This document shows, in pieces, positions 1-64,000 of a DNA stretch of 64,000 bases. The position numbers and the translations under genes are program-made. Source of the DNA: Bdellovibrionales bacterium (GTDB lineage Bacteria > Bdellovibrionota > Bdellovibrionia > Bdellovibrionales > UBA1609); NCBI GenBank assembly GCA_027459485.1, contig DAIDIG010000002.1, positions 1 to 64,000 on the forward strand. The letters are read 5' to 3'. The notes beneath the pieces were generated by a model. It was not told where the DNA came from. It saw only the letters and a list, made by a program, of their open reading frames with translations, and did no database searches. Within the stretch, counting starts at the first letter, position 1, and each line of letters starts with the position of its first letter.

Positions 1-847
1 ACACGGCCGGCAAAATAAACAAAATCATCGGCAGCAGCATGAGCTGTGAAGCGCGCGCCCCCGCCTTTTCAGCGCGCACAAACCGTTCAAGGCGCATCTG
101 CTCGGACTGATCTTTCAAAACGCGCGCGATGCTGGCACCGGTTTGGTCGGCATCGTTCACCACGGCGACGAAACTCGTGATCTCAGCGATTTCGAGTCGC
201 GACGCCAAAGCTCGAAGCGCATCGCCACGCGACGATCCAAGTTTGATATCTTTGAGAACGGTCGAGAGCTCGTCGGCAAGTACGCTGCCTTCGGCTTTGT
301 CGACGATGCGCTGAATGGCAGCGACGAAATCCAAGCCGGCTTCAGTCGATAGAGCCATGAGATCGATGAAAAAGGGCAAGTCGGCGACAACTGAGATGTA
401 CCGTTGCTGCGTTTGCATTCGGCAGTAGAGGTGCGGGAAGTAAAAGCCGAAAACGCCAAGCCCGATGCAGAGCCAATACGGGTACCCGAGCCGCAAACTC
501 AGATTGAGAACCACCAGAAAGATCGGGACCATGACGCCCCAAAGAATCTGCAAACCGATAAACTCGTCGACGTTGAGTTCGCCCGACAGACCCGCGGTGA
601 GAAGTTTTCGCTCCACCCGGCGGCGGTAATCGGGGTTTTTAACTCTCGCCGCGTGCTGCATGGTGAAGTTGTGCACGAGGGGGCGAGAGAAATTCACGAA
701 GCCCGACTTGGATTTTGCTGGCTCGGCGCCCGATGCCCATGCTAGAGCTTTAGCGTCGTAGTTGTTTTTGAGGAGCGCGGTCGAAAATAAATAAACGCTC
801 AGAGCGGTTAGGCCCAAGCCTGAAAAAAGTAAAAACCAATCAAACAT
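1..847 (-). CDS. tadC: Tad pilus assembly protein TadC (type II secretion F family), 3' end outside window
   Basis: Inner-membrane platform protein of a type IVb (Tad/Flp) pilus or type II secretion-like machine. An open frame of 282 codons runs leftward from ATG at 847 to the window edge with no stop, so the C-terminus is missing. The translation has an N-terminal membrane segment (residues about 4-21), two more at about 98-118 and 123-140, then the conserved stretch ADLPFFIDLMALSTEAGLDF-type at about 155-174, which is the hallmark of TadC rather than TadB. A last hydrophobic stretch begins at the edge. A GGGGTAA-like ribosome site precedes the start. The start lies only 21 bp from the divergent maf start. 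The rest of the tad cluster is presumably to the left. Confidence 0.85.
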   Translation of the reverse strand, partial: MFDWFLLFSGLGLTALSVYLFSTALLKNNYDAKALAWASGAEPAKSKSGFVNFSRPLVHNFTMQHAARVKNPDYRRRVERKLLTAGLSGELNVDEFIGLQILWGVMVPIFLVVLNLSLRLGYPYWLCIGLGVFGFYFPHLYCRMQTQQRYISVVADLPFFIDLMALSTEAGLDFVAAIQRIVDKAEGSVLADELSTVLKDIKLGSSRGDALRALASRLEIAEITSFVAVVNDADQTGASIARVLKDQSEQMRLERFVRAEKAGARASQLMLLPMILFILPAV

Positions 848-868
848 GATTTACCCCAGGACGCGACG

Positions 869-1474
869 ATGTACGAACTTTGGCTCGCATCACAATCTCC
901 ACGGCGACGTGAACTGTTAGAAAATGCCGGATATTTGTTTCACGTCCATCCAGTGAAAATATCGGAAAATATTGAAGAAAACGTGAATCCCGAGGGCGCG
1001 ATTATCGCCATTGCCAAGGCCAAGGCCGATGCCGTCGTGCGGCTGCACAAGCTATCGAAAATACAAAAGATTTTGGTGTTGGCGGCGGATACGATGGTCA
1101 TTGTGGACGACCGGCTTCTCGGAAAGCCCCGGAATCCCGACCAAGCTCTAGAATTTTTGCGACTTTTGTCGGGTAGAAAACATCGGGTTGTGACGGCAAT
1201 CGTGCTGTTAAATATCGAAACAGGCGAGACCTTTGAAGGGGCGGACTCGACGGACGTCGAGTTTCGAAAGCTCGACGAAAGTGAGATGGCCGGGTACGCG
1301 GCAACCAACGAACCCTACGACAAGGCCGGCGGTTATGCCTATCAGGGGCAGGCGCGGCGCTTTGTCGCGTCGATTTACGGCTCACCGTCAAATGTAATTG
1401 GTTTACCTCTCGAATTACTTGAGAAAACTTTGCAAGCGCGAGGTTGGCATGTCCGACGAAAAGATTCGCTCTGA
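869..1474 (+). CDS. maf: Maf-like nucleoside triphosphate pyrophosphatase
   Basis: Maf-family house-cleaning enzyme that hydrolyses canonical or modified nucleotides to monophosphates; the family was first linked to septum inhibition. The 201-residue length is normal. The N-terminal SQSPRRREL loop (residues about 8-16), AADTMV (about 72-77, with the catalytic Asp) and the YDKAGGYAYQG motif near residue 150 are all present. ATG at 869 is preceded by AGGACG. The 3' end overlaps the YggS-type gene by 26 bases, consistent with one transcript. Cytosolic. Whether it prefers dTTP/UTP or m7GTP cannot be told safely from sequence alone. Confidence 0.95.
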   Translation: MYELWLASQSPRRRELLENAGYLFHVHPVKISENIEENVNPEGAIIAIAKAKADAVVRLHKLSKIQKILVLAADTMVIVDDRLLGKPRNPDQALEFLRLLSGRKHRVVTAIVLLNIETGETFEGADSTDVEFRKLDESEMAGYAATNEPYDKAGGYAYQGQARRFVASIYGSPSNVIGLPLELLEKTLQARGWHVRRKDSL

Positions 1475-2165
1475 AATCACGAAAAATGTGAATATGATTC
1501 GACAGAAAATTTCGAACGCGTGTTCGCAATCGGGGAGAAATGTGAGCCATGTGCGGCTTGTCGCAGTATCAAAGACTGTGCCGGCAGAAAAAATTCGAGC
1601 AGCCGTGCAAGCAGGAGTGATCGATTTCGGCGAAAATTACGCGCAAGAAGCGATCGCCAAAATGGACGAACTCGCGGCCGTGGGTGTCGCGATCAATTGG
1701 CATTTTATCGGGGCTTTGCAATCCAATAAGGTGAAGCAAATCCACGACCGGTTTTCGCTGATTCATGCGATCGATCGAGTGTCGACAATCGTTGAGATAT
1801 CGAAGCGTTCGCTCTCGCCGCAGCCTATTCTGATTGAAGTCAATCTTGCGGATGAGTCTACAAAATCCGGAGTGCGAGTAAACGAATTGCCGCAATTGCT
1901 TGAGGCGGCTCAGGCCCAGGCCAATGTGAGGCTAAACGGGCTTATGTTTATGCCGCCCTATGACCTACCAGTAGATGAGCTACGGCGCTATTTTAGCGAG
2001 GCCCGCAAGCTGAGAGATCGTATAGTGACAAAAGTATCCGCTCCGCATAATTTAGGGGAACTCTCGATGGGGACGAGTCATGATTTTGAAATCGCCATAG
2101 AAGAGGGTGCGACGCTCGTGCGCATCGGATCCGCCATATTTGGCGCCCGCCAAAGCAAGAGATGA
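1449..2165 (+). CDS. yggS: YggS/PROSC family pyridoxal-phosphate homeostasis protein
   Basis: Single-domain, fold-III PLP-binding protein that buffers pyridoxal phosphate and affects amino-acid balance; no catalytic reaction is established for the family. The PLP lysine is K42 in VAVSKT; FGENYAQE (about 60-67) and the phosphate-binding end SMGTSHDF...VRIGSAIFG are present. I chose ATG 1449 (MSDEKIR, 238 residues) because it gives the standard N-terminus and has a GAGG ribosome site; an upstream GTG in frame at 1398 would add 17 residues deep in maf. Neighbouring proC follows 40 bp downstream, the common yggS-proC arrangement. Confidence 0.93.
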   Translation: MSDEKIRSEITKNVNMIRQKISNACSQSGRNVSHVRLVAVSKTVPAEKIRAAVQAGVIDFGENYAQEAIAKMDELAAVGVAINWHFIGALQSNKVKQIHDRFSLIHAIDRVSTIVEISKRSLSPQPILIEVNLADESTKSGVRVNELPQLLEAAQAQANVRLNGLMFMPPYDLPVDELRRYFSEARKLRDRIVTKVSAPHNLGELSMGTSHDFEIAIEEGATLVRIGSAIFGARQSKR

Positions 2166-2205
2166 CGCGAATGTGATGTCGAACTACTAGATCTAGGATG
2201 TGCCC

Positions 2206-3054
2206 ATGATCGCGCGTGATCACGTACAAAATGCAAAAATTGGTTTTATCGGCGCCGGAAATCTCGCTCAAGCTGTCATTCGGGCATTCATCGATTCCAA
2301 AATAATTTCTCGCGAGAACATCACGATTACGAATCGTAACGAGAAAAAGCTCGAGCGCGTCAGTCAGGAGTTTCAGGTTCGGGCCGCGAAAACGAACGAA
2401 GAGCTCATTGAACGGAGCGACATCGTGTTCATCGCCGTCAAACCGCAGGATTTTTACCAATGTATCGAACCGATCGCCCAAGCATTCAACGAAGATCACG
2501 TGGTGGCCTCACTCGCCGCCGGCATTTCTCTCCAATCCATACAAAAGCTGATCCCCAGTGCGCCGAAGGTACTGCGGGTGATGCCGACTACGGCCGCCAA
2601 AATAAAGAAGTCGGTGGTTGCGTTCGCGTACACCCCCGCCGTTCAACCACATTTGTCTTGGGTCACCGAACTTTTGTCGACCATGGGCCTTGCCGTACCC
2701 GTTGAAGACGGCGAGATGATGAGATCTATCTTGGTCGCCGCGAGCAGCGGGATCGGGTTCGTCTACGAACTCATGATGTATTGGAACGAATGGTTGGAAG
2801 AACACGGCATCGACGCGCAAACCGCTCGAAAAGTCACCGTGCAGACATTCGAAGCCGCCGCCGCCATGGCCGGGCATGAGCGCGATACATCAATCAGTGA
2901 ATTGCAACGCAAAGTGGTTTCACCTAAAGGGGTTACGGCAGCCGGTCTCGATTCAATGCGCGAACTCGAAATCGAGCGCGCCCTCCGCATCAGTTTTGAA
3001 AAAGCCGCCTTGCGCGACCAAGAGCTCGGGCAAATGATCGTGCCGAGAAATTGA
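2206..3054 (+). CDS. proC: Pyrroline-5-carboxylate reductase
   Basis: Last step of proline synthesis: NAD(P)H-dependent reduction of pyrroline-5-carboxylate. The dinucleotide-binding loop FIGAGNLAQAV occurs at residues 14-24 and AVKPQD follows the Rossmann domain. The C-terminal dimer domain carries SPKGVTAAGL near residue 243, a variant of the usual SPGGTT motif. Length 282 is slightly above the common 265-275. ATG at 2206 is preferred because it sits about 7 nt after TAGGA; an in-frame GTG at 2200 is the alternative. In many bacteria yggT follows; here no such gene is seen and a minus-strand CoA-transferase comes next. Confidence 0.93.
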   Translation: MIARDHVQNAKIGFIGAGNLAQAVIRAFIDSKIISRENITITNRNEKKLERVSQEFQVRAAKTNEELIERSDIVFIAVKPQDFYQCIEPIAQAFNEDHVVASLAAGISLQSIQKLIPSAPKVLRVMPTTAAKIKKSVVAFAYTPAVQPHLSWVTELLSTMGLAVPVEDGEMMRSILVAASSGIGFVYELMMYWNEWLEEHGIDAQTARKVTVQTFEAAAAMAGHERDTSISELQRKVVSPKGVTAAGLDSMRELEIERALRISFEKAALRDQELGQMIVPRN

Positions 3055-3283
3055 CTTTGTCCTCAGCCTTCGCGGGGTGGATGACCTTTTTTTGCATCGC
3101 GGATCAGCCCCGGCAGCGAGAACACTCACCTTGAATAACGCAAGAGAGTTCGCCGGCCATGTCGCGTTCACCCAAATAGCAGGAGCGATACCACAGGGGC
3201 GATCGCACTCAAAATCAGTGGTGCGAGCAGAAACAATAAAGTCGTGCGCGAATCGAAAGATCGATTTTGGGATCAGCGCCCGT

Positions 3284-4153
3284 TCACGCGCGTGCTATCG
3301 TCGTGGCGGGGGTACGCAAGCGGCGAGCCGTCACGGCCGCGATCGGCAAATTGTGCGATTCAGCCCATCTTTGCCAGGCGGTAGCCGTGCGCGTGAGCAT
3401 GAGCTTTTTTAAAACCCTTTGATTCAATCGAGTTAACCCAAGTTTTTCTTTAAACTGCGCTTGAAAGTGCGGCTCGAGTAACGCCACTGCAACCCAGCCA
3501 CTTTTAGCGCGATAAATATTGTACTCCGCGCGGCCACCTGCCAGCGGCCCGTTCGGCGAAGTTAAACCGAATCGTATGGGCAGAGTGAACGGCTCCAGCG
3601 ATCCGCTGAGCGAAATCTGAACGTGTCCAGTTCGGCCAAATTTTTCTCGGGCGAACAAAAGCTCTAATGATTTAAGGCAGGCTTCATTGGCTCCTGAAAT
3701 GTCAGCCGTGCAGGTGCGAGGCATTTGCGGAATTTGAACCAAGCCGACCTCGGCTTGATACGTGAGATCGTGCCCCGCCCGATTCTGATCGGGGGCCGAA
3801 AAACCAACAATATTCAGAACGCAAAGTTTTGGAAATCGGCGCTTTAAAGATTTGCCGCTTAAATTCATGCGCGCCAACGATTCGGGTTTTGACGACGTGA
3901 TCAGGAGGTCTGCATTTTTTAATAAGTTATTCAGCTTCGCTCTGCCTGCTTTGTCTTTTAAATCCATGCGTAGCACTGTTTGGCGTTTCGTCAGATACTT
4001 GTAAAAATCGGGACTCGCTTCAGCAAGAGGATCGCCCTGAGGAGGTTCCACTTTAATGACGGAAGCCCCTAGTTTGGCCAACCGATAGGCGGCAAGCGGA
4101 CCGGGTAAATTGTAACCCAGATTAATAACGGTTATTCCCTTTAGGAGTTTCAT
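3284..4153 (-). CDS. CaiB/BaiF-type (family III) CoA-transferase or acyl-CoA racemase-like protein, short
   Basis: Resembles family III CoA-transferases and alpha-methylacyl-CoA racemases. Seen: N-terminal MKLLKGITVINLG, the CoA-site stretch KVEPPQGDPL (34-43), and AGHDLTYQA with D129, the position of the catalytic Asp in the racemase branch (GHDxxY). At 289 residues it is shorter than the usual 350-400, lacking part of the C-terminal region, so it may be a compact member. It is transcribed away from divIVA, with a 13-base-loop inverted repeat (GCGGCC/GGCCGC) in the intergenic gap. Ribosome site TAGGAG-like is not evident but CTGGAGG lies 10 nt upstream. Substrate unknown. Confidence 0.75.
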   Translation of the reverse strand: MKLLKGITVINLGYNLPGPLAAYRLAKLGASVIKVEPPQGDPLAEASPDFYKYLTKRQTVLRMDLKDKAGRAKLNNLLKNADLLITSSKPESLARMNLSGKSLKRRFPKLCVLNIVGFSAPDQNRAGHDLTYQAEVGLVQIPQMPRTCTADISGANEACLKSLELLFAREKFGRTGHVQISLSGSLEPFTLPIRFGLTSPNGPLAGGRAEYNIYRAKSGWVAVALLEPHFQAQFKEKLGLTRLNQRVLKKLMLTRTATAWQRWAESHNLPIAAVTARRLRTPATTIARA

Positions 4154-4173
4154 ATTCAGCCTCCAGTATAACA

Positions 4174-4198
4174 GCGGCCAGACATAAGACTAGGCCGC
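4174..4198. repeat. Inverted repeat GCGGCC/GGCCGC between CoA-transferase and divIVA genes
   Basis: GCGGCC at 4174-4179 and GGCCGC at 4193-4198, separated by 13 bases, in the 124-bp gap between divergent genes. No T-run follows on either side, so a terminator is unlikely. It could be an operator or a 5' leader hairpin; no function can be assigned. Confidence 0.4.
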
Positions 4199-4248
4199 GC
4201 ATACCTCTTGCCCTTTAAACGGAAATTTTTTAGCCTAAAGTCAAGGTG

Positions 4249-4273
4249 CCTGTGTCATCAACACAGGAGGGGG
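4249..4273 (+). promoter_or_regulatory. Leader hairpin whose 3' arm runs into the divIVA ribosome binding site
   Basis: CCTGTGT (4249-4255), loop CATCA, ACACAGG (4261-4267): a perfect 7-bp stem. The last bases of the 3' arm are the first bases of the AGGAGGGGG ribosome site (4265-4273) of the gene starting at 4278. Folding would partly hide the site, which suggests control of translation; this is inference. Confidence 0.5.
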
Positions 4274-4277
4274 AAAT

Positions 4278-4919
4278 ATGAAAATAGCGCCGATCGATAT
4301 CGCCCATAAGAATTTCACGCGAAGAATGATGGGAGTTGACCCGATTGAGGTCACCGATTTCCTTCGTCAGATTGCCGAAGAAATGGAAGCGCTGATTCGC
4401 GATCGCAATATCCTCCGCGAATCTGTTCGTGAAAAAGAATTGGCAATTCTCGAGTATCGCGAGCGAGATGAACTCCTTAAGAATACGATTACGACCGCGA
4501 CCAAAATGTCGGATCGCATTCAGCAAGACGCTGAACGCGAATCGCGGCTCATCTTGAACGATGCCAAACAACAAGCCGAAATGATCGTGCGCGATGCGCG
4601 CGATAGTCTGAAAAAAATGTTTCAAGAGATCGCCGAGCTCAAAAAAATCCGCATGCAATATGAGAACAATCTGCGAGCACTCGTGCAATCGCACATTGCA
4701 ATGATGGATCAAGGCCATAAAATTATGCCGGACCCCGATCTCGGCATAGTTCAAGCGTCGGCCACCGCGGCGGCTGCTTCGGTGCCAGCGCATGGCGCTG
4801 CCAACCATAACAGTGGCGGGCAGCTGGATTCTGCTCCGCGCGAAGTCGACGCGATTAAAGCAAGCGTCGCTGAAGCGGTGAAGGGCACCCTGCGACCGTT
4901 CGATCTCGATATTCGCTAG
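4278..4919 (+). CDS. divIVA: DivIVA domain protein
   Basis: Coiled-coil protein of the DivIVA/GpsB kind, expected at curved membrane (poles or division site) where it recruits growth or chromosome partners. Residues 1-60 match the DivIVA start (IAHKNFTRRMMGVDPIEV, then DFLRQIAEEME), including the conserved xxxF-x-GYdxxEVdxFL-like pattern. Residues about 30-150 are strongly heptad-like and charged; the C-terminal 60 residues are Ala/His/Gly-rich and look disordered. It belongs to the yggS-proC-divIVA neighbourhood common in bacteria, here interrupted by the CoA-transferase gene. Very strong ribosome site. Its stop overlaps, base for base at CTAG, the stop of the convergent gene. Confidence 0.85.
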   Translation: MKIAPIDIAHKNFTRRMMGVDPIEVTDFLRQIAEEMEALIRDRNILRESVREKELAILEYRERDELLKNTITTATKMSDRIQQDAERESRLILNDAKQQAEMIVRDARDSLKKMFQEIAELKKIRMQYENNLRALVQSHIAMMDQGHKIMPDPDLGIVQASATAAAASVPAHGAANHNSGGQLDSAPREVDAIKASVAEAVKGTLRPFDLDIR

Positions 4920-5983
4920 TCGCTTTCAAAGAGAGATTCGTCGTACTTTTCGTAATTAGGTTGAAATTGCCTGTCGCCGCGACGGCGAGGGCTTTTGGCT
5001 TTTTTCTGATCGTGCGGTAGCAAGTCGTCGTTGTAGTGCCCGCCGCTATTGCCAGAAGTGTCGAAACTGTAAGCAATGGTTGCGTAAAAAGTCTGACCAG
5101 CTGCGATTTCTTCTCCGCTCATCGTATTTGACCACGCGCCCGTGAGAGTTAAATCCCGAGTGATCGAATACCCAAGGTTGATTCGATAGTCCGATTCAAT
5201 TGGGTTCGCCGCAAAGTATTTGAAACTACCGCCGTCTACGCGATCCGTAAGCGTTTCGCGGCCATAGCCGTATTGATCTTGCGTGACATTGCTATATCCG
5301 TCGAGCTCACCGCCGAAAATAAAATGGTGAAACTGAAAAAGGCCGCCGGCCATCCACGGTAAAAGTGAAGCGTACTGATCATCGCGATACTGGTACCCAA
5401 CATAGGCGTATAGTCGCGTGTGCGGAAAATTCCCGACAATCCAGCTGCCCGCTTGCAACGTGTCACAATTGTCGGAGGTGAGAGCGTCGTCGTAGTAGCT
5501 TGTGCCCACTTCCGGGATTTGACTCATGCTGATCGGGTTGAACGCAACGCTGCCTTTAATTTCGGGGATGATTCGAAACATCTGGAGCGGAATCGGCTTT
5601 TGCAAAACAAAATGAGCGTCATCGAATTGGCTATTGGAGCGGTCCTTTTCACCGCCATAAACTATGTCGGGCCCGCGACTTTGGGAGTAGTTGATGTCGA
5701 CGCCGCCGCCGAAGCTCCATACGCCGAGGGCGCTATCCATATCGTATTTGCCGTCGATCGAATTGGTCTCAGTCGTGAATTTGCAATCGGAAAATGCGCA
5801 GTAGTACGGGTATAGGGGAACTTTATTGCCGTAACGATCATAGTTTTGATCCGAACTGAAGTAGCTGCTAGTGTCGGATACCGTCATCTGGTCGACGTGA
5901 TAGACGGGTGGTAAATCGGCCAAAGCCGTGACGGGAAGCAAAATCAAGCTCGCTAAAACAACTACATCGCGCATTGATGCCAT
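4916..5983 (-). CDS. Predicted outer-membrane beta-barrel protein
   Basis: A signal peptide (hydrophobic DVVVLASLILLPVTALA, cleaved near ALA-D) is followed by about 330 residues rich in Tyr, Gly and Asp with alternating strands such as RLYAYVGYQYRDDQYASLLP and DYRINLGYSITRDLTLTGAW, as in transmembrane barrels. The tail (last 40 residues) is basic and charged and does not end in an aromatic residue, so the barrel may stop before it. ATG at 5983 (MASMRD) or 5974 is chosen because the longer frame would start at 6022, inside the start codon of the divergent MFS gene. Family not recognised. Four cysteines in two pairs could form disulfides. Confidence 0.6.
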   Translation of the reverse strand: MASMRDVVVLASLILLPVTALADLPPVYHVDQMTVSDTSSYFSSDQNYDRYGNKVPLYPYYCAFSDCKFTTETNSIDGKYDMDSALGVWSFGGGVDINYSQSRGPDIVYGGEKDRSNSQFDDAHFVLQKPIPLQMFRIIPEIKGSVAFNPISMSQIPEVGTSYYDDALTSDNCDTLQAGSWIVGNFPHTRLYAYVGYQYRDDQYASLLPWMAGGLFQFHHFIFGGELDGYSNVTQDQYGYGRETLTDRVDGGSFKYFAANPIESDYRINLGYSITRDLTLTGAWSNTMSGEEIAAGQTFYATIAYSFDTSGNSGGHYNDDLLPHDQKKAKSPRRRGDRQFQPNYEKYDESLFESD

Positions 5984-6021
5984 ACGAATAAAATGATAAA
6001 CGCGAAACTGAATAGGTCGCA

Positions 6022-7203
6022 ATGAATAAAAAGCCGCTACTCATCATATTTTTGACTGTTTTCGTCGATCTCGTCGGTTTTGGTATTGTTATACCGATGA
6101 GCCCCTATCTGGCGCGGACCTACGGGGCGACGGCCTTTGAAGTCGGGCTACTGCTGGCCATTTATTCAGCGATGCAGTTCTTTTTTTCGCCCGTCTGGGG
6201 TGGTTTGAGCGACCGATTCGGCCGGCGACCAATTCTTCTCATGAGCATCATCATGACCGCCGCATCGAACCTGTTGTTCTTTTATGCTAACTCGTTACTC
6301 CTTTTGTTTGTTTCTCGGGCGCTGGCGGGAGCTTTCAGCGCGAACATCGCGACGTCAGCGGCGTTTATTGCCGACGTCACCGATGAAAAAAGCAGATCGA
6401 AGAACATGGGTCTGATTGGGGCAGCCTTCGGCCTAGGTTTTGTGCTTGGGCCTGCGATTGGCGGTGTCGCCGCCAAGATCAGCGAGCATTTCCCGGCATT
6501 GATTGCTTCGCTTATCGGTGTCGCGAACTTCACGGCGGCTTATTTTTTACTCCCCGAGTCGCTCGCCCCTGAGAAGCGCGGCAAGCGCGAGCGCAAATCG
6601 CGCTTTCGCAGCATAAGCGAAAAAATACTGCGTCCGGTCATCGGCACGTTGCTCGGGTCGAACTTCGTCGTGACGTTCGCCATGGCGAGTATGGAGGCGA
6701 CGCTCTTTCTTTTCGTCCAAGACAAATATCAATGGACGATGCAGAAGGCGAGTTACGGCTTTGCGTTTGTCGGCCTATGCATCGCTTTCACGCAAGGCTA
6801 TTTGGTGCGTAAGCTTTTACCGAAATATGGCGAGCGCGCGATGTTGTTAGCTGGCGTTCTCATGTTTTCATCTAGCTTTGTCCTCATTGGCTTAAGTGAA
6901 TCCATTTGGCTGTTGGCTGTCGCGATGGTTCTTTTGGCACTGGGTGACGGATTTATCATGCCGGCACTAACCGGTAGCCTGAGCTTGCTATCAAGCGCGC
7001 AAGAGCAGGGTGAGGTGATGGGAGTGAACCAATCGCTCTCGGCACTCGCCCGTATTTTTGGGCCGCCGATCGGCGGGCTTTTCTACGCGCGGCTTTCGAT
7101 GGCCTCGCCGTTTTATTTCTCGGCATTGCTCGGGTATCTCGCGATGTCGCTTATTTGGCTCAACCGAGGTAAACTACCCGCATACAAAGAAAAGGTTGCT
7201 TGA
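6022..7203 (+). CDS. MFS transporter, TetA-like drug:H+ antiporter family
   Basis: Twelve-helix major facilitator (393 residues). Motif A GGLSDRFGRRP is at residues 60-70 between helices 2 and 3, and helix 5 has the GAAFGLGFVLGPAIGG antiporter motif C. Overall it matches the DHA1/TetA group of proton-driven exporters; the substrate cannot be deduced. It overlaps the valS start by one base (TGATG), so both are probably one transcript; a link in function is not expected. Confidence 0.88.
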   Translation: MNKKPLLIIFLTVFVDLVGFGIVIPMSPYLARTYGATAFEVGLLLAIYSAMQFFFSPVWGGLSDRFGRRPILLMSIIMTAASNLLFFYANSLLLLFVSRALAGAFSANIATSAAFIADVTDEKSRSKNMGLIGAAFGLGFVLGPAIGGVAAKISEHFPALIASLIGVANFTAAYFLLPESLAPEKRGKRERKSRFRSISEKILRPVIGTLLGSNFVVTFAMASMEATLFLFVQDKYQWTMQKASYGFAFVGLCIAFTQGYLVRKLLPKYGERAMLLAGVLMFSSSFVLIGLSESIWLLAVAMVLLALGDGFIMPALTGSLSLLSSAQEQGEVMGVNQSLSALARIFGPPIGGLFYARLSMASPFYFSALLGYLAMSLIWLNRGKLPAYKEKVA

Positions 7204-9869
7204 TGTCTAATAATGAACTCAGGGATCGCTACAACCCAAAAGATGTCGAAGCACGCCTCTACAAATGGTGGCTGGAGCGCGGTTACTTCGGGGCTCAAGA
7301 CAAGTCGACGAAACCGCCGTTTTGTATCATCTTGCCGCCGCCGAACGTGACGGGGCAACTCCACATTGGTCATGCGCTCAATCACACATTGCAAGATACG
7401 CTCACTCGCTGGAAGCGCATGAGCGGTTTCAACGCACTTTGGCTGCCCGGCACCGATCACGCGGGCATCGCCACCCAAGGTGTGGTCGAACGTGAACTCG
7501 CCAAAGAAGGTCAATCGCGACGCGAACTCGGGCGAGAAAAATTCGTCGTCCGCGTGTGGGAGTGGAAGAAGAAGTATGGCGATCGCATCATTGAGCAAAT
7601 GAAAACGCTCGGCGATTCGTGCGATTGGCGCCGGTTTGTGTTCACGCTCGATGACGGTGTTTCAAAAGCCGTGCGGCGCGTGTTTGTCGAGCTTTATAAA
7701 AAGGGTCTCATTTACAAAGGCCAAAGACTTATCAACTGGAGCCCGAAGCTTGAATCGGCACTTTCGGATCTCGAGGTCGAGCACAAAGAAATCAAAGGCA
7801 CACTCTATCACATTCAATATGGTCCGCTCGTTGTGGCGACGACTCGACCCGAAACGCTTCTCGGTGACGTGGCCGTCGCGGTACACCCTGATGACGAGCG
7901 ATACGCGAAACTTATCGGTAAGACTGTGCCGCTGCCGCTGACGGGCCGAAGCATTCCCGTCATCGCCGATACGTACGTTGATAAAGAATTCGGCTCAGGT
8001 GTCGTGAAGATCACGCCGGCGCACGATTTCAACGATTACGCGGTTGGTACTCGCCACAAGCTGGCGATGATCAACATTCTCAATCGCGATGGCACCCTCA
8101 ATGAAAACGGCGGTTCGTACGCGGGCCTCAAAGTTCAAGAGGCGAGAAAACGGGTTGTCGAAGATTTGAAAGCGCAAAATCTTTTGGTTAAAGAAGAGCC
8201 GCACACGCATTATGTGGGGCACGATTCGCGCTCTGGCGCGGTGGTGGAGCCACTGCTTTCAGAGCAATGGTTTGTGAAAATGGAATCTCTCGCTCGCCCC
8301 GCCAGACAAGTCGTTGAAAACGGCACGGTGACCTTTGAGCCCGAAGCTTGGACGAAAACGTATCTGCATTGGCTGAACAATATCCAAGACTGGTGTATTT
8401 CGCGGCAATTGTGGTGGGGGCATCGCATCCCGGCGTGGACGTGCGCTAAATGCAATCACGTGACAGTCGCTGAAGAGACACCTTCACAATGTGAAAAGTG
8501 CGGTTCAAAAGATATCGAACAAGAAAATGACGTTCTTGATACGTGGTTCAGCTCGGCGCTATGGCCCTTCAGCACGATGGGCTGGCCGAACGAAACCGAA
8601 GCGCTCAAAACTTTTTACCCGACCGACGTTTTGATCACGGGGCACGACATCATTTTCTTCTGGGTCGCTCGCATGATCATGATGGGCCTCGAGTTTCGTG
8701 GTGATGTGCCGTTTCGAAAAGTTTTGATTACAGGTCTCATTCGCGACGCCGAAGGCCGAAAAATGTCGAAGTCGCTCGGCAATGTGATCGACCCGGTTGA
8801 ACTGATCGACGAGTTCGGCGCCGATAGCGTTCGCTTCACGCTTCTCGCGCAGGTATCGGCCGGCAAAGATCTTAAATTTTCGTTCCCGCGGCTTGAGGGC
8901 TATCGTAATTTCATGAACAAGATTTGGAACGCCGCCCGCTTCTCGCTTCAGGTTTTGTCAGAGTTTGAGCCGCCGGTCGACGGCGTGAATGCTTTGCCGA
9001 AGATCGAAAACATGTGCGACGCGGATTCGTGGATCGTTCACAAACTCGGCGTGTGCGAAGCCGAGGTTCACAAACATATCGACGGTCTACATTTCTCAGA
9101 AGCCGCGAATACGTTGTACGATTTTGTGTGGCATGAATTTTGTGACTGGTATCTCGAGCTGATTAAGCCTGTCGTTTACGGCGATCGCGCCGACGAAAAA
9201 GCGGCGACTCAGCTCGTGCTTGCGCAAACGCTCAATCGCATCGTGCGGCTTTTGCATCCGTTCGTGCCGTTTATTTCAGAAGAAATTTATGGCCGGTTGC
9301 CCATTCGCGGCGAAGAGGCGTGCGTGATCGATCAATACCCGAACCCGCGCAATGATCAAAACTGGCTTCAGATCGGCCGCAAAGAGCGAGCCGACGAGCT
9401 CGATCTGGTGATCGCGGTGATTTCTGCGATACGCAATATCCGCGGTGAAAATCGCATCAAGCCGAGTGAAGAGTTGAAGGTGCGACTCGCCCCGAAAGAC
9501 GAGGGGTCGCAGAAGATTTTGCAGGCGAACCGCGCGTATGTCGAAAAGCTCGCGAAACTCGGGGAGTGCCAGATCAGCGAAACGGGTTCGCTCACTAAAT
9601 GCGCCCTGACACCGGTCGTGATTCAGTCGTATCGTGTCGACGTCATCGTCTACCTCGAAGGTGTGGTCGATTTAAGCGAAGAACGAAAACGCATCGAAAA
9701 GACCATTGAAAAACTGCAAAAAGAAAAAGGCGCGCTCGAGGGCCGCCTGAGCAACGAGAACTTCGTCAAAAATGCTCCCGCCGAAGTGGTGGAGCAGGGC
9801 CGTGCGCAAGTGAACGAGCTATCGAATAAAATTCAGACTCTGCAAGATTCTCTCGTGCGGCTGGGGTAG
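7203..9869 (+). CDS. valS: Valine-tRNA ligase
   Basis: Class Ia aminoacyl-tRNA synthetase charging tRNA-Val. HIGH signature LHIGH at residues 53-57 in PPPNVTGQLHIGHALNH; KMSKS at about 520-524. The CP1 editing domain (TTRPETLLGDVAVAVHP) hydrolyses mischarged Thr-tRNA. A zinc-type CxxC pair sits near residues 414-432. The C-terminal arm (from about 815) is the usual coiled coil. 888 residues, normal length. Start taken at ATG 7203, which overlaps the MFS stop by 1 base; a TTG one codon upstream is possible but unneeded. Confidence 0.98.
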   Translation: MSNNELRDRYNPKDVEARLYKWWLERGYFGAQDKSTKPPFCIILPPPNVTGQLHIGHALNHTLQDTLTRWKRMSGFNALWLPGTDHAGIATQGVVERELAKEGQSRRELGREKFVVRVWEWKKKYGDRIIEQMKTLGDSCDWRRFVFTLDDGVSKAVRRVFVELYKKGLIYKGQRLINWSPKLESALSDLEVEHKEIKGTLYHIQYGPLVVATTRPETLLGDVAVAVHPDDERYAKLIGKTVPLPLTGRSIPVIADTYVDKEFGSGVVKITPAHDFNDYAVGTRHKLAMINILNRDGTLNENGGSYAGLKVQEARKRVVEDLKAQNLLVKEEPHTHYVGHDSRSGAVVEPLLSEQWFVKMESLARPARQVVENGTVTFEPEAWTKTYLHWLNNIQDWCISRQLWWGHRIPAWTCAKCNHVTVAEETPSQCEKCGSKDIEQENDVLDTWFSSALWPFSTMGWPNETEALKTFYPTDVLITGHDIIFFWVARMIMMGLEFRGDVPFRKVLITGLIRDAEGRKMSKSLGNVIDPVELIDEFGADSVRFTLLAQVSAGKDLKFSFPRLEGYRNFMNKIWNAARFSLQVLSEFEPPVDGVNALPKIENMCDADSWIVHKLGVCEAEVHKHIDGLHFSEAANTLYDFVWHEFCDWYLELIKPVVYGDRADEKAATQLVLAQTLNRIVRLLHPFVPFISEEIYGRLPIRGEEACVIDQYPNPRNDQNWLQIGRKERADELDLVIAVISAIRNIRGENRIKPSEELKVRLAPKDEGSQKILQANRAYVEKLAKLGECQISETGSLTKCALTPVVIQSYRVDVIVYLEGVVDLSEERKRIEKTIEKLQKEKGALEGRLSNENFVKNAPAEVVEQGRAQVNELSNKIQTLQDSLVRLG

Positions 9870-9991
9870 GGTCCGTCTCGTGTGACGTGGAATACGGACA
9901 GCCTCGGACTGCTCGACTCGCACTTCACCCGTGGCAGTGAAGTTATACGATGCCAGCAGTTGCATACGTGGAATGAAAATAAAATTCATCC
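9870..9991. other. Convergent gap between valS and a lipoprotein gene
   Basis: 122 bases with two imperfect inverted repeats, CTTCAC/GTGAAG around 9924-9943 and GTCCG/CGGAC at about 9871-9900. Neither is followed by a clear T-run. A terminator is expected here but I cannot place one with certainty. Confidence 0.3.
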
Positions 9992-10771
9992 TCATTGATG
10001 CGTATTCAGATTCACCCAATTCGGCGGTATTCGGCGCGCCTTATCGATCATCTCAAGGCCGAAAGATTCGGCGTCTTTTATAATATCGCTTTTGGTCTGA
10101 CCGACGGATCTAAAATGGTTGTACATATAAAACGCGGTCGTCGAATCGTTGAGCCATGCCAAGAATATTTTGCCATCCCACACGGGCATAAAAATGGTTC
10201 CGCGGCTACGTTGATAAATGATCTCTACTACCTGCGGTTGTTCAAACGTCCCGACGGGTACGCCTTGAAACCACTGTAATGTCCAACTGATCGTGCCAAC
10301 AATGGGTGCGTTTTTATAATAGGTAAGCTGATAAAAGTTGGTGATTGTCGGGCTCAGCTGAATTTTGGGGTGATCCACCGAGTAGCTGTCGGCAGCTTCG
10401 ATATCTAAGGTGGTGTCGTTGTTGAATGCGGCCCAAACTTCTCGGATGGGGCGATTGACGCAACCGCCGCCACGGGCCCAAGCTGATCCATCCGAATTCA
10501 TACCGGCGGTACCGTGAATCTGATTGCCGGCATATTTGCCCTTGCTATTGGGCTTACAGAATTTTGTTTCAAGCGCGGCGCACTCGGCAGTGGCGGTGTT
10601 CGCGCAGCGAGAATAGTCGGGCATCGCTCTTTTGAGTTCCGGGTCGGTCAATGCGCCGCCAGTCGTACCAGAGGCGATGACCGGGGGGGTAACTGGCGTA
10701 TTCAAATTTTTACGTATCGCGCAGCCGGCCAGTGAGACGGCCAAGCCGATTAATAAATACGCTTTTGCCAC
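9992..10771 (-). CDS. Lipoprotein of unknown family
   Basis: Starting at GTG 10771, the protein has a short lipoprotein signal with lipobox SLAGC (Cys17), then a Pro/Thr linker and about 220 residues of globular sequence with six more cysteines in the first half. The GTG is chosen because GAGGGTGAA sits directly upstream; the longer frame would overlap the neighbouring gene by 86 bases. It follows the barrel gene (10779-11348) with a 7-base gap, so the two are one operon and may work together in the outer membrane. I do not recognise the family; Trp/Tyr-rich strands suggest a beta-rich fold. Confidence 0.65.
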   Translation of the reverse strand: MAKAYLLIGLAVSLAGCAIRKNLNTPVTPPVIASGTTGGALTDPELKRAMPDYSRCANTATAECAALETKFCKPNSKGKYAGNQIHGTAGMNSDGSAWARGGGCVNRPIREVWAAFNNDTTLDIEAADSYSVDHPKIQLSPTITNFYQLTYYKNAPIVGTISWTLQWFQGVPVGTFEQPQVVEIIYQRSRGTIFMPVWDGKIFLAWLNDSTTAFYMYNHFRSVGQTKSDIIKDAESFGLEMIDKARRIPPNWVNLNTHQ

Positions 10772-10778
10772 TTCACCC

Positions 10779-11348
10779 TCAGAAATAGAAATCAGAAATA
10801 AAACCAATTTTCGGATACACAACAAAGTTGGATGTGCGTTCGAGACCCACGCTGTCGATGACATAGTGAGCGGTTTCTAGGCCGCCGCTTGCCCCCACCG
10901 CGATGTCTTGGCTGATATGGTTGAGTACGCCCACTGCGCCGCCGGCCGATTGAAACGGGTACAGCTTATAGAAATTGAGCGCGTAATCGGGTTCGAAGAA
11001 AAATTCATTTGTACGAAATGAACGAAGAAATATGCGGGAGTACGCCTGAACCGAATACGTGCTCTGGTCCACCGGCTGCGACATCGGCACAAATCCGCGC
11101 AAACCGAGGCTCACGCGCTGGTTGAATTCGTAATTGGCGCCGAGACCGACCCACGGCGAAGACGTGTTCGCGACCGAGTGGGCTTGCGCCATCGCTTCGA
11201 CAGATATTCGCGAGGTTGCGCTCGATGATTCAACCGAATGTACCGTCGCCATTGTCTGGTTCGTTAGCTGGCTACCTGAAACCAAGCCGAAAGCCATTCG
11301 AGCCGAAAGCGCGAGAAACAACACCGTGATAAAAAATATCTTAGTCAT
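10779..11348 (-). CDS. Small outer-membrane beta-barrel protein
   Basis: 189 residues: signal peptide ending near AFG, a Ser/Ala/Thr-rich segment, then repeated short strands (WVGLGANYEFNQRVSLGLRG, FFFEPDYALNFY, VYPKIGFISDFYF). It ends in FYF, the aromatic C-terminus read by the Bam machine. Size and pattern fit an eight-strand barrel of the OmpX/OmpW size class, but no specific family is recognised. ATG 11348 is favoured as it gives a compact signal peptide; the frame is open 17 codons further upstream. First gene of an operon with the lipoprotein that follows. Confidence 0.62.
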   Translation of the reverse strand: MTKIFFITVLFLALSARMAFGLVSGSQLTNQTMATVHSVESSSATSRISVEAMAQAHSVANTSSPWVGLGANYEFNQRVSLGLRGFVPMSQPVDQSTYSVQAYSRIFLRSFRTNEFFFEPDYALNFYKLYPFQSAGGAVGVLNHISQDIAVGASGGLETAHYVIDSVGLERTSNFVVYPKIGFISDFYF

Positions 11349-11561
11349 GACTAGGGGCCAGAAATTAGTCGTAAATGGGTCCCGTGTCCAGCGGCTCATA
11401 TAATGTAATGAACCGCCCCAATCTTGACCCTGAAAAAAATCGTCAGACGTAGAATGTCGCTTGTGTCAAAAAGTTCAACAGGGGTAAGCCTACCGGTTTA
11501 ACTGTAACGCTGCCTTAAGCCATTTTTCTTGGAGCCCAAATTGCACAAGCACTTCGAGACT

Positions 11562-13955
11562 ATGCCCCACTCAAAAATCGTGCGCGTTTTGCTGATTTCA
11601 TGTTTTGCCGTTGGCGTCATTGTTGCCTTCCACACGGCTGCTTACGCTCAAAGCGCTTCAACGAATAGCTCGCCTTCTCCCACTAAAATCGAAAACCGCG
11701 TTAACGGATATTTAATTACCGGCCCCGTCGACACAAGTTTGCAGGAGCTCCGATTCGACCCCAAAGAAATCGAAAAAGAAAAACCAAAGCTTCAAAAAGA
11801 ACTCGATAAAGAAGACGGGCTTTCAAATATTGTTTCTAGCTTCTGGACCCGAATTAAAGGCGCTGTCGAGAACTCGGATATTTCGGTCAACGTTGTGAAT
11901 GTAAACAAAACAGCTCTCGACGCGTTTAATGCCGGCGTCAACGACCGAGTCGAGCTTTCCCCAGCGTACATCGGCGGGCGCACTTTACGCGAAGACGCAT
12001 TCACGCTGAAAGAGTCGTTTAATCCGATAGAGTGGCTATCGACAAACGTTTTCAGATTTATCGTTCCGTACAAGTGGGGGCCCCAGTACCCGATCTTAAT
12101 ATCGCTACAAGGCCAACAAGAAGTCGACATGTGGCGATTGTTCAAAAGTTACCACGATGCCACGCACACTCGAAAAATTCCGTTTGTGGATTTCGTCGCC
12201 AATGAATTGCCGGCTACAGCTCAGACGTTGGAAAAACTCGATCCAGGGACGGAAGTTCGATTTGATGTTCCTCTTAATCTTTACACCGGCGCTGACTATT
12301 ACGTGCCGGTCGGTTCCGTCGCTTATTTAAAGGGATCGTTAATAAAAGATTTTTCAGGCGAGTACGAAGTGTTCGTTTTTCGTGGCAATGGAACGAAGGC
12401 GAGAATTCGTCTTGTCGCAAATCGAGGGCGCAATCTACAGGGGATTTTGCAAGGCGGTTTCGGCGATCAGGGCTTTTCGAAAATTATCCCGTGGCATATT
12501 GTCGAAAATATTGTGTTCGCCATTTTTAAGCTCGATACGATCGGCACAGTGCAGAGAGATTATTCTAACGATGCGCGAATGTTTCTGGCTGACTATACGT
12601 TGAACCTCAAGTACCAAGAGGTCCGCGACGCCTACAACGAGCTATTTGCTAAAGCGCTCATCTTTAAAAACAAACGACTCAATAGCCTCATCTGGAAAAT
12701 CGCGGACCCGCTCAATAGTGGAAAGAAGTTGCGTAATCTCCTGATTTCAAACCTCACTAAACTTGAGGGGCTCTACAGCGAAGACTATCAGACGCAACCG
12801 GATCCTGATCAGCGGCGAGTGGATCGCAATTTTCTCGGCTCCGATCACGCCGACGGAAAACCGCTGACATGGCACTATGGATTAGGGAATATTTTTAGAG
12901 AAAGCGGGGATACGTTCTACCGCGAAAACGAGCTCACTCGCGACAGCGAGATGAAGGACGGAAAGCGAACTAAATTCCGATACCTCATCCCCGAGTGGTT
13001 GAATCACCGGCACAGCGCTAAGTTTTTTAACGTCTTTTCGGAAGACAAACTACATTCTTCATTTATGGTTTACACAGCTGACTCCGCTTTTAACCCGATC
13101 GATTTCAAACTCATGGGTTTTAGCTACAACGTTCGGGAGTCTCGCTACGGTAATCCGGCCAATCGAATGGTCATTCGACATTTTCACAACGAATTTCCGC
13201 CCGAAGTTTTTTCGGACGTGGAACAATTCATGGCTCGTAATAATTTACTGAAGCTGGATCATCTTTTACGAGGCGTGAGGGTAAGCGCGCGATATTTCAT
13301 AAACGAGCATGCCCTAGAGGCAGTTGAACATCGATTTTATAATTCAACCCCCGAGCAAACATTTAGTACTATTCTCTATGATCTTGCCATGGTCACGCGC
13401 TCGGCGGGGCAGTTGAATGCAGGGCCGATGTTTGACCCGCATCGTTTAGCAGATGAGTCGATCTGCGTTCGGATATTGGCTATTGATAAAGCGCTCTACC
13501 CAGACGATCCAGCGCTTAGATATTGCGGTGATTTGGTCTACATCACGCAGCATTTGACCGCCATTATGAATCCGTCGCTCACACCGGGAGATCGCAAAGC
13601 AGCGATGGATGTACTGATTAAAGACGATTTGTTTCGAGAGATTGGGCCTGGGTTGATGTTTTCGCTTATTCCGCCGAATGAGGTGGCAAAATCCTTGTTT
13701 GTGGAAATTAAGTTCTACGTGCCCACACAAGTTGCGCCGATCTCATATTACTTTCCGCGTGACCCGACGACCAATAATCCGATTGTGAATGTAAACTTAA
13801 CTTTGGTTGAAAGTCTGTTAGATAGCGTGAAATCCATGACCAATCAGGCGCCGGACATGCGCTTGTATTGCAATCACGACGGGCCTACGTGTCGAAAGAC
13901 ACATTTCGACGGCACTATTCAACACGGTGAAACTGGCAGTCCTCTCGACCCGTAG
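11562..13955 (+). CDS. Large secreted protein of unknown family
   Basis: About 797 residues with an N-terminal signal peptide (VLLISCFAVGVIVAFHTAAYA, cleavage near AYA-Q). The mature part is mixed alpha/beta without transmembrane segments, with a few cysteines near the C-terminus (CNHDGPTC), and many Phe/Tyr/Asp residues. It looks like an enzyme-sized periplasmic or exported protein, yet I recognise no domain. Start is uncertain: ATG 11562 gives a neat signal peptide, while TTG 11541 has the better ribosome site (TTGGAG six bases upstream); the frame opens at TTG 11529. Divergent from the barrel/lipoprotein operon over a 213-bp gap. Confidence 0.7.
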   Translation: MPHSKIVRVLLISCFAVGVIVAFHTAAYAQSASTNSSPSPTKIENRVNGYLITGPVDTSLQELRFDPKEIEKEKPKLQKELDKEDGLSNIVSSFWTRIKGAVENSDISVNVVNVNKTALDAFNAGVNDRVELSPAYIGGRTLREDAFTLKESFNPIEWLSTNVFRFIVPYKWGPQYPILISLQGQQEVDMWRLFKSYHDATHTRKIPFVDFVANELPATAQTLEKLDPGTEVRFDVPLNLYTGADYYVPVGSVAYLKGSLIKDFSGEYEVFVFRGNGTKARIRLVANRGRNLQGILQGGFGDQGFSKIIPWHIVENIVFAIFKLDTIGTVQRDYSNDARMFLADYTLNLKYQEVRDAYNELFAKALIFKNKRLNSLIWKIADPLNSGKKLRNLLISNLTKLEGLYSEDYQTQPDPDQRRVDRNFLGSDHADGKPLTWHYGLGNIFRESGDTFYRENELTRDSEMKDGKRTKFRYLIPEWLNHRHSAKFFNVFSEDKLHSSFMVYTADSAFNPIDFKLMGFSYNVRESRYGNPANRMVIRHFHNEFPPEVFSDVEQFMARNNLLKLDHLLRGVRVSARYFINEHALEAVEHRFYNSTPEQTFSTILYDLAMVTRSAGQLNAGPMFDPHRLADESICVRILAIDKALYPDDPALRYCGDLVYITQHLTAIMNPSLTPGDRKAAMDVLIKDDLFREIGPGLMFSLIPPNEVAKSLFVEIKFYVPTQVAPISYYFPRDPTTNNPIVNVNLTLVESLLDSVKSMTNQAPDMRLYCNHDGPTCRKTHFDGTIQHGETGSPLDP

Positions 13956-13971
13956 AGGGGCGCGGTAGATT

Positions 13972-14901
13972 TTAAACGGTCAACGTGGCGGCTTTTTCGA
14001 TTCGATCTGATATGCCGGCCCAGAGATGACTGCGCCGCTCACGGATCGGATAATCAAGAAACAAACAATTCACATCGGCTGACGCAGCAGCCGCGCGCAT
14101 ATTCGCGTAGAGCAATCGAGCGGCTGTGACTGGTTCACTTGGCAACTCCATCCATGCCGGATGTAACACATTTTTGCCCAACTTCATTCGTACAAACTCG
14201 TAGGCAGCCGTCGTCACACCGTTTTGAAAAACAACGAGCGGAATATCTGGCATGTAGTGATGAATAAGATGGCCCGGCGATTCGGAATTTTGTCTTGCCG
14301 GCTCAACGGCGGCAAACTTAGCGAGGTCTTCGGCCGTTACAGCACCTGGTCGCAAAATCGAAATTTTCTTTGGATGCACGCGAACAACTGTCGATTCTAT
14401 GCCGACTCCGCACGGGCCTCCGTCTAACACCAACACGCGGCCTGAAAATTCAGATTCAACATGCTGAGCGGTCGTGGGGCTTGTGTGCCCGAAACGATTG
14501 GCGCTGGGGGCCGCGATGGGTCCGCCTAGATCGCGAATCAGTGTTCGGGTCAAAGTTTGATTCGGTATTCGAACAGCGACCGTGTCGTACCCCGACGTGA
14601 TCATAGGGTTCATTTGCGGCAGCCGGGGTAAAACAATCGTCAAGGGCCCCGGCCAAAACGCATCAGCTAATTTTCGCGCGAGAGGCGGAAATTCGCGAGC
14701 CACTGCCACTACATCTTTAGTGTCAGCGATATGCACGATGAGCGGATCAAATTCAGGGCGATCTTTAGTTTTGAAAATGCTCGCAATCGCGTGCGGGTTT
14801 CGAATGTCGGCCGCAAGCCCGTACACCGTTTCGGTAGGGACGGCTACGACACCGCCCCGAAGTAATTCATTTAATGCCAGCTTGTAAGACGTGGTGATCA
14901 A
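13972..14901 (-). CDS. tsaC: Threonylcarbamoyl-AMP synthase, Sua5 type
   Basis: Makes threonylcarbamoyl-AMP from threonine, bicarbonate and ATP, the first step of t6A37 modification of ANN-decoding tRNAs. The YrdC core begins with GGVVAVPTETVYGLA (residues 16-30), followed by KDRPEFDPL and PSANRFGHTSPT. A C-terminal Sua5 domain after the linker SPGHLIHHYMPD makes this the long, two-domain form (309 residues). The only plausible start is TTG 14901, with AGGAG ten bases upstream; no ATG or GTG exists nearby in frame. This start is inside a strong hairpin (separate entry). It converges with the gene ending at 13955. Confidence 0.93.
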   Translation of the reverse strand: MITTSYKLALNELLRGGVVAVPTETVYGLAADIRNPHAIASIFKTKDRPEFDPLIVHIADTKDVVAVAREFPPLARKLADAFWPGPLTIVLPRLPQMNPMITSGYDTVAVRIPNQTLTRTLIRDLGGPIAAPSANRFGHTSPTTAQHVESEFSGRVLVLDGGPCGVGIESTVVRVHPKKISILRPGAVTAEDLAKFAAVEPARQNSESPGHLIHHYMPDIPLVVFQNGVTTAAYEFVRMKLGKNVLHPAWMELPSEPVTAARLLYANMRAAAASADVNCLFLDYPIRERRSHLWAGISDRIEKAATLTV

Positions 14902-14931
14902 CCCTGAAAAACTCCTGTTCTCAGGGTTGAT
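14897..14931 (-). promoter_or_regulatory. 11-bp stem-loop that encloses the Sua5 ribosome site and start codon
   Basis: On the minus strand: ATCAACCCTGA (14931-14921), 13-base loop carrying AGGAG (14916-14912), then TCAGGGTTGAT (14907-14897), an exact 11-bp complement. The TTG start of the Sua5 gene (14901-14899) lies in the 3' arm. There is no T-run after it and coding starts within it, so it is not a terminator. It looks like a translation-control hairpin. Confidence 0.65.
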
Positions 14932-14951
14932 TAATACATGAGTGGGGCGGA

Positions 14952-15704
14952 TTACAACTGTTGAGTCGGTCGACCGTCGCCTGCGATGAAAAAACTTGCG
15001 GTCCGCTCAATATGATTGAGGCCCGTCACGACCCAGTGCACGTCCAATTGCATGCCAGCGACCGGATTTGCCTTCGTGCCGACGTTCATGACAGTCGGGA
15101 CGATGACATTCGCGTTAACATGAAAACCTCCCCACGCCACTTGCAAATTTCGATACTGAACAGTTGCATTCATCAGGTATCGACCGAGCCCGTGCAACTG
15201 GCCGCCATAGCTGTAGATAAGGCTAAATTCCATGTTCACAACTTTTATACCAAAAAGATTTTTGTAAATGACTTGGTAGGTATCGCTACGTGGAGCTTGC
15301 CAATTTTCAAGGTTTGTCCAGCAGGTTGTGCCTTGAGGCAAGGCATTGGCGGTCATGGTCCTGGCATTCACGACAGGCCGGCTATTTTGAATGAACGACC
15401 AAAGTGTTTGGCCAAAATTAACGATGTCGCCGAGGCTGAGGTCGCTAAGAGGACTTAAATTAGGCATGGGACTTGACGGCGGCGTCATTGGCCTGATTGC
15501 ACTTGGACTTGCGCAATTGCCAAAGTCCATCGTTGAGAAACTTTGAGGCGGAAGCGTCGTCTCGCTAACTTTGTGGATCTCTTCGGACGTGATCGTCCAC
15601 CAATCAGTATTGGCATCCGCTTTAGCGGTACCCGCTGCAAGCAAAAACAGCGCGCTTAGAACCACGAACACGGTTTTACGATTCTTTGTATACCCCAAAC
15701 TCAT
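14952..15704 (-). CDS. Secreted protein of unknown function
   Basis: ATG 15704 is chosen because AAGGGGGG lies directly before it; the frame is open a further 18 codons upstream. The 250-residue product has a signal peptide (VFVVLSALFLLAAGTAKA), then a Pro/Ser-rich segment and a beta-rich C-terminal part (VVNMEFSLIYSYGGQLHG, VAWGGFHVNANVIVP). Two or three cysteines. No lipobox and no transmembrane helix in the mature part: probably periplasmic or loosely bound to the outer membrane. Family not recognised. Fifty bases separate it from the Sua5 start, same strand. Confidence 0.62.
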   Translation of the reverse strand: MSLGYTKNRKTVFVVLSALFLLAAGTAKADANTDWWTITSEEIHKVSETTLPPQSFSTMDFGNCASPSAIRPMTPPSSPMPNLSPLSDLSLGDIVNFGQTLWSFIQNSRPVVNARTMTANALPQGTTCWTNLENWQAPRSDTYQVIYKNLFGIKVVNMEFSLIYSYGGQLHGLGRYLMNATVQYRNLQVAWGGFHVNANVIVPTVMNVGTKANPVAGMQLDVHWVVTGLNHIERTASFFIAGDGRPTQQL

Positions 15705-15795
15705 ATTGCCCCCCTTGTTAATACGTCGTATGGTTGTGGCGTTTTGTGCCACCTTCATTTACGCTTTGGGATGATTGACCACACTGAGGCTGAAA

Positions 15796-15823
15796 TTGCA
15801 AAAAATACGCGGTATGTTATAAA
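15796..15823 (+). promoter_or_regulatory. Possible sigma-70 type promoter of rnr
   Basis: TTGCAA at 15796-15801 and TATAAA at 15818-15823, spacing 16. Transcription would begin near 15830, only about 8 bases before the rnr ATG, which has no clear ribosome site. If real, the rnr message would have a very short leader. Confidence 0.4.
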
Positions 15824-15837
15824 AGTTACATTCTCAG

Positions 15838-17907
15838 ATGGCACACTTCAAAGGATCACAAATCAACAAAATCGCAGGAATTATTAAAAGACACCCGGAC
15901 GGATATGGTTTTCTTATACCGGACGATTCGCATGTTCCGGACGTTTATGTCCCGAAGCATTTAATGATCGGAGTCATGACAAACGACCGCGTTGAAGTCG
16001 CAGTTGAAAAAGACGGTCAACGCACACGCGCCGGGACGATCTCCATTGTCGAGCGGAAAACCAAAGTAGTGACGGGGCAACTTCACTTGCTCAACCCGTC
16101 GCAGGGGCTATTGCGCGATGAAAGCCACGGTTGGGGCGAGGCGCTCAAAGTCACTTGGCCGCCGCAAGTGCGAGTCAAAGACAAAGAATGGATCGTCGCG
16201 AAGATCACGAGCTACCCCGATTCAGTGCGCGGTTTTCACGGTGAAGTCGAGGCTGTGATCGGGGATATTTCAGATCCGCAAAACGACAACATGCGAGTTA
16301 TGGCGAGTCACCACATCCCGATGAGTTTTTCGGCCAAGACTCAAGTTGAACGAAAATCGCTGCCACGCGAGGTTAAAGATTCGGATATCGGCGCGCGGCG
16401 AGATCTGCGTGCATCACGGTTTGTGACGATCGATGGTCAAACCGCCAAAGATTTTGACGACGCCGTCTATACAGAAAAAATGAGCGGCGGGTTTCGTCTG
16501 TGGGTCGCAATTGCGGACGTCAGCCATTACGTTCGGCCGGGGACCGCTATCGATAAAGATGCATATGAACGTGGTACGAGCGTTTACTTTCCGAATTTTG
16601 TGGAGCCGATGCTCCCCGAAGAGTTGAGTAACGAATTGTGTTCACTTAAACCGAACGTACCGCGATTCGCGCTCGTTGCCGAAATGGAATTCAATTTTCA
16701 AGGCCAGCAAAAAGGCCAAGCGAAAATGTACGAAGCGGTGATCCGCAGCCACGCGCGGGTGACCTACGGTGAAGCGCAAGAAGCCATCGATGGCAATTGC
16801 CCGGAACGACTGAATCATGTGAAACAAAACATCAAAAGTTGCTCGGAGCTTGCCCATATCCTGATGAAAAAGCGGTTTCAAGAGGGGTCGCTCAATCTTG
16901 AAATCCCCGAATCTACAATTGAACTTGATGAATCAGGTGTACCGGTCGATATCATTCGCGCCGAGCGGCTTTTTGCCCACCGTCTGATCGAAGAACTCAT
17001 GCTCGCGGCCAATGTGGCCGTGGCGAACTTCTTGGTTCAGAAAAACGTACCGGCACTATTTCGCATTCACGAGCCGCCGAAAATCGACGCGCTTGAAACA
17101 CTTTCGCATTTCTTAGATGCGTTCGGGTACAAAAGGCGCTTGGGTACGAGCAAAATTCAGCGGCGAATCACCGAAATGCTCGAGGAGTTCGCCGGTCGCC
17201 CCGAAGAAACCGTGGTGAATATTTTGACTTTGCGATCCATGAATCAGGCAAAGTACGCGCGCGAAAATGTCGGTCATTTCGGGCTTGGATTTAAAAATTA
17301 TACCCACTTCACATCGCCCATTCGACGTTACCCCGATTTGATCGTGCATCGCCTAGTGAAAGCCGCACTCAATGTGCGGGGTTACCAAAAAATACCGGCC
17401 GATGAACTCGACGATGCCGGTTCGTTTCTGAGCGCGTGCGAGCAGAGATCGGTCAAAGCCGAGCGGCAAATCCACTCGATTAAAAAGGCCCGGTTTTTGA
17501 AAAAATATGTGGGTGAAGAATTCGACGGCATGATCAGCTCCGTCGCCAAATTTGGTTTGTTCGTGACGCTACGACAGTTCGACGTTGACGGTCTTGTTCG
17601 GGTTGAAGAATTGGGCCATGATCACTTCGAATTTGACGAAGAGAATCTCACTTTGGTGGGCCGCCGATCAAAACGACGGTATTCCATCGGTGAATCTATT
17701 CGCATTCAAGTCGCGGCCGCCGATCACGAGACCGGCCGTGTTGACTTTGTACTAGCAAGCGGCGAAGACAATAAAGATGCTCAAAAAAATCAAGCGAAGC
17801 CCCATTCAAAACGCCGTTCGTCTGAAAGACATCGTCGCGGTCCTCGCCAGGCACGGGTTTCGCGACGTTCTCGAACGCATCGGTCTAAAAAAGCTCGCTT
17901 TTCTTGA
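15838..17907 (+). CDS. rnr: Ribonuclease R
   Basis: 3'-5' exoribonuclease of the RNB family that degrades structured RNA. An N-terminal cold-shock/OB part (residues about 15-130) precedes the RNB domain, with the catalytic acidic cluster AKDFDDAVY at D205, D207 and D208. An S1 domain follows at about 560-645, then a Lys/Arg/Ser-rich tail like that of other RNase R enzymes. 689 residues. The basic tail is read in one frame while the start of the UbiB gene is read in another: the overlap is 131 bases. Confidence 0.95.
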   Translation: MAHFKGSQINKIAGIIKRHPDGYGFLIPDDSHVPDVYVPKHLMIGVMTNDRVEVAVEKDGQRTRAGTISIVERKTKVVTGQLHLLNPSQGLLRDESHGWGEALKVTWPPQVRVKDKEWIVAKITSYPDSVRGFHGEVEAVIGDISDPQNDNMRVMASHHIPMSFSAKTQVERKSLPREVKDSDIGARRDLRASRFVTIDGQTAKDFDDAVYTEKMSGGFRLWVAIADVSHYVRPGTAIDKDAYERGTSVYFPNFVEPMLPEELSNELCSLKPNVPRFALVAEMEFNFQGQQKGQAKMYEAVIRSHARVTYGEAQEAIDGNCPERLNHVKQNIKSCSELAHILMKKRFQEGSLNLEIPESTIELDESGVPVDIIRAERLFAHRLIEELMLAANVAVANFLVQKNVPALFRIHEPPKIDALETLSHFLDAFGYKRRLGTSKIQRRITEMLEEFAGRPEETVVNILTLRSMNQAKYARENVGHFGLGFKNYTHFTSPIRRYPDLIVHRLVKAALNVRGYQKIPADELDDAGSFLSACEQRSVKAERQIHSIKKARFLKKYVGEEFDGMISSVAKFGLFVTLRQFDVDGLVRVEELGHDHFEFDEENLTLVGRRSKRRYSIGESIRIQVAAADHETGRVDFVLASGEDNKDAQKNQAKPHSKRRSSERHRRGPRQARVSRRSRTHRSKKARFS

Positions 17908-19345
17908 AACTTTATTTGAAGACGACTCGGGCGAGACGCTCTCGTCGGCGGAGAATTTGCGGCTCGCATTCGAAGAATTGGGCCCGACGTTTGTAAAACT
18001 CGGGCAGTTGCTCGCCACTCGCCCCGATTTAATACCGGCTGAATATGCGGAAGAGTTCAGACTCTTGCACAGTCAAGTGCGCGCGCTTTCATACAAAGAA
18101 GTCGAGCCGGTTCTCGTCGATCACTTCGGCGCGCCGGTAAACACGATTTTTTCAAATTTTGTACCCGAAGCCCGCGCCGCCGGCAGTATCGCCCAAGTGC
18201 ATATGGCTGAACTCAAAGACGGCCGCCGCGTCGTGGTCAAAGTGCAGCGGCCTGGTGTCGAACAAACTCTGACCGAAGATCTCGGCGTATTGTACTTTCT
18301 CGCGGAACTCATTGAAAAGTACATACCTGAAGCGAAGGTGTTTAGGCCGGTTGCGGTCGTGAACGAATTCGCGCGCGCGGTTGATCTCGAAACGAATTTC
18401 GTCATTGAGGCGAATAACATTCGGCGATTTCATGAAAATTTTAATGATGAGCCAAGTATTAAAATACCGAGTGTCTATGCCGAATACTCGGGCCGCCGCG
18501 TTTTGGTTATGGAAGCGCTTGATGGTAAGCCGCTCAGTCAGAAAAACGCGCTCGAGCAAGAGGGCATAGACCCCGAAGCGGTTTTGAAAACCGGCCTTCG
18601 CTGCTATTTGAAGATGGTGTTCACCGACGGCCTTTTTCACGGCGATTTACATGCCGGCAATATGTTTGTATTGCCGAATAATCGTGTCGGGCTTATTGAT
18701 TTCGGTATCGTCGGGCGCCTCAACCGTACAACCCAAGCTGCCATCGCCAATATGCTGGTCGCGCTTGCGGGCGAAGATTACGACCGACTCGCCTATGAGT
18801 ATGTCGATTTGGCGCCCTACATTGAAAACGTCGACGTCGATCTCTTCGCGCGCGACTTGCGCGACTTGATCGCGCCGTATTACGGGCTCACGATGAAGCA
18901 CGTGAATGTTGGCCGGCTTCTCATGGAGTCCACCGAGATCGCCGCGAAATACGGTCTATTCATGCCGTCCGAGCTCATCTTGTTTTTTAAATCGATCATG
19001 GCGATTGAAGGTATGGGTCGTGTGATCGTCGGCGATTTCAATTTTTTGGCTTACTCACTCGAGTTCGCTTCGGAGCTTGTACAGTCTCGCACCGAGCCAA
19101 AAAAGATCATACGTGATTTTTCAACTGTGGGGCGCGATTTTCAATCCTTGATCGCCGTTTTTCCCCGCCAAACGAAGCAACTGATCCGCCGCATTTCAAG
19201 CCCCGAGTTTGCGTTGCCGATCGAAGTGCGTGAGCTTGAAAAATTTCGGCTCACCGTGCGCGGCGCCGCTCGCACTGTTTTTTGGGGTCTCGTGATTGGC
19301 AGCTTGATTCTCGCGGCTGCAATTGTCTTCGCGCGATTTCATTAA
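17777..19345 (+). CDS. ubiB: ABC1/UbiB/AarF family atypical kinase
   Basis: Membrane-bound kinase-like ATPase needed for ubiquinone or other quinone/lipid work in this family. Seen: KxGQ motif (KLGQLLATRPDLIP) near residue 73, the A-rich loop AAGSIAQVH, the VKVQRPG strand with its lysine, catalytic HGDLHAGN at about 288 and IDFG near 308. The C-terminal hydrophobic segment (VFWGLVIGSLILAAAIVFA) anchors the protein. Start MLKKIKR at 17777 agrees with family N-termini (RLKDIVAVLARHGF), so the 131-base overlap with rnr is probably genuine. ubiB is named by family; the true substrate pathway is unproven. Confidence 0.9.
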   Translation: MLKKIKRSPIQNAVRLKDIVAVLARHGFRDVLERIGLKKLAFLETLFEDDSGETLSSAENLRLAFEELGPTFVKLGQLLATRPDLIPAEYAEEFRLLHSQVRALSYKEVEPVLVDHFGAPVNTIFSNFVPEARAAGSIAQVHMAELKDGRRVVVKVQRPGVEQTLTEDLGVLYFLAELIEKYIPEAKVFRPVAVVNEFARAVDLETNFVIEANNIRRFHENFNDEPSIKIPSVYAEYSGRRVLVMEALDGKPLSQKNALEQEGIDPEAVLKTGLRCYLKMVFTDGLFHGDLHAGNMFVLPNNRVGLIDFGIVGRLNRTTQAAIANMLVALAGEDYDRLAYEYVDLAPYIENVDVDLFARDLRDLIAPYYGLTMKHVNVGRLLMESTEIAAKYGLFMPSELILFFKSIMAIEGMGRVIVGDFNFLAYSLEFASELVQSRTEPKKIIRDFSTVGRDFQSLIAVFPRQTKQLIRRISSPEFALPIEVRELEKFRLTVRGAARTVFWGLVIGSLILAAAIVFARFH

Positions 19346-19364
19346 AGCGGCAATGTCGCAGTAT

Positions 19365-19916
19365 TCAGTGTCGCGCGCGGCTATTTTCGGCCGGTTCGCC
19401 GCGTTGAAAGCTTCGCAGCATCCAAGCGTATTTATCGTGTGTTCGGCAGCGCTTAATCAAAAGATCGGCCGTCGCGACATCTTGATTTTGTTCGGCGATG
19501 CGAATCGATTGTCGCAGCTTGGAGGCAATTCGATCGTGCACCCCTGCGAGGTTCTGGGCCATGATAATATCCTCGGGGATGTCCGTACCGCTACCGGCTT
19601 CATTGACGTCACTCAATTCTTGAAATTGGCGATACGTGGCTGGTGCGTAAGAGCCAATCGCACGAATCCGTTCGGCAATCTTGTCAATGGCATCGGCGAG
19701 CTCGTGATACTGTTCATCAAAAATGCGGTGAAGTGTGCCGAAGAGCGGGCCTGTGATATTCCAGTGGTAATTTTGCGTCTTCAAATAAGCCGTGTAGGTA
19801 TCGGCTAGAATTGTCGAAAGCTCTTTGGCTACATCTTGCCGTTGTTTGACCGCGCCCAGTTTGTCGGTTGATTTGGATTTGTCAGGGGATTTGGTCGTTG
19901 AGAAGGTTGGATTCAT
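19365..19916 (-). CDS. dps: Dps ferritin-like DNA-protecting protein
   Basis: Forms dodecamers that oxidise and store iron and coat DNA in stress. Ferroxidase-site pattern NYHWNITGPLFGTLH (residues about 49-63) followed by FDEQYHELADAIDKIAERI. 183 residues from ATG 19916, which has AAAGGAG upstream; the longer start at 19949 is inside the neighbour. The N-terminal 25 residues are Lys/Ser/Thr-rich, as in Dps proteins that bind DNA through a tail. Convergent with ubiB (19-base gap). Its start overlaps the end of the upstream gene by 35 bases, so it is coupled to it. Confidence 0.93.
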   Translation of the reverse strand: MNPTFSTTKSPDKSKSTDKLGAVKQRQDVAKELSTILADTYTAYLKTQNYHWNITGPLFGTLHRIFDEQYHELADAIDKIAERIRAIGSYAPATYRQFQELSDVNEAGSGTDIPEDIIMAQNLAGVHDRIASKLRQSIRIAEQNQDVATADLLIKRCRTHDKYAWMLRSFQRGEPAENSRARH

Positions 19917-20493
19917 CGGGTCGACTCCTTTCGTCGTGCAAGGCTTCATGGATTATCTTCCATCCCTGCTTTTCGTTCATTTCGGTCACATCTGAACCGC
20001 CAGATTGCTCGAGAATCGTGGTGACGCGAGCTGAGTCGGTGGAATTGCTAATTTCAACTGAAAGTATGCTCGCGCCGCCTTTGGCGTAACCGGCAAACCT
20101 TTGCCCGACTCCTTCTGGTGTACCAATGCCGACGAGCATACCTGCCACCATCCCAACGAGCGCCCCGATTGCGACACCTGTTAATGTTAGCGCGACCCGA
20201 GTGGCAACAGGTGACAAGGAGTGAGTGTGATGGCCGGGCAAAAGAAAAATACTTAAACTCAATGCAATACCAACAATTAAAAACGCGGATCCTCCGACGA
20301 GAGCGCCGATGAGTGCGCCGGTTTTTAAGCGCGTTCGCGTCTGTTCATGAAAATATTTTCCGCCGCCCTTCGGCGACGGCAGTAAACAAATGCACTTTTC
20401 AGAAAACCCGGCGGCTAATAATTGCTGTTTCGCCCGTTCCGCGTGCGCTTGATTTCTGTAGGCCGCGAAAATCGCCGTTTGGCTGGTCCCCAT
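19882..20493 (-). CDS. Glycine-zipper membrane protein with general-stress-type N-terminus
   Basis: 203 residues. The first 50 (TAIFAAYRNQAHAERAKQQL, then AGFSEKCICLLP) resemble the alpha/beta ferredoxin-like fold of the YflT/general-stress-17M type. Two Gly-rich hydrophobic segments follow (about 60-90 and 102-130; GALIGALVGGSAF, GVAIGALVGMVAGMLVG), then a C-terminal soluble part that repeats a VSVEIS-like fold. It is probably an inner-membrane stress protein. The placement between sodB and dps, on one strand, supports a role in oxidative or general stress; this is inference. Start MGTSQTA at 20493 or the Met just before. Confidence 0.6.
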   Translation of the reverse strand: MGTSQTAIFAAYRNQAHAERAKQQLLAAGFSEKCICLLPSPKGGGKYFHEQTRTRLKTGALIGALVGGSAFLIVGIALSLSIFLLPGHHTHSLSPVATRVALTLTGVAIGALVGMVAGMLVGIGTPEGVGQRFAGYAKGGASILSVEISNSTDSARVTTILEQSGGSDVTEMNEKQGWKIIHEALHDERSRPDESNLLNDQIP

Positions 20494-20502
20494 CATAACT
20501 CC

Positions 20503-21150
20503 CTAGTGGTAATACTCGGCTCGCGGCGCGTGCGGCGCTTCGGGCACAAAATGGGTTTGATAATTCGTTTCAATAAAGTCCCAGTTGAGCAACTTCCAAA
20601 AATTTTTGATGTATTGTTTTCTATCGTTTCGATAATCGACGTAGTAGGCGTGCTCCCAAACATCGCATGTCATGATCGGCATAAGTTCGTCTTCGATCGG
20701 GGTTTCGGCGTTGCTCATCGGCATGATCTCGAGTCGATTTTGCGACGTTTTTACAAGCCACGCCCAGCCGGAACCAAACAAGCCGGCCGCGGCGGCGCTG
20801 AATTTATCGACAAAAACGTCTGTCGACCCGAAACTGCGTTCGATCACCTTGATCATAGCCCGCGACGGTGTTTGCTCGTGGTGAGCGCTCATGCAGTTCC
20901 AGTAAAAAGTGTGATTCCAAGACTGTGCCGCGTTTTCAAAAATCGGCTTTTCTTGGCCGCGCTGGTGCGCGGTTTTAATGATAATATCTTCGACCGCCAT
21001 GTCGTCGTACGGGGTTCCGCGAATCAGGTTGTTGGCTTTGTCGACGTAGGTTTTATGATGTTTCAAGTAATGCAACGAAAGGGTTTCTTCAGAAATGTAA
21101 GGTTCCAGATCATGAAGGCCGTAGGGCAGTTTGGGCAGAATGAGCGCCAT
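20503..21150 (-). CDS. sodB: Superoxide dismutase, Fe/Mn family (iron-type features)
   Basis: Dismutates superoxide to O2 and peroxide in the cytosol. Metal ligands are visible: H27 (SLHYLKHHKTYVD), H80 (NHTFYW), D163 and H167 (DVWEHAYY). AAQSWNHTFYWNC and FGSGWAWL are typical of FeSOD, so iron is more likely than manganese, though cambialistic use is possible. 215 residues, slightly long due to a 20-residue C-terminal tail. First gene of the minus-strand group sodB, glycine-zipper protein, dps; gap to the next gene is 9 bases. Confidence 0.95.
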   Translation of the reverse strand: MALILPKLPYGLHDLEPYISEETLSLHYLKHHKTYVDKANNLIRGTPYDDMAVEDIIIKTAHQRGQEKPIFENAAQSWNHTFYWNCMSAHHEQTPSRAMIKVIERSFGSTDVFVDKFSAAAAGLFGSGWAWLVKTSQNRLEIMPMSNAETPIEDELMPIMTCDVWEHAYYVDYRNDRKQYIKNFWKLLNWDFIETNYQTHFVPEAPHAPRAEYYH

Positions 21151-21199
21151 TTTTTTCTCCTCTTCATCTGTCTATCAAAATCCGTTCCAATCTTTTCAA

Positions 21200-21871
21200 T
21201 CAAGGTGAGGCCGAGGCGGTTCTGATTTCGGCGGTTGCTTGAGGAATTATTCCGCTCGTGTCGGCATATTCAGGGGAATTTCGACCCTCCAAATCCTGGC
21301 GTTGTTTTATGGCAATGCGGATCGCGCGATTGCGTTCTTTGAGCTCGAACAATTGTTGAACCATCAGTGCCTCGAAGCTTTCGCGAATATTCGGGTCAGG
21401 GTCATTGTCGAGTTCACTGATCATTTGTTGATCGGCGCGGCCATCTGCCGAATCGGCCCTTCGGCGCAAGTAATGTGCGGCGACTGTTGAAAAAATCGTG
21501 ATCATTGCGCCCGCCCAAAAAAATCGCCGCATCACAATTTGTTCTGACATTGCGCTCACGAGTCCGATCGCGCCCGATACGGCTCCCGACGCGCCCCCTA
21601 AAATAAGCACGCTTTCAGGTAGAACATCCAGATGTCGATCGATGTGAATCTCTTCGGATTGGCCATGCGAGGCCAGGTAATCGCTGTAGACTCGAAGCTG
21701 ATCTTGAATCATACGTATTTGTTGATTGTTTTGCTGTTCGGCTCTTCTGAGAGACGCAGTGTCATTCGTAATCGGCTCAAAATTGCCTTGAGCGCGTGAA
21801 CGTGTTGAATAGAGAGAAAGTGGCAAAATCAGGGCAAAGGCAATGATGAAAGTGCGGGGTGCGATTTGCAT
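21200..21871 (-). CDS. Membrane protein of unknown function with signal peptide
   Basis: 223 residues: signal peptide (FIIAFALILPLSLYSTRSRA), a polar Gln/Asn-rich helical segment, two hydrophobic helices (ESVLILGGASGAVSGAIGLV and FFWAGAMITIFSTVAAHYL) and a long acidic helix. Looks like an inner-membrane protein with a periplasmic N-terminal part and cytosolic C-terminal helix. Family not recognised. Lies 49 bases upstream of the sodB start's own leader, on the same strand, so co-transcription from here is possible. Confidence 0.5.
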   Translation of the reverse strand: MQIAPRTFIIAFALILPLSLYSTRSRAQGNFEPITNDTASLRRAEQQNNQQIRMIQDQLRVYSDYLASHGQSEEIHIDRHLDVLPESVLILGGASGAVSGAIGLVSAMSEQIVMRRFFWAGAMITIFSTVAAHYLRRRADSADGRADQQMISELDNDPDPNIRESFEALMVQQLFELKERNRAIRIAIKQRQDLEGRNSPEYADTSGIIPQATAEIRTASASP

Positions 21872-21937
21872 GCCCCCGCTTATCCAAAATGCTACGAATT
21901 GTCGAACGAACTGTCATTCAATCAAGCGATCTTGATC

Positions 21938-22771
21938 TTAACTCAACAGTTTGAGCGCCATTTGCTGCGATTGATTCGCTTGCTGCAGAACTGAAACGCC
22001 AGCCTGTTTGAGAATGCTGTTTCTCGTTAGGTTAGCGGTTTCTGCGGCGATGTCCGTGTCGCGAATTCTCGAGTTGGCTGCCGATAAGTTTTCTTTCGCA
22101 ACTAACAAGTTGTTAATTGTAGATTCCAACCGGTTTTGCATGGCGCCGAAATTTGCGCGCATCGCGTTCACCGAGACCATCGCAGTATCGACCGCATTAA
22201 GACTGTTTTGGGCTTGTTCCTTCGTCGCGACGGACTCCGTCGAAATGCCAAGAGCTCCGAGAGTTGAATCCGCGGCTGCTGTGTTGAACGAAATGCGGTC
22301 CTTAAACGGATCATTATGCACGCCCACTTGAATGTCGAGAACGCCGCCGGTTCCGTTTAAAAGATCGGTGCCGTTAAAAGTCGTGACCTCAGACACCCGC
22401 TGAATTTCAGACTTCAGCTGCTGGTATTCGACATCGAGAAATTTTCGGCCCGTGTCGTCGACCGTGTCAGAAGCGGCTTCGACTCCAAGTTCTCGCAAGC
22501 GAATCAACATATTTGAAACTTCGTTTAAACCGCCCTCAGCGACTTGCACTAAAGACACGCCGTCATTGGCGTTGCGATTGGCTTGGCCCATGCCGCGAAT
22601 TTGCGCGCGCAAATTTTCGCTGATGGCGAGCCCCGCAGCGTCGTCAGCCGCTTTGTTGATTCGGTAACCGCTCGAGAGGCGAGCCAAACTTTCGTCCATG
22701 CCTCTTTGGGATTTGACCAGGTTCCGTTGCGCATCGAGTGACGCCACGTTGGTCGTGATAATCAGTGCCAT
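21938..22771 (-). CDS. fliC: Flagellin 2
   Basis: Filament subunit, 277 residues, consisting only of the D0/D1 parts: N-terminal NVASLDAQRNLVKSQRGMDE-type helix, RLSSGYRINKAADDAAGLAI, and C-terminal SRIRDTDIAAETANLTRNSIL plus QANQSQQMALKLL. No D2/D3 variable region, so a thin, plain filament; such short flagellins are known in sheathed or predatory flagellates. Ribosome site AAGGAGGT 7 bases before ATG. About 60-70 percent similar by eye to the flagellin immediately upstream; a tandem pair from duplication. No exact promoter motif is clear, but the leader is structured (separate entries). Confidence 0.95.
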   Translation of the reverse strand: MALIITTNVASLDAQRNLVKSQRGMDESLARLSSGYRINKAADDAAGLAISENLRAQIRGMGQANRNANDGVSLVQVAEGGLNEVSNMLIRLRELGVEAASDTVDDTGRKFLDVEYQQLKSEIQRVSEVTTFNGTDLLNGTGGVLDIQVGVHNDPFKDRISFNTAAADSTLGALGISTESVATKEQAQNSLNAVDTAMVSVNAMRANFGAMQNRLESTINNLLVAKENLSAANSRIRDTDIAAETANLTRNSILKQAGVSVLQQANQSQQMALKLLS

Positions 22772-22813
22772 ACAAAGACCTCCTTGTGTGATGGCACATC
22801 GTCCTGATGTTCA

Positions 22814-22850
22814 GAGATCACCCATGATCTCAGGAGCACGTTCTGTGCTC
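22814..22850 (-). repeat. Two adjacent leader hairpins upstream of flagellin 2
   Basis: GAGATCA/TGATCTC (22814-22820 and 22825-22831, loop 4) and GAGCAC/GTGCTC (22834-22839 and 22845-22850, loop 5), both perfect. TCCTGA at 22802-22807 can also pair with TCAGGA at 22830-22835, which would break both stems. They fall 43-80 bases before the ATG, within a likely 5' untranslated region. Confidence 0.55.
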
Positions 22851-22948
22851 AGTATTAATATTTTCGTACCAATTAGAGAATCGGTTGGGAGTTGTCACGA
22901 AATGAGTCGAGGTTTGGTCCAGGTGGCGTTTTTGCGAAGTTAAATGCG

Positions 22949-22970
22949 TCTGGCACCTTCCGGTGCCAGC
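22949..22970. repeat. Perfect palindromic hairpin CTGGCACC/GGTGCCAG
   Basis: Eight-bp arms around a 4-base loop (TTCC). Located between the flagellin genes. It resembles a transcription stop stem for the upstream flagellin, yet no T-run follows on the minus strand (sequence there is ACGCATTTAAC). It does not match a -24/-12 sigma-54 site: the GG/GC distance is off by one base. Confidence 0.5.
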
Positions 22971-23100
22971 GCAAGGCAGGAAACAGTAGGTCTCTGTTCA
23001 GTCACTACCGATATTCGCCATCGGGACCCGAAACCCAAATCGGTCTCGGGGAGTGAGCTAAAGGTCATTTCGACCATTAGTCAAAGTCGCAAACTTGCGC

Positions 23101-23946
23101 TTACGACATCGACTTGTTCAAGAGACTTAGGGCGATTTCGGGTGTTTGATTCGCTTGTGCAAGAACCGAAGTACCGGCTTGCAACAACACCTTATTCATC
23201 GTCATATCCGCAGTTTCTTCGGCAATATCCACGTCGCGGATTCGTGAATTCGCGGCTGCCATGTTCTCCACACTTACAGCCAAATTATTAATTGTCGACT
23301 GCAAGCGGTTTTGGAGAGCGCCGAAGTCCGCCCGCATCGCCGACACGCTTGTGATCGCGGCATCGATTGCAGAAAGACTGTTTTGGGCGGACGCTTTGTC
23401 GGCGACGCTTGTGAGGTTGATCCCCAAAGCGGCGGACGTCGCGTCGGCTTTAGACGCGTCGAAACTCAAGCGGTCGATATTGGGGTCGTTTCGTGTCCCG
23501 ACTTGAAAGTCGAGAACCGAGCCGGTCCCACTCAACAGTTGAGTTCCGTTGAACTCCGTTCCGTCGGCGATACGGTCGACCTCCGATACGAGCTGGTCGT
23601 ATTCCACATTGAGGAACTGCCGCTCGACCGGTCCGATCGTATCGGACGCTGCTTGCACACCCAATTCGCGCAAACGAATCAGGATGTTCGAAACCTCGCT
23701 CAAGCTGCCTTCAGCAACCTGAATCAGCGAGACTCCATCCTCGGCGTTTCGCGAAGCTTGTTTCAAGCCTCGAATCTGCGCCTTGAGGTTTTCTGATATC
23801 GCAAGACCGGCGGCATCATCTCCCGCTCGGTTGATGCGATAGCCTGATGATAAGCGCTCGAGGCTCTTATCCAGGCCCATCTTCGACTTACGCAAATTTC
23901 TTTGCGCATTCAAAGATGCAACGTTGGTATTGATACGTAAACCCAT
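23101..23946 (-). CDS. fliC: Flagellin 1
   Basis: 281-residue filament subunit with only D0/D1 domains: NVASLNAQRNLRKSKMGLDK, RLSSGYRINRAGDDAAGLAI at the start and SRIRDVDIAEETADMTMNKV plus QANQTPEIALSLL at the end. Ribosome site AAGGAGGAGG 5-6 bases before ATG 23946. A good sigma-28 type promoter lies about 85-110 bases upstream, in line with late flagellar class genes. Paralogue of the neighbouring flagellin. Confidence 0.96.
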   Translation of the reverse strand: MGLRINTNVASLNAQRNLRKSKMGLDKSLERLSSGYRINRAGDDAAGLAISENLKAQIRGLKQASRNAEDGVSLIQVAEGSLSEVSNILIRLRELGVQAASDTIGPVERQFLNVEYDQLVSEVDRIADGTEFNGTQLLSGTGSVLDFQVGTRNDPNIDRLSFDASKADATSAALGINLTSVADKASAQNSLSAIDAAITSVSAMRADFGALQNRLQSTINNLAVSVENMAAANSRIRDVDIAEETADMTMNKVLLQAGTSVLAQANQTPEIALSLLNKSMS

Positions 23947-24029
23947 TTTGTTCCTCCTCCTTGAAGAATCCAGGCAACAATCCGTGTTACCAGGGGGCCT
24001 TGCGACCCGTGGGTTATTGACTCAGGGTT

Positions 24030-24058
24030 TTATTCGGCCGTCTCAGAATGAGTCTTTA
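24030..24058 (-). promoter_or_regulatory. Sigma-28 (FliA) type promoter of flagellin 1
   Basis: Minus strand reads TAAAGACT (24058-24051), 12 bases, then GCCGAATAA (24038-24030). The known FliA consensus is TAAAGTTT-N11-GCCGATAA; here there is one extra A in the -10 box. It sits at the expected distance from the flagellin start. Confidence 0.6.
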
Positions 24059-24108
24059 CGAGAAAGTCTCATTTTGCGAAAAACTGGACGTTGGTATAAA
24101 ATAGGTAA

Positions 24109-25143
24109 ATGCGACCGACCAGCCGTTATTTGTACAGCATGATCCACGAGACGCCGAAATGCCGATTGAATCTCAGCGGTTCGACGCCGCCGTTCCCCGC
24201 GAGCGCCGATTTTTTTGCCGGTATGGCGATTCCGCTGATGCGCGAAGAAATCGATGCGACGACACGGTCCGTTCAATTGGAGCTCGCCAAACGAACAGGT
24301 GCTAAGCCCGAAGAATTCCGCTTCGCACCCGGCAGTAGCAGCGTTTTCACGCAAGTTCTTGCGGCGATCAGCGAACCGGGCGAGCGCGTGCTCATTGAGT
24401 CGCCGGCTTATGATCCATTCCCCACCTGCGCCGAGTTTTTGGGGCTAAAGCCCGAATTTTTTAATCGCACCTTCGACAGCGAGCGCGATCTCGGCGCACT
24501 CAAAGCGAAGAGTAAGCGGGCGAGAATACTTGTCTTATCGAATCCGAACTGCCCGACGGGAATCGTATCGTCGCGCGAAGATTTGCTTTTGTTCAGCCGT
24601 CTTTTTAAATGGGTGATTATCGATGAGGTATTTTTACCGCTGTTCGCTGACGGAGCCACTACACTCCTGCCGGGCGAATTGCCATCTAATATATTGTTGA
24701 TCGGCAGCCTGAGTAAATCGATTGGACTTTCGGCCGCGCGGTTCGGTTGGTTACGGGCGCATCCGAGGGTTCTCGAGAAGTTCGAAAAAATCGGCTACAA
24801 CTTTCAAATTGAGATGCCGTCTTTTTCGTTGGCTGCCGCAAAGACAGCGCTTGAGAGTTGGGGGGTTCTTATCGCGAAGAATTTGCGAGCGCTGGAGCAG
24901 CCGCGTGCGCAATTCAAAGGTCTGCCGTTTTCGCACGACCTAAGCAAAGGCCATTTCGCGACGCTTCGAGTGCCTAAAAAATTCGTCAGTGGAGAGGCCT
25001 TGGCCGAAAGAATTCTTCGAGATCACGATATTTGGTTGCGACCCACTCGGCTTTTTCGAATGCCGAATCAGGTCCGCATCAATTTTTTTATGTCCGATGC
25101 AGATTCCGCCTATTTATCTAGGGCGCTTCGCGCCTATTACTAA
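24109..25143 (+). CDS. Class I/II PLP aminotransferase
   Basis: Fold-I PLP enzyme of the aspartate/histidinol-phosphate aminotransferase group, 344 residues. SNPNCPTG near 143-150 binds PLP phosphate-proximal region, DEVFLPLF carries the conserved Asp, and SLSKSIGLSAARFGWL has the Schiff-base lysine K203. Substrate unresolved: the C-terminal end VRINFF resembles histidinol-phosphate aminotransferase/CobD relatives, but length and N-terminus fit several subgroups. Divergent from flagellin 1 over 162 bases. Start could be at this ATG or at the later MIHETPK (24139). Confidence 0.85.
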   Translation: MRPTSRYLYSMIHETPKCRLNLSGSTPPFPASADFFAGMAIPLMREEIDATTRSVQLELAKRTGAKPEEFRFAPGSSSVFTQVLAAISEPGERVLIESPAYDPFPTCAEFLGLKPEFFNRTFDSERDLGALKAKSKRARILVLSNPNCPTGIVSSREDLLLFSRLFKWVIIDEVFLPLFADGATTLLPGELPSNILLIGSLSKSIGLSAARFGWLRAHPRVLEKFEKIGYNFQIEMPSFSLAAAKTALESWGVLIAKNLRALEQPRAQFKGLPFSHDLSKGHFATLRVPKKFVSGEALAERILRDHDIWLRPTRLFRMPNQVRINFFMSDADSAYLSRALRAYY

Positions 25144-25207
25144 CTTAAGTACAGGCAATTGGGGCTGACTTTAATATTGTCTCAAAATACTCCGATAAGT
25201 TCAGCAG

Positions 25208-26029
25208 ATGAAAAAATCGCGTAAACGAACAGATGTCGATTCGACACGAAGCAATCGACGCGGCCTGGCCGGCGTGATGGAGCGTTTTTTAAGAACGTTT
25301 CGCGAGCTCAGTCAGTTTGTTCTGCTTGTGCCGCTTTATGCTTTCGGCTGCGCGTGCATCAGTCTAGCGGTTGTGCCGGGTCTTGCTATTTTCCGCGCCG
25401 TATTTTTGGCGACGCATGCATGGCCCATCTTTGGTCGACTTTGGGCCCTCGGTTTTTGCGCGTGTCTCGGTTACTTTCTTTATGGCTTGTCTCTTATTAT
25501 CGTCTTGCCCGCGATGAACAAACTGCTCCGTTTGAAGCTCAAGGAGTGGCGCGGACCCTATTATTCGCTCCCGGCGGTGCCGTGGTTTATTCATAATGGG
25601 ATCACCTATGTGATGCGCTTTACTTTTCTCGAGTTTATTACGCCAAGCCCGCTCAATTTATTGTTCTACCGATGGATGGGCATGAAGATCGGCCGCGGCA
25701 CGGTGATCAATTCGTCTCACATTTCAGACCCGTGTCTGATAAAAATGGGTGAAAAGGTAACAATCGGCGGGTCGGCGACAATCGTCGGTCACTACGGCCA
25801 AGGCGGATATTTGGTATTGGCGCCGGTGTCGATTGGCGAACGCGCGACAATCGGACTGCGCGCGACCATTATGGGCGGCGTGACGATCGGCCGCGAAGCG
25901 AAAATTCTGCCGCATTCGGTGGTGATGCCAAAGACCGTCGTGCCCGACGGCGAAATCTGGGGCGGTGTGCCCGCGCGAAAGATGAGCCTCTCAGACCTTG
26001 CAACCTTACCGAGCAAGAAATCGGCTTAG
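25208..26029 (+). CDS. Membrane-associated hexapeptide-repeat (LbetaH) acyltransferase-like protein
   Basis: Residues about 35-60 and 72-105 are hydrophobic helices; the C-terminal half is a left-handed beta helix of hexapeptide repeats (IGRGTVINSSHISDPCLIKM, VTIGGSATIVGH, VSIGERATIGLRATIMGG, VTIGREAKILPHSVV). It ends with the usual GGVPARKM loop. Such proteins transfer acyl or acetyl groups; the two-helix N-terminus matches the membrane-bound type found beside non-ribosomal peptide synthetase-like proteins. Substrate unknown. It stands alone, 64 bases after the aminotransferase, same strand. Confidence 0.75.
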   Translation: MKKSRKRTDVDSTRSNRRGLAGVMERFLRTFRELSQFVLLVPLYAFGCACISLAVVPGLAIFRAVFLATHAWPIFGRLWALGFCACLGYFLYGLSLIIVLPAMNKLLRLKLKEWRGPYYSLPAVPWFIHNGITYVMRFTFLEFITPSPLNLLFYRWMGMKIGRGTVINSSHISDPCLIKMGEKVTIGGSATIVGHYGQGGYLVLAPVSIGERATIGLRATIMGGVTIGREAKILPHSVVMPKTVVPDGEIWGGVPARKMSLSDLATLPSKKSA

Positions 26030-26057
26030 TATTTAAGAATCATCGCCGAACCTGCGC

Positions 26058-27407
26058 TTACACGGGGGTCAACCATCCCAACAGCGCGGTTTTCGCGCGT
26101 TCGAGTTGCAGCTCGCGTTTTTTTTCGCGGTCGGCTTGAGTGCGGATCTCCATCCCTAATAAAGGGAACAGACCAAAATTAATGTTAGTAGGTTGAAAAT
26201 CTTTTTTCGGCTCGGTGATCGCATTCAGCAGTGAGCCGAATGCCGTCTCGCGCGGCGGCCGCGAAATTTCGCGCCCACTCAGTTGATCGTGCAAAAAACG
26301 CGCAACGAGCAGACCGATACAAGTCGAGTCGAAATAACCTTCGACACCGGTGATTTGCCCGGCAAAAAAAAGCCAAGGGTCTTTCGGGCTCGACAATACC
26401 GGCGTCAGTTTTCGCGGAGAGTGGATGTACATATTGCGGTGAATGCTCCCCAATTTCAAGAATTCGGCGTGTTCGAGCCCGGGGATCATGCGAAACACAC
26501 GCTGCTGTTCGCCGTAAGCCATTTTGGTTTGAAAGCCCACCATGTTGTAAGCGGTGCCTTCGCGATTTTCTTGTCGCAATTGCACGACCGCGAACGGCTT
26601 TTTACCGGCGTCGGGGTGACGAATCCCGTTCGGCGACATCGGCCCGAATCGCGGGGTGAGCGGCCCGCGCTCCACCATTGCCTCGATCGGCATGCAACCT
26701 TCGAAGTACGGCGTCTTTTCAAATTCTTTCGGCTCGACTTTGCGCGCGCCTGCGATAGCCTCGATCAGGGCAAAGTACTGGTCTTTGTCGAGCGGGCAAT
26801 TCACATAATCGTTCGTGCCTTTGTCGAACCGGTCGGCTTTAAACGCGACATTCATGTTGATGGTATCGGCATCGATGACGGGTGCGATGGCATCGAAAAA
26901 ATAAAGAAAGTCGGTTGTGTCTTCGCTTGAAGCGAGGTGCTCGCGAATGCTGAGCGCGAGCGAATCATGGGTGAGAGGACCGGTCGCAATGATCGCCGGC
27001 CGTGGAATTTCATCAAGCGACGAAACAAGGCGACGTTCGATGCGAATGCGCGGGTGGTTCGCCAGCGCTGTTGTAACCGCATTGGCAAACAATTCTCGAT
27101 CGACCCCAAGTGCCATGCCTGCGGGTACGCTCGCCTCTCGCGCTGCTCGTAAAATTAGAGAGCCGAGTTTGTGCGCCTCCCATTTCAGTTGGCCGGGAGC
27201 TGAATAGTCGGTTTGCGAGCCGAGCGAATTCGAGCAAACAAGTTCAGCCAAACGATCGGTTTTATGCGCTGGGGTCATATTATTGCCGCGCATTTCAATC
27301 AGGATAACATTGTGCCCGCTTTCGGCGAGTTGCCAGGCGCATTCACTGCCGGCGAGACCGCCTCCCACAACGTACACTGTGCGTTCGTCCAGTTCCATAT
27401 CTTGCAT
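26058..27407 (-). CDS. trmFO: Methylenetetrahydrofolate--tRNA-(uracil-54-C5) methyltransferase
   Basis: FAD- and folate-dependent enzyme that makes ribothymidine at position 54 of tRNA (m5U54). FAD-binding GGGLAGSECAWQLAE near the N-terminus; catalytic cysteines in LVCSNSLGS and YFEGCMPIEAM, as in the B. subtilis enzyme. KKFFAVVQLRQENREGT-type and FFAGQITGVEGYFDS motifs are typical. 449 residues from ATG 27407; a further in-frame start at 27443 adds 12 unlikely residues. Divergent from the PAS-domain gene over 58 bases. Confidence 0.95.
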   Translation of the reverse strand: MQDMELDERTVYVVGGGLAGSECAWQLAESGHNVILIEMRGNNMTPAHKTDRLAELVCSNSLGSQTDYSAPGQLKWEAHKLGSLILRAAREASVPAGMALGVDRELFANAVTTALANHPRIRIERRLVSSLDEIPRPAIIATGPLTHDSLALSIREHLASSEDTTDFLYFFDAIAPVIDADTINMNVAFKADRFDKGTNDYVNCPLDKDQYFALIEAIAGARKVEPKEFEKTPYFEGCMPIEAMVERGPLTPRFGPMSPNGIRHPDAGKKPFAVVQLRQENREGTAYNMVGFQTKMAYGEQQRVFRMIPGLEHAEFLKLGSIHRNMYIHSPRKLTPVLSSPKDPWLFFAGQITGVEGYFDSTCIGLLVARFLHDQLSGREISRPPRETAFGSLLNAITEPKKDFQPTNINFGLFPLLGMEIRTQADREKKRELQLERAKTALLGWLTPV

Positions 27408-27465
27408 GCATGTTGCATTACAAAAACCGCTGACCTTTCGCAAGAAATCTCTGTTAAATATCTAA

Positions 27466-28272
27466 ATGGAGTTCTCAATCTACGATCCATTTCTCGATCC
27501 GGTTATTGTGATCTCCGACGGCGGGGCTATTCAGTACATTAACCCAGCCGCGCGCGCTTGGTTAACGCTCGACACGATCAATATAGTCGGTAAGCCCCTC
27601 GACGAGTTCGTGTTTTTTACCGATACTGCGATTTTTGAATCGGCGGCGGAGCTGGGGGATTGGCAATCGACTCCACCCGAAAAGGCACGATTTCGATTTT
27701 CGGCGAATCAATACGAATCGGCGGCGACCGTATCTATTCAAAAGGTGCCTTATGCCGGCGCGCACGTGTATGCCATCATCGTTCGAGATCTTACGTTTGC
27801 GTCGATGATGACGACGGGCAAGTGGGGCGAAGCCAAGTCGGAATATCTCGACCAAACTGTGACTGTCCCTGCGGGAATTGCGACCGACACGGCGCTCATA
27901 AATACGAGAGGTTTTGTTGAAGAGATCACGCTTACCAAAAGTGTCGGCAAAGAACCGGTCGCTCGTCATCAAACCCGCATGAATCTATTTGTTGTGGAAC
28001 ATAAGCTTTCGCTGCTCGCGCACACAAACCTTATTTCGGGCAGTTGGGTCGAAGCGGAGGTAAAAGCCGATAACCTTGCTGTTGGGCTTGCCTGCAACGT
28101 CGAAATCGTCGGTACACCCGAGTTGAAATTCGTAACCGCGAGCGGCCGTATCGTTCGAATCGAGCCAAGCGAAAACAATGCCGTGCGGGTGCGCATACAG
28201 TTCGAAAACCTCGGTGGTCTCACCAAACGTGCAATCGACGATTTTTTAGCCAAAAATTCGACAACTCTTTAG
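27466..28272 (+). CDS. PAS-domain protein with PilZ-like C-terminus
   Basis: 268 residues. N-terminal PAS fold (FLDPVIVISDGGAIQYINPA, then LVGKPLDEFVFF-type) as in signalling sensors. Residues about 160-260 look like PilZ: basic RHQTR, then beta strands with GLACNVEIVG and RVRIQFENL near the end. The usual RxxxR and NxSxxG c-di-GMP motifs are incomplete (RHQTR fits; NLAVGLA replaces NxSxxG), so c-di-GMP binding is uncertain. No output domain such as kinase or HTH. Soluble, cytosolic. Followed closely (20 bases) by dciA. Confidence 0.55.
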   Translation: MEFSIYDPFLDPVIVISDGGAIQYINPAARAWLTLDTINIVGKPLDEFVFFTDTAIFESAAELGDWQSTPPEKARFRFSANQYESAATVSIQKVPYAGAHVYAIIVRDLTFASMMTTGKWGEAKSEYLDQTVTVPAGIATDTALINTRGFVEEITLTKSVGKEPVARHQTRMNLFVVEHKLSLLAHTNLISGSWVEAEVKADNLAVGLACNVEIVGTPELKFVTASGRIVRIEPSENNAVRVRIQFENLGGLTKRAIDDFLAKNSTTL

Positions 28273-28292
28273 CGCGGTGGTAAACCCACACC

Positions 28293-28706
28293 ATGACCAA
28301 ATCGCGGATTCAAAAGGACCCAAAACCCGCAGGTGACGTTATATTCGGCATTTTGAAGCAGAAGAAGACGGCGCTCGGCAGTCAATTTATACGGTGGCGG
28401 TTGTGGAATCAGTGGAGCGACGTGGTCGGCTCAGAAATCGCGGCTCACACAGTGCCGGTGCAGTATTTTCGCGGCGAATTGTATGTGTGGGTGAAGTCGG
28501 CGGCTCGTATGCAAGATTTAATTTTTCTTGCTAAACCGCTAAAAGAAAAAATCAATCGATTCGCTGGGCAAAACTGGGTGAAAATGATTCGATTTACTCT
28601 TGATCGCAAAGCGGTTCCATCGCCTGAAGAAATCGCATCGGATCTAAAGGAATTCCTTGCCAAGATAGCTCCCAATGAAGATGGGGAGCCTCCACGCGAC
28701 CCGTAG
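28293..28706 (+). CDS. dciA: DciA/DUF721-type helicase-loader protein
   Basis: 137 residues of the DUF721 family, whose DciA members load the replicative helicase DnaB. Seen: WNQWSDVVGSEIAAHTVPV with the W-xxVVG-xxA-xHT pattern (residues about 38-56), LYVWVKSAARMQDLIFLAKPL, the KH-like core. It belongs to the group lacking DnaC. The tail (last 37 residues) lies antisense to the M23 gene's catalytic region: the overlap is 113 bases. Confidence 0.85.
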   Translation: MTKSRIQKDPKPAGDVIFGILKQKKTALGSQFIRWRLWNQWSDVVGSEIAAHTVPVQYFRGELYVWVKSAARMQDLIFLAKPLKEKINRFAGQNWVKMIRFTLDRKAVPSPEEIASDLKEFLAKIAPNEDGEPPRDP

Positions 28707-29475
28707 CGCCGGATAGTGCGATCACCTGACCTCGCTGAACGCGATCACCGCTTTTCGCGAGAAATTTCGAAAGGTGCATATATTCGCTATAAATGCCGCC
28801 CCCATGGTCTAAAATAATAATTTGGCCGGTGAGCGGAGACTCGCTTTCATAGACTACGCGACCGCCCGCTGAAGCCAGCACGGCCGTGTGCATCGGCGCA
28901 TGCAAATCAACACCCGTATGGTAGTACGGCTTGCCGCCCGGTGGAGTGCGCGGTGATGCGAACGCCGACGTCACATGCGTATTTTTCAGAGGAAAATGCC
29001 AGCATTCATTGAAATTAAGCGGGCCGTGAACGTCTGTCGTTATGTCGCGAAGAAGATGAAATTCAGCGCGAACTTTTTGATCGCCGAACGAGGCCAGCCG
29101 CGTTTTTACATCAGCCGGCAGCCGCAGTGACTGACTTTTCGTCAGCGGCGTTAATGTCAACTTGATCGTGTGGGTAAAGAAGAATTCGCGAGCGGTATGT
29201 AAAAGATTGCGGCGACTAAACCCAAGGCGGCCGAAAATCGTGATTGAGGCGCGCGTGGAGACCCCAATGAACGCCGTTTGACGATTGAACCAGGTGACGT
29301 TGCGATTCTCGGCGGTCAAATACGAGTCGCGCGGGCGATTTACCCAATCGAGCTCAAGAAATTCGCCGGGCTTTGCTTGCGCGGGCAAGGCAAACGGCGG
29401 AGCGACGAACAAGTCGGCTCCAATAAGTAGCGATGGCAGAAGCCAAATCGTCGTTCCGAGCAGCAGCTTGACCAA
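28594..29475 (-). CDS. M23-family metallopeptidase (LytM-type)
   Basis: Periplasmic zinc endopeptidase or its regulator acting on peptidoglycan cross-links. Signal peptide/anchor LLLGTTIWLLPSLLIGAD at the N-terminus; a beta-rich middle region; then the M23 core with HTGVDLHAP (first His and Asp ligands), DHGGGIYSEYMHLS and HLHWEL (second His pair, encoded at 28675-28683). All metal ligands are present, so the enzyme is probably active. 293 residues. The last 37 codons overlap the dciA tail head to head in opposite strands. Five bases separate it from the mlaD stop, same strand. Confidence 0.88.
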   Translation of the reverse strand: MVKLLLGTTIWLLPSLLIGADLFVAPPFALPAQAKPGEFLELDWVNRPRDSYLTAENRNVTWFNRQTAFIGVSTRASITIFGRLGFSRRNLLHTAREFFFTHTIKLTLTPLTKSQSLRLPADVKTRLASFGDQKVRAEFHLLRDITTDVHGPLNFNECWHFPLKNTHVTSAFASPRTPPGGKPYYHTGVDLHAPMHTAVLASAGGRVVYESESPLTGQIIILDHGGGIYSEYMHLSKFLAKSGDRVQRGQVIALSGATGRVEAPHLHWELSWQGIPLDPMRFLQAMEPLCDQE

Positions 29476-29480
29476 CAGTT

Positions 29481-30284
29481 TCAGCGTGACTTTCGATTTT
29501 CTTCGTTTTGCCGAATCGCCTCGCGTAATAAAGGCTTCAAATAGCGATTGCGTGGTTCATCCCCCAGTAAACTCAAAAGCCGGTCGTGCAAAGTCGGATC
29601 GTTGATTAGACGACCGAGTGTCCCGTCACCATCATCGATTTTCTTCAGAATATTTCTGAGATGATGAAAAGATTCGTGGATGTCCGGTTGATCGGCGACT
29701 TTGGCGAGGTCGGAGCTGCTTTTTGAAAGGTTCGTGCTGGCTGCGCTCATGTTGTCGACGAGCGTCGCGAGCCGATTGTTCGCGTTCAGCGAATCCAATA
29801 ACTCGTTCATTTCGTGCAAAGTCTGGAGTGCGATGCTGAGATCTGGTCCTTTGCCGTTTGTTAGCATGTCAATGAAGTCGTTTTGATTTTGAGAGGGTAT
29901 AACCGAGCCGGGCTTGAGGGGGGGATCGTTCGGGTTGCCGAGCTTGATGTACACGTACTTGTCGCCGAGTGCGCCTTGCGTGCGAATCGATGCAAGCGCG
30001 GATTTTGTCAGCCTCTTGGCCGCATCGCTGAGAACTTCAACGTGCACGTCCATTGAAGAGGCATCGCCGAAGGTGATCTTTTGAACATCGCCGACATCCA
30101 TGCCCGAGATCGAAACAATGCTGCCTTTCACAAGACCTTGCGTAGACTGAAAGTGAATCACGTAATTAGTTCGGCGAAGAAAAATATTGCGATCACCGCT
30201 GAACATGATGATAGACACCAGAAGAAAGGCGACGCCTATAACAACAAATGCGCCGACTTTAATTTTCGAAATCGGTTCAGTCAC
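29481..30284 (-). CDS. mlaD: MlaD-type MCE domain lipid-transfer protein
   Basis: Periplasmic, inner-membrane-anchored MCE protein that shuttles phospholipids. Single N-terminal helix (IKVGAFVVIGVAFLLVSIIM), MCE domain about 37-115 with GLVKGSIVSISGMDVGDV, and a long C-terminal helical part beyond the usual MlaD length (267 residues vs about 180), as seen in other non-enteric MCE proteins. Its ATG overlaps the mlaF stop by 8 bases. Part of lipoprotein-mlaE-mlaF-mlaD. Confidence 0.92.
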   Translation of the reverse strand: MTEPISKIKVGAFVVIGVAFLLVSIIMFSGDRNIFLRRTNYVIHFQSTQGLVKGSIVSISGMDVGDVQKITFGDASSMDVHVEVLSDAAKRLTKSALASIRTQGALGDKYVYIKLGNPNDPPLKPGSVIPSQNQNDFIDMLTNGKGPDLSIALQTLHEMNELLDSLNANNRLATLVDNMSAASTNLSKSSSDLAKVADQPDIHESFHHLRNILKKIDDGDGTLGRLINDPTLHDRLLSLLGDEPRNRYLKPLLREAIRQNEENRKSR

Positions 30285-31008
30285 TTTTCCCCCTCACGAA
30301 TAGCTGCATGATCTGAATCGGGTCTTCTTTGAGGTCAGCGACCGCGCCGAGATCTTCAACGTGACCATTTTCGAGAAAGGCTAAGCGATCACATACGCGA
30401 AGTGCGGTATCGAGGTCGTGTGTCACAAGTATCGAAGTCACACCGGTCGACTTTAGCTGAATGATAAGATTTTGAATGGTGATTGTATTGGCAGGGTCAA
30501 GGCCGGCCGTGGGCTCGTCATATAATATCACATCGGGCTTTAATATAATGGCCCGAGCGAGGCCCACCCGCTTTTGCATGCCGCCCGAAAGCTCAGCCGG
30601 TAGTAGCGACTCTGAACCTTGCAAATTGAATGTTTGAAGTATTTCGAGCACGCGATCGCGAATAGCCTGAGGGCCGAGGTCGGTGTGCTCACGTAGTGGG
30701 TACGCGATATTGTCGAAGACCGTCATCGAGTCGAACAGTGCGCCGTTTTGAAAGACGTAGGCGACGCGCTTGCGCACGTCGATAAGTTCACTTTCATCTC
30801 GCCCCGTCACCTCGATGCCTTCGACGACTATTTTGCCTGAGTCGGGTCGTTCGAGCCCGATGAGGCTGCGCAAAATGACGCTCTTACCGGCACCCGATCC
30901 GCCGAGAAGCCCGAGACACTCACCTTTATTAACTGTGAACGTGACGTCTTCGTGCACGAGCTTACTGCCAAACCTTTTTCTAAAATGTGAAACTTCGATT
31001 ATTTCCAT
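30277..31008 (-). CDS. mlaF: Mla lipid transport ATPase
   Basis: ABC ATPase of the phospholipid-trafficking Mla complex. Walker A GGSGAGKS at residues 36-43, signature ELSGGMQKRVGLARA, Walker B VILYDEPTAGLDP and H-loop THDL. ATG 31008 (MEIIEVSHF) gives the correct 243-residue product; an open frame upstream to 31341 is unlike ABC proteins and reads antisense-like Arg-rich residues, so I reject it. Overlaps mlaE by 10 bases, translational coupling. Confidence 0.95.
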   Translation of the reverse strand: MEIIEVSHFRKRFGSKLVHEDVTFTVNKGECLGLLGGSGAGKSVILRSLIGLERPDSGKIVVEGIEVTGRDESELIDVRKRVAYVFQNGALFDSMTVFDNIAYPLREHTDLGPQAIRDRVLEILQTFNLQGSESLLPAELSGGMQKRVGLARAIILKPDVILYDEPTAGLDPANTITIQNLIIQLKSTGVTSILVTHDLDTALRVCDRLAFLENGHVEDLGAVADLKEDPIQIMQLFVRGKSD

Positions 31009-31766
31009 GATTGAATGATCCAGAATAGCTTGGTTAAGAAGTAGTCGCCGACGAGAATCATAATCGAAGATGTCACCACCGCGCGAGTGGTCGCGACGCC
31101 CACGCCTTGGGTGCCGCGTTCGACATTGAGGCCGTAATAGCAAGCGGGGATTGCGATAAACAGTGCGAAGAAAACGGTTTTGCCTACGCCCGAAAGATAA
31201 TCGGCGAGAACAACCGTCGCGAGGACTTTCTGCCAATAAAAGCCGGCGTTCAGACGTAAGTCCAATGAGCCAACAACCATACCGCCGAAAATGCCGATGG
31301 CATTTGCGAACGCGCAGAGTAGTGGTAAGCAAATCACGCACGCGAGCACGCGCGGAATCACGATCTTTTTAATCGGAGACGTACCGAGTGCTCGGATGGC
31401 ATCGACCTGTTGAGTGACGACCATCGATGCGACTTCAGAGGTGATACCGGCTCCGACGCGTGCGGCGAACATGAGGCTCGCGAAAATGGGCCCGAGTTCG
31501 CGAACGAATGACACGGCCACAAGTTTTGGGATGTACAATTTGGCCCCAAACTTTTCGAGACCGATGCCGAATTGTAGAGCCATCACCATGCCGACCGCCA
31601 TCGCCACGGTTAGGATCAACGGCACGGATCTCATACCGACACTTTGAATTTGTACAATGAGTAAATCCAGATAGAGCGGCTTTCGAAATAAATCGCGGGC
31701 TACTTTTCCGGTAAGTAGAGAGTTGCCGCCGACAAAGTCCAAAAATTTTTCGGTTCGCGCGGTCAT
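30999..31766 (-). CDS. mlaE: Mla lipid transport permease
   Basis: Integral membrane permease of the MlaE/YrbE family, 255 residues with about five to six helices. Typical motifs: QIQSVGMRSVPLILTVAMAVG, QFGIGLEKFGA, ELGPIFASLMFAARVGAGIT and VDAIRALGTSP. The lipoprotein gene upstream ends inside its start codon (ATGA, 4-base overlap). Together with mlaF and mlaD it should keep the outer leaflet free of phospholipids. Confidence 0.95.
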   Translation of the reverse strand: MTARTEKFLDFVGGNSLLTGKVARDLFRKPLYLDLLIVQIQSVGMRSVPLILTVAMAVGMVMALQFGIGLEKFGAKLYIPKLVAVSFVRELGPIFASLMFAARVGAGITSEVASMVVTQQVDAIRALGTSPIKKIVIPRVLACVICLPLLCAFANAIGIFGGMVVGSLDLRLNAGFYWQKVLATVVLADYLSGVGKTVFFALFIAIPACYYGLNVERGTQGVGVATTRAVVTSSIMILVGDYFLTKLFWIIQSWK

Positions 31767-32290
31767 GGCACTCGAAATCCCTTCACGAAGCGTTCAAAGT
31801 CGCGTTGGTTATCGCCGAACGATTTAGCGACACCCGCATAGGTCAGGATGTACGTGCAATCGCTTTTTTTGAATATGACGAGTTCAAAGCGCGTCGCCAC
31901 ACCGTCCACGGTACCGTCGACGATGGAATGGATGGCATCGCGGTTGTTGAAGGTGATTTGTTCCGTTTCGAGCGGACTCGCGTCTTCGATCTCGGACATG
32001 ACACCTTCTTGTATTTGCGCGAGTGAGGGATCGGGTTTGTCGTGGCATTCGCTCAAAACAGAAATTGTATTTCCGTTATGTTTCTCCGTCCACGAGTCGT
32101 CGACATCGGGAGATTTGAGTTTGACGAAGTTAGACGGCGGGCTTTTAAAATTCATGTCGGTACTCTTTTCAGGTCCGCTCAAGCCGATTTTAAGCGAAAC
32201 GCATCCGCTCACGAAAATCGCGAGAGGCAAAATAATCACCGCGCCAACGATGATGCTAACCAAAGTTCTAAGTCGAATCGAAGTCGTCAT
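31763..32290 (-). CDS. Lipoprotein linked to the Mla operon
   Basis: Signal with lipobox FVSGC (Cys30 from ATG 32290), mature part about 145 residues with a beta-alpha-beta look (NFVKLKSPDVDDSWTEKHNG, FELVIFKKSDCTYILTYAG). It is the first gene of the operon and is coupled to mlaE by ATGA. It is not MlaA by sequence. It may be an auxiliary subunit; the family is not identified with certainty. The frame is open 26 codons upstream of this Met. Confidence 0.6.
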   Translation of the reverse strand: MTTSIRLRTLVSIIVGAVIILPLAIFVSGCVSLKIGLSGPEKSTDMNFKSPPSNFVKLKSPDVDDSWTEKHNGNTISVLSECHDKPDPSLAQIQEGVMSEIEDASPLETEQITFNNRDAIHSIVDGTVDGVATRFELVIFKKSDCTYILTYAGVAKSFGDNQRDFERFVKGFRVP

Positions 32291-32420
32291 TGTTGTTAAA
32301 GCCCTTGTGCGCCAAAGGATGTATCGGTTTGATCCGCGCGGGACATGAGGGATGAATCTCGGGTTCACCTAGATTTGATGAGTCCTGTCACGGGTTTGGC
32401 GCTTGTCTGACAACTTAGTG

Positions 32421-32448
32421 GCGCGCCCGACGAACGGTCGGCGCGCGC
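32421..32448. repeat. GC-rich hairpin upstream of the flagellar operon's first gene
   Basis: GCGCGCCCGAC pairs with GTCGGCGCGC (one bulged C) around a short loop at 32421-32448, in the 267-bp gap between divergent genes. No T-run follows on the plus side. The remaining gap shows no clear sigma-54 or sigma-28 site to my eye. Confidence 0.45.
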
Positions 32449-32492
32449 GAGCACGACGAAGAACAAGATTACATGAGGTTAGGAGGTGATTT

Positions 32493-32537
32493 TTGCCGGG
32501 TCCGGTAGGAACTGTCGAACCCAGTGTTTGGCACTGA
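32493..32537 (+). CDS. Possible 14-residue leader peptide
   Basis: TTG at 32493 is preceded by AGGAGGTGA (32481-32489), a full match to the 16S 3' end, at ideal spacing. The ORF encodes MPGPVGTVEPSVWH and ends at TGA 32537, 20 bases before the GTG start of the TPR gene. That frame has a stop at 32552, so the strong ribosome site cannot serve the TPR gene directly. A leader peptide is possible; so is an unrecognised start arrangement. Confidence 0.3.
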   Translation: MPGPVGTVEPSVWH

Positions 32538-32557
32538 ATGTGCTTATTGAATAAGAC

Positions 32558-35386
32558 GTGAAGATCTCATTTGAGGCAAACTCGACAAAGTGTTGGTTGA
32601 TTCGCGCGACGATGGCCGTGCTCATCCTTTGGTCTGCCGTTTCAAATGCCCAAAATATATCGGGGCTTATTTCAAGAATCGGCGACACAACTCACCTCGA
32701 ATTTCGCGGCCAGAGACAATGGGTTTACGATTCGCCGAAGCGCTCGGGCAATTCAATCTCTGTCACCTTGCCGGCCTTCGATGACCAGACGGTCAAAGCC
32801 CTGCGATCGTGGCATGACTCGTATATCAAGCGCGTAACGGTAAACAGAAACGGACCCGACGGCAAATACGTGCTGACGTTTGCATTGAATGGCCCGGACG
32901 TCGATGTGTTTGATTATTTGACGGATCAGCCTTCGGCGCTCATTTTTGATTTTTTTAAGTCAACGCCGAAAGTCGCCGTGACTTCATCGGCGAAGGCAAA
33001 AAAGCGAACGGTAAAGCTGGCGCGAATGCGAAAGTATCGCCGACGAATCCGGTTCGCTCGCCGTCATGGTCGAATGGATCGCTCGCCCGCCAGCACAGAA
33101 TTCATGAAGATGCCCAAGAAGCAAGTAACCGTTACCGATTTATCCGGTGAATCAGCTGATCCGGCGGCGAATATCCGATTCGATCAGGGCGTCTTCGACG
33201 GAGCCGACCCCAACTACGACCGGTTTCGAATCAAGAGTTATCAAATCAACGAAAATGCAATTATCGCCAGTCAACAGAACATTTACATACCTTTTCCGAT
33301 GTTGCCACTTCGCTTGAAGCGGTTTGATGAGCTTGTGAATTCGCCACCGGTCTACGAGATTAAGCCAGACGATGATCTCGCCGTGGCCGCTCAAAATAAA
33401 GATGCGCGGTTTTTACTTTTCTTGTTTAAAGAACAGCACTGGGGCGCATTTTTCAAATCGTACGCGTATTTTGAGAAGAAATATCCGAATTCAAAATACG
33501 ACGAGATCGTGAAAAACATGGCCGCCGAGGCCCATATTCATCTGTATCAGAAGGACGGCAATCGGGCTGATCGTGACGCCTTTCAATCGCTTTACGCATA
33601 TTTGATAGACAAATACCCGAATTCGGTTTTAGCGGAGCGCAATTTATTACTATTGGCCTATTCGCGCTTGCAATCGGATGACGGGGCAGAGGCGCTTCGC
33701 CTTCTCATGCTCGAGCGGCAGAAGTATCCGGACTCGCCTGAAACCGATAACGTCAAAATGGGTATCGCTGAAGCGCAACTGCTTATGGAGAACCCAAAGG
33801 CGGCGATTGAAACGTATGACGACATCATCAAGCATCCGAGAAATAAGAATTCGGCCGTAGAGGCAACATACCGAGAAGGCGACGTCTATTTCAATCAAAA
33901 GCAATATCAAAAAGCACTCGATGCGTATGAGTACGCCCAGAAGAAATATCCGTCGTTCAATCTCGTGTATCCGAATGCGCAATACAATGCGAGCGAAGCG
34001 AAATTCTGGTTGCACAATTATTTAGGAAGTCTGAATGGCTTTATTGATTTTGTTCGGCTTTACCCCAACCACGAGTACGGAGGATATGCGCTCACACGAA
34101 TCGGTGAACTTCTCGACATATTAGGGGCGCCGCAAAAGCGAGCGGTCGGGGCTTTCACTGAAGCGTACTTTCGCTACCCCGATTGCCCCGGTAGCGAAGT
34201 GGCGCGTATTCGAATGCTAAGCCAAGGCTTAAAAAATATGGCAAATCGCGAGCGGCGCTTGGCCCTCAGTGAAATCGATGAAATCGCGGCGAAATCGTTA
34301 CTACCGCGAATCGATGAATTCACGACTATAGTGAAAGCCGCCGGGCTCACACAAGCTGGGGAATACCAGCAATCGTTGAACCTGCTCCTAAGCTATTACC
34401 AGTCGCACCCCGGAACGGCCCGCCTAGATGTTTTTCGCGGTCGAATTTTGCGAAATATATCAGACGTGCTGAAAGAAAAAATCGACAACCATGATTTTAT
34501 GGACGCGCTTAATTTTTACGGTAAGTATTCTGCGACTTGGCTCAAAGGCAGTCATCGCATTGATACTAAGTTTTTCGAAGCCGAGGCGTTTGAGCAAGCC
34601 GGCGTGCCCGCAGAAGCCGAACGCGAGTACAAACAGATTTTAGAAAAGCGAAAGGCGATTGTTGGCACCAATGACGAGAAAGAGCGCAAAGTTTACGAGC
34701 ATCTGCCGAGCGTTGCGCAGATCGACTTGCGCCTCGCAGCCGTAACCGCTGATCAGCGTCGTTACCAAGACGCATACTCTTATCTGCACGATATAAAGGG
34801 AGAGCTGACCCCGGCGCAAGAGATTGAGCGCGTCCAGCTTGGCGCAACGATTGCCGAACAAACCGGCAATAGAAGCGAGGCCATTCGCGATCTTGAGCAG
34901 TTGGAGCGCGCCTATGCGAAAGACGACGCCCACGCGGCGCTTATGGTGAAGCCGAATCTTCAATTGGCTCGCTTGTATATCGCCGACAAAAAGTTCGATG
35001 TAGCTGACAGCGCGTTAAAGCGAGTTGAAGATCTCAAACAAAAGCGGGCGTCGGATGTAACTGACGAGCAATGGGCGAAGACTTTGCAATTACGAGGAGA
35101 TTTACTTTTAGCCGAGGGGCAAAAGCTCGCCGCAGTCGAGGCTTACAATAAGCTGCTCGACTCTTACGAAGCCACCCAACCGTTGGCTTCAATTCGTTAC
35201 AAAGCCGGCAAAATCCTATTTGACCAAGGGGACCTCGAAGGCGCGAAAAAAATTTGGACAGGCTTTGAAGGCGATACCGGCAAGTTTTACCAAATGCTTG
35301 CGCAAGAAAAATTGCAAGAAGCGCAATGGCGCGGGTCGTACAAGAAGTATATCGATCGCATACCTGCCGCGGAGAGTTTGAAATGA
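32558..35386 (+). CDS. TPR-repeat exported protein, likely flagella- or envelope-related
   Basis: 942 residues. Signal peptide (RATMAVLILWSAVSNA), a beta-rich domain (residues about 35-130; THLEFRGQRQWVYDSP, YVLTFALNGPDVDVFDYL) of AMIN-like look, a basic linker, then many tetratricopeptide helices (e.g. AQLLMENPKAAIETYDDIIK, VYFNQKQYQKALDAYEYAQK, EAEREYKQILEK). Probably periplasmic, acting as a scaffold. Start is GTG 32558; a stop lies just upstream in frame. Its stop overlaps the sigma-54 activator start as ATGA, so it heads the flagellar operon and probably helps flagellar or motor assembly. Confidence 0.72.
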   Translation: MKISFEANSTKCWLIRATMAVLILWSAVSNAQNISGLISRIGDTTHLEFRGQRQWVYDSPKRSGNSISVTLPAFDDQTVKALRSWHDSYIKRVTVNRNGPDGKYVLTFALNGPDVDVFDYLTDQPSALIFDFFKSTPKVAVTSSAKAKKRTVKLARMRKYRRRIRFARRHGRMDRSPASTEFMKMPKKQVTVTDLSGESADPAANIRFDQGVFDGADPNYDRFRIKSYQINENAIIASQQNIYIPFPMLPLRLKRFDELVNSPPVYEIKPDDDLAVAAQNKDARFLLFLFKEQHWGAFFKSYAYFEKKYPNSKYDEIVKNMAAEAHIHLYQKDGNRADRDAFQSLYAYLIDKYPNSVLAERNLLLLAYSRLQSDDGAEALRLLMLERQKYPDSPETDNVKMGIAEAQLLMENPKAAIETYDDIIKHPRNKNSAVEATYREGDVYFNQKQYQKALDAYEYAQKKYPSFNLVYPNAQYNASEAKFWLHNYLGSLNGFIDFVRLYPNHEYGGYALTRIGELLDILGAPQKRAVGAFTEAYFRYPDCPGSEVARIRMLSQGLKNMANRERRLALSEIDEIAAKSLLPRIDEFTTIVKAAGLTQAGEYQQSLNLLLSYYQSHPGTARLDVFRGRILRNISDVLKEKIDNHDFMDALNFYGKYSATWLKGSHRIDTKFFEAEAFEQAGVPAEAEREYKQILEKRKAIVGTNDEKERKVYEHLPSVAQIDLRLAAVTADQRRYQDAYSYLHDIKGELTPAQEIERVQLGATIAEQTGNRSEAIRDLEQLERAYAKDDAHAALMVKPNLQLARLYIADKKFDVADSALKRVEDLKQKRASDVTDEQWAKTLQLRGDLLLAEGQKLAAVEAYNKLLDSYEATQPLASIRYKAGKILFDQGDLEGAKKIWTGFEGDTGKFYQMLAQEKLQEAQWRGSYKKYIDRIPAAESLK

Positions 35387-36357
35387 GAATTATCAGTACG
35401 GTTGATCCGGTCATGAAGAATATCTTAGAAATAGCTGAAAATGTTGCGACCAGCCGCGCGAGTGTATTGATTCACGGCGAAAGCGGTACGGGCAAAGAAC
35501 TTTTGGCCCGCTTTATTCATGCTCGAAGCAATCGCGCCTCGAAGCCGTTTATAGCCGTCAATTGCGCGGCATTACCCGAAGGCTTGCTTGAAAGCGAGCT
35601 ATTCGGTTACGAAAAAGGCGCGTTCACCGGAGCCGACCAGCGCAAAATCGGTAAGTTCGAAAGCGCGCATCAGGGCACGTTTTTACTCGACGAGATTTCT
35701 GAGTTGCCGCTCGTGCTTCAGTCGAAGATTCTGCGCGTTTTGCAAGAAAGCGAAATCGAGCGCGTCGGCGGTCTCAAACCCATCAAAGTTGATGTTCGAA
35801 TCATCGCCGCATCCAACAAAAAGCTTTCTGACCTTGTGCGAGAAAATAAATTTCGCGAAGATTTGTTTTATCGTCTGAACGTCATTCCGATTGAAATCCC
35901 GCCGCTGCGCCACCGTATGCAAGACCTCGACCTGCTCAGCGACTTGTTTGTCGAAACATCGTGTTCTGAAAACGGCCTCGCCCTAAAGAAGTTGGACGAT
36001 TCGGCCCGCAGAAAAATTCATGAGTGGCAATGGCCGGGCAATGTTCGCGAACTACAAAACGTCATGGAGCGAAGCGTACTCCTAACAAAAGAGCCGACTA
36101 TCACCGGCGACGATCTGCAAATCGAGGGGTTTCAAGCGCGCCAGCCGAGACTCACGATTCAGCCAGGCATGACGGTCGAAGAAGCCGAGAGGCTTCTGAT
36201 TCAAAAAACGCTTGAATACACGGCGCAAAACCGCACGCACGCGGCACAGATGCTCGGTATCAGCATTCGCACTCTTCGTAACAAAATCAACGAATACAAG
36301 TTGAAGTCGTGTGAGGCGGGCAACGGGATATTAGAAAGGACGCACGGTGATCAATGA
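35383..36357 (+). CDS. Sigma-54 activator lacking a receiver domain (FlgR/FleQ-like)
   Basis: AAA+ activator of sigma-54 RNA polymerase: Walker A GESGTGKE at 32-39, GAFTGA at 79-84, sensor motifs RLNVIPIEIPPLRHR, and a Fis-type helix-turn-helix at the C-terminus (AAQMLGISIRTLRNKINEYKL). 324 residues from ATG 35383; the longer frame from 35326 starts inside the TPR gene. There is no REC domain, so activity must be set another way. The position directly before flgB (overlapping it by ATGA) suggests it controls flagellar class-II genes; no -24/-12 site was found close by. Confidence 0.85.
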   Translation: MRIISTVDPVMKNILEIAENVATSRASVLIHGESGTGKELLARFIHARSNRASKPFIAVNCAALPEGLLESELFGYEKGAFTGADQRKIGKFESAHQGTFLLDEISELPLVLQSKILRVLQESEIERVGGLKPIKVDVRIIAASNKKLSDLVRENKFREDLFYRLNVIPIEIPPLRHRMQDLDLLSDLFVETSCSENGLALKKLDDSARRKIHEWQWPGNVRELQNVMERSVLLTKEPTITGDDLQIEGFQARQPRLTIQPGMTVEEAERLLIQKTLEYTAQNRTHAAQMLGISIRTLRNKINEYKLKSCEAGNGILERTHGDQ

Positions 36358-36776
36358 GCAGCGCACTATTTGATAAAACCACTTATGCTCTAGGCGCTTC
36401 GATCAACTTCAGGCAGTTGCGGCAGGATGTCGTATCTTCGAACATTGCGAATGCCGAAACGCCCGGCTATAAGGCAAAAAAAGTTGATTTTGAAAACGCG
36501 CTTCAGCGCGCGGTCGACACTGACGGCCTTTACAAAATGTCGATCGATAATCCGAATCAATATCCCGTCGGCGGCGGTCAGATCGAAGATGTCCGGGCCG
36601 ATGTTTACGACAACCCTGATATCACAGTGACAAATGATGGGAATACGGTCGATCTCGAGCGCGAAATGGCGACGCTGAGTGAAAACACAATCCTCTACAA
36701 AGCGGCGGTGGAATTGATCAACAAAAAACTCGCGTCTCTCGCTTACGCATCAACCGAAGGTGGAGGAGGTAGGTAA
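36354..36776 (+). CDS. flgB: Flagellar proximal rod protein FlgB
   Basis: 140 residues with the rod-family N-terminus ASINFRQLRQDVVSSNIANA, then ETPGYKAKKVDFE, and a C-terminal helix (LEREMATLSENTILYKAAVEL). Forms the base of the rod in the basal body. Coupled to the activator stop by ATGA and to flgC by TAATG. Confidence 0.96.
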   Translation: MSSALFDKTTYALGASINFRQLRQDVVSSNIANAETPGYKAKKVDFENALQRAVDTDGLYKMSIDNPNQYPVGGGQIEDVRADVYDNPDITVTNDGNTVDLEREMATLSENTILYKAAVELINKKLASLAYASTEGGGGR

Positions 36777-37213
36777 TGGACTTTTCAACCGGCCTCAATA
36801 TATCGAGTAGCGGCTTAACTGCCGAGCGCATGCGGATGAACGCGATTGCTTCGAACATCGCGAACATCAACACGACCGTTACGCCTGAGGGGGGACCTTA
36901 TCGCCGAAAAGATGTTGTATTCGAGGCGATGCCACAGGCAAAAAATTTCGGCCAAATTCTCACAAGCGACGCCGATCAGGCCATGGACCGTGTTCAGGTG
37001 ACTGATGTGATTTCAGATCGCGGCGCTCCGCTTATGAAATACGAGCCTGATAACCCGAACGCCAATGCGCAGGGGTATGTGGCCTATCCAAATATCAATT
37101 TGATGGAAGAAATGACAAACATGATTCAGGCGACCCGATCCTATGAGGCGAACGTATCGGCAATGAACGCGACCAAAGAGATGGCCTCGACGGCGCTCGA
37201 AATTGGGAGGTAA
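36776..37213 (+). CDS. flgC: Flagellar proximal rod protein FlgC
   Basis: 145 residues, N-terminal SSGLTAERMRMNAIASNIAN and C-terminal helix NPNANAQGYVAYPNINLMEE followed by MTNMIQATRSYEANVSAMNA. Rod protein. Starts one base inside the flgB stop. Confidence 0.97.
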   Translation: MDFSTGLNISSSGLTAERMRMNAIASNIANINTTVTPEGGPYRRKDVVFEAMPQAKNFGQILTSDADQAMDRVQVTDVISDRGAPLMKYEPDNPNANAQGYVAYPNINLMEEMTNMIQATRSYEANVSAMNATKEMASTALEIGR

Positions 37214-37216
37214 TAG

Positions 37217-37552
37217 ATGGATGGTTTAACAATTTCGAATTTGAATACGATCTTGAAGACCGGTGAAACGGCCACCCAGGTGCGCAACGATAAAGTCAAT
37301 GCTCAAGCGCTCGATAATCCAGCGCAGGGTGCGAAATCATTCGCACAGACTCTCAAAGATGCCGTGAATAACGTCAACCAGTTGCAAGTGAAGTCGGATG
37401 TCGAAATGCAACGATTGGCCACGGGTCAAACAAAAAATATACCAGAAGTCATGATCGCGAGTGAAAAGGCTGACATCGCTTTTAAACTTCTGATGCAAGT
37501 CCGAAATAAAATTATCGATGCGTACCAAGAAGTGATGAAGATGCAAGTGTGA
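37217..37552 (+). CDS. fliE: Flagellar hook-basal body protein FliE
   Basis: 111 residues; adapter that joins the rod to the MS ring. Conserved C-terminus IPEVMIASEKADIAFKLLMQ, then VRNKIIDAYQEVMKMQV. Three-base gap after flgC. Confidence 0.96.
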   Translation: MDGLTISNLNTILKTGETATQVRNDKVNAQALDNPAQGAKSFAQTLKDAVNNVNQLQVKSDVEMQRLATGQTKNIPEVMIASEKADIAFKLLMQVRNKIIDAYQEVMKMQV

Positions 37553-37586
37553 CGTTTGAAGAGCTTAATTTTTCGGGGGGTAATGT

Positions 37587-39236
37587 TTGCCTAAAGTATT
37601 ATCAACATTAGCGGCGCAATTTAAGTCGTTCTATAACTCAATGCCGCCTGTGAAGCGGAATGTGATCATCGCTTCAAGTTTGATCACTCTTGTCGGCCTG
37701 TTTATCGTCGGCACGATGGCGACAAAGACTGACTACGCTCCGCTTTTTTCAAATGTGTCAGCCGATCAAATGCCGTCGATCCTAGAAAATCTGCGAAAAA
37801 AGGACGTGCCATTCAAGATGGCGGATAACGGGCAGACGATTATGATACCACGCGATCTCATTCCGGCCACCCAAATGGCGATTATGGCCGATATGGGCAG
37901 CAGCAAAACAGGCACCATAGGCCTTGAGTTATTTGACAAGCAAGATTTCGGTATTACTTCGTACGCGCAAAAAATCAATTATCAACGCGCGCTTCAAGGT
38001 GAACTCATTCGCGCCATTGACACGCTCACTGCGATCAAAGAGTCGAAGGTGCTTCTCGCGTTGCCGAATAAAAAAACATTTCTCGAGGAGGGCGGTGAAC
38101 CCAGCGCATCGGTCGTGGTGGAGCTCTATCCGGGCAAGCGCCTGGCGCGCGATCAAGTGAGCGGCATCACACATCTCGTGGCAAGCGCTGTCGAGGGGCT
38201 CGACCCCTCGAAAGTGACAGTCGTGGATGACCGCGGCAAAGTGCTGTCGCGAAATTATTCAAGTGCCGACGGCGCCACCGCTGAGCTCATGGACATTAAA
38301 CGCCAGCAGGAGCAACAGCTCGAAGACAAAATCGAATCGATACTCGAACCAGTCGTCGGCGAAGGCAAAGTCATTGCGCGCGTCAACGAGTCGCTCGACC
38401 CGCGGGCCATTCAGTCGGTCGAAGATACGGTAAACCCCGACGGGACGGCCGTCCGCTCTGAAGTGGATGAAGAGCAAAAACTCGATGGGCAAAGAACAAA
38501 CCCAAGCGGCATACCGGGCTCGCGCGCAAACTTACCGGGTGCCGGCTCGCAGGGGCAAGTCGGGTTTCAGCAAAACGTCGCCAAAGAAATGAAAACGATA
38601 AACTACGATGTGCCCCATACCCGCCAAACGATTAGCGAGGCCGCCGGACAAATCAAAAAAATTACAGTCGCTGTGCTTGTTGATGGCACGACCGCCAAGG
38701 TGAAAGGCGCAGACGGCAAAATAACGGAGCAATGGACGCCCCGATCAGCCGCGGATATCGCGAAATACCAGGCGATTGTCCAGAACGCGATTGGTTTTGA
38801 TTCTCAACGCGGAGATGCCGTTACCATTGAAAATATAAAATTTGAGCACGAAGATTTTTCAGATGCCGAACAGCTCCTGACGTCTCTCGATCGCCAGAAG
38901 ATTTTGCGCGCTCTGTTTAAGTGGTCGATACTCGGGTCGTCGCTGCTTCTCTTCTTCTTCATTGTCGTGAGACCGTTCATGCGATGGATAACCGATTCAT
39001 TCCAAGATACGGTTGAAGACATGTTACCGCGTACCATCGAAGAGCTTGAGGAACTTCAAACTTCAGACAACACTCTGCCGGGTATGTCCGGTGCTCTGCC
39101 GGTGCTTGAGGAGTCGATTGATCCGAATAAAGCGGAAAGCGAACTACTCAAAGAACGAATTATGGGGATTATGGACAACGACATTGAGAAGTCTGCGGCC
39201 GCGTTTAATATTTGGGTTTCGAGACGGGAGAACTAA
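37587..39236 (+). CDS. fliF: Flagellar MS-ring protein FliF
   Basis: 549-residue ring-forming membrane protein. First helix at about 25-46 (NVIIASSLITLVGLFIVGTM), RBM-type domains (ADQMPSILENLRKKDVPFKM, then IDTLTAIKESKVLLALPNKK), a variable region, second helix near 450 and a C-terminal FliG-binding tail. Start is TTG 37587 with GGGGGG six bases upstream; an ATG at 37583 is in another frame and ends at once. Confidence 0.97.
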   Translation: MPKVLSTLAAQFKSFYNSMPPVKRNVIIASSLITLVGLFIVGTMATKTDYAPLFSNVSADQMPSILENLRKKDVPFKMADNGQTIMIPRDLIPATQMAIMADMGSSKTGTIGLELFDKQDFGITSYAQKINYQRALQGELIRAIDTLTAIKESKVLLALPNKKTFLEEGGEPSASVVVELYPGKRLARDQVSGITHLVASAVEGLDPSKVTVVDDRGKVLSRNYSSADGATAELMDIKRQQEQQLEDKIESILEPVVGEGKVIARVNESLDPRAIQSVEDTVNPDGTAVRSEVDEEQKLDGQRTNPSGIPGSRANLPGAGSQGQVGFQQNVAKEMKTINYDVPHTRQTISEAAGQIKKITVAVLVDGTTAKVKGADGKITEQWTPRSAADIAKYQAIVQNAIGFDSQRGDAVTIENIKFEHEDFSDAEQLLTSLDRQKILRALFKWSILGSSLLLFFFIVVRPFMRWITDSFQDTVEDMLPRTIEELEELQTSDNTLPGMSGALPVLEESIDPNKAESELLKERIMGIMDNDIEKSAAAFNIWVSRREN

Positions 39237-39239
39237 CGT

Positions 39240-40277
39240 ATGCCACTGGTAAAAAAAGTCGAAAACATCGCGTGGGATAAACTTCGTGGTTTTGAAAAAG
39301 CCGCCATTTTGCTCAACTATCTCGGCCCGGCGGCGGCGAAGCTTCTCTTTAAGCATGTCGACGACGGCGACATTCGTAAGCTTTTGGGTACGATGCAGAA
39401 ATTTCGAATTGTACCCGTTGAAATAACAAAAAAAGTGCTCGAGGAATTTTACGAGATGATCAGTGAGACGCAAGATTATATTTTCTCAGAAAAGCCGACG
39501 CAAAAAGACACGGTGGTCGAGGCGGTCGGCGAAGAGCGGGCGCGCGGCATTCTCGGTCACATGGCTTCGAGCGGACCTGTACAGCGGACGCTCGAGAGTC
39601 TTGAAATCGTCGATTCGAAATCTTTGTCGAACTTTCTAATCAATGAACATCCACAAACGATCGCGGTCATTCTTGCCCACCTCGAGCCCGAGAAGAAAGG
39701 TGAGGTACTCAAGCGCTTGCCCGAAACACTGCAAGCCGAAGTCGTTTTGCGTCTGTCGAATCTCGATCACGTGGCGCCGGAGCTCATTGCCGAAGTCGAT
39801 CGCGTGCTGAAACAAGAGCTGGCAAATCTCGGTACGGTTGAGCAAGCCTCACTCGGCGGCGTACAACCCGTTGCTGAAATGCTCAACGTAATGGATAAAA
39901 ATACGGAAACATCTATCATGTCGAGAATCGAAGAAAAGGATCCGATCCTAGCCGAAGAAATTCGTAAGCTGATGTTTGTGTTCGAAGATATCGTCAAAAT
40001 CGACGACAAGGGTATTCAGACTCTGCTTAAAGAGATCCCGAATGACAAGTTGCTACTGGCTCTTAAAACCGCTCCCGAAGAAATTAAGCAGAAAATATTT
40101 AAAAATATCTCGCAGCGAGCAGCGAACTTGCTCAAAGACGATTTGTCGAATATGGGCCCCGCGCGCCTTTCAGATGTCGAAGCCGCTCAGGTCGAGATCG
40201 TCAACGTGGCTCGTCGGTTAGAGGGCGAAGGCAAGATCCTCATCGCGCGCGGCGGTAGCGAAGATTCGTTGGTTTAA
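39240..40277 (+). CDS. fliG: Flagellar motor switch protein FliG
   Basis: 345 residues. N-terminal domain (GFEKAAILLNYLGPAAAKLL), middle domain with NEHPQTIAVILAHLEPEKKG and C-terminal motor part with FEDIVKIDDKGIQTLLKEIP and RAANLLKDDLSNMGPARLSD, all conserved. It contacts MotA and links to FliF. Three bases after fliF. Confidence 0.98.
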   Translation: MPLVKKVENIAWDKLRGFEKAAILLNYLGPAAAKLLFKHVDDGDIRKLLGTMQKFRIVPVEITKKVLEEFYEMISETQDYIFSEKPTQKDTVVEAVGEERARGILGHMASSGPVQRTLESLEIVDSKSLSNFLINEHPQTIAVILAHLEPEKKGEVLKRLPETLQAEVVLRLSNLDHVAPELIAEVDRVLKQELANLGTVEQASLGGVQPVAEMLNVMDKNTETSIMSRIEEKDPILAEEIRKLMFVFEDIVKIDDKGIQTLLKEIPNDKLLLALKTAPEEIKQKIFKNISQRAANLLKDDLSNMGPARLSDVEAAQVEIVNVARRLEGEGKILIARGGSEDSLV

Positions 40278-40295
40278 CACTTTATGGAGTGACGA

Positions 40296-41072
40296 ATGAG
40301 CACGGTGTTGAAGAAAGAAGACGCGGAACGGATGGCATTTAGTTATAAGCCGAAAGCGTTGAGAGTAGAAACAGCTGTCGTTGCCAAAGACTTTATTAGT
40401 CATGCCGCGGTCACCGACACCGGTTTCGTGATCGCCGATGTTGTCGCAAAGCAATCGGGTGTCTCGGCTTTGCGCAAGCAACAACTTGAAGCACAGGTCG
40501 AAGAGACAGTGCTTGCTAAGCTCAAAGAGATTGAAGAACAAGCATACAAACAGGCCTACGACCTCGGCCTGATTGAGGGTGCTGAGCGCGCCTATAAAGA
40601 GCAAAGTGAGGACTTGCAAGCGAGCCGCGGGCATTTCGATGAAACAATGAGTACGCTGAATTCGCTGATCTTAAAATTGTGCAAACAGTACGAGTTTCAT
40701 ATAATGGAGATGATTTTTAAAATCGCCGAACGCATCGCTATGCGCGAAATCAAATCTGATGAAAAGTTGATAGTAGACGTATTAAACAAAGTCGCGGGCG
40801 AACTGCAGGCCGCCCAAAAAATTAAAGTCTTCATAAACCCGGACGATCTAAAATTTGTCGAAGAGCTGCGAGCGAAAGACCCGAAACAAGTCGAAGCCCT
40901 CGAGCGGGTGAAGCTCGAACCGAAAGCCGACATCACGCAAGGCGGGTGCTTCGTCGAGACGGAGTTCGGCAGTATCGACGCCACGGTCGAGCAAAGAGTC
41001 GAAAAGGCGTGGATGGCGATCGAGAGTAAGCTACCGATCGTTCAAACGGGCGATCCTGCCGGCAAATCATAA
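40296..41072 (+). CDS. fliH: Flagellar assembly/export regulator FliH
   Basis: 258 residues. Helical N-terminal half with repeated Glu/Gln-rich heptads (EAQVEETVLAKLKEIEEQAY), then a V-ATPase-E-like C-terminus (MEMIFKIAERIAMREIKSDE, PDDLKFVEEL, GGCFVETEFGSIDATVEQRV). Binds FliI and holds it at the export gate. Confidence 0.9.
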   Translation: MSTVLKKEDAERMAFSYKPKALRVETAVVAKDFISHAAVTDTGFVIADVVAKQSGVSALRKQQLEAQVEETVLAKLKEIEEQAYKQAYDLGLIEGAERAYKEQSEDLQASRGHFDETMSTLNSLILKLCKQYEFHIMEMIFKIAERIAMREIKSDEKLIVDVLNKVAGELQAAQKIKVFINPDDLKFVEELRAKDPKQVEALERVKLEPKADITQGGCFVETEFGSIDATVEQRVEKAWMAIESKLPIVQTGDPAGKS

Positions 41073-41088
41073 CAAACGGAACTTTTAG

Positions 41089-42411
41089 ATGTACGAACTG
41101 AACTTAGATAAATACAAACGGTCTTTGCAAGAGGCGATTCTCACCAAAGACATCGGCAAAGTCATCGAAGTGAAGGGACTTTTGATAAAGGCTTACGTAC
41201 CCGCCTGTAGCCTGGGTAGCATTTGTGAAATCTATTCGCTCAAGAGCCAGCGGAAATTTCTTGCCGAGGTCGTCGGGTTCGAAGGTCAAAAAGTTTTGAT
41301 GATGGCCCTGGGCGACAAACTTGGGGTTGGTCTCGGTTCGAAAGTGATTCTTTTAAAATCAAAGGCCACGGTCAATGTTGGGGACGCGGTATTGGGGCGT
41401 GTGATAAATGGTCTCGGCGAGCCGATAGACGAAGGCCCGGGGCTCGTTCTGAGTGACGAGATTCCACTCTATTCCGAAGCCGAAACGCCTATGAAGCGCG
41501 AATTGATTCGGCAGCCTCTCAGCGTTGGCGTCCGGGCGATCGATGGGTTGATCACAATCGGGCAAGGTCAACGGATGGCGATCATGGCGGGTTCGGGCGT
41601 CGGCAAATCCGTGTTGTTGGGCCAAATGGCGCGATTTACCAATGCAGACGTGAATGTGATCGCGCTGATCGGCGAGCGGGGCCGTGAGGTGAAAGAGTTC
41701 ATCGAATTCAGCTTGGGGCCTGAAGGCCTTGCGCGTTCGGTTGTTGTCGCCGTGACCTCCGATCAGAGTCCGCTGGTTCGAACGCGCGGCGCTTACATGG
41801 CGACGTCATTGGCTGAGTATTTCGCGCACAAAGGCAAGCGCGTCTTATTGATGATGGATTCCGTCACTCGCTTTGCAATGGCTCAACGTGAAATCGGGCT
41901 CAGCAGTGGAGAGCCGCCTGCATCGAAAGGTTACACGCCGAGTGTATTTTCGGCTTTGCCAAAACTGCTCGAGCGCGCTGGGAATTTCGCCAACGGCGGC
42001 AGCATCACAGGGCTCTACTCTGTTCTTGTTGAAGGCGACGATATGGATGAACCGATTGCCGACGCCGTTCGCTCGATTGTCGACGGGCATATCGTGCTGG
42101 ATCGCCGAATCGCACAGCGAGCGCACTTTCCGGCTATTGACGTCTTGCAGAGCACGAGCCGGGTGATGAGAAGCGTTGTGCCGCCCGCGCATGTGCAGTT
42201 GGCTCAGGTGATGCGCGAAAATCTCGCTGTTTATCGCGAAGCCGAAGATTTGATCAATATTGGGGCGTACAAATCAGGAGCAAGCCCCAAAATCGATCGC
42301 GCTATTCAAATGATCGATGGTGTGAATCTGTTCCTGCGGCAGGATATCAGCGAGTCTTCGACGTTCGAACAAACCGAGCAGCGAATGCTCGAAGTCGCCG
42401 GGAGAGCCTAG
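41089..42411 (+). CDS. fliI: Flagellar export ATPase FliI
   Basis: 440-residue F1-like ATPase driving type III export. Walker A GSGVGKS at 168-174; LIGERGREVKEFIEF; TSDQSPLVRTRGAYMAT; RVLLMMDSVTRFAMAQREIG (Walker B); the C-terminal helical domain. Ends four bases before fliJ. Confidence 0.97.
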   Translation: MYELNLDKYKRSLQEAILTKDIGKVIEVKGLLIKAYVPACSLGSICEIYSLKSQRKFLAEVVGFEGQKVLMMALGDKLGVGLGSKVILLKSKATVNVGDAVLGRVINGLGEPIDEGPGLVLSDEIPLYSEAETPMKRELIRQPLSVGVRAIDGLITIGQGQRMAIMAGSGVGKSVLLGQMARFTNADVNVIALIGERGREVKEFIEFSLGPEGLARSVVVAVTSDQSPLVRTRGAYMATSLAEYFAHKGKRVLLMMDSVTRFAMAQREIGLSSGEPPASKGYTPSVFSALPKLLERAGNFANGGSITGLYSVLVEGDDMDEPIADAVRSIVDGHIVLDRRIAQRAHFPAIDVLQSTSRVMRSVVPPAHVQLAQVMRENLAVYREAEDLINIGAYKSGASPKIDRAIQMIDGVNLFLRQDISESSTFEQTEQRMLEVAGRA

Positions 42412-42414
42412 AAT

Positions 42415-42861
42415 ATGCGATTTCGATTTCGACTAGAAAGCGTTTTGCGTCAGCGTGAAATAGAGCGCGACATGGCTCGACGAGAATATCTAGAAGCACA
42501 AAACCGGGTTCGTGAGCAGCTTTTGAAGATCAAGAATATGTACGCGCAAATAGATGACGCGCGTTGGGCCGCCGAACAATTGGAGCGTAAGGGCGGTGCT
42601 CAAGCCAATGCTTTGGTGCAGACTGAAGAATTCATTCAGGGTCAGAAAGTGCTGATCCAAAAAGAGCGGGAAAGGGCGCGCGATTTGATGATGGAGTCGG
42701 AGCAAAAGCTCGAAGTGCTGACTGAAAAATCGCAGGCGTTTAAAATTCTAGAAAAACTCAAAGAGAAAAAGCGTGAAGAATATCGCAAAGAAAGAAACCG
42801 ACGCAGCGATAAAGAAATTGACGATCTCAATCTCATGCGCCAAGCCGCGGCGAAGGAGTAA
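42415..42861 (+). CDS. fliJ: Flagellar export chaperone FliJ
   Basis: 148 residues, almost all coiled coil with many Arg/Glu/Gln (FRLESVLRQREIERDMARRE, KILEKLKEKKREEYRKERNR). This is the usual FliJ form, the central stalk partner of FliI. Position directly after fliI confirms it. Confidence 0.9.
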   Translation: MRFRFRLESVLRQREIERDMARREYLEAQNRVREQLLKIKNMYAQIDDARWAAEQLERKGGAQANALVQTEEFIQGQKVLIQKERERARDLMMESEQKLEVLTEKSQAFKILEKLKEKKREEYRKERNRRSDKEIDDLNLMRQAAAKE

Positions 42862-42863
42862 GT

Positions 42864-43709
42864 ATGGCATCGGGTTACGATCAACACTTCAAAAAGGTCA
42901 AGCAAGCAAAGAAGAAAAGGTTTAGCCGGTTTACCAGGTCGGATGCCGAAGACGAGTTGCGAAAAATGCTGAAAGTGAAGACGAGCGTTAAATCGAGCGG
43001 TTCCTTTTCTTATATTTTGATTGGACTCGCAGCGGTGGGTCTGGGCCTGGGTTGCGTCGGCTACTCGAACCCGCAGGTGATAACGGATTTGCTTTCTCAT
43101 ATTCAGATCGGCATCTTTTCTCAGGCGTCGGCGGCGACAACGAATTCACCGGCGCCGGCGAGTTCACCCGCGGCTGCTCCAGCAGCGACTTCGGCCGGAG
43201 TCGCGGCAAATTCTGCAGGCGCGAACGGTGGGGCGGGGGCAAATCCTGCCGCATCCAACCCGACCAGCGACTCGTCTCAGTGTGCAGGCACGAACAAGTA
43301 CACCGAAGAAGAAATCAGAAATTTCAACACGTTAAATGAGCGCGAACATCAACTGGACCTTCGTGAGGCCGAGCTCAATAAGCTGGAAGCGGAATTGCAT
43401 AAGCAGAAAAGTGAGATAGAGGCGCGGATTGCGAAGTTAGATCAGATCCGTGCCGATGTGGCGAACATTTTGAAGGGCCGGGTCGCTACGGATGAACAAA
43501 AGGTGAATACGTTGGTTGATTTCTACTCAAATATGAAACCGCAACAAGCCGCAACGATTATCGGCAATTTGAATGAGGATTTGGCCGTGGAAGTGCTCGG
43601 TAAAATGAAAAAGAAAAATGCTGCGGCGATCATGAATCTGCTCGACCCGAAAAAGGCCGAAATACTTTCTGAAAAATTCACGGGCTACAATGTGGGGACG
43701 ATGAAGTGA
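42864..43709 (+). CDS. MotE-like flagellar protein with MgtE-N fold
   Basis: 281 residues: short cytoplasmic basic part, one membrane helix (SYILIGLAAVGLGLGCVGYS), a low-complexity Ala/Asn/Gly/Pro linker (about 85-145), a coiled coil (NTLNEREHQLDLREAELNKL) and a C-terminal MgtE intracellular N-like domain (VDFYSNMKPQQAATIIGNLN, AIMNLLDPKKAEILSEKFTG). It matches MotE/FliJ-fliK-linked motor chaperone proteins in other bacteria. Overlaps fliK by four bases (GTGA). Confidence 0.82.
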   Translation: MASGYDQHFKKVKQAKKKRFSRFTRSDAEDELRKMLKVKTSVKSSGSFSYILIGLAAVGLGLGCVGYSNPQVITDLLSHIQIGIFSQASAATTNSPAPASSPAAAPAATSAGVAANSAGANGGAGANPAASNPTSDSSQCAGTNKYTEEEIRNFNTLNEREHQLDLREAELNKLEAELHKQKSEIEARIAKLDQIRADVANILKGRVATDEQKVNTLVDFYSNMKPQQAATIIGNLNEDLAVEVLGKMKKKNAAAIMNLLDPKKAEILSEKFTGYNVGTMK

Positions 43710-45466
43710 CAAATATCGGGGCCAATCTCAATTTAATCCCGCTCAGTAAGATGACGCCGCAAAACGGCGCGCTATCGCTGCCCGGGAATAAATCAGGAGC
43801 GGTATTACCCGGCGCTGGCAATGCGCATACAAATGCGGGCGACGGTTCTGCATCATTTTTCTCCATGCTCGAGAAAATGCCAGAAACTATGCAGAAGGTT
43901 GCCCATGCTATAGCGGCCAAAACCGAATCGGACCTCAATCACGACGATGCTCTCGCGCTAAAAATATTTTTAGCCCGCATGCAAAAAGAATTGGGAGTGA
44001 AGCCCGATCAGATCGTGCAAGCATTCTCTAAAATGTCTGTGCATGACATGGCTCTGCCGCCTGAGGCGACAGCGGACAAATTCGTGTCAGAACTGAAACT
44101 GAATCACAAAGACGAGAAAAAAGCCCGCGATCTTTATAGCAAGCTCCTTGGCATACTCTCGACCACAGATCTCATGAAAAGGCGTGTCGCCAGACTTTCA
44201 CACGCGATGGATCAAAATTTTAGTTATCTCGAAGGCAAAAAGACGGCAGAGGCATCGTCGCTCGCGCAAAAGCCGATGGGTGCAGATCAAAACGCCAACG
44301 ACGAAAAAGTGCAGACGAAGTCGAACAATCATAAAGTTCTTGAAACTCTAGGGGCGACCGCGGCCCTCGCGACCGCGGCAGCGAAAGGTGCGTCCTCAGC
44401 GAAGTCCGGAACCGCGGCAGCGGTGAACGCCTCTGCAAAAGCTGCTTCGACGGCCGCCGATAAGGTGGCGGTGCAATCTTCGCCGAATCCAATCGCCGCA
44501 AAGCCCGCCGATCAATCGATCGGGGCCACCGTTAAAAGTGCCGTTGCCAATCCGTTGAAACCGGCGCGCTCGGATTTAGCGGCAAGCACGAACGCGCCGA
44601 ACGTGGCCGCCTCACCTCAGCTCGCGAATGAAGCAGCGAAACCGACGCTTCCGTTTCAATCGCCGCAGCAAGCGCCGATTCATGCGCCGGCATTGGCAAA
44701 AGCTCTGGCCGCGAACCCAGTTCACGTTGAGGCTGCAACCACTCCAACAATTTCGACAGCCGCTATTGCCACAGGGGCCGCGGCTGCGGCTCATATGAAG
44801 TCATCGGGCTTGTCCGCATACAATCAGCAAAGCGGCTCGCCGGGCGACGGTAAACAAGATAAGCAAAACGACGCTCAAGTACCTGTCATGGTTGATTCAG
44901 CCGTCACTCAAAAGCCTGACTCGCTCACGGCCGTGCAAACGCAAGCGGCCAAAGGTGGCGATGCAAAAGTCGCGCAAAATAATATCCAAGAGCTTATCTC
45001 GCACGCCCAGTTTCTGGCGCATAAGGGTGGCGGCGAAATGAAAGTGTCACTCAAACCTGACGGTCTTGGTGAAGTACAATTGAACGTTAAAATGCACAAA
45101 GGTCAGATGAGCGTACAGATGCTCGCCTCGAATGAAGACGCGAAAAATGTTTTACAAAAAGGTCTGGGCGAGCTCAAGACATCCTTGGCCGCACATCACA
45201 TTCACGTCGACTCAATTCGCGTGGATAGCCCCATGGATATGGTCGGGCAATTTCTGCATCAACGTCATCAACAGATGGAGCAGAACTTTCAGCGGCGATT
45301 CTTGAGCAATTTTCAGCAGAGAAATGAATCGAACCGTCAGGCGATGTTTGATTTCGGTGACCCAGAGATCCCGTTCAATCAGGTGACCGATCGTGCGTCT
45401 AATGCGCGCTACGGGGTTACCTCAAACGGCCGAAAATCAAGCCGACGGTTAGATCTGGTCGCGTAA
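43706..45466 (+). CDS. fliK: Flagellar hook-length control protein FliK
   Basis: 586 residues. Long Ala/Lys/Pro/Ser-rich disordered middle (about 200-410), then the conserved C-terminal switch domain GGGEMKVSLKPDGLGEVQLN, followed by VKMHKGQMSVQMLASNEDAK and LKTSLAAHHIHVDSIRVD. The last 80 residues are Gln/Arg/Asn-rich. Starts at GTG 43706 within the MotE-like stop. Sets hook length and switches export substrate. Confidence 0.9.
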   Translation: MTNIGANLNLIPLSKMTPQNGALSLPGNKSGAVLPGAGNAHTNAGDGSASFFSMLEKMPETMQKVAHAIAAKTESDLNHDDALALKIFLARMQKELGVKPDQIVQAFSKMSVHDMALPPEATADKFVSELKLNHKDEKKARDLYSKLLGILSTTDLMKRRVARLSHAMDQNFSYLEGKKTAEASSLAQKPMGADQNANDEKVQTKSNNHKVLETLGATAALATAAAKGASSAKSGTAAAVNASAKAASTAADKVAVQSSPNPIAAKPADQSIGATVKSAVANPLKPARSDLAASTNAPNVAASPQLANEAAKPTLPFQSPQQAPIHAPALAKALAANPVHVEAATTPTISTAAIATGAAAAAHMKSSGLSAYNQQSGSPGDGKQDKQNDAQVPVMVDSAVTQKPDSLTAVQTQAAKGGDAKVAQNNIQELISHAQFLAHKGGGEMKVSLKPDGLGEVQLNVKMHKGQMSVQMLASNEDAKNVLQKGLGELKTSLAAHHIHVDSIRVDSPMDMVGQFLHQRHQQMEQNFQRRFLSNFQQRNESNRQAMFDFGDPEIPFNQVTDRASNARYGVTSNGRKSSRRLDLVA

Positions 45467-45483
45467 AGGGGATGGTGAATTAA

Positions 45484-46509
45484 ATGATGAACGTGGGTCT
45501 TAATACAAAAGCGTATTCCCCAGCCGAACAAGAAAGTTCGTTGAAGACGGATAAGTCGCAATCGCTCACGCCCGAGGAGCAGAAAAAGCTTTTAGGTAAC
45601 GAAGACCTTGGTACATACCTCAACAAAATCGCCGACCCCAACTGGGTGGATCCATCGAAAATGCGTCACGTGGGCAGTAATACCCTCGACAAAGATGCGT
45701 TTTTAAAACTGTTTCTCGCACAGCTGAAAAATCAAGACCCGACGAATCCGATGAAGAGCCACGAACTGGCCGCACAGCTCGCTCAATTTACGTCACTTGA
45801 AAGATTGACCAATATCGATTCGAGTATCGCGAAACTGGCGAAGAAAGACGGCCAAAACGCTCGTTGGGACGCCCTTGCTCTGATCGGCAAAGGTATCTCA
45901 GGCGACTCCTCAAAAATTGAGCGCAACGACGTGACAGCGACTCATGAGATCGAATTTAAATTGGGAGCTCCGGCATCCGATGTAACGTTGTCGATACGAA
46001 ACGGCGCCGATCAAGAGGTCAAAAAATTCCTCGCCCACAATCTCAAAAAGGGCGCGAATAAAATCTTCTGGAACGGCTTACTCGACAACGGAGCTGCGGC
46101 CCCGAAAGGCGAGTATCATGTCGTCATCACGGCAAAAAATAATTTTGGTCAAAAAATCGCGGTTGAAACAGCTTTCACCGGCCGCGTGACGGGTGTGAAT
46201 TTCACTCCCGAAGGCCCTGTTCTCATGCTGGGCAAACAGTCGGTGAGAATGAAAGACGTGAAAAACATTTTCAATATCGGCGATCAAGGTCACGACAACG
46301 CGACTCTCGTGAAGGCGCAGCCGGTTGCGGTGAAAGCGGATAAACACCCTCCGCAAGCGCCGGTTGCCGGCATGGCGGCGGGCGGTGGTTTGGCCAACGT
46401 CGGCATGAGCCAAGGTCTCATGAACAAACTCAATAAAGAAGTGAATAAAAGTGCGAGTTCGGCGGGCGCGCAAGCCGCCAACTCGGTGAAAGATAAGTTG
46501 AACATTTAA
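45484..46509 (+). CDS. flgD: Flagellar hook capping protein FlgD
   Basis: 341 residues. N-terminal signature KDAFLKLFLAQLKNQDPTNP (about 77-96), LAAQLAQFTSLERLTNID, and a FlgD Tudor/Ig part (SIRNGADQEVKKFLAHNLKK, FWNGLLDNGAAAPKGEYHV). The C-terminal 60 residues are an Ala/Gly/Asn-rich extension not usual in enteric FlgD. Temporary scaffold for hook assembly. Two start ATGs in tandem (45484, 45487). Confidence 0.93.
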   Translation: MMNVGLNTKAYSPAEQESSLKTDKSQSLTPEEQKKLLGNEDLGTYLNKIADPNWVDPSKMRHVGSNTLDKDAFLKLFLAQLKNQDPTNPMKSHELAAQLAQFTSLERLTNIDSSIAKLAKKDGQNARWDALALIGKGISGDSSKIERNDVTATHEIEFKLGAPASDVTLSIRNGADQEVKKFLAHNLKKGANKIFWNGLLDNGAAAPKGEYHVVITAKNNFGQKIAVETAFTGRVTGVNFTPEGPVLMLGKQSVRMKDVKNIFNIGDQGHDNATLVKAQPVAVKADKHPPQAPVAGMAAGGGLANVGMSQGLMNKLNKEVNKSASSAGAQAANSVKDKLNI

Positions 46510-46547
46510 CCCGCGCGAACTCTCGCGCTTCTAGGAGGTGAATAGGT

Positions 46548-46973
46548 ATGCATATAGGTTGGTCCAAAGCAAAAACGCCAACAGTGCACGAATCGACGAA
46601 CCCTTCAACGGTCGCTCAACGGCCCGCGAAAGGCGCCAATTTCGAAGAACTCATGCACACGATGGAAAAGGCCGGAGATCAAGCGGCGGCACTGAGCGCG
46701 AAAAAGGGTGTCACGATACCGGTGCTGAAGTTTTCAAATCACGCGGTTGAACGTATGAGCGATCGGGGGATTCATTTCACGCCCGATGAGATCACGAAGA
46801 TGGAAGAAGCTGTGCATAAAGCAGCACAAAAAGGCGGCCGCGAAGCTTTGCTTATTACCAAAAACAATGCGGCGATCGTGAGTTTGAAAAACAACACGGT
46901 GGTCACGGTGGTCGATCGCAACTCGTTGAAGAACAACGTGTTCACGAATATCGACGCCACGGTTTTTATTTAA
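46548..46973 (+). CDS. TIGR02530-type flagellar operon protein
   Basis: 141 residues with the short conserved core LKFSNHAVERMSDRGIHFTP, DEITKMEEAVHKAAQKGGRE and VSLKNNTVVTVVDRNSLKNN found between flgD and flgE in many bacteria. ATG 46548 has TAGGAGGTGAATAGG before it. Function not known; it is found where hook genes are. Position here (flgD-this-flgE) is the family's usual site. Confidence 0.85.
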   Translation: MHIGWSKAKTPTVHESTNPSTVAQRPAKGANFEELMHTMEKAGDQAAALSAKKGVTIPVLKFSNHAVERMSDRGIHFTPDEITKMEEAVHKAAQKGGREALLITKNNAAIVSLKNNTVVTVVDRNSLKNNVFTNIDATVFI

Positions 46974-46976
46974 CTT

Positions 46977-47030
46977 AAGGGCTGGTCCTCGTAGAGGGGG
47001 CCCTTCATCGCGCGGCTGAAGTTTCGCGCG
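46977..47030 (+). promoter_or_regulatory. Two leader stem-loops before flgE
   Basis: AAGGGC/GCCCTT (46977-46982, 47000-47005) enclose an inner CCTC/GAGG pair; next to it CGCGCG/CGCGCG (47009-47014, 47025-47030) with a 10-base loop. A run of A follows, not T, so they are not plus-strand terminators. They may adjust hook-protein output in this operon. Confidence 0.4.
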
Positions 47031-47050
47031 TAAAAAAATGGAGGTCTTTA

Positions 47051-48343
47051 ATGGGAATTTTATCTTCTCTGTACACCGGTGTATCCGGTCTCTCATCGCA
47101 AGGTGAAGCGCTGGGGGTCATCGGCGACAACATCGCCAACGCCAACACGACGGGCTTCAAAGCATCGCGGGCGGAGTTTCAAGACATAGTTGCCAAAAGC
47201 CTGAAAGGGATTTTGGGCGGTAACCAAATCGGCCGTGGTGTGAAGATTGGAGCCGTGAACCCAATATTGGTGCAAGGTAACACCGACGCGACCGAAAAAG
47301 CGACAGACCTCGCCATTTCCGGCGACGGCTACTTCGTTCTGCGCGGGTCTGATGGCGAATCGTTCACTCGAGACGGATCGTTTCACTTCGACCGTCACGG
47401 CTTTCTCGTGACAAATGACAATCAGCGCGTTCAAGGGTTTCAGAGCGATGGCAAAGGCAAGATCATCAATAAACTGGGTGATATCCGCTTCCCCCGTGCG
47501 CTTGTACCGGCAAAAGCGACGACGAAGATCAAACTCGATCTGAACCTTGATTCGCGTATCGGTCAGAATACGAAGCCAAAAGTGTTTGATATCAAGCACC
47601 CATACGATTCGTCCGACTTCTCAACCGGTATTGAGATGTACGACTCGCAAGGTAACAAGCATCTGGTCACGTTGTTCTTCAATAAGACCGCAGATCGCAC
47701 CTGGTCGTATCGCGGTTTAGTTGACGGCGCGGAAGTGACGGGTGGCAAAGCGGGTGAGCTGAAACAAGTGGTCGGTGGAACGCTCACTTTCACGGTCGAC
47801 GGCAAACTGAACACCAACAATCAGTCGATGAATGCGTTTAATTTCAAGGGCGGTGCTCTGCAAAATCAAACAGTGCAGATGGACTTCGGCCTGCCGATAG
47901 CAAAAGGCGGCGACGGCATCAGCGGCACGAAACAATACGGTAAAGAGAGCGATCTTATCAGCTGGCAGCAAGACGGTTCGGCGGCTGGCACGATTGTCAA
48001 CTTATCGTTCAACGATCAAGGTGTCCTCACCGGGTTGTACTCGAACGGCACCACACAAGACTTGGCGCAAGTTTCGTTGGCCAAATTCGAAGACCCGGAA
48101 GCGCTCTTCAAAGTGGGGAATAACCGGCTGAAAGAAGCTCGCGATTCCGGTGCACCCTCGATCGGTAAAGCGAATCACGCCGGTCGCGGTAAGCTCTACG
48201 CGAAGTCACTCGAGCGGTCGACTGTCGACCTGGCTATGGAGTTCGTGAACCTCATTCAAAATGAGCGCGGCTTCCAAGCCAACGCAAAAACCATCACGAC
48301 GACCGACGAACTTCTCGGCGAAGTGATCAACTTAAAACGATAA
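47051..48343 (+). CDS. flgE: Flagellar hook protein FlgE
   Basis: 430-residue hook subunit. N-terminal MGILSSLYTGVSGLSSQGEA and GDNIANANTTGFKASRAEFQ, FlgE middle (GIEMYDSQGNKHLVTLFFNK), and C-terminal LERSTVDLAMEFVNLIQNER, GFQANAKTITTTDELLGEVI. Preceded by GGAGG at 47041-47045. Last recognised flagellar gene of the operon. Other hook and ring genes are not in this window. Confidence 0.97.
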   Translation: MGILSSLYTGVSGLSSQGEALGVIGDNIANANTTGFKASRAEFQDIVAKSLKGILGGNQIGRGVKIGAVNPILVQGNTDATEKATDLAISGDGYFVLRGSDGESFTRDGSFHFDRHGFLVTNDNQRVQGFQSDGKGKIINKLGDIRFPRALVPAKATTKIKLDLNLDSRIGQNTKPKVFDIKHPYDSSDFSTGIEMYDSQGNKHLVTLFFNKTADRTWSYRGLVDGAEVTGGKAGELKQVVGGTLTFTVDGKLNTNNQSMNAFNFKGGALQNQTVQMDFGLPIAKGGDGISGTKQYGKESDLISWQQDGSAAGTIVNLSFNDQGVLTGLYSNGTTQDLAQVSLAKFEDPEALFKVGNNRLKEARDSGAPSIGKANHAGRGKLYAKSLERSTVDLAMEFVNLIQNERGFQANAKTITTTDELLGEVINLKR

Positions 48344-48358
48344 TCGAATAATTAGGTG

Positions 48359-48382
48359 AGGGGTCTCTTAATTGAGGCCCCT
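48359..48382. terminator. Stem-loop after flgE, possible transcription stop
   Basis: AGGGGTCTC and GAGGCCCCT pair over 9 bp with one U-G pair and a TTAATT loop (48359-48382), 16 bases past the flgE stop. No proper T-run follows (TAACC), so a factor-independent stop is uncertain. It is at the right place to end the operon or protect its 3' end. Confidence 0.4.
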
Positions 48383-48458
48383 TAACCGATCCAACCTTAC
48401 AGCAGAAGCCTTGAATGCCGCTCAGACATTAGTTAAACCAGTGTCTGGGGGGTTAAGC

Positions 48459-49832
48459 GTGATTCGTTTTGGGGGGATTGCACCGCTATGTACGCGTGCC
48501 GTTTTGCTGTTACTTTTGCTGGCGCGGCCGGTTGTGGCTCAAACCGATTTGGATTGTAGGTCGGCGCAGCTCGCGGCGTCTCTGCGCACGACCGCGGTTG
48601 AAATCCAGAAGCACGCACTTCAGTATTTTCTCGATAATTCGAACCCGGCAACGGGGCAAGTTCTCGACAAGGCCTGCAATTTTTCAACGTCGTGCCCAGA
48701 AGCTTCGCGCGTAGCTTCGATCGCCGCGACCGGTTTTGGCCTGGCTGTCATTGCGAATGCGTCGACTCGCGGTTGGGTCACCGAAACGTTTGCTAAGAAT
48801 TATGCTCAAAAAACGATCGCGTTTGCCCTCGCGCACATTCTTCGGCGTCGCGGTTGGTTCATCCATTTTTACGACTGGCAGTCCGGTGCGCGTGTGTGGC
48901 ATTCCGAATACTCCACGATCGACACCGCCATATTTCTCGCCGGCGCTTTGTACGCGAGCGAGGTTCTTCACGACCCGCAGATCACGGCGATGACTTTCGA
49001 GATCTATCGAGCGGCTGACTTTTGGGACATGATGACGAACGGTGGTGCGTTCCCTAATAAGCGAACTCTCAGTATGGCGTATTTTGACAAAACCGGGTAC
49101 ACGGCGGCGCAATGGGATATGTACGCTGAAGAGATGATTTTACTGGTGCTTGGTCTTGGGCATCCGACTCATCCCTTGCCGCCTGAAATCTGGCGCGCAT
49201 TTCGCCGTGACTGTGCCAAAAATGGTTTAATGGGCGCCACGGAGCCACTGTTTGTTCATCAGTACAGCCAACTCTTTATCGACTTTCGTTCGTTTAGCGA
49301 CGGTTATAAAAATTATTTTGAAAACAGCCGGCTCGTGAGTTTGTATCAGCGCCATTTGCGCGACGAAATAGCCGCGAGCCGGACATTGCGCGCCGGCTTT
49401 TGGGGCTTTAGCGCGGGGTGGTCGCCGAGCGGCTATCAAGTTTCGTCGCCGTTTCAGCACGGCGCCACGGTTTGTATTGGCTGCTCGATTGCCTCATCAA
49501 TGTTTCTGCCGAATCGAGTTTTGTCAGATGTGAACGTCTGGTTGCACGGCGCTTATACAAAGCGGATTTGGGGTCGCTACGGATTCACCGATAGCGTTAA
49601 CATTGAGCGAGCCTGGTTTTCGAATGTGGTCCTCGCGATCACCGTGGGCCCCGAGTATCTGTCTCTAGCGAATCTCGACTCGAGCCATTCCGTATGGAAG
49701 AAATTTATGGCAATTCCCGAAATAAAAAACGGATTAGCGCGGGCACGTGAAGCGGACCGTTTCCGGGCCCAAAGGGTGACGGTGAGTAAACGTCACTTCG
49801 GCGCTTTGATTGGTCCATTGAATATTCAGTGA
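48459..49832 (+). CDS. GH144-like (glucoamylase-domain) secreted beta-glucanase
   Basis: 457 residues with signal peptide (AVLLLLLLARPVVA). The domain shows GWFIHFYDWQSGARVWHSEY, STIDTAIFLAGALYASEVLH, DMMTNGGAF and GFWGFSAGWSPSGYQVSSPF, the PF10091 Glycoamylase/GH144 pattern of enzymes that cut beta-1,2-glucans. GTG 48459 is favoured with GGGGGG upstream; a TTG at 48372 would lie in the stem-loop after flgE. The likely substrate is cyclic or linear periplasmic beta-1,2-glucan, as in prey or neighbour bacteria; inference. The 3' end overlaps the convergent gene by 99 bases. Confidence 0.75.
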   Translation: MIRFGGIAPLCTRAVLLLLLLARPVVAQTDLDCRSAQLAASLRTTAVEIQKHALQYFLDNSNPATGQVLDKACNFSTSCPEASRVASIAATGFGLAVIANASTRGWVTETFAKNYAQKTIAFALAHILRRRGWFIHFYDWQSGARVWHSEYSTIDTAIFLAGALYASEVLHDPQITAMTFEIYRAADFWDMMTNGGAFPNKRTLSMAYFDKTGYTAAQWDMYAEEMILLVLGLGHPTHPLPPEIWRAFRRDCAKNGLMGATEPLFVHQYSQLFIDFRSFSDGYKNYFENSRLVSLYQRHLRDEIAASRTLRAGFWGFSAGWSPSGYQVSSPFQHGATVCIGCSIASSMFLPNRVLSDVNVWLHGAYTKRIWGRYGFTDSVNIERAWFSNVVLAITVGPEYLSLANLDSSHSVWKKFMAIPEIKNGLARAREADRFRAQRVTVSKRHFGALIGPLNIQ

Positions 49833-50213
49833 GGCGTCTTGAAGCTCGAGATGATTCGCATCGGTCAGATCAATGAGCCACCGATCCCCTTTTTGCGTGT
49901 ACTTAAAATCGCGATCGAGAAACAGGTAAGTGCTCTCGATAAAAACATGAATCTTGCCGCTTCTCTGCTTTTTCAGTTTGAGCTGATACGCGAGCCAATT
50001 CGCCACTTTTTTGCCGGAGCGTTCGACATTATCTGAAATCGCGGTTTGGCGACAACGTAACGTGAATCGGCGCTTGATCACTTGTGCGCAAGACGAATTT
50101 GATCTGGTTTCGCGCGCACTCCCGACGTTGGCGAACCCTACAATGCACAATAAGGCCAGTAGGCTGAGCAGAAATTCAGGCAAGCGCGACATCAAACGGT
50201 GATTTGTAGCCAT
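49734..50213 (-). CDS. Small secreted protein of unknown function
   Basis: 159 residues with signal peptide (FLLSLLALLCIVGFANVGSA). The mature part has two cysteines near the start (CAQ..LRC) and a short globular body ending in CPR, with beta-strand-like segments (GKIHVFIESTYLFLD, SAEVTFTHRHP). It is real-looking by composition despite overlapping GH144's tail antisense by 99 bases. Alternative start at 50192. Family not recognised. Confidence 0.5.
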   Translation of the reverse strand: MATNHRLMSRLPEFLLSLLALLCIVGFANVGSARETRSNSSCAQVIKRRFTLRCRQTAISDNVERSGKKVANWLAYQLKLKKQRSGKIHVFIESTYLFLDRDFKYTQKGDRWLIDLTDANHLELQDASLNIQWTNQSAEVTFTHRHPLGPETVRFTCPR

Positions 50214-50329
50214 TGCGCCATTTTACCTGATTTTGTGAAGATGTCTTAATTACCGCTGCAATTTGCAATCATTTCATGAAATTCGGCGAGATTCAGAGGT
50301 CGGAAGTTGTCTCTGATTATGCCTCAGCG

Positions 50330-51334
50330 TTAGTTCGAGAGAATTTTTGCAAGGTCAATGAGACCTTGGTTGACGTGCTTTTTCTTTTTCAAGCACTCGG
50401 ATAGGTCAACGTAGGTCAAATCTTCGCCTTTGATGCCGACCATGATGTTGCATTGGCCTTTTAAGATTTGCTCGACGGCGGCCGAACCCATGCGGCTTGC
50501 GAGTAGGCGATCGGTCGCGGTCGGTGCACCACCGCGCTGAATGTGCCCAAGAATACACACCTTCGCTTCAAGACCGCATTTTTTATGAATCATATTTGCA
50601 AGTTCATACGAACGGCCGGGTTTTGGCCCTTCGGCCGCGACAAAAATCGACGACATTTTGCCGCGCCCGATGCCACGTTTGATGACTTCGACGGTGCTTT
50701 CCATATCAAACGGATGCTCGGGGATAAATATGTCTTCGGCGCCGCCGGCAACGCCTGCCGCGACGGCGATGAAACCCGAATCACGACCCATAACTTCGAT
50801 AATAAAAAGTCGGTCGTGGCTTGCGGCCGTGTCGCGAATGCGATCGATGGCATCGAGGGCTGTGTTCACGGCGGTGTCGAAGCCGATCGTAAGTTCGGTG
50901 CCGTAAATATCATTGTCGATCGTGCCGGGAATGCCCACGATCGGAATTTGATGCTCTTGCCATAAAGCTTGAGCGCCGGTGAATGAACCATCGCCGCCGA
51001 TACAAACAAGTGCGTCGATGCCGGCTGAGCGTAAACTATCGACGGCGGTTTGGCGGAATTCGGGTTTTAAAAACTCCATACAGCGACCGGCTTTTAGAAT
51101 GCTGCCGCCCCGTTGTATGATATTGGCCACCGATCGAAGTTCCATTTCGACGAATTCTTTTTTTAAGAATCCGGTGTAACCTTGAATAATCCCGACTACG
51201 CGTAAATTTCGTTGAATCGCTGTTCGAACGACGGCGCGAATCCCCGCATTCATGCCGGGCGCGTCGCCGCCACTGGCATAGACGCCGATTGATTTCACAT
51301 TTTTTGGATTAAAACTCGCCATTTGAGACGCCAT
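50330..51334 (-). CDS. pfkA: ATP-dependent 6-phosphofructokinase
   Basis: Phosphorylates fructose-6-phosphate in glycolysis. YASGGDAPGMNAGIRA and GGDGSFTGAQALW at the ATP site (GGDG favours ATP over pyrophosphate), catalytic PGTIDNDIYGTELTIGFDTA, and EVMGRDSGFIAV. 334 residues, standard bacterial length. Transcribed alone; no neighbours share its pathway. ATG 51334 has AGGCG upstream; 51322 is an alternative. Confidence 0.96.
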   Translation of the reverse strand: MASQMASFNPKNVKSIGVYASGGDAPGMNAGIRAVVRTAIQRNLRVVGIIQGYTGFLKKEFVEMELRSVANIIQRGGSILKAGRCMEFLKPEFRQTAVDSLRSAGIDALVCIGGDGSFTGAQALWQEHQIPIVGIPGTIDNDIYGTELTIGFDTAVNTALDAIDRIRDTAASHDRLFIIEVMGRDSGFIAVAAGVAGGAEDIFIPEHPFDMESTVEVIKRGIGRGKMSSIFVAAEGPKPGRSYELANMIHKKCGLEAKVCILGHIQRGGAPTATDRLLASRMGSAAVEQILKGQCNIMVGIKGEDLTYVDLSECLKKKKHVNQGLIDLAKILSN

Positions 51335-51372
51335 CGTCGCCTACGACGCGTTTTCGAGTCAACCTGAAATCA

Positions 51373-52020
51373 CTATTGAGTGCGAACCAGCGTGCCGTAG
51401 CCGACAACGGTCGTGCCAACCTGAAGTTGCATTTGCGCTGTGCTACCGATACCGGCTGTTGGTGATCCATTCACCGAGATCGTTAAGTAACTGCCCGTCG
51501 AATTGACGCTGCCCCAACCGGTGTATGTCGGGCCTGTTTGAATACCGGTGGCAAAACCTGTGTTACCATTGATCGCGCGAAACGGTGCAGTGAACGGAAT
51601 TTGCTGAGCGCCGAACCCATAGGCACCGCCGCTCACCATTATGACTTGGCCAGGGGATGATCCGCCCTGACTGAAAGTATCATCAACCACGACAAGTTCG
51701 ATTGTTGGATTGTAGCTCACGCCGGAGCAAGAAAACGGCGCACAACCACCGGCACCTTGCATGAATTGATCCCAAGTCGCGCCATTAGTAATGCTCACGT
51801 TTTCAGACGTGTAAACCGCTGAGTTCGGGCCAAGTCCGTTTAAGCTGCCGTAAGGGCCGAACCCGTTGCCAGGGTAACAGCCAGTTGCTGTGCAGTATGG
51901 GTTTGGGTTCGAATTGCTGTTACTGCCGCTCGAGCCACAACCGCCAAGAGCGATCAAAAAGGCCGCCAGGACACCTAAACTCAACACTATTTTGATTTGT
52001 GGTCGTAAAACTGGTCTCAT
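51373..52020 (-). CDS. Lipoprotein, Ser/Asn/Gly-rich
   Basis: 215 residues with lipobox ALGGC, a SSGSNSNSN linker, then a beta-rich domain with four cysteines in two short pairs (CTATGC, CAPFSC). Low charge and high Gly/Ser/Thr/Asn suggest an outer-membrane or surface protein. Family not known. Divergent from the ggt gene. Confidence 0.6.
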   Translation of the reverse strand: MRPVLRPQIKIVLSLGVLAAFLIALGGCGSSGSNSNSNPNPYCTATGCYPGNGFGPYGSLNGLGPNSAVYTSENVSITNGATWDQFMQGAGGCAPFSCSGVSYNPTIELVVVDDTFSQGGSSPGQVIMVSGGAYGFGAQQIPFTAPFRAINGNTGFATGIQTGPTYTGWGSVNSTGSYLTISVNGSPTAGIGSTAQMQLQVGTTVVGYGTLVRTQ

Positions 52021-52131
52021 GCATTGAAATCAATACACATTCCGTGCCATTTAACGGCGGTCGTTAATTGATTTTGAGGTGACAAAACGCGGCCGGTTGA
52101 CGAATTTTGGCCCGATTGTAAGGTATTAGAA

Positions 52132-53835
52132 ATGAAAAACCACATCGTTCGTTTTACTCTAGTGGCCCTTTGGGCTGCGTTTCTTTGTGCTCCGGCTTAC
52201 TCTTTACCATTTGAAGGCCATCGAATCGTCATGAGTGTCGGCAACCGTTATGCGGCTGAGGTCGGCGAGCAGATCGCGCGCGACGGCGGCAATGTCGTGG
52301 ACTGCGCCGTTGCGATGGAGCTCGTCATGACTGTGACGAACCCCACGTTCGGAGCCCTCGGCGGCGGCGGCTTTGCGCTAGTGAGCATGAACGGAAAAAT
52401 CAAGGCGCTGGATTTTCGCGAGACGGCTCCGGCTGCAATGACGCCCGATTACTATTTGAAAAAAGCCAAAGACGCTTCGATCACGGGGGGAGCTTCGGTC
52501 GGCGTACCGGGCACACTCGCGGGGCTTTGGGCGCTCCACAATAAATACGGTCATTTGCCTTGGGCAAAACTCGTGGACCCTGCGATTCATCTCGCGCGCC
52601 ACGGTTTTCGCATGAGCGCCAAAGTGTTTACGGCGGCTCGAGACAACGAAAAGCGTTTCAACCCGGAGGCACGCGAATTATTTTTGAAAAACGGAAAGCC
52701 GTATTTGCCCGGCGACACGGTTGTTGAGGCTGGGCTGGCGCGCGCTCTGACATTGATTCGAAATCAAGGCCCGACCCCGTTTTACGCGGGCCCGATCGGG
52801 CGCGATATCGTGTCGACTGTTCACGCTTCGGGTGGGGACATGACGTTAAAAGATTTGAAGGCTTACCACGTGGTTTGGCGAAAGCCATTAACTTGGGGGT
52901 ATCAAGGTTACACGGTTTACGTGATGCCGCCACCGAGCAGCGGCGGGATCATCACAATTAGGGCGCTAACGCTTTTTAATTTGCGACCGATGAAAACGAA
53001 CTTTTTAAGCGTCGATGAATTTCAATATCTGGCAGAAATTCTCAAACGAGCGTTCGTCGATCGCGCGCACATGGGCGACCCGGATTTCACGAAAATGAAT
53101 ATCGCCCGCCTGATGGGTCAGGACAACAAAGGCTTGAAAGAGATGGATCGCTTGGCGCGTTCTTTGAACATGAAACGAGCGACAACTTCGAAGGACCTCG
53201 CCAAAATCGCGGGTGTTTCATTTTTGCCGCCAAAAACAATGAGTCACGAGGCTAAAGAAACGTCGCATTTATCGGTGCTTGACGAAAACGGTAACGCCGT
53301 CTCGATGACGTTCACGTTGAATGGCAACTTTGGCTCGGGTGTTGCGACCAAAAAGTACGGCCTCATGCTCAACGACGAGATGGACGACTTTATGACCCAC
53401 CCTGGTCAACCGAATATGTTTGGTCTTATGCAGGGCCCGGCCAATGAGGTGCAGCCGGGTAAACGGCCCCTGAGTTCGATGAGCCCGACGTTGGTTCGGG
53501 ACGCGAAGACGCACAAAGTGGTCATGGCAATCGGTGCCCCCGGCGGGCCGCGAATTATTTCAAGCGTGATCGAAGTTCTCTATCGCGTATTCGGCGAACA
53601 CGAAAGTTTACAGGCCGCTGTCGAAGCACCACGTATTCATCATCAATTTTTGCCCGACATTTTGTATTATGACGACGACGGTCGTATGCCGTATGAAGCG
53701 ATCGAAGGCTTGAGAGCGCGCGCGCAAAACGTTCAACCGGGCTGGCAGGCGCACGTGTTCGCCGTTTACAACGACAACGGCATTCTTGAGGGAGTGGTCG
53801 ATACCCGCGACGAAGGTATGGCATCAGGCTTTTAG
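52132..53835 (+). CDS. ggt: Gamma-glutamyltransferase
   Basis: Periplasmic Ntn-hydrolase that moves or hydrolyses the gamma-glutamyl group of glutathione and related peptides. Signal peptide (ALWAAFLCAPAYS) and the usual GGGGFALV, GVPGTLAGLWALH and FGSGV motifs. The autocleavage Thr is T377 in ETSHLSV (TTH in E. coli, so the second residue is Ser here). 567 residues, proenzyme length. ATG 52132 with AAGG upstream. Confidence 0.94.
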   Translation: MKNHIVRFTLVALWAAFLCAPAYSLPFEGHRIVMSVGNRYAAEVGEQIARDGGNVVDCAVAMELVMTVTNPTFGALGGGGFALVSMNGKIKALDFRETAPAAMTPDYYLKKAKDASITGGASVGVPGTLAGLWALHNKYGHLPWAKLVDPAIHLARHGFRMSAKVFTAARDNEKRFNPEARELFLKNGKPYLPGDTVVEAGLARALTLIRNQGPTPFYAGPIGRDIVSTVHASGGDMTLKDLKAYHVVWRKPLTWGYQGYTVYVMPPPSSGGIITIRALTLFNLRPMKTNFLSVDEFQYLAEILKRAFVDRAHMGDPDFTKMNIARLMGQDNKGLKEMDRLARSLNMKRATTSKDLAKIAGVSFLPPKTMSHEAKETSHLSVLDENGNAVSMTFTLNGNFGSGVATKKYGLMLNDEMDDFMTHPGQPNMFGLMQGPANEVQPGKRPLSSMSPTLVRDAKTHKVVMAIGAPGGPRIISSVIEVLYRVFGEHESLQAAVEAPRIHHQFLPDILYYDDDGRMPYEAIEGLRARAQNVQPGWQAHVFAVYNDNGILEGVVDTRDEGMASGF

Positions 53836-53901
53836 GTCGCTCACCATAAGTCGCCTCCTGGACTCAATTTCTCATTTTGAAGCGCCGAAATATTAGCCAG
53901 C

Positions 53902-54495
53902 ATGAGTAGTAGTACGCGATTCAGTTTACTGTTGGCGGCTTTCGCGACCATGACCTCGGTTTTTGCCTCGTCAAAGGCACGAGCGGCCGATTTCGTGCTC
54001 GACTTCGACGGTCTCTACTTTTCAGACGCCACGAGCGCCGCAAACAAATCAAGCGAAAGTGCAACATTGTATTCGGCCTTTGCCGGCTTCGGCGTCGATA
54101 AAAATAATTTTTATCAACTGGGTTGGAATTACTCGAACCACACCACGAATTCGGTCGATGCCGCGACGACGATAGGTTACGCCGCGACCGAAATGGGCCC
54201 TGAAGCCATTATGTACTTGAATAAGGATCGCAACTGGCGCGTGAGCCTCGCTTACGATCTGCAAGCAAATGCGAACTACACCTACACGGGCGCCACCACT
54301 GAGAAGTGGGAAGGCTCCGCCCTCAACGCCGACATCGGTTACCAGTACCGTTGGGATTCCGACCTTTCGATCGGCCTCAGACTTAACTACTCACTCGATT
54401 CGTATTCGCAAAGTGTCGTCGGCTCGACGACCACTGCCGAAAGCTACTCCAAAACAATCATCTATCCGTCTCTCGCTCTGACACTTGAGATGTAG
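53902..54495 (+). CDS. Small outer-membrane beta-barrel protein
   Basis: 197 residues with a signal peptide (SLLLAAFATMTSVFASSKARA) and strand pairs such as NFYQLGWNYSNHTTN, ADIGYQYRWDSDLSIGLRLN, SKTIIYPSLALTLEM, typical of 8-strand barrels. Ends in Met rather than Phe. No clear family. Converges with lgt. Confidence 0.55.
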   Translation: MSSSTRFSLLLAAFATMTSVFASSKARAADFVLDFDGLYFSDATSAANKSSESATLYSAFAGFGVDKNNFYQLGWNYSNHTTNSVDAATTIGYAATEMGPEAIMYLNKDRNWRVSLAYDLQANANYTYTGATTEKWEGSALNADIGYQYRWDSDLSIGLRLNYSLDSYSQSVVGSTTTAESYSKTIIYPSLALTLEM

Positions 54496-54502
54496 AACCC
54501 GT

Positions 54503-55279
54503 TCAGGCAGTTTGATGCTGACGGCAGAAATATTCCAGCCGAATCAAATTGCCTACCGCAAGCAAAATCAGCGCGAGACTGATGATAGTTGAAACGCTGA
54601 GGCCCATGAGGGCGGGGCCTCGGTCGTCGTCGCGGTAGTGCTCCATGATAATGCGGCCGATTGCGTGCAGCGCGAGCCACACTGAAAACGCATAACCCGC
54701 GGCGCGCCGGTGAAATCGATCTTCGAAGCGAGTGATGAAAAAGAAAACGGCGAACTCCCAAAAACAGGCGTACAACTGCGTCGGGTGGCGCGGCCCTTGC
54801 GGCAACCACGAATGATGAAATTCAATCGCCCAGGGGAGTGAACACAGTTTGCCGTAGCAACATCCGGCGAGAAAGCAGCCGATTCGCCCGACGGCGTAAC
54901 CGAGAGACAATATGGGCGCGAAAAAATCGGCCCAAACCCAAAAATTATCGCGCCGGCGCCATTTGATCATGAGCAGCCCGACCGCGATCGCGCCGAGCAG
55001 GCCCCCGTAAAATACAAAACCGCCGTGCCAGAATTTAAAAATTTCAGAAGGGTGTGTGCGGTAGTACGGCCACTCCTCGTAAAATACCGAAAAAAACCGG
55101 GCGCCGAGAAAACCGCCAATCATCATGGCGAAGGCGAGATCGAGCGCGAATGAACGCGGCATTTCGAAACGCTCGGCTCGCCAAGCGAGATAAACGAAAC
55201 AAAGGCTGTAGGTGAAACTGATCCAAAAAAAATAGGTCGGAATGTAAAGGTTAGGTCCGAGCTGGATCAGCGGCCACAT
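54503..55279 (-). CDS. lgt: Prolipoprotein diacylglyceryl transferase
   Basis: Inner-membrane enzyme that adds diacylglycerol to the lipobox Cys of prolipoproteins. About seven helices; GGFLGARFF, GLLGAIAVGLL, signature GRIGCFLAGCCYG and HPTQLYACFWEF are present. 258 residues. Overlaps lspA by 29 bases, in the operon ileS-lspA-lgt. Confidence 0.93.
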   Translation of the reverse strand: MWPLIQLGPNLYIPTYFFWISFTYSLCFVYLAWRAERFEMPRSFALDLAFAMMIGGFLGARFFSVFYEEWPYYRTHPSEIFKFWHGGFVFYGGLLGAIAVGLLMIKWRRRDNFWVWADFFAPILSLGYAVGRIGCFLAGCCYGKLCSLPWAIEFHHSWLPQGPRHPTQLYACFWEFAVFFFITRFEDRFHRRAAGYAFSVWLALHAIGRIIMEHYRDDDRGPALMGLSVSTIISLALILLAVGNLIRLEYFCRQHQTA

Positions 55280-55784
55280 TTTTCTTCTTTTTGGTGAGCA
55301 TGAGAAGGGTCAATATGCCGACGCCGGTCACGATGGCAGAATCCGCAAGATTGAAAACGGGGTAGTGGTAGAAGTTCTTCCAGTGAAAATCGAGAAAATC
55401 GATGACGTAACCGAAGCGAAGACGGTCGATGTAATTGCCAATCGCGCCCCCGCTGATCAACGACAGCGCGTAGATTTCAAGCCGTTCGGTTTCGGGCAAA
55501 TTGTAAAGAAACAGAACGATGATAAAAACCGCAATTGGCGGGATCGAAAGAAAAAACAGCTGGCGAAACGTGTAGTGCGCGTGCCCGAGTAGCCCCCACG
55601 CGGCGCCTGTGTTTCGCACATAGGTAAGGCTGAAAAAACCATCGATGAGTTTAATCGATTGATCGAGATCGAACCGCGAATGGATCATCATCTTTGTCAG
55701 CTGATCGAGCGCCACAACGGCAAACGTGATGGCGATCAGGACCATATACTTCGAACCCAAAAATCTTCGCGGTGTAGGACTCAT
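55251..55784 (-). CDS. lspA: Signal peptidase II (lipoprotein)
   Basis: Inner-membrane aspartyl protease that cuts the lipoprotein signal. 177 residues with four helices, DQLTKMMI near residue 27 (conserved Asp), GGAIGNYIDRLRFGYVIDFL with one catalytic Asp and PVFNLADSAIV with the other. Four bases downstream of ileS. Upstream of lgt, giving a lipoprotein-maturation pair. Confidence 0.95.
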   Translation of the reverse strand: MSPTPRRFLGSKYMVLIAITFAVVALDQLTKMMIHSRFDLDQSIKLIDGFFSLTYVRNTGAAWGLLGHAHYTFRQLFFLSIPPIAVFIIVLFLYNLPETERLEIYALSLISGGAIGNYIDRLRFGYVIDFLDFHWKNFYHYPVFNLADSAIVTGVGILTLLMLTKKKKNVAADPART

Positions 55785-55788
55785 ATTA

Positions 55789-58584
55789 TTAGCCTAATGC
55801 CGAAACGCATTTTGGGCAAACGCCAGGATACCGCGCATCAGCACCGATTTCGGTACTGTAATGCCAGCAGCGCTCGCACTTTTCACCAGGCGCGCGGCGA
55901 GCCTCGATCACGAGGGCGGCCTCACCTTCACCGGCCGGCTCGATTTTAACTGCTGAGACAATCAGGTACTCGCGGAGCCACGGCTCAAATCGCTTGAGCT
56001 CATTGAGCATCTCGCCGCGCGCGCGAATCGTGACCTCGGCTTCGAGACTTGCGCCAATGACTTTGCTTTGGCGCAGATCCTCGAGTTTTTTGGCGGCTAA
56101 AACGCGAATTTCACCCATGCGGGTGAACAAATCGAGAATCGCGCTGTCGTTCCACTGCGCGTTCGGTTTCGGGAATTCGGTCAGAAAAACGCTCTCGGCC
56201 GAGCCATCCGCCGGCATGTACGAGTGCACCTCTTCGCTCAAAAACGACAGAATCGGCGCGAGAAGACGTGACAGCACACTCAGAAGTTCGAAAAAAACAG
56301 TCTGTGACGAGCGACGTGGCACTCCCGTGACTTTGCCCGTGTAAAGGCGATCTTTCAAAACGTCGAGATAAGTGGCACTGAGTTCGGTCGTGAAAAACTG
56401 ATTGAGCGCATGATAAACTTTAAAGAAATCGTACTTTTCATAGGCCGCTGTCGCCGATTCGATCACTTGATTGAGGCGCGCGAGCACCCAACGATCGAGC
56501 GGCGGCATATCTTTGACGGCGACGCGATCTTTCTTCGGATCAAAATCGCTCAGATTGCCCAAGAGAAATCGCATGGTATTGCGAATTCGGCGGTAGGTTT
56601 CGCTCACCCGCTGCAACATTTCGTCTGAAATCGTGACGTCTTCGCCGTAATCCTCGTGCGCGACCCACAGGCGCAAAATTTCGGCGCCGTATTTTTTCGT
56701 GACGTCGATCGGGTCGACCACGTTGCCTTTGCTTTTGCTCATTTTGTGGCCCTGAGCATCGTTCACGAATCCGTGCGTGATAAGAGCGCGAAACGGCGGG
56801 CGTTCGTAGGCCGCCATCGATGAAATCAAACTTGTTTGAAACCAACCGCGGTGTTGGTCCGACCCTTCGAGGTAAATGTCGGCGATTTCGTTGTTCATGC
56901 GCGCGCGCTGAACGCTTGTGTGACAGCATCCTGAATCGAACCACACATCCAAAATATCTTCGCCGCGTTTGAATTTCTTGCCACCGCAGTTTTCGCAGGC
57001 GTAGCCGTCGGTAAATGCCTCGGGTGGAGTGTCAAAATACGCTTCGATGCCGGGCGCCTGTGTTTCGCCGGTCGCGGGTTTTTCCATATGATCGGCGATT
57101 CGCTCCATGATCTCCGGCTTCATGAGCGGAGATTCGCACTTTTCGCAATAGAATACGGGGATCGGCACGCCCCATGTGCGCTGTCGGCTCAAGCACCAAT
57201 CGGGAGTGTTCGACACCATCGCCGCAAGGCGCGGTTGCCCCCAGGCCGGGAAGTATTGAATTTCTTTTTCGACAACCGCCAGAGTTTTTTTACGCAAACC
57301 GAACGAATCGTCCATGCGGATGAACCATTGCGGAGTCGCGCGAAATATCAGCGGCGTTTTCGTGCGCGGGTTGTGCGGGTACGAGTGAACGATTTCTTTA
57401 AAACCGAGTAGATGCCCCGAAGCACGCAGGTCTTCGACGATGATTGGATTGGCTTTCCAAATACTCAGGCCCGCGTATTTCGGGACTTCTTTCGTGAAAA
57501 GCCCGGCCGGGTCAACCGGTGAATAAACAGGCAGATCGTACTTGAGGCCGACGTGATAATCTTCAAGACCGTGACCGGGGGCCGTGTGAACAGCGCCCGT
57601 ACCGGTTTCAAGGCTCACATGGTCGCCCAGAATGACGAGCGAGTCGCGCTCGATAAACGGGTGACGCGCTTTCAGTTTTTCTAACTCGCGCCCTTTCCAA
57701 GTCAAAATCGGTTCGCCGAGTTCAAGCCCGCATTCTTTGGCGATGCTCTCTTTAAGATCGGTCGCGAAGATGAGAATTTCACTGCCTGTTTCATACGCGC
57801 CATAAGTGAAATCGGCGTTGAGCGAGATGGCGTAGTTCGCGGGGAGCGTCCACGGAGTCGTCGTCCAAATTACAAGCCTCACCGGTTTTTTCTTTGCCGC
57901 TAATTTTTGAAGCGGCCCTTCAAGCGTCGCGAAATTGAATTTCACGTAAATCGAAAGGCTTTTGTGGTCGTGGTATTCGACTTCGGCTGCGGCGAGAGCC
58001 GTCTGCAATGCCGGGCACCAATACACGGGTTTATTGCCGCGAAAGACAACGCCGTTTCGGTAAATGCGGGCGAGCACTCGAATTTCGTTGGCTTCGTACT
58101 CGGGCGACATCGTGAGGTAGGGGCGATCCCATTCCGCCAAAACGCCGAGACGCACGAATTGTTCGCGCTGTTTGTCGATCCACTTGTTCGCCTCTTGACG
58201 GCACAGCTTTCGAATTTCTTTTTTAGTGAGCGAGTTCTTTTTGTCACCGAGTTGCGACGTCACTTTGAGTTCGATCGGCAGGCCATGGCAATCCCACCCG
58301 GGGATGAAATCGGCCTTGTAACCCTGCATGTTGCGAAACTTGATCACGATGTCTTTGAGTACTTTGTTCAACGCCGTGCCGACGTGGACGGAACCGTTGG
58401 CATACGGCGGGCCATCCGGCATGACAAACGGACGGCCTTTCGCGTTTTTCGCCAAAAGTTTTTTGTAAACGTCCGCGCTTTTCCATCGCTCGATCACGGT
58501 CGGTTCGGTTTGCGGCAAGTTCCCCTTCATCGGGAAGGCGGTTTTCGGCAAGTTCACCGTATTTTTATAGTCGGGCTTTTCCAT
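55789..58584 (-). CDS. ileS: Isoleucine-tRNA ligase
   Basis: Class Ia synthetase charging tRNA-Ile. The N-terminal catalytic motif reads PPYANGSVHVGTALNK: the HxGH is HVGT here (residues 67-70; see findings). KMSKSKGN is normal. CP1 editing domain IWTTTPWTLPANYAI; C-terminal zinc motif CERCWHY...CPKC. 931 residues from ATG 58584, which has GGAGCG upstream. lspA and lgt follow in one operon. Confidence 0.96.
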   Translation of the reverse strand: MEKPDYKNTVNLPKTAFPMKGNLPQTEPTVIERWKSADVYKKLLAKNAKGRPFVMPDGPPYANGSVHVGTALNKVLKDIVIKFRNMQGYKADFIPGWDCHGLPIELKVTSQLGDKKNSLTKKEIRKLCRQEANKWIDKQREQFVRLGVLAEWDRPYLTMSPEYEANEIRVLARIYRNGVVFRGNKPVYWCPALQTALAAAEVEYHDHKSLSIYVKFNFATLEGPLQKLAAKKKPVRLVIWTTTPWTLPANYAISLNADFTYGAYETGSEILIFATDLKESIAKECGLELGEPILTWKGRELEKLKARHPFIERDSLVILGDHVSLETGTGAVHTAPGHGLEDYHVGLKYDLPVYSPVDPAGLFTKEVPKYAGLSIWKANPIIVEDLRASGHLLGFKEIVHSYPHNPRTKTPLIFRATPQWFIRMDDSFGLRKKTLAVVEKEIQYFPAWGQPRLAAMVSNTPDWCLSRQRTWGVPIPVFYCEKCESPLMKPEIMERIADHMEKPATGETQAPGIEAYFDTPPEAFTDGYACENCGGKKFKRGEDILDVWFDSGCCHTSVQRARMNNEIADIYLEGSDQHRGWFQTSLISSMAAYERPPFRALITHGFVNDAQGHKMSKSKGNVVDPIDVTKKYGAEILRLWVAHEDYGEDVTISDEMLQRVSETYRRIRNTMRFLLGNLSDFDPKKDRVAVKDMPPLDRWVLARLNQVIESATAAYEKYDFFKVYHALNQFFTTELSATYLDVLKDRLYTGKVTGVPRRSSQTVFFELLSVLSRLLAPILSFLSEEVHSYMPADGSAESVFLTEFPKPNAQWNDSAILDLFTRMGEIRVLAAKKLEDLRQSKVIGASLEAEVTIRARGEMLNELKRFEPWLREYLIVSAVKIEPAGEGEAALVIEARRAPGEKCERCWHYSTEIGADARYPGVCPKCVSALG

Positions 58585-58603
58585 TCGATTTCGCTCCGTC
58601 CAT

Positions 58604-59143
58604 TTATCTGGGGAAGAGATCCCGCAGGCGTTCAAATCCGATCGCGATCAGCATTCGCAAAGCCTCGCGTTCAGAGCCTAAGTTGCACAGATTTTGCGTG
58701 TTACGTAATATTTCGAAGGTGCGTTGATCGATCGGCAAATTCAGGGTGGTTGCGGGGATATTCGGCGATCCGTTCGTCGGCGCATTTGAATGCGAATGCA
58801 GTGCCGGCTGGTTTTGAACAGGTGTCGTGGCCGAAGGCGGCGGATTTAAATGAGCCGAATTCAAATTTGGGTTCTGGGCAGTTGGTAGTGGCCCATGGTC
58901 GAATTGTTTCATCCCTTCGGCGAGCGCGCGCAAATCCTGCTTAAACGTTTCGGAACTCGCCTCGGTTAGGGGCGGCAGCATGGGTGAACCGCCACGGCGG
59001 CGCGCTTGCATGTATAAAGCGACCAAATTATCCGAATTGTTTGCGAGTTCGCGAATCGACTGCGGCTGCGAGCGCAGCCATTCATAGGCGGCAGCCAAAA
59101 TATCGCGTGTATATGCCTGCGGCGGGGGCAGAGTTGTTGCCAT
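58604..59143 (-). CDS. Uncharacterised protein with a possible ribbon-helix-helix C-terminus
   Basis: 179 residues from ATG 59143. The first 50 residues are helical (TRDILAAAYEWLRSQPQSIR), the middle is Pro/Asn/Ser-rich and disordered, and the last 45 (LNLPIDQRTFEILRNTQNLC followed by SEREALRMLIAIGFERL) have the strand-helix-helix pattern of Arc/MetJ DNA-binding proteins. If so, it may be a small regulator; this is inference. 19 bases before ileS, same strand. Confidence 0.5.
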   Translation of the reverse strand: MATTLPPPQAYTRDILAAAYEWLRSQPQSIRELANNSDNLVALYMQARRRGGSPMLPPLTEASSETFKQDLRALAEGMKQFDHGPLPTAQNPNLNSAHLNPPPSATTPVQNQPALHSHSNAPTNGSPNIPATTLNLPIDQRTFEILRNTQNLCNLGSEREALRMLIAIGFERLRDLFPR

Positions 59144-59209
59144 GGCGAAACAAGTTAGGCCGGGGTCGGCGAATAGGCAAGGCCTAAGATAAGGCCGGCC
59201 CGCCAAACC

Positions 59210-60670
59210 TTACTCCGCATAGTCCTTTGCAACAATTCCGTACTTTTCTATTTTTCTTAAGAGCGTTTTTTTCGGGATATTAGCATGCAAAGCGGTCTGG
59301 TTAATTCGACCCTTGAACATTTTAAGCGCTTTGATTATGAATTCCCGTTCAAACGCCTCCTTATGCTTGTTAAAATCTAAACTTTCACCTGAAATCGTCA
59401 CGATTTCTTCGCTCGGTTCGTCTGCGGCGATATCTTTGTTCACTTCGATGTCATCGACCTCGTCGAGTTTCAAATTCGGCACATTGAGTTCAACGCCGGT
59501 CGCGAGCAAAAAAGACTCCGGCAGCGATTGTACGGTCAAGTGCGTGCCCTCTTCGAGAATGAAGGAGTGTTCAATGACGTTTTCAAGTTCGCGAATGTTA
59601 CCCGGCCAGTCGTATTTTTTAAGTAGCGCGAGAGCTTCGGGTGTCGGGCCGACGATTTTCTTACCTTGCTTCTTGTTGAACTTCTGAATGAAGTTATTGA
59701 CCAGCTGTTCGAGGTCGTCGCGCCGTTCAGACAGCGACGGTAAAAAGATCGGCATGACATTGAGACGATAATACAGATCTTCGCGGAATTTGCCGTCTTT
59801 GATCATCTGCTCGAGCGGCCGATTGGTAGCGGCTATGATGCGGACGTTCGATTCGATTTCGCGGTTTGCCCCAACGGGAGTAAATACTTTTTCTTGTAAC
59901 ACACGCAGAAGTTTCACCTGCATCATGAGCGGCAAATCGCCGACCTCATCGAGGAACAGCGTGCCCCCTTCGGCGTATTGAAATTTGCCGATTTTACGTT
60001 GATCGGCGCCCGTGAAAGCGCCTTTTTCGTGCCCGAACAGTTCGGATTCAAATAGGTTTTCGGGTATGGCCGAACAATTCAGAGCGACGAACTTACCCTC
60101 TTTTTGACCCGAGTTGACGTGAATGGCGCGGGCGACGAGTTCTTTACCCGTACCCGAAGCGCCGCGAATCAAAACGGGGGTGTCGACCTTCGATAATCGA
60201 TGTATAATGTTGAACACTTTGCGCATTTGCGTGTTCGACCCGATGATTTTGCGCCCTTGTTCGGTCGATAATTGCGGCGCCGAAGCGACGACTTCCGACA
60301 CCAAATTGTAGGCGGCCAAAGCTTTATTCACGAGGTCGACGAGCTCCTCGCTCTTGATCGGTTTTGAGATGTAGTTATAGGCGCCTTCTTTGACGGCCAT
60401 CACGGCGTCGTTGATGTTGGCGTAGGCGGTCATGATGAGAACGACCATCGACGGGTCCATCTCCTTGATCGCGCTCAGCGTTTTAAGCCCGTTCATGCGC
60501 GGCATATCCACGTCGAGTATCACCATGTTGTAGGAGCCCGCCTTCACTTTGTCGACGGCGTTGATACCATCGAAAGCTTCATCGGCTTGGAACTTGCCTG
60601 TCGACTCGAGCGTATTCTTCACCGAGAGCCGAAGCCCCGGGTCGTCATCACAAACAAGCACTTTAATCAT
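59210..60670 (-). CDS. NtrC-family sigma-54 response regulator
   Basis: 486 residues. REC domain with D9-D11 and phosphoacceptor D53 (ILDVDMP), T near MTAYA and K near KPIK; AAA+ domain with GASGTGKELVARAIH, ELFGHEKGAFTGADQRKIGK, RLNVMPIFLPSLSERRDD; Fis HTH (NQTALHANIPKKTLLRKIEK). All residues needed for phosphorylation and sigma-54 contact are present. It lies 19 bases after the kinase gene, so the two are the likely pair. Targets unknown. Confidence 0.93.
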   Translation of the reverse strand: MIKVLVCDDDPGLRLSVKNTLESTGKFQADEAFDGINAVDKVKAGSYNMVILDVDMPRMNGLKTLSAIKEMDPSMVVLIMTAYANINDAVMAVKEGAYNYISKPIKSEELVDLVNKALAAYNLVSEVVASAPQLSTEQGRKIIGSNTQMRKVFNIIHRLSKVDTPVLIRGASGTGKELVARAIHVNSGQKEGKFVALNCSAIPENLFESELFGHEKGAFTGADQRKIGKFQYAEGGTLFLDEVGDLPLMMQVKLLRVLQEKVFTPVGANREIESNVRIIAATNRPLEQMIKDGKFREDLYYRLNVMPIFLPSLSERRDDLEQLVNNFIQKFNKKQGKKIVGPTPEALALLKKYDWPGNIRELENVIEHSFILEEGTHLTVQSLPESFLLATGVELNVPNLKLDEVDDIEVNKDIAADEPSEEIVTISGESLDFNKHKEAFEREFIIKALKMFKGRINQTALHANIPKKTLLRKIEKYGIVAKDYAE

Positions 60671-60689
60671 ACGTCCTCCTCAATAAAAA

Positions 60690-62537
60690 TCATAAATCCA
60701 TCGGGAGATCGACCGTAAACGTCGACCCCTTCGCCGGTTCGCTCTCAACCGATATCTGACCGTTGTGCAAATTCACAAAATACCGGGCCAAATACAACCC
60801 AAGCCCGCTGCCTTTAATGGCGCCGTCGCGCACATTGCGGCTGCGGTAAAACTTCGTAAACAAATTTTCGATTTCGTCGGCCGAAATGCCGATGCCTTGA
60901 TCCGCCACTTGCACCATGAGGCGGCCGTTTGACTCTTCGGTCGTCACCAGAATCGAGCTGCCTTCGGGGCTGTACTTGATCGCGTTTTCGACCAGGTTCG
61001 AAAAGACTTGTCGCATGAGATCTTCGTCGACTTTCACGCTGAAAAGCGGCTCGAATTCCATCACGATTCGAATATTCTTTTGCTTGGCGAGATAATCGAG
61101 TTTCTGAATCGTTTCGCTTAATAGCGCGTTGATGTCGCGTGACTTGAGCTGCAGTTTGATCTCTTTACTTTCGATGCGACCAAGATTCAAAATCGAACCG
61201 ACAAATTCGGTGAGTTCTTGCGAAGAGTCGCTGATCGTTTTGATCGCTTCGCGTTGCGATGGTGTAAGTTTAGTCGTGTCGCGAAGCGCGATTTCGGTCA
61301 TACCTTGAATGCGTGCCAGCGGAGTTTTCAGATCGTGCGACATGAGCCGCAGAAAGTTCGATTTCAATTCTTCGACTTGAGTCAGCAGATTGTTGCGCTG
61401 GTAGTACTCCCACGACCGGCGGTTCTCGATGATGAGCCGATACGGGATAAAAAAGTAATAGCAGATAAACACCGTGAGAAGCGGATGTGCGACGTCGATC
61501 CAAATGCCGTCGGCAGCGAACAAAACCCACGAACAAAACAGATATCCGGTGAGAGTCAGTGCCAAAATGAAAAGTCCTCGCCCTGGGCGTAACGTGAGCA
61601 CGATCAAGACGGTGACGATCGCGATCAGACACGTGATGAGAAGGTTCACCCAGTACGGTACTTGAATGGGCGCATTGTTTAGAATCAACGTGTCGAGCAT
61701 GTTGGCTTGCAGCTCGGCGGTCGACATGGCTGTGAGATCCCGAGAATAGGGTGTCATGACGTAGTCGTTTTCGTCGGCTTTATTGTCTTTGCCTACGATG
61801 ACAATTTTGTTTTTGAAAACATTCGACGGGATGTACCCGTCCGCCACATCGACGAAACTGTATTTGGGGTACGTCCCGGTCGGATGATAATTGATGTAGG
61901 CCTGATGCGTGCGTTTGAACGTAAAAACGCCGCGATAATCGGTGACGCTGTTTCGGCCGGTCAGCGAGTCGGCTACTTTCATTTCAGCGAGCGGTCGGCC
62001 TTCGAGATCTAAAATGAGTCGTCGCGAAACGCCGTCGCGCGCAAAATTGTAAACGTCGGCGGTCGTCGGGCCCGACTCCACATCGAGATCCTGCAGAGGT
62101 GGCAAAAGACGAAATTCATCTTCGACACCTTGATCGGGGAGTTCGCGCTCCTCAATCACGAGCAAATTAACGCTCTTCGCGGCTTGGGCGAGTGCTTCAA
62201 GCTGATCGTACGAACCCATAATTTCGTTGAAGTCGTCGGGATACAAAACCTGCCGAGGCGCCGATTTGTGCAACTGATTGAACAGGTGAACGAAATCGTC
62301 GGCGTTGGGCAAACGGCGCAGTTGCTCTTGTGTTTTCGTGTCGATCGTCACAAGCACGATCTGACCCGACGTGTGCGGCGCGGGCCGCGTGCGCACGCGC
62401 ATGTCGTAGAAAAATCCCTCGAGATAATTGAGCCGGAATTGCGAGATAATAATCGCAAGGCCGATCGCCAGCCCGATTCGAAGGGCGGCGAACAACCATC
62501 GGCGATTTCTTTTGGAGGGGGACTTTTCCCGTTCCAT
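60690..62537 (-). CDS. CHASE2-domain sensor histidine kinase
   Basis: 615 residues from ATG 62537 (AAGAGGTG just upstream). One N-terminal helix, an extracytoplasmic CHASE2 domain (residues about 40-300; EGFFYDMRVRTRPAP, VLVTIDTKTQEQL), three hydrophobic helices (about 310-380), then HisKA with H401 in SHDLKTPLARIQ, N-box NLVENAIKYSPEG, DQGIGISADEI and GSGLGLYLARYFV. Active kinase by motifs. It follows the small peptide gene by 8 bases and precedes the NtrC-type regulator. Confidence 0.93.
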   Translation of the reverse strand: MEREKSPSKRNRRWLFAALRIGLAIGLAIIISQFRLNYLEGFFYDMRVRTRPAPHTSGQIVLVTIDTKTQEQLRRLPNADDFVHLFNQLHKSAPRQVLYPDDFNEIMGSYDQLEALAQAAKSVNLLVIEERELPDQGVEDEFRLLPPLQDLDVESGPTTADVYNFARDGVSRRLILDLEGRPLAEMKVADSLTGRNSVTDYRGVFTFKRTHQAYINYHPTGTYPKYSFVDVADGYIPSNVFKNKIVIVGKDNKADENDYVMTPYSRDLTAMSTAELQANMLDTLILNNAPIQVPYWVNLLITCLIAIVTVLIVLTLRPGRGLFILALTLTGYLFCSWVLFAADGIWIDVAHPLLTVFICYYFFIPYRLIIENRRSWEYYQRNNLLTQVEELKSNFLRLMSHDLKTPLARIQGMTEIALRDTTKLTPSQREAIKTISDSSQELTEFVGSILNLGRIESKEIKLQLKSRDINALLSETIQKLDYLAKQKNIRIVMEFEPLFSVKVDEDLMRQVFSNLVENAIKYSPEGSSILVTTEESNGRLMVQVADQGIGISADEIENLFTKFYRSRNVRDGAIKGSGLGLYLARYFVNLHNGQISVESEPAKGSTFTVDLPMDL

Positions 62538-62545
62538 GGCACCTC

Positions 62546-62677
62546 TTACGAATTGCGTTCCGGGCACGGTTGCGTGCGTTTGCCCTCTTGGGCGAGCCGC
62601 TCGCGCGTGTTTTCGTTAGCCGACATTTTGTTACCGGCGCGTTCCGACTTGGCGCGGATTTTTTTGATGTGTTTCAT
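62546..62677 (-). CDS. 43-residue peptide gene, possible radical SAM substrate
   Basis: Small ORF missed by length filters. ATG (62677-62675) overlaps the radical SAM stop as ATGA and has AAGGAG at ideal spacing; TAA at 62548-62546. The peptide begins MKHIKKIRAKSERAGNKMSA, is highly charged in the first 33 residues (leader-like) and ends RTQPCPERNS with one Cys between two Pro. No signal peptide. The gene sits between a peptide-modifying radical SAM/SPASM gene and a sensor kinase. It could be the precursor of a modified peptide or just a small regulatory protein; not confirmed. Confidence 0.6.
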   Translation of the reverse strand: MKHIKKIRAKSERAGNKMSANENTRERLAQEGKRTQPCPERNS

Positions 62678-64000
62678 GCGTTCTCCTTTTCCGTCGCTTG
62701 TGCGCTGAATGCGTTTTCAAGCAGCGATTGTTTGTAGTACCAAATAGCGTAAGCCGCGACCTCGCGTGTGCGCCGACAGAAGTTCGGATCTTTAGAATGG
62801 CGATCGCCCGAGTACGACTTGTGCACGGCCATGCAGCCGCCGCCACACAGATGTCGGGCCCAGCAGGTCTCACACCGATTGAGTTGAATAAGCGACGAAT
62901 CGTATTGTTCAAGCACGCTTGGCGATACGTCGGTCCCACGGCCGATTTTTTCGGCCGGGTCGTTCATGAACCAATTGCAAACGTAAAGGTCGGCGCGAGT
63001 ATCTGATTGAATGAGCGATTTGCCCGCTCCACAATAATTGTGTTGCCGTGTTTGGCCGGCAAGACGCGAGAGCGGCCGACGAAATTGCGCGATTTTGGCG
63101 AGGCCCGTAAGGCCGTCTCGTGCGAAAACGCGAGCCGCGACGTTACTAAGCCCGTCGAGATAAACGGTGGTGGATTTCTCTGACGTTTCGCGCGAGTCGT
63201 TATTCGCAAAGTTAAAGTTGTAACGATCCCAATTCATTTGAAGGCTTTCGAGAAAATCGAACGTCCGCTCGACGCCGCAATTGTGCGCGCCAAAAACGCA
63301 GTTGACGCTGAGGCTGCCCAGTTCGTTGCGAACCAAGCGAAGGTTTGCGAGCCCCTTCAATGTTTGTTCAGTCGAAGAACGTCCGCTTTTCGCGGGCCGA
63401 GTGACATCATTTACTGTTGGGTCACCGTCCAGGCTTATGTTCACATGAAAGCGATAGCGCGCGAGCAGGGTCGCGACACTCGGGGAGATCAGCGTGCCAT
63501 TCGTGTTGATCGAGAATTGGACGGCGATATTTCGGCCGGCGACGACGAGTTCGGCGTAACGACAAAGCGATTCGATGATTTGCGGGTATAACAGCGGTTC
63601 ACCTCCGCAATACTCGATTTCAAACGCATCGCCATCAGGCACAGCCTCTAGAAAGTGGCGGATCTGCTCTTCAGCGACCTGAGTGTCGATGCGAACGACT
63701 TTTGAGCCGTACGTTCCGGCGCTTTCACGTGTGCCGTCAGAATCGACAGCCGCGCAATACGTGCAGTTCAAATTACAGATTTGCGCAATATTGAGGAGTA
63801 GCGCGCGAATTCCGCGCACGCTGACTTGATCCGACGTTTCACTGCTGATTTCTTTGTGCCAAGTTTCAAGTTCGCCGTGAACTTCATCCGCAGTTTGCAA
63901 GCGAGTTTCATCGGCTAGCGCCTGCCAGGCTTCGTCATCGAGATCGGCGATCTCCAAATTTCGCGCGTGAAAACCAACGGTTACACCACTGGGCCCGCGA
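62674..64000 (-). CDS. Radical SAM/SPASM peptide-maturation enzyme, 5' end outside window
   Basis: About 442 codons are visible and the frame continues past the right edge (the region RNLEIADLDDEAWQAL is still coding-like), so the true start is not seen; a TTG at 63957 is probably not it. The SAM-cluster motif CNLNCTYC is encoded at 63754-63777, then EYCGGEPLLYPQ (GGE motif) and SINTNGTLI. The C-terminal SPASM domain has seven cysteines with the exact CETCWARHLCGGGC spacing (C-x2-C-x5-C-x3-C), binding two more Fe-S clusters. Such enzymes build thioether, C-C or other links in ribosomal peptides. Its end overlaps the small ORF by ATGA. Confidence 0.88.
   Translation of the reverse strand, partial: RGPSGVTVGFHARNLEIADLDDEAWQALADETRLQTADEVHGELETWHKEISSETSDQVSVRGIRALLLNIAQICNLNCTYCAAVDSDGTRESAGTYGSKVVRIDTQVAEEQIRHFLEAVPDGDAFEIEYCGGEPLLYPQIIESLCRYAELVVAGRNIAVQFSINTNGTLISPSVATLLARYRFHVNISLDGDPTVNDVTRPAKSGRSSTEQTLKGLANLRLVRNELGSLSVNCVFGAHNCGVERTFDFLESLQMNWDRYNFNFANNDSRETSEKSTTVYLDGLSNVAARVFARDGLTGLAKIAQFRRPLSRLAGQTRQHNYCGAGKSLIQSDTRADLYVCNWFMNDPAEKIGRGTDVSPSVLEQYDSSLIQLNRCETCWARHLCGGGCMAVHKSYSGDRHSKDPNFCRRTREVAAYAIWYYKQSLLENAFSAQATEKENA

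Follow-up and report, generated by a model that had tools for sequence, protein, structure and literature searches.

A conserved single-cysteine peptide gene between a CteB-like radical SAM/SPASM enzyme and a CHASE2 histidine kinase in Bdellovibrionales: a probable RiPP precursor and candidate signal

In the current study, we describe a short peptide gene and its operon at the end of a 64,000-nucleotide stretch of DNA from a Bdellovibrionales bacterium (contig DAIDIG010000002.1, positions 1 to 64,000), the whole of which is referred to here as the window. The operon runs in the order radical SAM (rSAM) enzyme, peptide, CHASE2 histidine kinase and NtrC-type regulator, with the following features.

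62674..64000, (-) strand: predicted radical SAM/SPASM peptide maturase with an N-terminal RRE; the gene extends beyond the window end
62683..62688, (-) strand: Shine-Dalgarno sequence AAGGAG, 5 nt from the peptide ATG
62546..62677, (-) strand: probable precursor peptide gene, 43 codons plus stop, with homologues at 75/75 assessable rSAM loci
62660..62677, (-) strand: N-terminal motif MKHIKK of the putative leader, kept in family alignments
62549..62566, (-) strand: C-terminal tail CPERNS with Cys38, the probable modified region; Cys in 72/72 distinct peptides
60690..62537, (-) strand: CHASE2-domain sensor histidine kinase (Pfam CHASE2, HisKA and HATPase_c), directly 3' of the peptide gene
59210..60670, (-) strand: NtrC-type sigma-54-dependent response regulator (receiver, AAA+ with GAFTGA, and Fis HTH)

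The 43-residue ORF, whose translation is MKHIKKIRAKSERAGNKMSANENTRERLAQEGKRTQPCPERNS, is a genuine conserved gene. The initial annotation had pointed to a short ORF with AAGGAG near its ATG and ATGA coupling to the rSAM gene, and both features are borne out: the Shine-Dalgarno spacing is 5 nt, and the peptide start codon and the rSAM stop codon share an ATGA, the rSAM gene ending at 62674. At the other end of the rSAM gene, aligned relatives point to a GTG at contig position C2:64035 as the start codon, with which the protein opens MELRRYKDI. The kinase most likely starts with the ATG at 62537, and thus its gene does not overlap that of the peptide. Between the response regulator and ileS, positions 58604-59206 encode a protein of about 200 residues with the motif PPQAYT, which recurs in the operons of relatives and matched no Pfam family.

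The rSAM gene is present in 81 of the 144 genomes of the class. Within the group formed by the window genome and the 59 genomes nearest to it, 16 genomes, the window's own included, have it at E below 1e-70. Organism titles, where loci carry them, point mainly to Bdellovibrionales metagenome bins and to species of Bdellovibrio. Outside the class, one diverged rSAM relative (locus L227, genome G301) has neither the peptide nor the kinase beside it. A peptide profile detected a homologous short ORF directly 3' of the rSAM gene at 75/75 assessable loci of the class (76 were fetched, the last being left out as its contig ends 31 nt past the rSAM gene), and no broken copy occurred at any of them. 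When the same profile was run in six frames against the 144 genomes, 51 matches at E<0.01 were returned in 50 genomes, and all 51 adjoin an rSAM gene, one genome accounting for two of them with its tandem copies. In the nearest relatives (16 genomes), the ORF after each rSAM gene bears a HIKK-type N-terminal motif and a Cys-bearing tail. An SD-like sequence precedes 51 of 57 distinct peptide genes. The peptide has evolved under purifying selection, with pN/pS = 0.19 pooled over six independent pairs and 0.22 between the window and its nearest relative, the latter a rough ratio of proportions for a pair in which synonymous change is saturated.

Among the 72 distinct peptides, the C-terminal Cys is invariant and in 70 it is the sole Cys; Gly precedes it in 42, and no fixed Asp or Glu acceptor lies near it. 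The family tail is mostly G-C-x-P-x, whereas the clade of the window has C-P-E instead. No NCBIfam or Pfam family fits the peptide; three stray family matches of single peptide relatives (E 0.01-0.07) were not credible. In one species (loci L051 and L167), two differing tandem precursor genes follow the rSAM gene, with the tails GLSCIPIG and GLACIPSGLPNSSSN.

The neighbouring enzyme is of a kind that modifies peptides. An AlphaFold2 model (mean pLDDT 93.6), which omits the first strand of the RRE, encoded beyond the window end, gave CteB (5wgg) as its top PDB match with Z 35.4 over model residues 1-426; the alignment begins at residue 1 and takes in the leader-binding RRE, so that the enzyme is assigned this domain at its N-terminus. 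Fold and profile comparisons both rank CteB, the maturase of SCIFF ranthipeptides, as the nearest solved structure. The CxxxCxxC cluster motif and the seven-Cys SPASM motif, as defined previously (PMC6231123), are both present and conserved in alignments of the rSAM family, and the two Aux I Cys are separated by 17 residues, as in CteB, whose Aux I cluster is reported to have an open site that is bound by a substrate Cys (PMC6231123). In NCBIfam, each of the best-scoring relatives of the enzyme is a peptide or protein maturase; PapB, a thioether-forming family, ranks first, and the enzyme lies below every NCBIfam cut-off.

The system resembles CteA/CteB in its RRE, radical SAM and SPASM architecture, in its Aux I Cys spacing and in having the precursor beside the enzyme. 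However, SCIFF precursors are Cys-rich, with six Cys per roughly 45 residues (PMC7470986), whereas those of the present family have one Cys and a C-x-P tail, and the window enzyme, at 109 bits, falls short of the 425-bit cut-off of the SCIFF maturase model TIGR03974, which places it outside the SCIFF/CteB family. The likeness to the PapA/PapB ranthipeptide system lies in PapB being the top NCBIfam relative and forming a thioether at Cys. PapA carries six C-x3-D/E motifs (PMC9413430); in contrast, the present peptide has a single Cys, no C-x3-D/E repeats and no fixed acidic acceptor, and the enzyme, with 156 bits, stays under the PapB cut-off of 340 (NF047865), again outside that family.

The peptide thus has what is expected of a precursor, namely a short conserved ORF, with leader and core, beside a peptide-modifying enzyme. 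Several findings support the earlier proposal of a precursor whose leader is basic and whose short tail holds a single Cys: the peptide is conserved, co-occurs with the enzyme, evolves under purifying selection and is duplicated in tandem in one species, and its neighbour is a CteB-like enzyme of the RRE-rSAM-SPASM type. We consider the ORF to be a real precursor acted on by the neighbouring rSAM enzyme with a probability of roughly 0.8, and the peptide is very probably the substrate of that enzyme. In the mechanism that we propose, the RRE would bind the basic HIKK leader, and the C-terminal tail would enter the active site, where the single Cys may be oxidatively modified. The most likely product would be a thioether between Cys38 and a residue close by in the tail (2 Da loss), because the enzyme has the Aux I Cys pattern of CteB with an open ligand site; by this analogy, we put thioether chemistry on the peptide forward tentatively, at a little under even odds.

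The regulatory setting of the operon was also considered. A -24/-12 sigma-54 element lies 5' of the rSAM gene, mostly 30-85 nt from its start. At the score cut-off used, it is present at 51/55 loci (93%), whereas shuffled sequences contain it in 14% of cases and control regions immediately 5' of the kinase in 5%. In the window genome, the element is TGGCAAAGGATTTGCT at C2:64061-64076, 61-76 bases beyond the window end; across this genome, exact-pattern sites number 37, against 18 for a reversed-pattern control. A similar site (score 12 or more) occurs at 7/18 kinase loci that have no rSAM gene, so the promoter may originally belong to the kinase operon. A conserved block about 120 nt 5' of the rSAM gene in Bdellovibrio was considered as a regulator site and rejected, as it more plausibly represents the RBS and start of a divergent gene.

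Since the operon encodes a sensor and a sigma-54 activator and is itself preceded by a sigma-54 promoter, it could plausibly regulate itself, the peptide serving as signal or output, and we infer that the NtrC-type regulator acts on the promoter of the rSAM operon. The mature peptide would then most simply be a signal, or a signal-dependent effector, in an autoregulated two-component circuit. A signal loop from peptide to kinase is a reasonable prospect, though less likely than not, and the fullest form of this idea, in which the single-Cys RiPP would be an autoinducing pheromone of Bdellovibrio and its relatives, sensed by the CHASE2 kinase and relayed through the NtrC-type regulator to its own sigma-54 promoter, should be regarded as speculative and on the unlikely side. 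The conserved block held no recognised exporter or leader peptidase and no signal sequence is evident in the peptide; both points weigh against a product that would have to reach a periplasmic CHASE2 domain.

The individual parts of the system are of known kinds. No description of the peptide or the operon was found in the open-licence literature, nor was the combination of a single-Cys C-x-P precursor, a sub-cut-off enzyme and a CHASE2/NtrC operon found described there; the main text of a B. bacteriovorus transposon-sequencing paper makes no mention of radical SAM or CHASE terms. The suggestion that the peptide would represent a new class stands insofar as neither peptide nor enzyme reaches a curated-family cut-off; RiPP classes themselves are defined by product chemistry, and to that extent the suggestion is only partly sustained. 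The family would add an overlooked modified peptide, too short for routine annotation, to bacteria that include well-studied predators. To our knowledge, the ligands of the CHASE2 sensor domain are mostly unknown, and the peptide would supply a concrete candidate.

The distribution of the kinase bears on a different role for the modified peptide. The kinase has matches in 144/144 genomes of the class, including clear full-length orthologues in many genomes without the rSAM gene, and along the kinase tree (FastTree) the rSAM gene switches between presence and absence at least 6 times. At 20/20 kinase loci fetched from rSAM-less genomes the peptide was absent (locus L225 is cut just before the kinase). 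At these loci the peptide is gone together with the rSAM gene and the kinase kept, which indicates that enzyme and peptide are gained or lost jointly while the kinase stays, and the many kinases without either partner indicate that the kinase is independent of the peptide. Sensor domains of rSAM-positive and other kinases differ only slightly in conservation, and relatedness could explain these differences. In a draft genome of the same genus (locus L226, G001:C36), the kinase orthologue is split into two frames, possibly through an assembly error.

Persistence of the kinase where the peptide is missing fits a reading in which the modified peptide is the precursor of a small cofactor or effector, with the two-component system turning its synthesis on or off. 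PQQ and mycofactocin likewise arise from a short, single-copy precursor encoded beside a SPASM rSAM enzyme, as in the window operon. A single precursor per operon in nearly all genomes, and the lack of evidence for an exporter or for ligand binding, also favour this reading. However, no partner oxidoreductase and no further cofactor-processing gene was seen to be conserved in the block; unlike the PQQ and mycofactocin pairs, the rSAM enzyme and its peptide are accompanied there by a CHASE2 kinase and an NtrC regulator. We regard a cofactor or effector precursor as a serious though minority prospect.

The peptide tails themselves raise a second alternative, namely maturation to formylglycine or another oxidised-Cys product in the manner of an anaerobic sulfatase maturase (anSME). 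Many tails match the C-x-P-x-R/K sulfatase motif: Pro stands at +2 of the Cys in 65/72 distinct peptides, and R or K at +4 in 24/72. The enzyme shares the common radical SAM/SPASM fold with anSMEs, whose structures are among its best fold matches (Z about 32), yet that match begins only after the RRE region, and the RRE itself speaks against an anSME-like enzyme. The window tail CPERNS, moreover, is not C-x-P-x-R. This reading is ranked low because the rSAM family lacks the extra, fourth Cys of the fully ligated Aux I of anSMEs, and because the second Aux I Cys is followed by N, P, Q or V in place of the anSME Asp, which places the enzyme outside the anSMEs; we consider it improbable.

Returning to the precursor reading, the tight ATGA overlap and the position of the ORF directly 5' of the kinase gene could also suit an ORF that is no enzyme substrate at all but encodes a small regulatory protein or serves to couple translation to that of the kinase. 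Purifying selection at the peptide level and the invariant C-terminal Cys argue against such a role, as do the tandem duplication and a pattern of presence and absence that follows the rSAM gene and not the kinase, making this account very improbable. That the ORF, which lies below routine gene-calling length, is spurious and yields no product has a negligible chance given its conservation at 75/75 loci and a pN/pS of 0.19.
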